NCBI GenBank assembly: GCA_903863905.1
Contig: CAIPDT010000079.1
Span: 1 to 34,449 of the forward strand
Source of the DNA: an uncultured Methylococcaceae bacterium
Lineage (GTDB): Bacteria; Pseudomonadota; Gammaproteobacteria; Methylococcales; Methylomonadaceae
DNA length: 34,449 nucleotides
Reading direction: 5' to 3'
Shown here: positions 1 through 34,449 of the stretch, one piece after another
Position numbering within the stretch: position 1 is the stretch's first letter
How the letters are laid out: every line of letters starts with the position of its first letter
The notes under the pieces: generated by a model
The model's database searches: none
Told to the model about the DNA's origin: nothing
Seen by the model: only the letters and a program-made list of their open reading frames with translations
Program-made: the position numbers and the translations under genes

Positions 1-20
1 CAAGCGTATTATAATTAACC

Positions 21-110
21 AGTGACTTAAGTAATCAATCACCCTGATAGACAGTAAAAAATAAACTGATTTTATCAAATATATTAAGGACTTAAACTCC
101 TTAAGTCACT
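21..110. repeat. 11-bp inverted repeat at the left edge
   Basis: AGTGACTTAAG at 21-31 is matched exactly by its reverse complement CTTAAGTCACT at 100-110. The interval between is AT-rich and has no open frame worth calling. It lies immediately before the tandem repeat block. The arms could be the edge of a small mobile element or simply part of a larger structured intergenic region; the sequence alone does not decide. Confidence 0.4.
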
Positions 111-118
111 TAAAATTA

Positions 119-494
119 TTAAAAGCCAGCTATTATAGTTTAAATTCCGGCTGTTATAGTTTAATTCCCGGCTGTTTTAGAATTTCCTCGGGTGTAATGG
201 ATGAAACACCCGCCTTTTGAGCATAAACTCCGCTGTTATATATTAAACACCCACCGTTTGTTCATAAACTCCGGCGCTTAACGATAAACACCCACTTTTT
301 GATCATTAACACCCGCTGTTAACGTTATAACAACAGCTTTTTACCATTAACACTCGCTGTTAACTCTAAAACGCCCACCTTTTCATCATACCCCCCCGCT
401 GTTAACTCTATAACACCGACCTTTTCATATCAAACACCCGCTGTAAACTATATAACCCCAACCTTATAATATCAAACACCCGCTTTTTAACAAG
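119..494. repeat. Degenerate compound tandem repeat (two alternating ~21-bp half-units)
   Basis: From 204 to 494 there are 14 consecutive half-units of 20-23 bp, starting at about 204, 225, 245, 266, 286, 308, 329, 349, 369, 389, 412, 432, 454 and 474. Most begin AACACCC or AAACTCC. Two types alternate: one continues like CACCTTTTCATC, the other like GCTGTTAACTCTAT, giving a compound period of 40-43 bp. Three more divergent 20-bp units of the GGCTGTTATAGTTTAA type lie at about 119-180. There are no unique spacers, so this is not a CRISPR array. The block ends about 170 bp before the fibronectin-like gene. No coding frame is convincing here, and its function is unknown. Confidence 0.75.
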
Positions 495-540
495 TTTCAC
501 TTTTTTTGACCCATAACCAACACGCTATAAAACGTATCAC

Positions 541-554
541 TAGGGAATACCCTA
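541..554. promoter_or_regulatory. Palindrome TAGGGAATACCCTA upstream of the FN3-like gene
   Basis: This is a 5-bp-arm palindrome (TAGGG, AATA, CCCTA) in the otherwise AT-rich leader of the gene starting at 665. It could be an operator for a dimeric regulator or a small hairpin in the 5' leader. No consensus promoter elements can be fixed with confidence between 495 and 660. Confidence 0.25.
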
Positions 555-664
555 TTAAATCTCTTAAGAAAATTTATTTTGCTTAAATAAATAATTTATG
601 TATCTATATTTTTAAAAAAGACTATAGTTAACACTTAGTGGATTTTTAACGTTAGGAGAACGAA

Positions 665-1279
665 ATGAAGAAAACCAAAGTGGCTTTAAACTTTATTCAA
701 TTATCGGTCGGAAAAAAAATTATTTTATATCGAAGCATCGTCGGATGCTTGCTCGGTAATGATTATTTTTTAATCCTCCCGATTTCTTTAGACATAGTGA
801 CCGCTGCTATAGATGCCCTTGAAACAGCCAGTGCTGCTGCAGAAGATGGCTCACATATCAATCTTGCCCTTCGGAAAGACGCTGAAAATGCGGCTGATGA
901 AATCTTTCGTCGCTTAGCCAGTTATGTAGAATTTACGGCTTTATACGATGAGACAATTATTATAAGCAGTGGCTTTTCCCCGACCAAACAACCTGTCATA
1001 AGTATTAAAGAAATCATAACAGCTGTACATGGTTCGCATTCGGGCGCTATTAAAATATCGACCCCTTCACAAGTTAGGGTCTATTCCCATGAATGGAGAA
1101 TGCGAAAAGTATCCACAACGGGCGTGGTAAATCCTTGGACTCATATTACGACCACAACTCAATGCTCTTATGAGGTCACTGGCCTTGAAGTGAGTGCAAC
1201 TTATGAGTTTGCGGTTGCCAACGTAACCCCAGACGGCGTTTCTGATTATTGCCCACCCGTTTCCATCATTGTTATTTAA
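665..1279 (+). CDS. Fibronectin type III-like domain protein of unknown function
   Basis: The 204-residue product has a helical, Ala/Glu-rich N-terminal half (about residues 40-95, with AADEIFRRLASYVE) and a C-terminal half (about 110-204) that reads like a fibronectin type III sandwich: a W at the start of the domain, the strand-turn YEVTGLEVSATYEFAVA, then DGVSDYCPPVSI. No signal peptide or membrane anchor is convincing. The ATG at 665 is supported by AGGAG at 654-658. Similar small proteins with a helical head and FN3 tail are, as I recall, annotated only by the domain in bacterial genomes. The gene is isolated between a tandem repeat block and transposase/toxin debris, so it is probably accessory. 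The function is not known to me; binding or structural roles are possible. Confidence 0.7.
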   Translation: MKKTKVALNFIQLSVGKKIILYRSIVGCLLGNDYFLILPISLDIVTAAIDALETASAAAEDGSHINLALRKDAENAADEIFRRLASYVEFTALYDETIIISSGFSPTKQPVISIKEIITAVHGSHSGAIKISTPSQVRVYSHEWRMRKVSTTGVVNPWTHITTTTQCSYEVTGLEVSATYEFAVANVTPDGVSDYCPPVSIIVI

Positions 1280-1311
1280 GATATTGATTTGAAGAACACA
1301 CTATTTGTAAA

Positions 1312-1347
1312 GGGGGAGTGTCCAGAATTGTTGCTCATCACTCCCCT
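1312..1347. terminator. GC-rich hairpin after the FN3-like gene
   Basis: GGGGAGTG (1313-1320) pairs with CACTCCCC (1339-1346), an 8-bp stem with an 18-nt loop, about 35 bp after the stop of the FN3-like gene. There is no U-tract, so it may act only weakly as a terminator, and it overlaps the end of the transposase remnant. Confidence 0.3.
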
Positions 1348-1547
1348 AAGCATTTATCCATAATGCGACGATCCAAACATTGACGAGAAAGAATGCTCAA
1401 TTCTATTTCCGCCATATTTAACCAGTTACCACGTTTGTGTGTGTAATCGATATCCGATTTACCCAGAATTCTTAGGGCTTCCTCGGGTGCGAATGCCTTA
1501 TACAGATTAACCAAGAAACCAAGGGGTCTACCCCCAATGCCAGTAAG
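1338..1547 (-). pseudogene. IS630-family transposase, C-terminal remnant
   Basis: The minus strand reads an open stretch from an in-frame TAA at 1548-1550 to the TGA at 1338-1340. Its product contains LYKAFAPEEALRILG, then RGNWLNMAEIELSILSRQC and LDRRIMDK. The WLNMAEIELS block with the following RQCLDRRI is the characteristic C-terminal DDE region (with the last catalytic Glu) of IS630-type transposases, usually preceded by a Y-x-P-KHGS-type stretch. The N-terminal domain and the first two catalytic Asp residues are missing and there is no start codon in context, so this is a dead fragment. No terminal inverted repeats or TA duplication are identifiable. Confidence 0.75.
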
Positions 1548-1632
1548 TTAAGATATAACACTCTAATTATAAAGCGCTTTTATAGGCTGTAATTAGCCTC
1601 AACTTCATGGTTAAAGCCACGCCTGACAAGAT

Positions 1633-1806
1633 TTAGTGATAGTCAAGATAATCGACAACATAAACATCGCCATCTTCAAATTTAAAAATGACTCGCCAAT
1701 TGGCCTGAACGGTAACGGCCAAAAAACCCGCCAGATTACCTTTTAAAGCGTGAAGTAGCAAGGCGGGTGAATCAATGTCAGTCATTACCTTGGCATCATT
1801 AAGAAT
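1633..1806 (-). pseudogene. HigB/RelE-type toxin, C-terminal remnant
   Basis: The minus strand ends at the TAA 1633-1635 with LLLHALKGNLAG, NWRVIFKFEDGDVYV and DYLDYH. These match the C-terminal half of HigB-type (plasmid maintenance killer) mRNA-interferase toxins, which read LHPLKG, GNWRITFRFEDGD and end near YxDYH. The normal N-terminal ~45 residues are absent, because a stop codon lies just upstream of about 1806, where the endonuclease gene ends in another frame. An in-frame ATG at 1785 would give only about 50 residues. No intact HigA antitoxin gene follows. I read this as a truncated toxin gene cut by arrival of the restriction cassette. Confidence 0.7.
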
Positions 1807-3205
1807 CTGACGATGCTACATCCACAAATTCAAATTGTTTGTATAGAGTATCCAGATGTTTGTGATTAACCCTAAATTGACTACGGCACTTGAGCCTTGG
1901 GTTTTGACAAGAAGCGTTTTGTAGCTTGATACCTGGATCATAAAACACTTTTCCCAAATGCATAGCAGAAAGAACCATTTCAAAACTCGTCCCCGTCCCC
2001 AGTTCTATATCTTTACCATAGTAATATTCAATTAAACTTGACTGAGTACGCCAAATACAGGGAATATAAACTGCTTGTGAGTGTTTCCTTTTCCAGTGAT
2101 CCATAAGTTTGGCAAAACTCCAACTGGCAGTAATATTATTTGAGCCATCTAGCAACACTATTGCGCCTGTTGCATCGGTAATAGCGGAATTTTCCGCATC
2201 AAAACCAACAAGTTGCATTGTTAAGTTAGTAAGGCTCTGACATTTCCCAACAATGTGTTTGCCTCCAAAATTCATTCGGTCTTCCTTACCACTTCTATCT
2301 GCATAACCGTAGGCTCTTACAAACGCTATTGCGCCCGAGGTGGCGTAATAACCACCATTAGGTTCTGGGGTCATTAAAGTTGTTAGCTTTGCTCCAACTC
2401 TTGGAAGTCTGGTAACCCCGAATTGTTTGACTTCCCAGCCTAGGTAATCAGGTTCTGCTATGCCATTTGGAGAGATACCCAACATTGCTTCCAGCGTATA
2501 ACCTCCACCATTAAGCGCATTGTATGGTGCAAACACACCATTTGAATTAAGTTTCCGACTGGTTATCCAACCCATGTTATGAATCTCAAGCAGCTTATGT
2601 ATAAGCGCCCCTCTCGTAGATTCTACAGGGCCAGCATGTTGAATATCCAGTTGCCAGATGACCTTACTGATTTTAATGAAATCTGCACTTGCAAGCTCAT
2701 TGGAAAGATTGTTTTCTGGTGTTACAAGATAGGCATAGATTGATTCATCATTTGCAACACCCATAATGAGCCATCTACCCTCACTACGACCTTGTTTATT
2801 TGGGTCCATCCATTTACTGGCATCTACTTTTGAGCTACGCAAAAACCCTGAAAATCTGACTTCAGGATACTGAGGGTAATAAATTAGTTTGGCGTGGGGA
2901 GCTTGGTAAATAGTGCCATCATCGCCAACCCAAGAAAATTTGAGAGAGGCTTGGTATTTAATTTTTCGATTGGGATCAGTCGTTTTCCCTGAATCGGAAG
3001 ATGATGCAGCTATTTCTCCTGTGGGGAGAAAAGGTAAATCCGTTAAATGACTTCCAAAATAAGGCTGATTCTTACTATTATCATTGCCGGTGAGTTTCTT
3101 TACATATATCTGGGATGCGCCTAGATCCTGCAAAATCCTGGTAACTTTTTCCAAGCTGATTACTTGTGATGATGGGGTGTCATACGTTCCCTGATTAGAT
3201 GCCAT
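1799..3205 (-). CDS. MvaI/BcnI-family type II restriction endonuclease
   Basis: This 468-residue protein probably cleaves unmodified DNA at a CCWGG- or CCSGG-like site. The catalytic segment is at about 235-270: GGGYTLEAMLGISPNG followed by EPDYLGWEVKQF, giving D253 and E258-x-K260, the D-x4-ExK arrangement of the MutH/MvaI/BcnI PD-(D/E)xK group. Further on, KLMDHWKRKHSQAVYIP is typical of this family. MvaI itself is about 245 residues, so the first ~195 residues form an extension of unknown role. The start is supported by AGAAGG 8 nt upstream. The gene is last in a minus-strand cassette after a DNA methyltransferase and a broken small gene. Its stop overlaps a toxin remnant, suggesting an insertion boundary. 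Family membership is fairly sure; the exact site is inferred. Confidence 0.85.
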   Translation of the reverse strand: MASNQGTYDTPSSQVISLEKVTRILQDLGASQIYVKKLTGNDNSKNQPYFGSHLTDLPFLPTGEIAASSSDSGKTTDPNRKIKYQASLKFSWVGDDGTIYQAPHAKLIYYPQYPEVRFSGFLRSSKVDASKWMDPNKQGRSEGRWLIMGVANDESIYAYLVTPENNLSNELASADFIKISKVIWQLDIQHAGPVESTRGALIHKLLEIHNMGWITSRKLNSNGVFAPYNALNGGGYTLEAMLGISPNGIAEPDYLGWEVKQFGVTRLPRVGAKLTTLMTPEPNGGYYATSGAIAFVRAYGYADRSGKEDRMNFGGKHIVGKCQSLTNLTMQLVGFDAENSAITDATGAIVLLDGSNNITASWSFAKLMDHWKRKHSQAVYIPCIWRTQSSLIEYYYGKDIELGTGTSFEMVLSAMHLGKVFYDPGIKLQNASCQNPRLKCRSQFRVNHKHLDTLYKQFEFVDVASSDS

Positions 3206-3296
3206 TAAAATAACCTTCTGAAATTTATTATGAATTAGTTAGACAGATAATCAAGCCCTTCCAAGTTTTGAAGCTCAACAATACGAAAAGTAACTA

Positions 3297-3572
3297 TTAA
3301 GCGTTCAGTTGTATATCCATGCACTTCATAAATGATGGATAGGCGGCTTCGTAAACTTCATTATCGAACTGACTGAACATTTGTGAAATAGTATTATCAA
3401 GCATTCCACATTCATCGTCTGTGAAAATTTTCTCGCCCGTGGCAATCGAAACTATTGTTTTTGGTGCATCGTCGGGATGAAAAAGAAGTCTACATGCTGA
3501 CATTTCAGAGAACTAAGTTAACATGCCGTCAAAGCTTTTATCGGTAAAATCAGGAATGCGTGATGAGTTCAT
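3297..3572 (-). pseudogene. Small gene between M and R, interrupted by an in-frame amber codon
   Basis: Starting at the ATG ending at 3572, preceded by AAGAAG, a 92-codon frame runs to the TAA at 3297-3299 but has TAG at codon 20 (3513-3515). The first piece reads MNSSRIPDFTDKSFDGMLT. The second piece can restart at the ATG ending at 3503 to give a 68-residue protein beginning MSACRLLFHPDDAP and rich in Asp/Glu. That restart has no Shine-Dalgarno sequence, whereas the upstream ATG has one, so I favour one gene with a nonsense mutation or a sequencing error. I do not recognise the family. It lacks the helix-turn-helix expected of a controller (C) protein. Its position suggests an accessory or immunity-like role in the restriction cassette, which is inference only. 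Confidence 0.55.
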
Positions 3573-3606
3573 AATTGTATCTTCTTAAAAAATAGTTGCT
3601 TAATAA

Positions 3607-4842
3607 TCAATGATTGATCTGATGAATCCTTGTTTTTTTAATAATTTTTGGTGCTACAATTCTTGCGACTTCCCGTATTACAGGCATTACAACACTGTTG
3701 CCGAATTGACGATATGCTTGTGTATCACTTACTGGTATCTGAAAGGTGTCAGGAAATCCCATAAGCCTTGCACATTCCCGAGGCGTCAACCGACGAGGGC
3801 GTTTGCTTTCTCCCTGAGAAACCAGTATTTCCGAGCCGTCCTTATGGTATCTGGCAGACAGGGTACGAGCTACACTATCTGCATCCACCAAACCAAAACC
3901 GAAACCATTACCAGCCGCACGATGTTTTGCGGCATAAGCCTGAAGATAAGTCCATAAATTGGCGGTTAAGGTGTATTTACTGTTAATAATAGCCTGCGTT
4001 CCGGTCGTGTAGGGTTCTTCTGGTGTTTCGCTGCCATCCTCTGGATGTAATATGCTGGACAGGCGAGGCCCGATGGCCGGTATTTGTAAATCATCCCACG
4101 AGAAATCAGTCTTGTCACGAAAGCCCATAATAATAATGCGTTCTCGATGCTGCGGTACAAAGCGCTGCCCGTCAATAACTTTATAATGCACCTCGTAGCC
4201 TAACTCATCCCGTAACGTTTGCAGGATCACTTTAAAGGTATTGCCTTTGTCGTGAGAAAGCAGATTTTTAACATTCTCCAACATAAATGCTTTAGGCTGT
4301 TTGGCGGCAATAATACGGGCAACATCAAAAAACAGCGTGCCTTGGGTCGCACATTCAAAACCATGCGGACGTCCCAAGGCATTTTTTTTGGACACACCGG
4401 CAATACTAAACGGTTGGCAAGGAAAGCCAGCCAGTAATATGTCGTGATTAGGTACGTCATTTTCATCAATAGTGGTTATGTCCCCGACAAAAACATGATC
4501 AGTATCGTGGGGGAAATTGGCTAAATAAGTTTTCTGAGAAAACGAATTCCATTCACTGGTAAACAAGCAATGCCCACCATGGGCTTCAAAGCCCAGCCGA
4601 ATGCCGCCAATCCCTGCGAACAAGTCTATAAAAGTAAAAGGGTGTTGGTTTATTGCGTCGGTATCAACCAAAGGCAATAAGCGCTGACGAATGGCATCAG
4701 CCAGATAGTGAGGCGGTTCGGTGTCACGAACTTCCCAGCGACGAACGGTGCGGACATCCACGCCAAGAAGAACGGCAATTTCATTCTGATTATAGCGAAC
4801 GCGAGCTTGTCGCAGTAAGTCGAGCGGTTGGAGCGAGTGCAT
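3607..4842 (-). CDS. DNA (cytosine-5) methyltransferase, Dcm/EcoRII type
   Basis: This 411-residue enzyme methylates cytosine C5 in DNA, probably CCWGG. Visible in order: an N-terminal helix-turn-helix (about 18-38, [19 protein letters not shown]), motif [11 protein letters not shown] (71-80), catalytic motif IV PCQPFS with C142, motif VI ENV (189-191), motif VIII QHRER (231-235), a target-recognition region including GNGFGFGLV and [17 protein letters not shown], motif [18 protein letters not shown], and motif X RQFGNSV. The recognition-region wording is very close to E. coli Dcm and M.EcoRII, which is why I propose CCWGG. In this subfamily the N-terminal extension can bind the gene's own promoter and repress it. 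It is the first gene of the minus-strand cassette; a weak AAGAAG precedes the ATG. Confidence 0.92.
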
Positions 4843-4881
4843 AATAGCTTCTTTGTCTAGGAATATTTTCGGACATTATGC

Positions 4882-4905
4882 CCTATATCATTCCCATTGT
4901 ATAGG
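4882..4905. promoter_or_regulatory. Inverted repeat CCTATA-N12-TATAGG upstream of the methyltransferase
   Basis: CCTATA (4882-4887) and TATAGG (4900-4905) form a spaced inverted repeat 40-63 bp upstream of the methyltransferase start. CATAAT nearby could serve as a -10 element on the minus strand. With the N-terminal helix-turn-helix of the methyltransferase, this is a candidate autorepression operator. The rest of the 264-bp gap (4843-5106) shows only a TATAAT at 5004-5009 and a small hairpin before the plus-strand gene. Confidence 0.35.
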
Positions 4906-5024
4906 CGTCGGTAATTTAACAAATAACATGGCGGCAACCGATTTTCCGACATAATTGTGAAACTCCTTTCTCATACACTGGGTAAGATATCTCCAAAACT
5001 TGTTATAATATAACTTGAAGGGGA

Positions 5025-5042
5025 GGCTTCTTAATAGAAGCT
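5025..5042. promoter_or_regulatory. Small hairpin in the leader of the HAD-like gene
   Basis: GCTTCT (5026-5031) and AGAAGC (5036-5041) form a 6-bp stem with a TAAT loop, about 65 bp before the ATG at 5107 and about 20 bp after a TATAAT hexamer (5004-5009). It is followed by TATTTTA, so it could act as a weak terminator or as 5' leader structure. No -35 element is convincing. Confidence 0.2.
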
Positions 5043-5106
5043 ATTTTACAAGCACGCCAGAACCCATCCCCGTTTTAACCCCTCTTAATTAACCCAATAC
5101 CTTATC

Positions 5107-5862
5107 ATGAATACTTCAAGCATCTATGCGCTGGATTTTGACGGCGTTATCTGTGACAGTGCGGTCGAAACGGCCATTACCGGCTGGAAAGCCGCGCGTT
5201 CTATCTGGTTCGATATGCCAGTGGCCGTACCCACTGAGTTAATTGAACAGTTTAAATTAGTGCGTCCCATTATAGAAACGGGCTATGAAGCCATACTCGC
5301 AATGCGCCTTTTGTATCAAGAAACACCAATTACTGATATTTATAATCATTACGCCCGTTTGACTCAAGCTTTATTAGAAGAAGCCCACGTCTCTACCGCC
5401 GATCTAAAACAGCGTTTTGGTCAAACCCGAGATGCATGGATTGAAGCTGACCTTGCCGAATGGATTCATAAAAACCCCTTATTTACCGACATTGCCACTA
5501 AGCTACAACAGTTAAATCAGCACAACACCTGGTATATTGTTACGACCAAACAAGAGCGTTTTGTAAAACAGATTTTACTAGCCAATGCCATTGACTTAGA
5601 TGACAGCCATATCTATGGTTTAGATCGCAATATGAATAAACCAGCGGTGTTAAAAATGCTGTTAAACAAACATCCTGAACAAGACATTTATTTTGTTGAA
5701 GATCGCTTACCCACCCTGCTGAATGTGCTACAAGATTTAGAACTGGAGCCGATTAAACTCATTTTTGCCCCATGGGGCTACAATACTGCCCATGATAAGG
5801 CCGTGGCCGAACAAAACACTCGGATTAACTTGCAGGCACTAGACAATTTTCTTACGTTTTAA
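5107..5862 (+). CDS. HAD-superfamily hydrolase
   Basis: This is a 251-residue soluble phosphatase-like protein. Motif I is ALDFDGVICDS, with nucleophile D10 and acid D12. Motif II is the strand YIVTTK, the conserved Lys is in NKPAVL, and motif IV is FVEDR. The helical segment between motif I and II (about residues 15-125) is a C1-type cap. The closest wording I recall is a set of uncharacterised HAD proteins, including cyanobacterial ones, with ALDFDGV at the start and WGYNT near the end, as here. The substrate is unknown; a small phosphorylated metabolite is likely from the family. No clear Shine-Dalgarno sequence precedes the ATG. It begins a plus-strand run, with the permease-ATPase fusion 33 bp downstream, so co-transcription is likely. 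Confidence 0.8.
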   Translation: MNTSSIYALDFDGVICDSAVETAITGWKAARSIWFDMPVAVPTELIEQFKLVRPIIETGYEAILAMRLLYQETPITDIYNHYARLTQALLEEAHVSTADLKQRFGQTRDAWIEADLAEWIHKNPLFTDIATKLQQLNQHNTWYIVTTKQERFVKQILLANAIDLDDSHIYGLDRNMNKPAVLKMLLNKHPEQDIYFVEDRLPTLLNVLQDLELEPIKLIFAPWGYNTAHDKAVAEQNTRINLQALDNFLTF

Positions 5863-5895
5863 TATTCTTTATAACCTTATTTATAGCTGGATATA

Positions 5896-8800
5896 ATGAC
5901 TGATCTTCCCCATAAAACATCCACAAACAAATTCATTTCCAACCTAATGCTGGCCTCTTTGGTCGGTTTGAGTTTTATGGTTCTTAAAGAATATGTTCTG
6001 TGCATGGTTTGGGCAGTCATTATTGCGTATGTATTGTGGCCTATTTATCTAAGAGTTAAAATCCAGCTTGATCACAGAGATACGCTGAGTGCGCTAGTGA
6101 TGACCTTGGTCATCGCTATTATGGTCACGTTAAGTGTTTACTGGCTGATTAATCTATTACAAATAGAAATTAAAACCACTTATCAAACTGTCATAAACGA
6201 TTTTGATCCTAAAAAATATCAACTGAGTCATCTACTGGCTAACTACCCACGACTAAGCGCACTCACCCAAACGTGGACGTCTAAACTAAACCTTAATGTA
6301 AATGACGTGGTATCCCAATTTGGCTCGATAACACAACAAGGTCTTAGTGAATTTGCGCACGCACTTAATCACCTCAGTAGTAATCTTATAAAGTTCGGGA
6401 TTATTTTGGTCACTTTGTTTTTCTTCTTTCGTGATGGTAAAACGATCAATACACAATTACAACAAGGGTTACTGATTTTTCTAGGTCAATATCACGCCCC
6501 CTTTCTTGTAGCTATCACGGAAACCACCCGCGCTGTTGTGTATGGACTAATACTGGCTGCCTCTAGCCAAGGGTTTATGGCGGGAATTGGCTATTACTTA
6601 ACGGGCGTTAAAGCACCCGTACTCTTAGGGATAATAACGGCCCTTTTAGCCATGGTCCCAATGGGAGCAACCCTTGTTTGGTTACCTATTAGCGTTGGCC
6701 TTATATTACTTGGTCAAGTCGGTGCAGGCATCATTCTGTTAGTCTGGGGATTTTTAATCGTTAGTACGATTGATAATATTATTCGCCCCTTGGTGATCAG
6801 TGGTTCAACAGGCACGCCTCTTTTAGTTGTAATCTTAGGTGTACTCGGTGGACTGAACGCTTTCGGTATCATTGGACTTTTTTTAGGGCCTATTATCTTA
6901 GCCACTTTGCTAGCCGTTTGGAAAACCTGGTTAGGTCAACAAAAAGAAGCCAAGCTCTCAACCCCGGACATAATCCAACCGGTCTGGCATCAATTATCCA
7001 GCAGCGAGGCGCTAACCTTATTAACAACAGATTTAGAAAAAGGCTTAACAACGCAAGAAGTTAACGCACGATTAAAACACTATGGGCCTAATCAACTGCT
7101 TGAGAAGCCGACTCGGTCGATGTTTAGCTTATTCGTTGCTCAATTTAAAAGTGTCCTTATTTTAATATTGCTGCTTGCCGCCTTCTTAGCCGCTTGTATT
7201 GGGGATTTAAAAGACGGTATTGTCATTTTAGTCGTCGTAGTGATCAACGCCTTACTTGGTTTTTATCAAGAAAACAAAGCTGAGGTCTCTTTAACAGCGC
7301 TTAAACAAATGCTCACTCATCACAGTCATGTCCGCCGAGATGGGTTAAGTTGTGAAATCAATTCAGAGCAATTAGTCCCTGGTGATATTGTTATCCTAGA
7401 CGCTGGCAGTAAAATCCCTGCCGATGGACGCATCTTAAGTTCTCAGACCTTAGAAGTCGATGAATCTTCTTTAACGGGTGAATCCTGTCCAGTTCCAAAA
7501 TATCATCAAGCGATCAATAAAGAGACAACCGTATTGGCAGATCGTTATAACATGCTTTATATGAATAACACGGTGACACGGGGCAGAGCCGACATGTTGG
7601 TTACCGCAACGGGAATGGAAACAGAGATAGGTAAACTTGCTCAACTGTTATCCAGCACGGATGAACAACCGACCCCTCTGCAAATTCAACTCGATAGTTT
7701 AGGCAAGCGTCTTGTCATTTTTACAATCGGCATTATTAGCCTCCTGATTATCGCGGCACTTTGGCGAGGTGAACCTTTAATAGAAACACTGATGACCGCA
7801 ATTGCTTTAGCCGTTGCCGCTATTCCTGAAGGTTTGCCTGCCGTTGTCACGGTGACCTTAGCATTGGGCATGCACAGAATGGCAAAACAACAGGCCATCA
7901 TCAAACGCTTAGCGTCTGTAGAAACCTTGGGGTGTACCACAGTGATTTGTTCTGATAAAACCGGCACCTTAACGGTCAATCAAATGACTGTCAGAGCGCT
8001 CTTTTATAAGCAACAACACTATGTGGTGACGGGTGAAGGTTATGCCACAAAAGGCAGTATTTCTCCTATATTATCGACTGAAAACTTAACAGAACTTATC
8101 CTACCACTGGCGTTGTGCAATAACAGCCAATTACACAACCATAAAGTGCTAGGGGACCCTATGGAGGCGGCCTTATTAGTCTTAGTCGCTAAAACCCACC
8201 ATGACCCCCTTAAACTTAAACAAGCCTACCCAAGACTCGCTGAAATTCCGTTTGATGCCGCGCATAAATTTATGGCCAGCTTTCATCAAGTAGATGATCA
8301 TATAACAATCTTCATTAAAGGTGCCCCTGATGAGTTATTTAAACGCTGCCAAAATGCACTCTTTGATAAGCAACTAACCGCTTTTAAAGCGCATGATTTT
8401 ATAACGCAAAACGATTTAATGGCGGCCGAAGGTTTACGCGTCATCGCTGTGGCTACTCGCACCTTGCCTAAGTCTGTCACTGATTTAGAATCTAATCTAT
8501 TTCAATACATCAAAGATCTAACTTTGGTTGCACTCATTGGGCTAATTGACCCACCTAGAACAGAAGTATCTAGTGCTGTTGCCCTTTGTCAAAAAGCCGG
8601 TATTGCTATCAAAATGATCACTGGCGATCAAAAAGTCACCGCACAAGCCATCGCCCAAAAACTGGGGCTGAGTGGCAACGTGCTTGAAGGTGCCAAACTC
8701 ACTGATCTTAATGACCATGAGTTAGCCGATTGTATTGAAGATATTGGTATCTTTAGCCGCACTGGGCCGGACCAAAAAGCACGTATTATTAAAGCCCTTC

Positions 8801-9609
8801 AGGCTAATGGACACGTCGTGGCTATGACGGGGGATGGTGTTAATGATGCACCTGCCCTCAGAAATGCCGACATAGGCATTGCTATGGGGATCACTGGCAC
8901 CGATGTGGCGAAAGAAGCCTCTTCAATGATCTTAATGGATGACAATTTTGCCACTCTCGTGAAAGCCATCAAAGAGGGCCGCGGTATTTATGCCAACATG
9001 GTTAAATTTGTACGCTTTCAATTATCTACTAATATTGGTGCTATTTTAACAGTCGCTATTGCCCCTGCCTTAGGCTTACCAAACCCCTTTACGGCCATAC
9101 AACTACTGTGGATTAATATCATTATGGATGGCCCTCCTGCAATATCATTAGGTATGGATCCAACCCGAAATACCATCATGAATGAGAAACCGCGAGACCC
9201 TAAAACTCGTATACTAACGATAAACCGCATGATTGATCTATTTTTATATGGTCTCAATATGGCAATAGGTACCTTAGGAGTGTTATATTATGATTTACAG
9301 TATGAAACGCCACAACATGCCACAACCTTAGCGTTTACCACGTTTGTCTGCTTTCAAATATTTAATGTGTTTAATGCAAGATCTGAGAACCACAGTATTT
9401 TTACTCATTACTTCTTTGTTAATAAAATACTTTGTTTAGCCATTATGGCTATCATTTCATTACAAATTGTCGTTGTTTATTGGCCCGAAGCTCAAGATTT
9501 ATTTAACACAACGTCTCTTTCGGTAATAGACTGGTTAATAGCGATTAGTGTGGCTTCTTCTATTGTAATTTTTGATGAAATCAAAAAACTAATACGTCAT
9601 CCAAGCTAA
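5896..9609 (+). CDS. Fusion: AI-2E/YdiK-type permease + Pmr1-like P-type Ca/Mn ATPase
   Basis: This is one uninterrupted 1237-residue frame. Residues about 15-345 are an AI-2E-family permease (several membrane helices, FFFRDGKT, then DNIIRPLVISG and GGLNAFGIIGLFLGP). A short linker leads at about 364 to a complete P2-type ATPase: actuator loop SLTGES (T527-S530), transmembrane PEGL (E645), phosphorylation site SDKTGTLT (D687), hinge TGDGVNDAP (D980, D984), and M6 sequence NIIMDGPPAISLG (N1074, D1078), then four C-terminal helices. NxxMDGPPAxSLG is the signature of Pmr1/SPCA-type Ca2+/Mn2+ pumps, which keep one ion site. It should sit in the inner membrane and extrude divalent cations, with an unknown contribution from the permease half. 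The linker has no stop codon or obvious internal start. pgaBCD follow. Confidence 0.9.
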   Translation: MTDLPHKTSTNKFISNLMLASLVGLSFMVLKEYVLCMVWAVIIAYVLWPIYLRVKIQLDHRDTLSALVMTLVIAIMVTLSVYWLINLLQIEIKTTYQTVINDFDPKKYQLSHLLANYPRLSALTQTWTSKLNLNVNDVVSQFGSITQQGLSEFAHALNHLSSNLIKFGIILVTLFFFFRDGKTINTQLQQGLLIFLGQYHAPFLVAITETTRAVVYGLILAASSQGFMAGIGYYLTGVKAPVLLGIITALLAMVPMGATLVWLPISVGLILLGQVGAGIILLVWGFLIVSTIDNIIRPLVISGSTGTPLLVVILGVLGGLNAFGIIGLFLGPIILATLLAVWKTWLGQQKEAKLSTPDIIQPVWHQLSSSEALTLLTTDLEKGLTTQEVNARLKHYGPNQLLEKPTRSMFSLFVAQFKSVLILILLLAAFLAACIGDLKDGIVILVVVVINALLGFYQENKAEVSLTALKQMLTHHSHVRRDGLSCEINSEQLVPGDIVILDAGSKIPADGRILSSQTLEVDESSLTGESCPVPKYHQAINKETTVLADRYNMLYMNNTVTRGRADMLVTATGMETEIGKLAQLLSSTDEQPTPLQIQLDSLGKRLVIFTIGIISLLIIAALWRGEPLIETLMTAIALAVAAIPEGLPAVVTVTLALGMHRMAKQQAIIKRLASVETLGCTTVICSDKTGTLTVNQMTVRALFYKQQHYVVTGEGYATKGSISPILSTENLTELILPLALCNNSQLHNHKVLGDPMEAALLVLVAKTHHDPLKLKQAYPRLAEIPFDAAHKFMASFHQVDDHITIFIKGAPDELFKRCQNALFDKQLTAFKAHDFITQNDLMAAEGLRVIAVATRTLPKSVTDLESNLFQYIKDLTLVALIGLIDPPRTEVSSAVALCQKAGIAIKMITGDQKVTAQAIAQKLGLSGNVLEGAKLTDLNDHELADCIEDIGIFSRTGPDQKARIIKALQANGHVVAMTGDGVNDAPALRNADIGIAMGITGTDVAKEASSMILMDDNFATLVKAIKEGRGIYANMVKFVRFQLSTNIGAILTVAIAPALGLPNPFTAIQLLWINIIMDGPPAISLGMDPTRNTIMNEKPRDPKTRILTINRMIDLFLYGLNMAIGTLGVLYYDLQYETPQHATTLAFTTFVCFQIFNVFNARSENHSIFTHYFFVNKILCLAIMAIISLQIVVVYWPEAQDLFNTTSLSVIDWLIAISVASSIVIFDEIKKLIRHPS

Positions 9610-9710
9610 GTTCTATGGCGTTTATTGATCGGCAATATGGAACTTATAGTGCCATTAAACTGACTAAGTGTCTTTTAACCTCATTTAATTTTTCTTTTGT
9701 AACTCATTAC

Positions 9711-11654
9711 ATGACTCTTTTCTTTGCTAATCAACTTTTCAAGCTTTTAAAAACAATAGCTTTGGGTATTTGTCTGCTCTGCTTTATTAGCATTGCTTCA
9801 GCTCAAGAATCTAGCTTTTTAGTGCTTAACTATCACGACATTATCGACGACAAAAAAGAAACAGACGATGCAGTTGATTTAAAACAAAAGAACTTTGCAG
9901 ACCAATTACAGTGGTTAAAAACCAATCACTACACCGTCATTAGTGTGCAACAAATATTTGACGCCGCCGCCGGTAAAACTACTTTACCCGCTAAAGCTGT
10001 AGCCCTCACTTTTGATGATGGCTATGAAAGTTTTTACACCCGTGCGTTACCGCTACTTAAGAAATATAAATATCCTGCGACGGTTTCCCTGGTCGGTAGT
10101 TGGATGAGTGAAAACTCTGACGAGGATAATAAACCTAAAAAAGCACTCATGACTTGGGCTCAGATTAAAGAACTCACTGAGTCGGGTTTAATAGAAATCG
10201 CCTCGCATAGTTATGACTTACATCGAGGTATTTTAGGAAACCCTCAAGGTAATACGCAAGCAGCGGCAGTCACCAGACTCTACGATGACCCCATGTTGAT
10301 TTACGAATCAAGCCTTGATTATCAGGAAAGGGTTCAAAATGATCTTATAAAAAGTTCGGAACATATCTTTCAGCACGCCGGCGTCAGGCCTCGGGTCATG
10401 GTCTGGCCTTATGGCGAATACAATCAACTCACGCTGATGGCCGCTCGTAAAGCCGGCATGCCAATGACGATGGGTCTAATCGATGGCACTAATACCCTAG
10501 CAGATATTGATCACTTAAAACGCTTATTGATTGCCTACGATCCTGATGTCAAAGAGTTTGCCAAGATTGTCTCAAACCTAAGAGCGGATAGACCGTTACG
10601 AGTTGCCCATATAGACCTAGATTATTTATACGACTCTACGCCCGCACAACTCGCACATAATATAGATATAGAGATTGAACGTATTAGAGATATGCACATT
10701 ACGACAGTGTATTTACAAGCGTATGCCGATCCAGATGGGGATGGTAATGCAGATGCACTATACTTTCCTAATCGACATTTACCCGTTAAAGCCGATTTAT
10801 TTAATCGAGTGGCTTGGCAATTAAAAAAAATTGCTAATGTACGCGTCTACGCTTGGATGCCGATATTAGCCTATCAAGAAAGTGATATTCCGAAAACGTG
10901 GTATGTTCAAGAATGGCGAGACGGTAAACCTCAAAGTGCCAGTCATATTTACACGCGCTTATCACCTTTTAACCCTGAAGCGCGTCAATATATTACCGAT
11001 ATTTATGAAGACTTAGCCATTCATTGTAACTTTGATGGTCTATTATTTCATGATGATGGTATCTTATCCGATTTTGAAGATGTCTCACCGTTAGCCCTAG
11101 AATATGGCCGAGAAGTATGGGGACTCTCAACAGACTTTAATGTATTACATAAAGACCCTAAACTCAGTTTACGTTGGGCGAAGCACAAAACTGAGTTTAT
11201 CAATCAATTTACCGATGACTTAACGAATCGTGTTCGATTTTATAGGCCGGGTATTAAAACGGCCCGAAACTTTTATTCTTATCCGTTACTTAAACCTTAT
11301 AGTGAAGAATGGTTTGCCCAATCTTTTGACTCCTTTTTAGCCCATTATGATTATGTGGCGATAGAAGCGATGCCGTTTATGGAAGAAGCTTCAAACCCAA
11401 CTGAATGGTTAACTGACTTAGTTAAAAAGGCCGCAACCTACCCGAACGGCCTAGAAAAAACAGTGTTTGAATTACAAACAGTGGATTGGCGAAACTCTCA
11501 AAAAATCCCTATGGACACCTTTCTCGGACAAGTGAGTTTATTACAAAAACTGGGCGCTAAACATTTAGGCTATTACCCCGATAATGTGTTTGATAATCAA
11601 CCTAACTTAAAAGACTTACAAACTAAATTTACAGTCCCTACCTCTCTTAATTAA
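9711..11654 (+). CDS. pgaB: Poly-beta-1,6-N-acetylglucosamine N-deacetylase PgaB
   Basis: This periplasmic enzyme partly de-N-acetylates PNAG and helps its export. The frame is open from an ATG at 9615, but I start at 9711 because the 647-residue product then begins with a proper signal peptide (hydrophobic to ASA at 29-31, with cleavage before Q32). No Shine-Dalgarno sequence distinguishes the two. The deacetylase domain (about 35-300) has YHD at 41-43, TFDDGYE with D102/D103, and SHSYDLH with H166 and H171, matching the E. coli PgaB Asp-His-His metal site. The C-terminal part (about 310-640: HIDLDYLYD, YLQAYAD, FDGLLFHDDG) is the glycoside-hydrolase-like PgaB domain that binds and cuts the polymer. 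E. coli PgaB is a lipoprotein; no clear lipobox is seen here. pgaC and pgaD follow. Confidence 0.92.
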   Translation: MTLFFANQLFKLLKTIALGICLLCFISIASAQESSFLVLNYHDIIDDKKETDDAVDLKQKNFADQLQWLKTNHYTVISVQQIFDAAAGKTTLPAKAVALTFDDGYESFYTRALPLLKKYKYPATVSLVGSWMSENSDEDNKPKKALMTWAQIKELTESGLIEIASHSYDLHRGILGNPQGNTQAAAVTRLYDDPMLIYESSLDYQERVQNDLIKSSEHIFQHAGVRPRVMVWPYGEYNQLTLMAARKAGMPMTMGLIDGTNTLADIDHLKRLLIAYDPDVKEFAKIVSNLRADRPLRVAHIDLDYLYDSTPAQLAHNIDIEIERIRDMHITTVYLQAYADPDGDGNADALYFPNRHLPVKADLFNRVAWQLKKIANVRVYAWMPILAYQESDIPKTWYVQEWRDGKPQSASHIYTRLSPFNPEARQYITDIYEDLAIHCNFDGLLFHDDGILSDFEDVSPLALEYGREVWGLSTDFNVLHKDPKLSLRWAKHKTEFINQFTDDLTNRVRFYRPGIKTARNFYSYPLLKPYSEEWFAQSFDSFLAHYDYVAIEAMPFMEEASNPTEWLTDLVKKAATYPNGLEKTVFELQTVDWRNSQKIPMDTFLGQVSLLQKLGAKHLGYYPDNVFDNQPNLKDLQTKFTVPTSLN

Positions 11655-11713
11655 AATCAGCACACTAGAACACGTTTATTCCATAGAAACTTAAATAACT
11701 AACGCAATTGAAC

Positions 11714-13042
11714 ATGACTTTTAACCTCCAAGACGGGTTTAACTATCTTCAAACACACTGGCACACTCTGGTCAGTTTATGGGCACCCATTGATGCCAAT
11801 CTTGAAGGGTTTATTTATTATTACCCTTTGTTCATGGCTTATGTCTGGATGTTTGGCGCGTTGATATTTTATTTTAGATTTGAATGGCATAACACCGGTG
11901 ACTCCGAACACTTACCGCAATTATCCGAATACCCGCCCGTTTCGATTTTAATTCCTTGTTACAACGAAGCCGCCAATATTCGTGAAACCATTGATATATT
12001 GCTGCATCAAAAATATCCAAACTATGAAATTATCGCTATCAATGATGGCAGTAAAGACAATACCCTTGAGATTTTACAAGAACTAGCGGCGCAACACAAA
12101 AAACTCCGGGTGGTTAATTTGCATACCAATCAAGGTAAAGCGATGGGGCTTCGTGCGGGGGCTTTAATTGCCAAAAGTGAATACTTAATTTGTATTGATG
12201 GGGATGCGCTGTTGGCTCCAGAAGCTTGTGCATGGATGGTTAAACACTTTCTGGATAATCCTAAAGTCGGTGCGGTAACCGGCAACCCTCGTATCCGTAA
12301 TCGTTCCACTTTGTTAGGCCGTATCCAAGTGGGTGAGTTTTCTGCCATTGTCGGCATGATTAAACGGGCGCAACGGTCTTACGGACAAATATTTACTGTC
12401 TCAGGTGTCATTGCTGCGTTTCGTAAATCGGCACTGCATCAAGTCGGGTATTGGAGTAATGATATGGTCACGGAAGACATTGATATCAGTTGGAAACTGC
12501 AATTGGCTGGCTGGACTATTTACTTTGAACCCAATGCTTTATGTTGGGTTTTAATGCCCGAAACCTTAGACGGTCTTTGGAAACAAAGAGCCCGTTGGGC
12601 ACAAGGTGGTACAGAAGTGTTGTTACGCTATTTTAATAAACTATTTCGGTGGTCTTCACGCGGCATGTGGTTGTTATATACAGAATGTCTTATTAGTGTC
12701 ATCTGGGCTTTTTTAATCTTGATGCATCTACTCTTTACCCCATTCGAATTACTCACTGAATCGACCAATCAATCTTTACACGATTTAAGCCCCAGTTGGA
12801 CCAGTATGCTATTAAGCCTGACCTGCTTAATTCAATTTGGGGTTAGTTTATTTATAGACTCCCGTTACGAAGCCAAAACCGGTGGAGTAGCAAAATACTA
12901 TTATTGGATGGTTTGGTATCCTATTGTGTATTGGTTAATGAACGTAGGCACCACCATTTTTGGCTCACTAAAAGCCATCCGTAAAAAACGTGGCCAACGC
13001 GCTATTTGGGTGACCGTGGATAGAGGCTTAAGACAAAAATGA
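11714..13042 (+). CDS. pgaC: Poly-beta-1,6-N-acetylglucosamine synthase PgaC
   Basis: This inner-membrane family-2 glycosyltransferase polymerises UDP-GlcNAc into PNAG. The 442-residue product from ATG 11714 is the same size as E. coli PgaC (441); an in-frame TTG at 11708 is a less likely start. Two N-terminal helices are followed by the GT-A domain: PVSILIPCYNEA, NDGS (D111), IDGD (D162, D164), TED (253-255, catalytic base) and QRARW (291-295, the processive-synthase motif). Three C-terminal helices complete the channel. It needs PgaD, encoded immediately after with a 4-bp overlap. In E. coli, PgaC/PgaD activity depends on cyclic-di-GMP; no such control can be read from this sequence. Confidence 0.95.
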   Translation: MTFNLQDGFNYLQTHWHTLVSLWAPIDANLEGFIYYYPLFMAYVWMFGALIFYFRFEWHNTGDSEHLPQLSEYPPVSILIPCYNEAANIRETIDILLHQKYPNYEIIAINDGSKDNTLEILQELAAQHKKLRVVNLHTNQGKAMGLRAGALIAKSEYLICIDGDALLAPEACAWMVKHFLDNPKVGAVTGNPRIRNRSTLLGRIQVGEFSAIVGMIKRAQRSYGQIFTVSGVIAAFRKSALHQVGYWSNDMVTEDIDISWKLQLAGWTIYFEPNALCWVLMPETLDGLWKQRARWAQGGTEVLLRYFNKLFRWSSRGMWLLYTECLISVIWAFLILMHLLFTPFELLTESTNQSLHDLSPSWTSMLLSLTCLIQFGVSLFIDSRYEAKTGGVAKYYYWMVWYPIVYWLMNVGTTIFGSLKAIRKKRGQRAIWVTVDRGLRQK

Positions 13043-13488
13043 AAGCATATATTATCAATGCGCCCCAATTACAAAGTATTCAAAAGCGCTTGGGTGGCTT
13101 TTTTTCTTGGCTGCTCTGCTGGGCGATGTGGATTTATCTTTTAGTACCTTTAGTGACCTTAACCAGTTGGGTATTAGGTGACAAAAAGATGATCAATGAA
13201 ATGCGCTGGTTTGGGGGGTACAAAAGCCTACTGGAACTCTTACAAATTTATTTGATTAGTTTGTTAGTCATGGCCGGTTTATGGCTGATATGGATTATTT
13301 ATCGAAGCTTGCTGACACGAGTGGTCAAAAAACGGCCCTACCCTACGGTATCCAATGCGGACCTCTGTGAGTTTTTTCAGGTTAACCAGCGTGAACTTCA
13401 AAACTGTCAGGAGGCTCAGTTAATGACAGTATTTTATGATGAGCAAGGCCATATCGTGCAACTTGAGAATAATATAATCAACAACTAA
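13039..13488 (+). CDS. pgaD: PNAG biosynthesis accessory protein PgaD
   Basis: The 149-residue membrane protein has two predicted helices (about 20-45 and 70-92), with an N-terminal cytoplasmic segment and a C-terminal cytoplasmic tail containing NQRELQNCQEAQLMTVFYDEQG. PgaD proteins are short two-helix partners of PgaC that stabilise it and contribute to cyclic-di-GMP-dependent activation in E. coli. The ATG overlaps the end of pgaC by 4 bp, so translation is probably coupled. Its stop overlaps the stop of the convergent tsaB gene by 4 bp, with no terminator between them. Identification rests on topology, size and position more than on sequence motifs. Confidence 0.85.
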   Translation: MKAYIINAPQLQSIQKRLGGFFSWLLCWAMWIYLLVPLVTLTSWVLGDKKMINEMRWFGGYKSLLELLQIYLISLLVMAGLWLIWIIYRSLLTRVVKKRPYPTVSNADLCEFFQVNQRELQNCQEAQLMTVFYDEQGHIVQLENNIINN

Positions 13489-14219
13489 ACCTGCTTAAGT
13501 GCGTGTCGCTCTGCTTCGGTTTGGGCGACTTTATCACGTAAATAAACCGGCATCGCTTGTTCGACAGGCACTGCCAATCCTGCTTTAAAATCTCTGACGC
13601 CTAAACGCACAATTGCACTGGCTCTAGGTAAATAATCAACTTCATACTGTGTCACTAAGCCCGCTAAACGGGCTTGCAAAACCTCAGCATACACGCCCCA
13701 TCCTGAACCCACTCCAACACCTGTCAAAGTAGGAAACTCAATAGCACTTGCCGGTGTCACAGCCTCGTCACCCAATAAGGTCACTAAACCCTCTTCCGTT
13801 TGCTGATACACCCCCCAAAAGATTTCACCCATGCGTGCATCCATGGCCGTATAAGCCACTGGACTGATAGACGCGTTATCGTTAGCGGTGTGTGCAAGCG
13901 CAGAGTGATCAAAGAAACCTAAGGCAATCGCGGCTAACGTGGATACGGGCACCACAGGCAAATCGGCGCCTAAAGCAATGCCTTGAGTAACCCCAGTGGC
14001 AATCCTAACCCCCGTAAAAGAACCGGGCCCACAACTAAACGCCATCGCATCTAACTGTTGGGGTCTTAAACCTGCTTCTGCCATGAGTTCATCAATCATC
14101 GGCAAAATAAGACGCGTGTGTTCTTTGGGTGTTAAAGTAAAACGCTCACTCACCTCACCCTCAATATATAAAGCGGCTGAACACGCGTCGGTTGAAGTTT
14201 CTACGGCCAATACTTTCAT
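13485..14219 (-). CDS. tsaB: tRNA t6A37 threonylcarbamoyl synthesis protein TsaB
   Basis: The 244-residue product starts MKVLAVETSTDACSAAL and has FSCGPGSFTGVRIATGVTQGIA at about 62-83, the usual ASKHA-fold TsaB sequence. TsaB is the non-catalytic partner of TsaD (with TsaE) in transferring threonylcarbamoyl to A37 of ANN-decoding tRNAs in the cytoplasm. The gene starts with an ATGA overlap at the end of yoaA, the same neighbour it has in E. coli (yoaA next to tsaB, formerly yeaZ), so it is probably translated from the same mRNA. It converges on pgaD with a 4-bp overlap of the two stop codons. Confidence 0.95.
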   Translation of the reverse strand: MKVLAVETSTDACSAALYIEGEVSERFTLTPKEHTRLILPMIDELMAEAGLRPQQLDAMAFSCGPGSFTGVRIATGVTQGIALGADLPVVPVSTLAAIALGFFDHSALAHTANDNASISPVAYTAMDARMGEIFWGVYQQTEEGLVTLLGDEAVTPASAIEFPTLTGVGVGSGWGVYAEVLQARLAGLVTQYEVDYLPRASAIVRLGVRDFKAGLAVPVEQAMPVYLRDKVAQTEAERHALKQV

Positions 14220-16135
14220 GACTTTGACTCAGTTTTAAAAAAATCTTGTACATCTTCAATCACCCGCGTTCTTTTCATCGGCGGCACGCTGTCTAAAAAC
14301 AATTGTCCATAAGAACGCTTTAATAAGCGCGGATCACAGACCATTAACACGCCTCTATCGGTCACATCGCGTATCAAGCGCCCAATACCTTGTCTTAAAG
14401 TAATCACTGCGGTCGGCAATTGATATTCAAAGAACGGATTTTTGCCTTGTTGAGTCATTGCATCTAAGCGGGCTTTTAATACGGGATCACCGGGGGAGGC
14501 AAACGGTAGCTTATCAATAATCACGCAAGATAAAGCCTCGCCTCTGACATCTACACCTTCCCAAAAACTTGACGTGCCTAATAACACCGCATTTCCAGCC
14601 TCTTTAAACTGATCCAGCAAGACCGCTTTAGGACGACTGCCTTGAACCAATAAAGGGTATTTAAGTTTTTTCTCTAAGATCTCGGCGGCTTCTCTTAAGG
14701 CTCGATGACTGGTAAACAAAAAGAACGCACGACCTTGACTGGCTTTTAATACGGGCAAGGCAAACTCAATAATCAACGGAATAAAATTGGGATCTGTCGG
14801 TTGTGGTAAGCCTTTAGGATGATAAAACAACGATTGATTAGGATAATCAAACGGACTCCCCCAACTCTCGCTAGCCGCCTTCCCTAAGCCTAAATTGTTC
14901 GCAAAATAATCAAAGCGATTCGCGATACTTAAGGTCGCTGAAGTAAAAATCCACGCCGCTTGATGCTGTTGCATAAAGCCTCTAAATTCAGAGGCAATAT
15001 CTAAGGGGGTTAAACTTAAGGTAAAGGTTTTTCGATGCGTCTCATACCAGCGTATCCATTTACCGCCCTTATCATCCATAATCATGTTCAGCTTATCCAT
15101 GACTTCTTCACAGCGTTTAAAGCAAGACTCTAAGGCTTTGGTTTTAACAGAGGCAATTTTTAATTGATCTGTTAGGCGTTGTAATTGCTCGTTTAAAGCG
15201 TCTAAACCACCGGCTATTTTGGGATTATTTTCTATCTCTTTCCAATCACCGCGTTTTAACTCCACCCCAAACGCCAACCTTAAATCTTTAAGTTCATGCT
15301 CAAGATCTTCACAGGCCGTCCGCAAGGCCGGAATATCAGTCGCATCTTTAAAGTACTCCATTAAGGCATCTTGAGCTAAATCAGTCAGCTGTTTAGAGCC
15401 AATAGTAATTCCCAAAAAGTTAGACGCGGTATCGGCTAATTGATGCGCCTCATCAATCACCACGACTTCCGCATTGGGTAATAGCTCACCAAAACCATTA
15501 TCACGTATTGACCAATCGGCACATAACAGATGATGATTAACGACAATGACATCGGCTTCTTGAGCATTTTTTCGGGCTTTAACTAAATAGCACTCGGCGT
15601 AATCCGGACACTCTTGGCCTAAACAATTATCTTGCGTTGAAGTGGCTTGATACCAGATAGGATCACCTTCTGTGACGCCCGTCATTTCAGCAACATCACC
15701 GGTGTGAGTCCGCTTTGCCCACGCATTGATCTTAGCTAAAGACGCGGCATCTTCCTTCGTAAATCCAATCGTGGAGGTTAAAGCATTTTGCAAGCGGTAC
15801 GTACATAGATAATTACTGCGGCCTTTTAATAAGGCAGCCAAGAACGGCGTGTTCATGGCTTTACGAATCAGCGGTAAATCTTTATTGAATAATTGATCTT
15901 GAAGATTTTTGGTGCCGGTTGAAATAATAGTCTTCTTACCGGACAAGATAGCGGGCACTAAATAGGCAAAGGTTTTTCCGGTGCCCGTACCCGCTTCAGC
16001 GATTAAATGCTGTTTTTTATCTATAGCGTCAGCAATTGCCTGTGCCATTTCAAGTTGAGCAGAACGCGCCTGATAACCTGATATAACAGACGCCAACGCA
16101 CCGCCATCTTTAAAAAACTGTTTCGTATCTATCAC
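14216..16135 (-). CDS. yoaA: YoaA/DinG-family Fe-S DNA helicase
   Basis: This 639-residue superfamily-2 helicase of the XPD/DinG group is likely a 5'-3' DNA unwinding enzyme for damage tolerance. Visible are Walker A AEAGTGTGKT (47-55), four cysteines in the iron-sulfur position (C111, C171, C176, C182), the DEAH box D228-H231, and C-terminal helicase motifs including GTSSFWEGVDVRGE and QGIGRLIRD. E. coli YoaA (636 residues) works with the polymerase III chi subunit to repair replication gaps; that function is taken from the family. The start is GTG (codon ending at 16135), supported by AAGAGG a few bases upstream, and lies only 9 bp after cysN. The gene overlaps tsaB by 4 bp. Confidence 0.92.
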   Translation of the reverse strand: MIDTKQFFKDGGALASVISGYQARSAQLEMAQAIADAIDKKQHLIAEAGTGTGKTFAYLVPAILSGKKTIISTGTKNLQDQLFNKDLPLIRKAMNTPFLAALLKGRSNYLCTYRLQNALTSTIGFTKEDAASLAKINAWAKRTHTGDVAEMTGVTEGDPIWYQATSTQDNCLGQECPDYAECYLVKARKNAQEADVIVVNHHLLCADWSIRDNGFGELLPNAEVVVIDEAHQLADTASNFLGITIGSKQLTDLAQDALMEYFKDATDIPALRTACEDLEHELKDLRLAFGVELKRGDWKEIENNPKIAGGLDALNEQLQRLTDQLKIASVKTKALESCFKRCEEVMDKLNMIMDDKGGKWIRWYETHRKTFTLSLTPLDIASEFRGFMQQHQAAWIFTSATLSIANRFDYFANNLGLGKAASESWGSPFDYPNQSLFYHPKGLPQPTDPNFIPLIIEFALPVLKASQGRAFFLFTSHRALREAAEILEKKLKYPLLVQGSRPKAVLLDQFKEAGNAVLLGTSSFWEGVDVRGEALSCVIIDKLPFASPGDPVLKARLDAMTQQGKNPFFEYQLPTAVITLRQGIGRLIRDVTDRGVLMVCDPRLLKRSYGQLFLDSVPPMKRTRVIEDVQDFFKTESKS

Positions 16136-16144
16136 GAAACCTCT

Positions 16145-17770
16145 TTAATGAACAATGTCTTGCTCTTTTAATGCACTGTAAATATCATCAATCGATTGCT
16201 GCTCGGTATCAAAGCTCAAATCAACAGAGTCGGTACTTTGGGTCACGACTAAGGCAATTAAGCCGGCATTTTTAATCGCTTCAATTAAAGCGGTCTCTGC
16301 GCTTTCTAAGACCGTGGCCGCATGACCGTTATCAAACAACTTTCTTTCTAATTGATAGGCCGTTTCAGTCGCGGCAACCCCCGTTAAAGCAATCGCAGTC
16401 GGTTTTTGACCATAACGTGCGGCACGGTCTTGTAAACTAACCGGTTGTTGATTTTCAGCCGTACTGCTGCCGGTAATCATCCCCGCACCGACGGTGCTAT
16501 TGGTTAAACGGTCGATAATAATAAAGGCGCCCGTGCCTTTATTGGTTTTATACGCATCAAAAACCACAGGCGCGTTAACCGTCACGGTACAAGAAGCAAT
16601 TTCATTCAATTGCAACTGTGCAACGTCATGATGCTCTAAGGTATTCACATCAATACGATGATGAATAAGAGCAACCGAACCGGAAACACTTCGAGTACCC
16701 AATTTAAAGGTGTATTGACGACCGGGCACTAAGGCCTGTTCTGTCATCCAAACGAGCGTTGCTTTAAATTTATCAGCCACCATCGGCGCTTGATTTTGCA
16801 CACCAATTAATACATCACCCCGACTAATATCAATCTCATCATCCAGGGTTAAGGTGACTGCCATCGGTGGAAAGGCTTCTTGAAGTTCACCATCATAGGT
16901 CACGATGGCTTTAATTTTGCTACTTTTACCGGAAGGTAAGGCTGTTATCAAATCGCCTTTTTTAAACACACCTGAAGCCACCGTGCCACAAAAGCCACGG
17001 AAATCAAGGTTAGGACGATTCACATATTGCACCGGAAAACGCGCATCACTAAAGTTATGATCGTTAGCAATCTCTACACTATTTAGCGCTTCCATTAATG
17101 GCTGACCGGTGAACCAAGCCATGTTTTCACTCGGATTTACCACGTTATCCCCATCCAAAGCAGACATAGGGATAAAGCAAATATCATGCAAGTCTAAGGT
17201 GCTGGTAAAGTCTAAGTAATCTTGTTTGATTTTATTAAATGTCTCTTCACTATACGAGACTAAATCCATTTTATTAATCGCGACAATAATATGACGAATG
17301 CCTAACAAAGACACAATAAAGCTATGACGTTTGGTTTGCGTTTGCACCCCATAACGCGCATCAATTAAGATAATTGCTAAATCACACGTTGAGGCACCGG
17401 TTGCCATATTACGGGTATATTGTTCATGACCCGGGGTGTCCGCGATAATAAATTTACGGGTCGAGGTAGAAAAGTAACGATACGCTACATCGATAGTAAT
17501 GCCTTGCTCACGTTCGGCTTGCAAGCCATCGACTAATAAAGCTAAATCAATTTTACCTGCACCCGTGGTGCCTGATTTAACGCTATCAGCTTGTACTGCA
17601 GCTAATTGATCTTCATAAATCATTTTTGAATCATGCAACAAGCGCCCAATTAAGGTACTTTTGCCATCGTCTACGTTACCGCAAGTTAAGAAACGTAATA
17701 GTTCTTTGTTTTCGTGCTGTGCTAAATAAGCATTAATATCGGTACTAATTAAATCTGATTGGTGTGACAT
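16145..17770 (-). CDS. cysN: Sulfate adenylyltransferase large subunit CysN with degenerate APS-kinase-like tail
   Basis: This is the GTPase subunit of ATP sulfurylase, making APS from sulfate and ATP with CysD. The G domain is clear: GNVDDGKST (31-39), [22 protein letters not shown] and NKMDL, followed by two EF-Tu-like beta-barrels. E. coli CysN is 475 residues; this one is 541. The extra tail begins at about Q447 with [18 protein letters not shown] and continues [16 protein letters not shown], which aligns in my reading with the start of an APS kinase (CysC) domain, but the P-loop GxxGxGKS is replaced by GVAATETA (464-471) and the domain is shortened. The tail should therefore be kinase-dead. 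AGGA 7 nt before the ATG supports the start. It is separated from cysD by a two-gene cassette. Confidence 0.93.
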
Positions 17771-17834
17771 GGTTTTCCTAAAAACTTTATAAAGTGAGGT
17801 AGTACACAGCTATATTTCGATAGCGATTAAAATA

Positions 17835-18371
17835 TTATTGGATTAATCCCAACTCTCTAGCACCATGATCATTAAGAACTTTGACTGAGGTTGGCGATAA
17901 GTTCCAGATTTTAACCGTTGGTTTTAGTGATATTTTAAGTGCCTCTTGCAATGGTGATAACCATGCTTCATCGTGACCATTAATAATCAAAACAAGATTA
18001 AAACTTACGATCGACATATTCGTTCCTTGAAAAGCATTAGAAAGTTCAGGCTCAATAAGCTGTCTTTTTAAATAACAAGCTAAAAACAACGACAAGCTAT
18101 TACTAAGTTTTTCTCTAATCTCCTTAATATAGCCATCGAAATCTATTTGATTATTAGGTTGTGGTGAACTTGACTTTGCCTCTATAACCCAAATGATCGG
18201 CAATTCATTTTCTAGTGTTAATAATAAAAACTCTGCAATTTGTACACCTTCGGATTTCCTAGCATTCTTATTAATTTTATCAACAACCGCACATTTCTCA
18301 ATATAAAAACAATGTCCATCGGGATATGGACCAAAAGTCATGCCGGACTCCATAATCGGTTCCGTACTCAT
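17835..18371 (-). CDS. Putative PD-(D/E)xK-like partner of the adjacent AAA ATPase
   Basis: I do not recognise this 178-residue protein as a named family. Near the N-terminus it has HCFYIEKCAVVDKIN, then GVQIAEFLLLTLE with E47 and, after a hydrophobic strand, IIWVIEAKSS with E64-A-K66. An acidic residue in a strand/helix followed by strand-ExK is the layout of PD-(D/E)xK nucleases, so a DNA- or RNA-cutting role is plausible but unproven. A second hydrophobic strand, FNLVLIINGHDE, lies at about 124-135. The start codon overlaps the ATPase stop (ATGA), which implies coupled translation and a joint function. The pair lies inside the cysD-cysN unit, where it does not belong metabolically; a defence cassette is my inference. 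Confidence 0.6.
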   Translation of the reverse strand: MSTEPIMESGMTFGPYPDGHCFYIEKCAVVDKINKNARKSEGVQIAEFLLLTLENELPIIWVIEAKSSSPQPNNQIDFDGYIKEIREKLSNSLSLFLACYLKRQLIEPELSNAFQGTNMSIVSFNLVLIINGHDEAWLSPLQEALKISLKPTVKIWNLSPTSVKVLNDHGARELGLIQ

Positions 18372-19441
18372 CTACCAAGACCTACTTCTTCTTTGTATAA
18401 CCGAATCGACTCATCAATAATAGCATTTTCAGGCATTTCATCCAATAAATCCGATTGTTGCCAAGCATCACCCTCTTTTGAAAGCACCGGAATGGATAGC
18501 TTGTTCTCCTGAGCAATCAGAAATAATTTTTTAATAACAAAATAAGAATGGCTTGCTATAAAAAATTGAATGCCGTGCTTGGCAAGGATAGCGATAATAT
18601 CAAGGAGTTTGGCTATAGCTTCGGGATGTAAGTTTGATTCTGGTTCATCGATAAAAACAATTGAATCTTCATCTAATTGTCCGTTACCCAACAACGTATC
18701 AAGAATGGCAATTTTTTTTATGCCTTCGGCGGTTACACCTATTGAGAAACGTTGTTTTCCTTTTTTGTAATACCAGCGTTTTTCGATTTCATCATATTCT
18801 ATTTTTCCGTCAATTAAGTTTTCTAAAAGTTGACGTGATTTTTTAAAGTCGTCGGAGTTATAACCTTTTATGGGATTTTGATGTTCACTAATAGATGCAC
18901 CTTTTTTTTCAAATTTGTTCAAAAAACCATCAAACTCGCTAATTATTAAAGCTTTTGCTAGATCAAAATAAGTATCATCAAACCCAAAAATCTTACGACT
19001 CTGTCGTGCTTCTAAAATAATTTGATGTATCGAAAGAACTTCTTTGGCTGGCAAAAAGATAGAGTTGCTACTACGCGGGTCCACCTTGTTTTCTATAGAA
19101 TTAATTGCTTTTACAGTATCTTTTCCAAAAGAATAACTAAACTCTTGTTCATTAAGCATTAAACTAAAAAAAAGAGCGGCATCATTTTGTTTAGCAACTA
19201 AATCACCTATCTTTTCTGACTGAAAAGTCCAATACAACTTACCTTTTAAAATATCTGTGACGCTGTCTGGATTATCTCCACGCTTATAATCTTCCAAAGT
19301 TCGCACTGCGCTGTACAATGCTTTAAGCAAAAACGATTTACCACAGCCATTATTACCAATAATGAGATTGATTTTACCCAAATTTTGCCAATCTAATTGT
19401 TTTATTGGCCCAAAGTTTTTAAGCTCAGCACGGTTAATCAT
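18368..19441 (-). CDS. AAA (ABC/OLD-type) ATPase
   Basis: This 357-residue ATPase is of the RecF/OLD/AAA_15-21 kind. It opens AELKNFGPIKQLDW, typical of these proteins, with Walker A GNNGCGKS at 29-36, a signature-like VTAEGIKKIAIL (236-247), Walker B SIVFIDEPESNLHPE with D266/E267, and a switch histidine in FFIASHSY (H298). No TOPRIM nuclease domain follows, unlike true OLD proteins. Such stand-alone ATPases are commonly paired with a nuclease in anti-phage systems (for example Septu PtuA with PtuB, or PARIS AriA with AriB), but its partner here does not look like either. It starts 3 bp after the cysD stop and overlaps the next gene by ATGA. The base composition looks more AT-rich than cysD and cysN, consistent with insertion. 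Confidence 0.85.
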   Translation of the reverse strand: MINRAELKNFGPIKQLDWQNLGKINLIIGNNGCGKSFLLKALYSAVRTLEDYKRGDNPDSVTDILKGKLYWTFQSEKIGDLVAKQNDAALFFSLMLNEQEFSYSFGKDTVKAINSIENKVDPRSSNSIFLPAKEVLSIHQIILEARQSRKIFGFDDTYFDLAKALIISEFDGFLNKFEKKGASISEHQNPIKGYNSDDFKKSRQLLENLIDGKIEYDEIEKRWYYKKGKQRFSIGVTAEGIKKIAILDTLLGNGQLDEDSIVFIDEPESNLHPEAIAKLLDIIAILAKHGIQFFIASHSYFVIKKLFLIAQENKLSIPVLSKEGDAWQQSDLLDEMPENAIIDESIRLYKEEVGLGR

Positions 19442-19444
19442 TGA

Positions 19445-20353
19445 TTAGAAATAACCTTCTCGCTTTTTTTGTTCCATAGAACCGGATTGATCATGATCAA
19501 TCAAGCGACCTTGGCGTTCAGAAGTCGTGGTTAACAACATCTCTTGAATAATTTCAGGTAGCGTTGTGGCGTTTGACTCAACGGCACCGGTTAACGGATA
19601 ACAGCCTAAAGTACGGAAACGGACTTTTTTCATCTCTACTTTTTCATCGGGGCCAATCGGCATGCGGTCATCATCAACCATAATCAACATACCATCTCGA
19701 TTAACCACCGGACGTTCTTTAGCAAAATACAAAGGAACGATCGGAATATTCTCTAAATGAATGTATTGCCAAATATCTAATTCGGTCCAGTTAGATAAAG
19801 GAAACACGCGAATACTTTCACCCTTATCTATTTTACCGTTATAAATATTCCATAATTCAGGGCGTTGATTCTTTGGGTCCCAGCGATGATTTTTATCTCG
19901 GAACGAATACACGCGTTCTTTAGCACGTGACTTTTCTTCATCACGACGTGCACCACCAAAAGCGGCATCAAATTGATATTTATCTAGCGCTTGTTTCAGC
20001 CCGTCTGTTTTCATTACATCGGTATGCTTTTTACTGCCATGAGTAAAAGGCCCAATGCCTTGATCTACGCCATCTTGATTAATATGAACTAGCAAGTCTA
20101 AGCCTAATTTCTCAATCAATTGATCACGAAACTCGATCATTTCCTTAAACTTCCATGTGGTATCCACATGCATCATAGGAAAAGGCGGTTTACCGGGATA
20201 AAAGGCTTTCATGGTCAGGTGTAACATCACCGCAGAATCTTTTCCGACGGAATACAACATGACAGGACGCTCAAATTCAGAAGCAACTTCGCGGATAATA
20301 TGGATACTTTCAGCTTCGAGCTCTTTAAGATGTGTTAATTTATGATCAGTCAT
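19445..20353 (-). CDS. cysD: Sulfate adenylyltransferase small subunit CysD
   Basis: This catalytic subunit of ATP sulfurylase belongs to the PP-loop superfamily. I start at the ATG ending at 20353, giving 302 residues, identical in length to E. coli CysD and beginning [19 protein letters not shown] as that family does; the frame is open 22 codons further upstream, but that extension is not typical. The PP-loop motif SVGKDS follows, then [24 protein letters not shown] and the C-terminal TTTSERQGR and KKREGYF. It forms the sulfate-activating complex with CysN. About 180 bp separate it from copA upstream, so it may have its own promoter. Downstream the ATPase gene begins after only 3 bp, instead of cysN. 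Confidence 0.96.
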
Positions 20354-20534
20354 TAAAAGTCCGTCAGGAGTGGGTGTCACGATAAGATTATTGAATACGT
20401 TCAATAGAAAACCGACCATTTTAATTTGAACCGGCCGTTAATGCCAGTCATCAAAGCTAAATAATCGGTTTTTATAGTCATTTTATTAGCTGAAACACGA
20501 TCCTTGTTGTTTCTATCGCTATCATTAAAGCCTT

Positions 20535-22769
20535 TTAATCTAGTTTTGTCCACCGTAACCGATTCGCATTTGTCACCACAGTAAACGAAGACATGGCCAT
20601 CGCGGCGCCTGCAATCATTGGGTTTAATAAAATCCCAAACAGTGGATATAACAAACCGGCCGCAACGGGAATACTTAACGTATTGTAAAAGAACGCGCCT
20701 ATTAGATTTTGTTTAATATTAAGCACGGTCACTTTAGACAAAGCGATCACTTCGGGTATTTTTAACAAGGATCCTTGCAAGATCACCACATCAGCACTTT
20801 CAATCGCCACATCAGTGCCAGTGCCTATCGCTAAACCTACATTGGCTTGAGCCAGCGCGGGTGCATCATTAATACCATCTCCGACCATACCCACAATTTC
20901 ACCTTGCTCTTGTAATTCTTTAATCACTTCCGCTTTTTCATGCGGTAACACTTGCGCCCTTACTTCCGAAATACCCGCTTGTTTAGCGATAGCGTGTGCG
21001 GTAATTTGGTTATCACCCGTCACCATAATTATACGAATACTTTGATCTTTTAAGCGTTGTATCGCCTGAGCAGAATCCACTTTAATGGGATCAGCCACGG
21101 CAATAATGCCAATCACTTTATCTTCAAGTGCCAATAACATCGGCGTTTTACCTTGAGCAGATAACTTTTCTAAGCGATTATCAAAACGAGAAAACTTAAT
21201 CTCTCTGGCATCCATTAACGCTCTGTTACCAAAAGTAACCCGTTGATCATTAATTAACGCGGTAACACCAAAGCCCGGAATGGCTTCAAATTGCTTAATT
21301 TTATCTAATTTAAGTTGCTTATTGGCGGCGGCTAATAAAATCGCGGCGGCCAAAGGATGCTCTGAACCGGCTTCAATACTGGCGGCTAATTGCAATACTG
21401 TCTCTTCGGTATGTGTACCCATTGGATCAATAGAGACCACTGTAGGTTTACCTTGCGTCACAGTCCCTGTTTTATCTAAGATTAAACAGGTTAACTTACC
21501 CGCTGTTTGTAAGGCATCGCCCTTACGAATTAAGATTCCTGATTGAGCGGCACGCCCTACAGCCACCATCACCGAAATGGGTGTGGCAAGGCCCAAAGCA
21601 CAGGGGCAAGCGATCACCAAAACCGTCATAGAGGTTACAAACGCATATCCTAAAGACGGTTCTGGCCCAAACATAAACCAAATCCAGAAAGTTAAAAACG
21701 AAATAGCCACGACCGTCGGCACAAAGACACCAGAAATCTTATCTGCCAAGCGGGCAATTTCGGGTTTAGTACTTTGCGCATCCCGAACGCTTTTAATAAT
21801 CTGAGCGAGTGCGGTATCTCGACCAATGCGACGGGCGGTCAATAAAAAACTCCCCGATTGATTCATGGTACCTGCGGCCACCGTTGCGCCCACGGTTTTT
21901 TCGGTTGGCATCGATTCACCGGTCAACATTGACTCATCTAAGGTCGAGTGGCCTTCTAAAATAACCCCATCAACCGGAATCTTTTCACCCGGTCTGACGC
22001 GTAAAGTCTCCCCTAAACCGACTGTTTCAATCGCTACATCTATTTCTTCACCATCACGAATCACGCGTGCGGTACGAGGCTGTAAACCAATCAATTGTCG
22101 AATAGCACTGGATGTTTTACCTCGGGCTCTGGTTTCTAAGCCCGTCCCTAAATTAATAAACGCCAAAATAACCACGGCGGCTTCAAAATACGCATGTTTA
22201 GCTAAGGTCGGCAACGTCGCGGAATAATCAATCACGATACAGGAGTATAACCAAGCTGAGCCGGTGCCCAGGGCAATCAAGGTATCCATGTTAGCCTGAC
22301 CCAACTTTAATGACGTTACGGCACCACTGTAAAAATGCCAACCTGAATACCCTAAAATACCCAATGTTAATAGTGCAATTTGTGGCCATAGCCATTGCCC
22401 ACTTGGCGAACCTAATTCAGGTAACCAATTAAAATGTTCTGAGAACATTAAAAACAAGCCAAACCCACCGGCCACCGCCGCCTTTTTCATTAAAGCATGA
22501 TAACGCTGTAACTCTTGTTCTTCTTGCACAGAGGGGTCTTCAATGCCCTCCATAACAGCCGCATCAAACCCCGCTGCTTTAGCCGCTTGCTTTAAGGCAG
22601 TCGCCTCAACATCACCCTTCACTAAAGCCGAATGATCCGCAAAATTAACACTGACAAAAGTCACTCCCTCCACGGCGGCTAAAGCACCCTCAATGGCGCT
22701 CACACAACCGGCACAACGCATCCCTAAAATAGATAGCCGTGTTTCTACAACCGCCACTTCTGTACTCAT
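20535..22769 (-). CDS. copA: Cu(+)-exporting P1B-type ATPase CopA
   Basis: This 744-residue inner-membrane pump exports Cu(I) from the cytoplasm. One N-terminal heavy-metal-associated domain has GMRCAGC (C19, C22). The actuator loop carries TGESMPTEK, the transmembrane copper site is CPC (388-390), the phosphorylated Asp is D432 in DKTGTVT, the family's HP dipeptide is in SEHPLAAA, and the hinge is [10 protein letters not shown]. The last helix has the AGAAMAMSS and TNANRLR sequence typical of CopA. E. coli CopA has two metal-binding domains, whereas this has one, as in many bacteria. A copZ-like gene lies 32 bp upstream on the same strand, so chaperone and pump are probably co-transcribed. 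Confidence 0.95.
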
Positions 22770-22801
22770 ACCGTTACCCGCTCTTTCATCGAAAATAGAG
22801 G

Positions 22802-23011
22802 TTAATTAACTTCAAAACCCGCCGCTGTAATCACGGCTTCAAGTTGATCCAAGGTAATCTTATCTGTATCAAATTCAACCGTCACCTCATTAGCTTGACT
22901 GACAGCGACAACAGAAATCACCCCATCAAGGGCAGTTAACTTACCCGTAACATTGGCTTCACAACCTCCACATTTCATTCCGGTTACTTCCAATACTTCT
23001 GATTTAATCAT
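22802..23011 (-). CDS. copZ: Copper chaperone CopZ-like (HMA domain)
   Basis: This is a 69-residue single heavy-metal-associated domain with GMKCGGC near the N-terminus and the usual beta-alpha-beta pattern through to [11 protein letters not shown]. It should carry Cu(I) in the cytoplasm to CopA. The open frame extends 24 codons further upstream, but the ATG ending at 23011 is preferred because GGAG lies 8 nt before it and the product then begins like known CopZ proteins. It is the first gene of the copZ-copA pair and is divergent from hflD. Confidence 0.9.
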
Positions 23012-23076
23012 CACGACACTCCAATCTTTCAATAATTTTAACTTTATAACATATTCGACTAATTGCTGGAAATCAT

Positions 23077-23105
23077 GATACAACTATTATCCTTAAAAAT
23101 GTATC
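23077..23105. promoter_or_regulatory. Inverted repeat GATACA-N17-TGTATC in the copZ/hflD divergent region
   Basis: GATACA (23077-23082) and TGTATC (23100-23105) are symmetric within the 158-bp divergent region. Copper operons are often controlled by CueR or CsoR sites, but I see no convincing CueR-type sequence here. The repeat may be chance or an operator for copZA. Confidence 0.2.
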
Positions 23106-23169
23106 CGTTGAATCTGTGTGCCTCTTCTTGGTACGATAACCTAATAAATTACTCTGACTCTGATCACTT

Positions 23170-23793
23170 ATGGAATTAAATACTATCACTAACCAAACTC
23201 TTGCCCTTGCCGGTGTTGCGCAAGCAGCGGCCTTGGTGCAACAACTTGCTACTAAAGGCAATTGTGACCCACTCGCGTTAGAAAGCAGTATGGCGAGTAT
23301 TTTAAAAATTGACTCTGATAGCGTCATTGATGTTTATGGAAGTTTAAGCGGTTTAAAACTCGGTTTAGAGCAACTGAATGTTCAAATGACCGGTTATAGA
23401 ATCACTAATCCAGAGCAAGCACGCTATGCGGCCTCTATTGTATTCTTAGAGCATCAATTGGCTGAGCGTAAAAATTTACTTAACACCATTCAATCGGGCG
23501 TCATTAAAGCACAGGCACAATCAGAACATTTTGGCTTATTACACGAAAATGTACTGGCCAATTTAAGTGACGTTTACCAAAATACTATTAGCACGCTACA
23601 ACCCCGCATTATCGTTCATGGCTCACCCGATTTTTTATCGCGTCCTGACGTAGCTAATAAAATTCGAACCTGTTTATTAGCGGGGGTACGATCTGCTATT
23701 TTATGGCGTCAATGTGGTGGGACACGGTGGAGGTTTCTGTTTTATCGTAAAAAAATTCAGGCTGAATTACAAATTTTACTCAAACAAATATAA
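23170..23793 (+). CDS. hflD: High-frequency lysogenization protein HflD homologue
   Basis: The 207-residue, mostly helical protein begins with NQTLALAGVAQAAALVQQLA and has GYRITNPEQARYAASIVFLEHQL in the middle and DFLSRPDVANKIRTCLLAGVRSAILWRQCGG near the end, all typical of HflD/YcfC. In E. coli HflD is a membrane-associated protein, between mnmA and purB, that interacts with the lambda CII activator; its normal cellular role is not settled. Here neither mnmA nor purB is adjacent; an ABC-transporter gene begins 8 bp downstream, so it probably heads that transcript. No clear Shine-Dalgarno sequence is seen. Confidence 0.93.
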   Translation: MELNTITNQTLALAGVAQAAALVQQLATKGNCDPLALESSMASILKIDSDSVIDVYGSLSGLKLGLEQLNVQMTGYRITNPEQARYAASIVFLEHQLAERKNLLNTIQSGVIKAQAQSEHFGLLHENVLANLSDVYQNTISTLQPRIIVHGSPDFLSRPDVANKIRTCLLAGVRSAILWRQCGGTRWRFLFYRKKIQAELQILLKQI

Positions 23794-23801
23794 GACCCCG
23801 C

Positions 23802-24725
23802 ATGACACACTTGATCAAGGTTGATCACCTCTGGCGGTATTATGGTAAACATTGCGCGGTTAAAGACTTAAGTTTTTCTGTAGATCGTGGTGAAGTATTG
23901 GGCTTCTTAGGCCCTAATGGTGCTGGAAAAACCACTACTTTACAAATCATAACGGGTAATTTAGCACCCAGCGCCGGATACGTTTCTATTAACGGTTTTG
24001 ATTTACTGCGCTCACCCTTGCAAGCCAAACGCAGTTTGGGTTATCTACCGGATACCCCTCCACTGTATAAAGAACTCACCGTACATGAATTTTTAACTTA
24101 TTGTGGTCAACTGCAAGGCCTGACGCCATCCACAATCAAAACCGCTATCCACACGACCTTAGAACGCTGTGGTTTAACATCGGTTGATACCCGTTTAATC
24201 GCCAATTTATCAAAAGGCTTTCAACAACGAGTCGGTATTGCACAAGCTATTTTGCATAACCCTGATGTGATCATTTTGGATGAACCTACCGTTGGTCTAG
24301 ACCCTATCCAAATTAAAGAAATTCGCGCCTTAATACGTGATCTTGGCCAAGACCACGGTATTATTTTATCAACGCATATCTTAAGTGAAGTTCAAGAAAC
24401 GTGTACCCAAGTGCAGATTATTCATCAAGGCGAGTTAATCTTTAAAGATAATATTACGCATCTTAACCAAACCATGAATCAAGGCTGTCTTCATATTAAG
24501 ACACAACGCCCGCCTAACACGACCGAGTTATTGGTATTGCCTCATGTCGAACGGATTGAAACACTCTCCCCAACCGAATTAAACATTCATTACACTCTCC
24601 CTTATGAGCCTTCGCAACGTATTGCCGAAACCCTCATCACTCAATGTTGTGGGCTATTAGAAATGACGCCCGTTAAAAAATCAATGGAAGATATTTTCCT
24701 CACCTTAACGCAAGAACACTCATGA
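23802..24725 (+). CDS. ABC transporter ATP-binding protein, GldA-like
   Basis: This 307-residue ATPase has Walker A GPNGAGKTTT (about 37-46), a Q-loop region GYLPDTPPLY, signature LSKGFQQRVGIAQAI, Walker B VIILDEPTVGLDP and H-loop STHILSE. The C-terminal ~80 residues form an extra domain often seen in GldA/NatA-type ATPases. It powers the permease encoded next, with which it overlaps by ATGA. The third gene of the set encodes a GldG-like protein, so the trio resembles the GldA-GldF-GldG arrangement known from Bacteroidetes gliding motility, though in Proteobacteria such trios are of unknown substrate and not linked to gliding. Confidence 0.9.
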   Translation: MTHLIKVDHLWRYYGKHCAVKDLSFSVDRGEVLGFLGPNGAGKTTTLQIITGNLAPSAGYVSINGFDLLRSPLQAKRSLGYLPDTPPLYKELTVHEFLTYCGQLQGLTPSTIKTAIHTTLERCGLTSVDTRLIANLSKGFQQRVGIAQAILHNPDVIILDEPTVGLDPIQIKEIRALIRDLGQDHGIILSTHILSEVQETCTQVQIIHQGELIFKDNITHLNQTMNQGCLHIKTQRPPNTTELLVLPHVERIETLSPTELNIHYTLPYEPSQRIAETLITQCCGLLEMTPVKKSMEDIFLTLTQEHS

Positions 24726-25480
24726 ACACGACCTTCTTAATTGCGACCCGGGAATTTAAAAGCTTATTTTTATCCCCGTTAGCCTGGACAGTGTTAGCCG
24801 TTTTACAAGTTATCTTAGGCTATTTATTTTTAACCCAAGTTGAAACTTTTACCTTAATACAAACTAAATTAGTTGCTATTGAAGACGCGCCTGGCTTAAC
24901 CGATATTGTCGTGACCCCTTTGTTTAGTAATGCGGGTGTTATGTTGCTGCTGGTAACCCCTTTATTAACGATGCGTTTAATCTGTGAAGAGCGTCGTCAT
25001 AAAACCCTATCATTATTACTGTCTGCTCCTATTTCCAACCCGGCTATCATTATAGGAAAATATCTAGGCGCACTTGGACTCCTATTAGTCTTAGTTTGCC
25101 TGATTAGTCTAATGCCATTCTCGCTTTTGTTAGGCGGGACCTTAGATATGGGCAAACTCTTCGCCAATATCTTAGCCTTGGTATTGTTAGTCTCTGCTTT
25201 TACTTCGATTGGCTTAATGATGTCGACGTGGGCAGAGCATCCCACCGTAGCGGCCATCGGTACTTTAGGCATTTTATTATTCTTTTGGGTCATCGATTGG
25301 ACTAACAGTGTTAAAGATCAGCGCAGTGAACTCTTTGAATATTTATCTATTCTTCGACACTTTCAAAAGATACAAAGCGGACAAATAAACACCATTGATC
25401 TCAGCTATTTTGTCCTCCTTATCGCGACATTTTTACTGTTAAGCATCACCTGCTTAGCCAATGAGCGTTTACAAAAATGA
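24722..25480 (+). CDS. ABC transporter permease, GldF-like
   Basis: This 252-residue inner-membrane protein has about six helices, of the ABC-2 type. An N-terminal helix is followed by a periplasmic segment (about 40-70), then LLLVTPLLTMRLICEERRHKTLSLLLSAP, the typical coupling stretch of ABC-2/GldF permeases, and ISNPAIIIGKYLG. The last helices are at about 135-180 and 225-245. It starts with an ATGA overlap at the end of the ATPase gene and itself overlaps the next gene by 4 bp, so all three are almost certainly one translational unit. The transported substrate cannot be read from the sequence. Confidence 0.88.
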   Translation: MNTTFLIATREFKSLFLSPLAWTVLAVLQVILGYLFLTQVETFTLIQTKLVAIEDAPGLTDIVVTPLFSNAGVMLLLVTPLLTMRLICEERRHKTLSLLLSAPISNPAIIIGKYLGALGLLLVLVCLISLMPFSLLLGGTLDMGKLFANILALVLLVSAFTSIGLMMSTWAEHPTVAAIGTLGILLFFWVIDWTNSVKDQRSELFEYLSILRHFQKIQSGQINTIDLSYFVLLIATFLLLSITCLANERLQK

Positions 25481-26814
25481 AATTTCTCTCTCGCTTTCAT
25501 CAACAACAACGCTTAAAAAACACTTTAACAACCCTTTTACTCTTAAGCCTTTTTGGAATGATGGGGTGGTTAAGTACACACTATAATAGCCAATGGGATA
25601 TGACCCAAAACGCCAGCAATACCTTATCACCTGTCTCGCAGGAATTATTAAAGTCTCTGCCTGATCCGGTTTCTATAACGGCCTATATCAAAAAAGGTCA
25701 ATCGCTTAGAGTACAAATTGCGCAATTGGTTGAACGCTATCAACAACTAAAGCCCACCCTAAGCCTACAGTTTATTGATCCCACTTCAGATCCAGAAAAA
25801 GCCCGTGATCTTGATATAGGGCCCGAAGGTTTAATTCTGCTTAACTATCAAGGCCGGACAGAAACGCTGCATTTTATTGATGAATCAACGCTAACCAATG
25901 CTTTATTGCAACTTGCTAAAGCGAACAACCATTCGGTGACTTTTTTAACTGGGCATGGTGAACACGCACCGACAGGGACACAGAACGCTGACTTCAAACA
26001 ATTTAGCATGGCGTTAGCCCGTCGAAAAATAAAGACTCAAACGCTTAATTTATCGACTCAAACCACGTTACCTGACAATACCGGTTTACTGATTATTGCC
26101 GCCCCCAAAACGCCCTTACTGGCTGAGGAAATAAAGCTTATCCAACAGTATATTGAACACGGGGGTAATTTTCTCTTCTTAACCGATCCAGATAGTTCCT
26201 TGGTCGGTATTTTTAAAGAAACCTTAGGTATTACCCAACTACTCGGCAGTATTATTGATAACCAAGCGCCTATTAATGGTCTTAAAAACGAACGTTTTAT
26301 CGTAACCGATGTGTATCCTCAACATCCCATTACCGAGGGTTTAAAACTCATGACGTTGTTTCCCATGACGTCTGCCTTAGAAATAAGAGGGACGAGTCCA
26401 TTTAAGGCTGAAGCGCTGTTAAACAGTTCGCCTAAAGCCACACTATCAACGACCACTCATGAAACGAAACGTCTTTCCAAGGCAGAAACCACTCAAACCT
26501 TCACGTTTGCTTATGCATTGACGCACCCTTTGTCAGATCAGCATCAACAACGCGGTATTATCATCGGTGACAGTGATTTTTTAACGAATGCGTATATTAA
26601 TCAAGTCGGTAATTTAGATTTAGGTTTAAGACTGCTGTCCTGGTTGGTACATGAAGATACTTTTATCAAGATTCCCGCCAAAAATACCGTAGATAAACAA
26701 TTACAGTTCACTGATACCCAGGTGAGTATACTGAGCTTTTTGTTTTTAATTTTTATCCCCCTAATACTTATCACTTCTGGTTTATTTATTTGGCAACGAC
26801 GTAAACGTCGTTAA
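25477..26814 (+). CDS. GldG-like ABC-associated membrane protein
   Basis: This 445-residue protein has one N-terminal helix (about 15-32), a large periplasmic region and one C-terminal helix (about 412-437) followed by a basic tail, WQRRKRR. The start of the periplasmic region reads NTLSPVSQELLKSLPDPVSITAYIKKG, typical of GldG/IFT52-like ABC-associated proteins, with VTFLTGHGEHAP and GGNFLFLTDPDSSL further on. Proteins of this kind accompany GldA- and GldF-like subunits and may act as a periplasmic binding or scaffolding part. Its start overlaps the permease gene by 4 bp. The multicopper oxidase gene follows after a 56-bp gap. Confidence 0.88.
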   Translation: MKFLSRFHQQQRLKNTLTTLLLLSLFGMMGWLSTHYNSQWDMTQNASNTLSPVSQELLKSLPDPVSITAYIKKGQSLRVQIAQLVERYQQLKPTLSLQFIDPTSDPEKARDLDIGPEGLILLNYQGRTETLHFIDESTLTNALLQLAKANNHSVTFLTGHGEHAPTGTQNADFKQFSMALARRKIKTQTLNLSTQTTLPDNTGLLIIAAPKTPLLAEEIKLIQQYIEHGGNFLFLTDPDSSLVGIFKETLGITQLLGSIIDNQAPINGLKNERFIVTDVYPQHPITEGLKLMTLFPMTSALEIRGTSPFKAEALLNSSPKATLSTTTHETKRLSKAETTQTFTFAYALTHPLSDQHQQRGIIIGDSDFLTNAYINQVGNLDLGLRLLSWLVHEDTFIKIPAKNTVDKQLQFTDTQVSILSFLFLIFIPLILITSGLFIWQRRKRR

Positions 26815-26870
26815 CATCCTGTTTTTGCATTACAATAGGACTTATTATTACACTCTGTTTGATCATAAAG

Positions 26871-28529
26871 ATGACCTTTAAACGTTCGTTATTATTTTTA
26901 CTTTTACTTGCAATATTAGTCTCCATTGCTGTTTATACCGCGCCTAGCTTAAATGAGAAAGCAGGCATTATTCCGCCTCAAACGGTTTATAACGGCGCTA
27001 AAGACAATAGTGGTGTGATCAAGCCCTGTTCAAATGATCATCCAGAATGGCGACCTGCTCAAGTGATTGATGGGGTTTCAATTGAAGCCGCTCCGGCCTG
27101 TGAACCCGACAATCCTTATGAGGTAGCCACCTCGGTTAAAGGCACTAATAATGTGTCTATGGCCACCTTAATGCAAACAGATTTAGCTCAAGATGCCTTA
27201 ACGATGACCGACGATTTGGATCACGATGGCGATCCAGATGTCATCCACATCAAACTTGAAGTCGCGGAACTGAATGGCGCCAGCCCTGATGGTGAGTATT
27301 TAATCAATACCTTTGACATTGCCCCTGGATTACAACCCGGCTTATGGGTTTATGCCCCTAAATCAAGAGGTATGGCAGTCAAAAACTTTAACTCTCTCGT
27401 TTCCAATGCCCTGATCAGAGCTCCCTCACCGGTTATTCGCGTTGAACAAGGCGATAAGGTGTCTATCACTTTAGAAAATACACATTATTTACCACACACT
27501 ATCCACTTACACGGTGTTGATCATCCGTGGATGACCTCAGAAGGCCTAGATAATGATGGCATGGAAGAACATTCAGTCTTTCCAGGCAAGAGTCATACAT
27601 ACGAGATTCAACCCCGTCATGCAGGCACTATGCTGTATCACTGCCATGTTCAAACCGCCCAACATTACATGATGGGGCTGGCAGGTATGTTTATCATTGA
27701 AGAAAACCGCCCTAATAATTGGTTACAAACATTCAATGTGGGGGCGGGTCAGGTGCGTCATCCTTCAGAACTGATTAAAAAGACCTATAACCAAGAATAT
27801 GATTTACAGTATCAATCGATTGATAAGAAGTTGTCTAAGATCATCCAAGAGGCCAATGATCCTCGCTTAATTGCCCAAAGAATGAGCCGTGACTATAATA
27901 TTACTGAATCATTCGAGAACTATTTTTTACTCAATGGCCATTCATTCCCGTATACCCTGCGTGACGCAATGATTATTACGTCTGAAAATGAAGATATTAA
28001 ATTGCATGTCGCCAACGTGCAGCGCTCGGCCATCGCTTTACATATTCATGGTCATAAAGCCACTATTACAGCCCTAGACGGGGTGGATCTATCACCTGCC
28101 CAGCAAACTACCCGTGATGTATTTGATATTGCACCTGCACAACGCAGCGATCTACATCTACAAACTCAAAACAATGGCCTCAATAGCTATGGTCCTGGCT
28201 TATGGATGTTTCATGATCATGTCCCGACCGGCACCACCACCGATGGCATGGAACCCGGCGGCAATATTGCCATCTTGGCCTATAAAGAACTGCTAGACGA
28301 ACAAGGCATGCCTAAAATGCATGATCAATTGTTTGACCAAGTTTTTAATAAAGATTATTACGCTAAAAAACAAGCAATATGGGCCGAAGGGCCGTTTGCG
28401 CCTTTATTAGGCGATGCCGGTCTATTAGCCCCCCATTACTTACAAATCATTGTATTTGGGATTGCGGTTGGCTTGATTATTGGCTTACTGGTTTTTAGTG
28501 TGTTAATTTATAAACGGAAACAACCCTAA
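26871..28529 (+). CDS. Membrane-anchored multicopper oxidase
   Basis: The 552-residue protein has an N-terminal anchor/signal helix (about 6-24) and a C-terminal helix (about 520-545) with a short basic tail. Copper motifs are HTIHLHG (H209, H212, H214), YHCHVQTAQHYMM (H257, C258, H259, H265, M267/268), LHIHGH (H391, H393) and MFHDHVP (H448, H450). The type 1 Cys-His-Met ligands are thus in the first cupredoxin domain, and the last motif has Asp where classical laccases have the type 1 Cys. Four HxH pairs remain for a trinuclear centre. It probably faces the periplasm. I use ATG 26871; an in-frame TTG lies at 26859. It overlaps the following cupredoxin gene by 1 bp (TAATG), suggesting an electron-transfer or copper-handling pair. 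The substrate is unknown. Confidence 0.85.
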   Translation: MTFKRSLLFLLLLAILVSIAVYTAPSLNEKAGIIPPQTVYNGAKDNSGVIKPCSNDHPEWRPAQVIDGVSIEAAPACEPDNPYEVATSVKGTNNVSMATLMQTDLAQDALTMTDDLDHDGDPDVIHIKLEVAELNGASPDGEYLINTFDIAPGLQPGLWVYAPKSRGMAVKNFNSLVSNALIRAPSPVIRVEQGDKVSITLENTHYLPHTIHLHGVDHPWMTSEGLDNDGMEEHSVFPGKSHTYEIQPRHAGTMLYHCHVQTAQHYMMGLAGMFIIEENRPNNWLQTFNVGAGQVRHPSELIKKTYNQEYDLQYQSIDKKLSKIIQEANDPRLIAQRMSRDYNITESFENYFLLNGHSFPYTLRDAMIITSENEDIKLHVANVQRSAIALHIHGHKATITALDGVDLSPAQQTTRDVFDIAPAQRSDLHLQTQNNGLNSYGPGLWMFHDHVPTGTTTDGMEPGGNIAILAYKELLDEQGMPKMHDQLFDQVFNKDYYAKKQAIWAEGPFAPLLGDAGLLAPHYLQIIVFGIAVGLIIGLLVFSVLIYKRKQP

Positions 28530-29254
28530 TGAAAGCCTTTATTATTAGCCTGATACTCTTAGGCACCACTACAGCCAGTCTGGCAACGACGAATGACGGC
28601 ATGTCCATGAACATGGACAGCATGACGATGGACGAAAAAGGCATGATTATGAATGCCAATTCGGATCGCTTGCCCCGAGATTGTCAAAAAATATCAGAAA
28701 CAATTGATATTACCGTGCATGCGGGGCAAGAACAGGCTCTCAAGTTTGTCGGAAAAATGTATGCCTTTAGTCAGCAAGAATGGGATGTCAAACCCTGCGC
28801 CAAACTTAACATCACCTTTATCAATGATGATCAAATTCGACATCAATTTATGATTCATGGCTTGCCGGGTTATTTATATCCTGAGGGTATGTTTCATTTA
28901 GAATTAAATGGTCAAGGACAATTACAAGCCTCTTTAATTGTGCCCAGTCAAAAAAAGACTTATTTAGTGCATTGTGAATTACCACAGCACATGGAAAAAG
29001 GCATGAAAGCCCAATTAAAAGTAGATGGCGGTGATGTCGATTTACCCAGCATTCCAGGCTTAACTCAACCCGTTAAAGCGGATATTTATCCCGTTGATTG
29101 GACGCAGTTAACCCTGGCGGTATTATTGCTGAGTATTTTGTTGGGCCTAGCGATTCCATTTTTTATCATCATCAACGCAACACGCTTGAGTGAATTAGCT
29201 CAAACCTTAAAAATTAAACTCACGTCTAAACTAAAAAGAAATTCGTCAGACTAA
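28529..29254 (+). CDS. Met-rich, membrane-anchored cupredoxin
   Basis: This 241-residue protein has a signal peptide (cleavage likely after SLA, residue 19), then a methionine-rich segment (residues 25-41: DGMSMNMDSMTMDEKGMIM), which in copper proteins often binds Cu(I). A cupredoxin domain follows (about 55-168) with candidate type 1 ligands H105 (RHQFMIHG), C149, H154 and M159 (HCELPQHMEKGM). A C-terminal helix (about 194-217) and a basic cytoplasmic tail anchor it. Its start overlaps the oxidase stop by 1 bp. It may deliver electrons or copper to the oxidase; this is inferred from adjacency. It converges on the uracil-DNA glycosylase gene, with 61 bp between stops and no clear terminator. 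Confidence 0.82.
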   Translation: MKAFIISLILLGTTTASLATTNDGMSMNMDSMTMDEKGMIMNANSDRLPRDCQKISETIDITVHAGQEQALKFVGKMYAFSQQEWDVKPCAKLNITFINDDQIRHQFMIHGLPGYLYPEGMFHLELNGQGQLQASLIVPSQKKTYLVHCELPQHMEKGMKAQLKVDGGDVDLPSIPGLTQPVKADIYPVDWTQLTLAVLLLSILLGLAIPFFIIINATRLSELAQTLKIKLTSKLKRNSSD

Positions 29255-29315
29255 GCCTCAGAAAGCTTAATACCTTAACAACCAATGAGTCCTGTGTATC
29301 ACAAGAGCTATCCGC

Positions 29316-29957
29316 TTAAACCGATAAACAGTGTTCAATCCGTCTAAAGACCTCAGTGAACATCTCTGAGGTCAGGCGTTTTGTTTGCACGTTGTAACGA
29401 CTGGTATGATATGAATCCACCAAGATAGCCCCATTCGGCAAGGTATGCTGAACATTATGTGCAAAAGGAAACAGCGTGGCTTTAAGTTGATAAGCCTTTA
29501 AAACCGCATTGTGTGCCACCGTCCCTAAAGCTAATATCACCGCTTTTTCGGGCAAGGTCTTTAATTCTGCGGCCAAAAAATGATTACATTGAGTCATTTC
29601 AGCCCCCGTGGGTTTGTTTTGTGGAGGTAAACATTTAACCGCATTCGTAATACGCGCGTTATTAAGCACTAACCCATCGTGCAAGAATTCAGAGGTCGGT
29701 TTATTACTAAATCCAAACTGAAATAAAGCCTCATAAAGCAACAAACCCGCATAATCCTGTGTAAAAGGTCGTCCTGTGGCATTGGCACCATGTAATCCTG
29801 GGGCCAAACCTACCACCAATAACCGCGCTTCACTATCGCCAAAAGGCGCGACAGGCCTGGCGTGATAAGACGGATATTGCTGTTTAACCTCAACCAAAAA
29901 GGCATCTAAGCGTAGGCAGTCTCTACACTCTAAATCAAATATTTCTTTAGAAACCAT
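29316..29957 (-). CDS. Uracil-DNA glycosylase, family 5 (UDGb-like)
   Basis: This 213-residue DNA repair enzyme excises uracil and probably other deaminated bases. Motif 1 is GLAPGLHGANATGRPFTQDYAG (split GLAPGLHG / ANATGRPF), the signature of family-5 enzymes with alanine in place of the catalytic Asp/Asn. The C-terminal motif reads SYHTSRYN, where the family usually has HPSxxN, so Pro is replaced by Thr. Cysteines C11 and C14 (CRDC), plus those in NAVKCLPPQ and TQCNHF, fit the [4Fe-4S] cluster of this family. GGGG 5-8 nt before the ATG supports the start. It lies between convergent copper genes and, upstream on its own strand, regA. Confidence 0.85.
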   Translation of the reverse strand: MVSKEIFDLECRDCLRLDAFLVEVKQQYPSYHARPVAPFGDSEARLLVVGLAPGLHGANATGRPFTQDYAGLLLYEALFQFGFSNKPTSEFLHDGLVLNNARITNAVKCLPPQNKPTGAEMTQCNHFLAAELKTLPEKAVILALGTVAHNAVLKAYQLKATLFPFAHNVQHTLPNGAILVDSYHTSRYNVQTKRLTSEMFTEVFRRIEHCLSV

Positions 29958-29979
29958 ACAACCCCTTCATTAACCTACC

Positions 29980-30528
29980 TTATTCCCTGACAGGCTTTTT
30001 ATCCAGCTTTCTTTGTAAAGTGCGTCTATGCATACTCAATGCTCGAGCAGCCGCCGAAATATTACCGTCATGTTGCATCAAGACTTTTTGCAAATGCTCC
30101 CATTCCAACCGCTTGATAGACAAAGGATTCTCACTAATCAATACTGACGAATCCCCTTCGTTTTTATATAAGGCACTGACAATTTCATCGGCATTTGCGG
30201 GCTTAGTTAAATAATGGATTGCCCCTAACTTGATGGCTTCAACGGCCGTTGCGATACTCGCAAAGCCTGTTAACATCACAATCTGAGTGTTATCATCAAT
30301 AGAAATGAGTTTTTTAACTAACTCTAATCCTGACTCATAGCCAATACGCAAATCAATGACCGCATATTCTGGAATATGTTTCTCAGCCATAAATATACCA
30401 TCAACTACATTGGTGGCCGCCACCACATCAAAACCTCTTTTTTCTAAGGCCGATTTTAAAACATTACAGAATGTTTCATCATCATCAACCAGCAATAAAC
30501 GCGGATTATCCGTCTCCAAACTTGTCAT
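29980..30528 (-). CDS. regA: RegA/PrrA/ActR-family redox response regulator
   Basis: This 182-residue DNA-binding response regulator has a receiver domain with the acidic triad LLLVDDDE (16-18), phospho-acceptor D59 (AVIDLR), and K109 in YLTKPAN. A flexible linker leads to a Fis-type helix-turn-helix at about 154-182 containing GNISAAARALSMHRRTLQRKL, which is nearly invariant in RegA homologues. In other Proteobacteria RegA/PrrA controls genes for respiration, carbon and nitrogen fixation and photosynthesis according to redox state. Its start lies 23 bp inside the end of the kinase gene regB, so the two are co-translated. The uracil-DNA glycosylase gene is 22 bp downstream on the same strand. 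Confidence 0.93.
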   Translation of the reverse strand: MTSLETDNPRLLLVDDDETFCNVLKSALEKRGFDVVAATNVVDGIFMAEKHIPEYAVIDLRIGYESGLELVKKLISIDDNTQIVMLTGFASIATAVEAIKLGAIHYLTKPANADEIVSALYKNEGDSSVLISENPLSIKRLEWEHLQKVLMQHDGNISAAARALSMHRRTLQRKLDKKPVRE

Positions 30529-31888
30529 TATTAGTCTCTGTATTTAAAAGTGGAAGTTCAATTTCTACAATAGCCCCCCCCGAATCACTATTATAATGAT
30601 TAATCACGCCGCCCAAACGGTTGATAGTAGAATATGTTAAAAACAAACCGACACCCAACCCCCGTTTTTTACTTACTACGGGTTGTTTACCGGCAAAATC
30701 AACAATTTCTGGGGGAAATCCTGGGCCAAAGTCTCTAATCTTAAGCGATAAATTATCTAAATCCCAACTCGCATGAAACTCAATACCCAGTTCAAGTGGA
30801 GAAGCCTCGGCTGCATTATTTAAAATATTGATTAGAGAATGAGTCAAAGTTCGTTCAGCAATAATTCTAGCATTCATTTCTATATTAGAGTCAATGAAAT
30901 AATTAAGTTTGACATCGGGTTCATGAGTACGCCACTGCTTAATCACATCATCCAGATACTCGATCAAGGTCATCACTCGGCCTGATTCAGCTCGACCTTC
31001 CCCAGCAGAAGCAGACATCACCGATAAAGCATCCTTACACCGATTAATTTGCTGTTGAATGATTTGCATCTTTTCATTTAACTCAGGGTAACGATGCACG
31101 GGGTATTCTTGAGCTAACTCATGAGAAACGATGGCTATAGTGCCTAAAGGCGTACCCATATCATGAGCCGCACTCGCCGCTAAAGTACCTAAAGCAATGA
31201 CCCGTTCATCTCTCAGTGCATTTTCTCTTGCCTTTGCTAAACTTCTTTCTTGAACTCTTAAGGTTCTGGCTAACTCAACCACAAAAAAAGCCACTAAACC
31301 GGCGCTAAATACAAACCCGAACCACATACCAAACATGTGTAAACTAAAATAACTTTTATCATTCATCACATGCGCATGTTGAAGCATTTGATAGCTTTCC
31401 ATATCTGACTTTATCAGTTCTGGATTCGGCATGTGCGGTTCAATAGACGGCAAAGGAATATTAAACGCAATCAACATAGTGTACAAAGACGTGGTCAAGA
31501 TCACCATATACCACGCATACGCTTGCGGTAACATAATGGCAGTAATAATCAACGGCAATAAAAATACCCAGGTAATTGGATTAGAAGCCCCGCCGGTCAA
31601 ATACAGTAAGGCAGCAATGGCAAACACATCTAAACAAATTTGCGAAAAGATTTCCAATTCGGTAATAGGATCATCCGCCTGCATCCGTGCTGAGGTATAA
31701 ATATTGGCGGCCCCAGTTGACAGCACCACCAACCAAAGCTGCTGTTCTGGTAAGCGAATCTCCAAACCATGCACCGCTAAAATAATCAGCATGACTTCGC
31801 AACAAATCATTAAGTTTCTAAGAATAAAAAGCCATTTAAGGTTTTGTCGAACAGAAACTTGTGATTTTGGCGATATATGTGAAAGCAT
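30506..31888 (-). CDS. regB: RegB/PrrB/ActS-family redox sensor histidine kinase
   Basis: This 460-residue inner-membrane kinase has six helices in about residues 20-205, with the quinone-site-like sequence GGASNP (99-104) that matches GGxxNPF of RegB apart from I in place of F. The phospho-acceptor is H242 in ASAAHDMGTPLGT. C284 (INRCKD), 42 residues later, occupies the position of the redox-active Cys265 of Rhodobacter RegB. The ATPase domain has NILNNAAEAS, DFGPGFPP and GLGVGLFL. It should pass phosphate to RegA encoded next. AGGA upstream supports the ATG at 31888. A palindromic RegA-like box lies 31-47 bp upstream, suggesting autoregulation. Confidence 0.93.
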   Translation of the reverse strand: MLSHISPKSQVSVRQNLKWLFILRNLMICCEVMLIILAVHGLEIRLPEQQLWLVVLSTGAANIYTSARMQADDPITELEIFSQICLDVFAIAALLYLTGGASNPITWVFLLPLIITAIMLPQAYAWYMVILTTSLYTMLIAFNIPLPSIEPHMPNPELIKSDMESYQMLQHAHVMNDKSYFSLHMFGMWFGFVFSAGLVAFFVVELARTLRVQERSLAKARENALRDERVIALGTLAASAAHDMGTPLGTIAIVSHELAQEYPVHRYPELNEKMQIIQQQINRCKDALSVMSASAGEGRAESGRVMTLIEYLDDVIKQWRTHEPDVKLNYFIDSNIEMNARIIAERTLTHSLINILNNAAEASPLELGIEFHASWDLDNLSLKIRDFGPGFPPEIVDFAGKQPVVSKKRGLGVGLFLTYSTINRLGGVINHYNSDSGGAIVEIELPLLNTETNNDKFGDG

Positions 31889-31918
31889 TTTCCTATCCTA
31901 ATACACTAAATAATAGAC

Positions 31919-31935
31919 TGCGACAATATGTCACA
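31919..31935. promoter_or_regulatory. Candidate RegA/PrrA-binding box upstream of regB
   Basis: TGCGACAATATGTCACA reads as TG(C/T)GAC-N5-GTCACA, an interrupted palindrome that resembles the GCGNC-Nn-GNCGC sites bound by RegA/PrrA. It is 31-47 bp before the regB ATG. The spacing is one base too long for a CRP-type TGTGA-N6-TCACA site. Confidence 0.5.
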
Positions 31936-31984
31936 TTTTTTTTTGTGTTACCTATTGATATCATTAACCTAACTTTTAAAGCTT

Positions 31985-32061
31985 TAAAAAGCTTTCTAGC
32001 TGAAAGTTGCGTTATATCACTCCTAATAGCTTAAAGGTGGTTCATTGACCACCTTTTTTTT
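31985..32061 (+). ncRNA. Possible small RNA ending in an orphan terminator
   Basis: Between the regB start and the msrA end there is no plus-strand protein gene, yet a strong plus-strand terminator ends at 32061. Just upstream are a small hairpin (CTTTC-TAGCT-GAAAG, about 31992-32006) and two AAAGCTTT palindromes (about 31978-31996). A short structured transcript of roughly 75-120 nt is possible. No promoter can be fixed; the 5' end given is approximate. Confidence 0.3.
32033..32061 (+). terminator. Rho-independent terminator
   Basis: AAAGGTGGT (32033-32041), loop TCATTG, ACCACCTTT (32048-32056), then a run of eight T to 32061: a perfect 9-bp stem with a strong U-tract on the plus strand. 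Read on the minus strand, downstream of msrA, it is followed only by TTTAAG, so it would terminate msrA weakly at best. Confidence 0.85.
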
Positions 32062-32082
32062 AGCTATCAAAACTTACAACCC

Positions 32083-32715
32083 TCAACAAAAATCCACTCC
32101 TAAGCCCTTTAGACCACAATAGCCCATGGGTTCTTTAGCCAAATATTGCTGATGATACGTTTCGGCGTAATAAAAAACCCCTGCCGGCTGAATTTCTGTG
32201 CTTATCTCCCCTAAGCCTGCATCCGTTAAACGGGCTTGATACTGCGCTTTAGATGCCAAAGCCTCAATCATCTGGGCCTCAGTGAGGGTATAAATACCTG
32301 AACGGTATTGCGTGCCGACGTCATTGCCTTGGCGCATCCCTTGGGTGGGATTATGAGACGTCCAAAACAACACTAATAAATCCGCATAACGAATGATTGA
32401 CGGATCGTAGACCACCTTGACGACTTCATTATGGCCAGTCTGCCCGGTACACACTTCATCATACGTAGGATTGGGCGTATAACCAGCACTGTAACCTACT
32501 GAGGTACTAAAAATACCCGGTTGTTGCCAAAATTTTCTTTCCACGCCCCAAAAACAGCCCATACCAAAACAGGCTTCTTGCATATTTTCAGGAAAAGGCG
32601 GGGCAATCGGGTTGCCCGTGACAAAATGTTGATTAAATATCGGCATAGAAATATCTCTGCCAGGTAAAGCATCAGACAGTTTCGGTAAAATCTGCTTTTT
32701 TAATGATAAAATCAT
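32083..32715 (-). CDS. msrA: Peptide methionine (S)-S-oxide reductase MsrA
   Basis: This 210-residue enzyme reduces methionine-S-sulfoxide in proteins. The catalytic motif is [11 protein letters not shown] (nucleophilic Cys at about 54), followed by TVGYSAGY-like [34 protein letters not shown] and [14 protein letters not shown], very close to E. coli MsrA (212 residues). Resolving cysteines are in GYCGL and the C-terminal DFC. The N-terminal stretch [13 protein letters not shown] is also like the E. coli protein, which supports the start at 32715 over an internal ATG. It is divergent from hslO, 68 bp away, so two oxidative-stress functions share a promoter region. Confidence 0.96.
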
Positions 32716-32783
32716 AGCCTATGGTATCTTAATAATAGAATTTTGATGATTATAACAAAACAACACCTTTTAACGAGAAAGTC

Positions 32784-33653
32784 ATGATAGAACAAGATGT
32801 GTTACGCCGTTTTTTATTCGAAGAATTGGGTATTCGAGGCGAATGGGTTAGACTCACCACCAGTTGGCAAACTGCAAAACAACATCAACAAGGCCCAGAA
32901 AATGCCCAATTATTATTAGGGCAAGGCTTAGCCGCCGTGGTCATGTTATCAGCGACTATTAAATTTAACGGCTCTATGATACTCCAAGCCCAAGGCGATG
33001 GAGATGTCTCAGCCGTAGTTGCCCAATCTACCAATGACCGTAAGATTCGCGGCCTCGTGCGTAGCAATGATAGCGTTGCCACCGGCAACCTTGCTGATAT
33101 TTTTGGCCAAGGTCGTTTAGTGCTGACCATAGAGCCGGATGATGGCAATCCCTACCAAGGTATTGTCCCTTTAGAAGGTACTAATTTAGCGGCAGCCATC
33201 CAAGCTTATTTTGAGCAATCCGAACAACTTAATACCCGACTTTGGTTATTTGCCGATGCCACCCAAGCGGTTGGCTTATTATTGCAAGAATTACCTACGC
33301 AAAATGGCGATGCCTCAGGCTGGGAACGCATTGAAATCTTAGCCAATACCCTAACCGAGCAAGAATTACTCAGCTGGGATTGTGAGAAACTGCTTTACAA
33401 CCTTTTTAACGAAGATCAAATCAGATTATATGATGCAGAAGACGTACAATTTGAATGCGCATGCAGTCGCCCACGCATTGAAAGAACCTTACGCGCCTTA
33501 GGAGCAGAAGAATTAGATTCTATCCTCAAAGACGAAGGTAAAATTGAAGTCGGCTGTCAATTTTGTGGTGAAGCGTATCTATTTGATGCCCTAGATGTCA
33601 ACGCATTTATGTCTCAAGAAATCCTTTCACCATCATCAAAAACCAAGCATTAA
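32784..33653 (+). CDS. hslO: Redox-regulated chaperone Hsp33
   Basis: This 289-residue cytoplasmic holdase is switched on by oxidation. The N-terminal domain has the usual [30 protein letters not shown]. The C-terminal zinc switch has C225-A-C227 and C258-Q-F-C261, the CxC...CxxC ligands that form disulfides on oxidation. E. coli Hsp33 is 292 residues. GAGAAAG just before the ATG is a reasonable ribosome binding site. smc begins 32 bp after the stop. The divergent neighbour is msrA. Confidence 0.96.
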
Positions 33654-33685
33654 ATCATTACTTTTCAGGACGCTTATCCCCGCTT

Positions 33686-34449
33686 ATGAAGCTGGAAAAA
33701 ATTAAACTCTCAGGTTTTAAATCTTTTGTAGACCCCACCGTTATTCCCATTCATGGTAATTTAACCGCCATCGTGGGCCCTAATGGCTGTGGAAAATCAA
33801 ATATTATTGATGCCGTGCGCTGGGTCATGGGTGAAAGCTCCGCAAAACATTTGCGCGGCGGTAATATGGCGGATGTTATCTTTAATGGCTCATCCGGTCG
33901 AAAACCCGTCAGTACCGCCTCTGTGGAACTGATCTTCGATAACTCAGAAGGTAAATTAGGCGGCGAATACGCTCAATATGACTCCATCGCCATCAAACGT
34001 CAGGTCAGTCGTGATGGACAATCATTATTTTTACTCAATGGCTCACGGTGCCGACGTAAAGATATTACCGATTTATTTTTAGGCACTGGGCTAGGCGCCA
34101 GAAGTTATGCCATTATTGAACAAGGCACGATTTCTCGTATGGTTGAAGCCAAGCCTGAAGATTTAAGAATGCATATCGAAGAAGCCGCGGGTATTTCTAA
34201 ATACAAAGAACGCCGTCACGAAACAGAAAACCGGATGAAGCATACCCGGGAAAATCTAGAGCGCCTAGATGATTTACGTGAAGAAGTTGAGAAACAACTC
34301 AAACATTTACAAAAACAAGCCGAAAAAGCCGAAAAATATACCGACTTAAAGCAACAAGAGCGCCAATATAGACTGGAACTCTTAGCGATGCGTTGGCAAG
34401 CATACGACAAAACGCGCCAACACTTAGAAGCCAAACTGCAACAAACAGC
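33686..34449 (+). CDS. smc: Chromosome segregation protein SMC, N-terminal part (cut by window end)
   Basis: The frame starts at ATG 33686 and is open to the last base, giving about 254 residues of a protein normally about 1170 long. It begins [18 protein letters not shown], has Walker [10 protein letters not shown] (31-39), then [22 protein letters not shown] and [13 protein letters not shown], all hallmarks of SMC, and enters the first coiled coil at about 165 ([20 protein letters not shown]). SMC compacts and helps segregate the chromosome with ScpA/ScpB. Its presence rather than MukB separates this organism from enterobacteria. No strong Shine-Dalgarno sequence precedes the ATG. Confidence 0.95.

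Follow-up and report, generated by a model that had tools for sequence, protein, structure and literature searches.

Human SPCA1 (ATP2C1), yeast Pmr1 and Listeria LMCA1 are the described pumps closest to the ATPase half of the protein reported here, and E. coli YdiK and TqsA are the described proteins closest to its permease half. The likeness to SPCA1/Pmr1 and LMCA1 covers the whole ATPase half, with the PEGLP and INIIMDGPPA motifs aligning with SPCA1, and the likeness to YdiK and TqsA covers the whole permease half. However, the protein has an extra 345-residue permease in front of the ATPase, and while YdiK and TqsA are single-domain proteins, the C-terminus of its permease continues into the ATPase. 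In KdpFABC, a P-type pump has a separate transport-type membrane partner, the channel-like KdpA; the comparison is one of working only: its ATPase is of another class, its partner of another family, the genes are laid out differently and the chains are separate. Apicomplexans have a P4-ATPase fused to another complete functional unit, guanylate cyclase, but here too the ATPase class is different, and an enzyme takes the place of the permease. A search of the open-licence literature found no published fusion of an AI-2E permease with a P-type ATPase, consistent with the original remark that no characterised protein of this architecture was known.

A single gene encodes an AI-2E permease and a P2A ATPase

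The window is a 34,449-nucleotide stretch of DNA from an uncultured Methylococcaceae bacterium. The fused gene and its parts are as follows.

5896..9609, + strand: fused gene, 1237 residues plus stop; one open frame, with matches spanning both parts in family genomes
5947..6930, + strand: AI-2E permease domain, residues 18-345; PF01594, same span in the Pfam scan of its own genome
6931..6984, + strand: stop-free linker of about 18 residues, 346-363
6985..7188, + strand: Cation_ATPase_N, residues 364-431; Pfam
7309..7890, + strand: E1-E2_ATPase actuator region, residues 472-665, with TGES at 527-530; Pfam and motif
7825..7839, + strand: TM4 PEGLP motif, residues 644-648; invariant in alignment A1 and aligned with human SPCA1
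7954..7968, + strand: phosphorylation motif DKTGT, residues 687-691; motif
8830..8847, + strand: hinge motif GDGVND, residues 979-984; motif
9079..9594, + strand: Cation_ATPase_C, residues 1062-1233, with the TM6 motif INIIMDGPPA; Pfam and SPCA1 alignment

The frame translation ran from the ATG at 5896 to the stop codon at 9607-9609 with no internal stop, as predicted for a single permease-ATPase frame of 1237 residues, and no stop or frameshift was found in the window sequence at 6930-6990, where a break would have spoken against the join. The predicted domain bounds agree with Pfam matches above the curated cut-offs, and the catalytic motifs TGES, DKTGT and GDGVND are intact as claimed. By Pfam, the complete ATPase half spans residues 364-1233, within which Cation_ATPase (739-820) and Hydrolase (683-992) also exceed their curated cut-offs.

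The join is authentic and conserved among Methylococcales methanotrophs: an AI-2E permease and a P2A (SPCA/Pmr1-like) ATPase share one chain. Homologues of the gene are not always two genes, as 14 other full-length members of the genus have the same join at 58-77% identity. Read by eye, the match rows cover both parts, completely or almost so, in 39 of the 237 genomes that represent the family (its own among them), and in the collection of named genomes Methylobacter tundripaludum SV96 and M. psychrophilus Z-0021 carry the fusion. We checked 34 fused proteins: 29 of type A, which includes the window protein; two of type B (G069, G054), with the same permease and a different ATPase branch; and three of type C (G160, G162, G163), with a distant AI-2E permease and the same ATPase branch. 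TGES, DKTGT and the TM4 PEGLP are present in all 34, GDGVND in 33 (L035 is without the exact motif) and the TM6 INIIMDG in 32, being missing from type B. From the last-helix motif of the permease to the start of the ATPase domain there are 27 residues in the window protein, 24-35 in all 29 type-A proteins, and 34 and 41 in the type-B pair; the count covers types A and B, since the last-helix motif is not usable for type C.

Identity of the two halves

The permease half scored 131.4 bits against PF01594 (AI-2E_transport; cut-off 34.3), matching positions 7-326 of the 327 in the model. Its description as YdiK-type holds in that the nearest solved relative in a sequence search was E. coli YdiK (7ot9, E 1.4e-25), but the score for the YdiK equivalog NF008216, 125.2 bits, is below the curated cut-off of 305. 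A low-confidence model of the permease (mean pLDDT 63.3, pTM 0.45, alignment of 21 rows) ranked YdiK 7ot9 (E 7.5e-5) and TqsA 7nb6 (E 9.3e-5) top, and these were its sole structure matches with E < 0.001. The full-length model (mean pLDDT 51.5, 16-row alignment, without residues 1-12 and 1213-1237) does not allow the relative placement of the domains to be interpreted. In alignment A2 (17 fused and 4 separate permeases), D293, N294, R297, P298 and the glycines of the last helices are invariant.

Differing functions, AI-2 export and Na+/H+ antiport, are reported for the AI-2E family in PMC7221264, where the UPF0118 Na+(Li+)/H+ antiporter is given motif C, DFiPIiGSI, and motif D, IRRTVEPKVMG. 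At the corresponding places the window permease, judged by eye without alignment, has AMVPMGATL and TIDNIIRPLVISG, and the signature (the Asp of motif C and the R-R-E of motif D) was not seen. UPF0118-type Na+/H+ antiport was rejected as the specific function on this absence, by eye, of the signature residues.

The ATPase half belongs to the P-type ATPases by TGES, DKTGT and GDGVND and by its E1-E2, P, N and C-terminal domains. Its nearest solved relative is human SPCA1 (E about 1e-189; LMCA1, about 1e-178), which supports the predicted likeness to Pmr1, but the PMR1-type model TIGR01522, the best of 24 NCBIfam models matched, narrowly missed its cut-off (789.6 against 798.3). The PMCA-type model TIGR01517 is above its own cut-off (511.1 against 507.05); this assignment is not preferred because it scores 278 bits below the PMR1 model. 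The residue following MDGPPA is I in the window protein and Q in SPCA1, with M or L in the remaining type-A and type-C proteins; in Pmr1 this Q governs the choice of Mn2+. The ATPase half is a P2A (SPCA/Pmr1-like) ATPase, for which Ca2+-dependent ATP hydrolysis and transport would be expected.

Selection and history of the fusion

Both domains are under purifying selection, with dN/dS in 8 pairs of 0.07-0.26 for the permease and 0.05-0.16 for the ATPase. In the permease tree, fused and separate permeases interleave, with 11 changes of which at least 5 are forced by well-supported branches, and a single fused clade, a group named after the tree had been seen, is rejected (AU p 1e-10). A single type-A origin is not rejected in the ATPase tree (AU p 0.228). 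Apparently the fusion arose on more than one occasion. In type B, a type-A gene may have had its ATPase half replaced, hence this type is not necessarily a fresh fusion. One route observed is loss of the ATPase part: in G070 (locus L206), the linker has a stop and the ATPase is eroded while the permease is still open, so that the permease is retained without its fused pump.

Other partners occur as well. At locus L062 an orthologous ATPase carries a fused Na_H_Exchanger domain at the same end, BrkB is fused to an ATPase of a different branch and OmpA to an orthologous one; the BrkB and OmpA fusions indicate that these ATPases take varied partners. In 12 unfused Methylococcales ATPases, the permease's place is taken by an N-terminal leader with one hydrophobic helix (by eye). 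This helix cannot be called a remnant of the permease, because across the set it was no closer to the permease tail than to other permease windows.

Separate permease and ATPase genes

Separate permease and ATPase genes adjoin in Gallionellaceae, Thiobacillus, Paraburkholderia and Rhizobium; loci with such neighbours include L055, L087, L076, L068, L214, L119 and L137. The pair on Rhizobium pMK-3 overlaps by 4 bp and the pair on Paraburkholderia pBN1 is divergent; the ATPases of these two pairs fall into P2A branches other than that of the fusion (752 and 782 bits). Four of the six plasmid regions with AI-2E that were opened had no ATPase. Around separate permeases the commonest neighbour was a P-type ATPase cluster (8 of 63 loci), and within the DNA fetched 52 of the 63 had no ATPase-like stretch; three contig-edge permease fragments (G165, G175, G023) lay outside the DNA fetched.

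Among 190 fusion-free genomes of the family, 24 have both separate permease and unfused ATPase, 12 the ATPase only, 35 the permease only and 119 neither (Fisher p 1.2e-6, kinship ignored); with the permease of G018 left uncounted, the figures are 24, 12, 34 and 120 (p 1e-6). The AI-2E family is widespread: of 14 control genomes, 13 have a match above the Pfam cut-off. Long open frames around other P-type ATPases (e.g. G773, G641) are outside the comparison.

Proposed working of the fusion

That the join is real, shared and recurrent suggests that permease and pump work together, and there is good comparative evidence for a partnership read from sequence in this way. We propose, at a probability of about one in two, that the pump half exports a divalent cation, probably Ca2+, and that the permease is a partner transporter tethered to it, with local coupling between the two. 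In favour are the conserved join and the several fusion types and adjacent genes, the co-occurrence of separate permease and ATPase, purifying selection on both domains, the Na_Ca_ex and CNNM/CorC neighbours, the Na_H_Exchanger fusion at L062 and the retained TM4 and TM6 motifs. Against it speak the 52 separate-permease loci and four plasmid regions with no ATPase, the decaying gene at L206, the absent UPF0118 signature, the varied ATPase partners, the fused loci having neither a Na_Ca_ex neighbour nor a gene context common to most, the lack of Na+/H+ antiporter enrichment near unfused ATPases, and the possible origin of type B by a swap. The ATPase would export a divalent cation from the cytoplasm, most likely Ca2+, with Mn2+ or Mg2+ possible, in exchange for protons, like pumps of the SPCA and LMCA1 type. 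The permease would be its tethered partner and might exchange ions, offer a path for counter-ions or exert control; export of the divalent cation might then be tied locally to a flux of protons, a different cation or a solute. Evidence for any one specific coupling of transport is indirect. As the short linker would run from the last permease helix into the ATPase's N-terminal segment, which is cytoplasmic, the fusion implies that the C-terminus of the permease is cytoplasmic. In SERCA, the N-terminal segment is part of the moving A domain, and mechanical or regulatory cross-talk is therefore possible. Since the solved YdiK was deposited with five chains, fusion may place several pumps around one oligomeric permease. 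A bolder version is rather improbable: an AI-2E oligomer with one Ca2+-type ATPase per subunit, the ATPase cycle directly driving or gating the permease, and P2A ATPases in Proteobacteria habitually recruiting AI-2E, Na+/H+ exchanger, Na+/Ca2+ exchanger and CNNM/CorC as fused or neighbouring partners.

The permease could instead support or regulate the pump as one of its subunits, like a beta subunit, KdpF or phospholamban, itself transporting nothing in the fusion. Such a role would fit the single-helix leader at its place in the 12 unfused Methylococcales orthologues and the diversity of ATPase partners (AI-2E, Na_H_Exchanger, BrkB, OmpA), but the AI-2E core (D293, N294, R297, P298 and glycines of the last helices) is kept and the permease dN/dS is similar to that of the ATPase, both beyond an anchor's needs, and we consider the role somewhat unlikely. 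It is also doubtful that the halves are independent and fused only for co-expression and equal stoichiometry, with fission and fusion nearly neutral: several joinings, and neighbouring genes in Beta- and Alphaproteobacteria, are hard to explain without shared work, although the interleaving of fused and separate permeases and the decaying fusion with an intact permease at L206 agree with independence. An assembly artefact or pseudogene read-through found no support and has a negligible probability; the same join occurs in isolate genomes and in MAGs of different assemblies, linker length is similar across the fused proteins and selection is purifying, and we count this explanation as refuted.

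Repeated linkage to a Ca2+-type pump, in the protein and in the genome, strongly hints at a working context for the YdiK-like branch. The fusion is a single-chain system for testing primary and secondary transport together, and the natural split and fused versions among close relatives allow direct comparison.

Genes near the pump

We compared 69 unfused-ATPase loci (1095 kb), including two hand-added plasmid loci (L256, with an ATPase of another branch, and L261), with 45 non-random controls (610 kb), the stretches longer than 9 kb among 59 around separate permeases of the same family. A Na_Ca_ex homologue was found at 10 of the 69 loci and 1 of the 45 controls, with Pfam confirming 6 of these 10 homologues and the single one among the controls; without the two plasmid loci, Na_Ca_ex is at 9 of 67 and AI-2E at 5 of 67. 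Na+/H+ antiporters were not enriched near the unfused ATPases (NhaD 1/69 against 3/45, Na_H_Exchanger 1/69 against 0/45), and none of 16 fused loci had a Na_Ca_ex neighbour.

In the window, a HAD-like gene lies before the fusion and pgaB/pgaC-like genes lie after it, a context not recurrent in 18 other fused loci. Clustering of the neighbours of these 18 gave no gene context common to most of them; the commonest neighbour was a CNNM/CorC gene, found near 6 of the 18 fused loci and 7 of 63 separate-permease loci, with Pfam support for 9 of the 13.

Permease and ATPase in one reading frame

The original prediction held that an AI-2E permease runs without a stop codon into a complete P-type ATPase, giving one protein of 1237 residues, and this was borne out by the open reading frame and by Pfam:

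5896-9609, forward strand: fused gene, uninterrupted from ATG to stop, product of 1237 amino acids
Residues 18-345 of the product: AI-2E_transport (Pfam, above the curated cut-off)
Residues 364-1233 of the product: complete cation ATPase (Pfam, above the curated cut-offs)

The only Pfam match of the fused protein below its curated cut-off was the redundant HAD model PF12710. The PMR1-type Ca2+-ATPase was the top-scoring NCBIfam model, yet 9 bits under its cut-off, and the YdiK model scored 125 bits against a cut-off of 305. The closest solved chains were E. coli YdiK for the permease half and human SPCA1 for the ATPase half. The predicted catalytic motifs were also found, TGES and DKTGT in all 34 fused proteins (the window's counted) and GDGVND in 33 of them, and PEGLP was present in all 34, the window's included.

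The window is an entire contig within a 2.79-Mb genome. The possibility that homologues are always encoded by two genes and that the join is unique to this assembly is contradicted by the family, in which 39 of 237 genomes (own counted) had matches spanning permease and ATPase, complete or nearly so, and 8 more had contig-edge pieces of fused appearance, as judged by eye from the match rows. Among the 39, one (G201) carries a stop within the ATPase half, the match in G066 stops at query residue 1136, and that in G227 is partial in the match listing but whole in the examined locus (L132). Within the genus, 15 of 35 genomes (own counted) gave one match over both halves with no stop, and these proteins could be aligned end to end, with 58-77% identity to the window's. 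Among the carriers with names are Methylobacter tundripaludum SV96, M. psychrophilus Z-0021, Candidatus M. titanis and a Crenothrix polyspora MAG, and named close relatives mark the window as DNA of a Methylococcales methanotroph. Apart from the window's own, no match over both halves was found among the matches listed for 369 class-sample and 299 phylum-sample genomes (best two candidates per genome). Of the 662 matching plasmid records, a single one covers at least 80% of the query, and it represents two separate genes, not a fusion. Our search of the open-licence literature, to which it was confined, found no report of an AI-2E permease-P-type ATPase fusion protein.

Fusion types and their history

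Three kinds of fusion were observed. In type A, that of the window, the permease is YdiK-like and the ATPase belongs to P2A branch 1. Type B (genomes G069 and G054) joins a type-A permease to an ATPase of a different P2A branch, and the G069 ATPase is sister to an unfused one; type B may be a partner swap instead of a fresh fusion. In type C (G160, G162 and G163) the permease is a distant AI-2E protein, scoring about 130 bits against the type-A permease profile, and the ATPase is of branch 1, placed among single ATPases from other Proteobacteria. The ATPase tree (FastTree, 145 rows) requires 8 changes of the fused label, at least 6 of them via well-supported branches; one row labelled unfused (L021) begins at the edge of its contig and probably represents a fusion. 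For the family alone, a single clade of type-A fusions was not rejected on the ATPase tree and was rejected on the permease tree, where fused and separate permeases are interleaved. Locus L206 shows one way in which such interleaving can arise: its linker contains a stop and its ATPase is eroding, while its permease is intact. At L204 an ATPase remnant lies upstream of the permease, and at L214, from the same genus, ATPase and permease follow in tandem.

Some unfused Methylococcales orthologues (L044 7824-10664 and others) have an N-terminal leader with one hydrophobic helix, identified by eye, at the permease's position; that this is a permease remnant could not be demonstrated.

Proposed function

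The TM4 PEGLP and TM6 INIIMDG motifs of the ATPase are kept and align with those of SPCA1. Because of this alignment, and because some relatives adjoin Na+/Ca2+ exchangers, Ca2+ export would be the likeliest activity of the fused ATPase. In SPCA1, MDGPPA is followed by a Q that bears on Mn2+ transport, whereas the window ATPase has I there, so Mn2+ transport is less sure.

The permease half is a true AI-2E protein and retains the core of that family. The N-terminus of P2 ATPases is cytoplasmic, and the C-terminus of the fused permease must therefore be cytoplasmic. In contrast, the UPF0118 C-terminus is assigned to the periplasm via PhoA in PMC7221264. The signature residues proposed for AI-2E-family Na+/H+ antiporters (PMC7221264; 2017 paper PMC5379678) are, by eye, absent from the window permease.

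We favour the permease as a tethered partner transporter, which would act together with the pump. Less probably, the permease is an anchor or a structural or regulatory subunit of the pump. Across eight pairs of fused genes, dN/dS ranged over 0.07-0.26 in the permease and 0.05-0.16 in the ATPase; in one of them, the window with L005, the synonymous distance of 1.8 is close to saturation. Of similar probability to the anchor is that the halves are independent and the fusion serves to secure co-expression. Separate permease and ATPase genes are adjacent with the permease first at L055 and L087 and with the ATPase first at L076 (147 bases); they lie about 1.8 kb apart at L068 and are convergent at L119.

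A P-type ATPase cluster was the commonest neighbour of separate type-A-like permeases (8 of 63 loci), followed by CNNM/CorC (7/63); the 63 include L254, a contig-edge locus whose permease is probably part of a fusion. Any ATPase-like stretch was present at 11 of these loci and absent from 52. Ten family genomes held 7-18 P-type ATPase matches each, which gives a rough chance expectation of about 2 in 63, an estimate for related, non-independent loci. An ATPase was found in two of six AI-2E plasmid regions and was absent from four, as judged by profile for the unannotated Cupriavidus region. The genes overlap by 4 bp on Rhizobium plasmid pMK-3 (L255) and are divergent on Paraburkholderia pBN1, and both ATPases lie outside branch 1, elsewhere in P2A (scores of 752 and 782 bits against the branch-1 profile). 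On pMK-3 (L255 2252-9866), J-domain and MerR regulator genes lie upstream of the pair, and IS110 transposase genes flank the region on either side. The opposite strand carries ATPase-like fragments in several frames, which resemble the remains of a second ATPase.

Possible cation-transport partners and other fusions

A Na_Ca_ex homologue was found at 10 of 69 unfused-ATPase loci, its end lying 10-40 bases inside the ATPase frame in five, versus 1 of 45 controls (L203, which also contains permease and ATPase). None was near 16 fused loci, and NhaD homologues occurred at 1/69 unfused-ATPase loci versus 3/45 controls, which argues against a general Na+/H+ antiporter tie. On a Thiothrix plasmid an unfused orthologue is clustered with calcium/sodium antiporter and nhaD genes.

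CNNM/CorC genes recur in the neighbourhood of type A, B and C fusions and of separate AI-2E permeases, 9 of 13 being Pfam-confirmed. Six of the 18 fused loci had one nearby (type A L025, L026, L027 and L038; type B L125; type C L123). Examples, among others, are:

L025 11734-13083: CNNM/CorC gene
L210 5495-6817: CNNM/CorC gene
L222 7773-9224: CNNM/CorC gene
L123 9460-10743: CNNM/CorC gene

These neighbours add to the cation context, and CNNM/CorC is a possible third partner. Since CNNM/CorC proteins are connected with Mg2+ export, Mg2+ remains a candidate substrate.

Other fusions were also found:

L062 671-4603 (Methylothermaceae MAG): Na_H_Exchanger (residues 13-365) N-terminal to an orthologous P2A ATPase, 1311-aa frame
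L098 170-3895 (Thiodictyon MAG): OmpA domain C-terminal to an orthologous ATPase
L121 4130-7792: BrkB (PF03631) C-terminal to a P2A ATPase of another branch, one 1221-aa frame

Other genes of the window

9615-13042, forward strand: genes directly 3' of the fusion, which we take to be pgaB-like (polysaccharide deacetylase and GHL13) and pgaC-like (glycosyltransferase)
17835-19441, reverse strand: HEC-02 candidate defence pair (PADLOC; A 507 bits, B 198 bits)
1799-4842, reverse strand: MvaI/BcnI-family restriction endonuclease gene adjoining a C5-cytosine methyltransferase gene

The order of pgaB-like and pgaC-like genes after the fusion did not recur among the other fused loci clustered. The HEC-02 pair lies between genes that are presumably cysN-like and cysD-like, and the endonuclease and methyltransferase are likely a type II restriction-modification pair.
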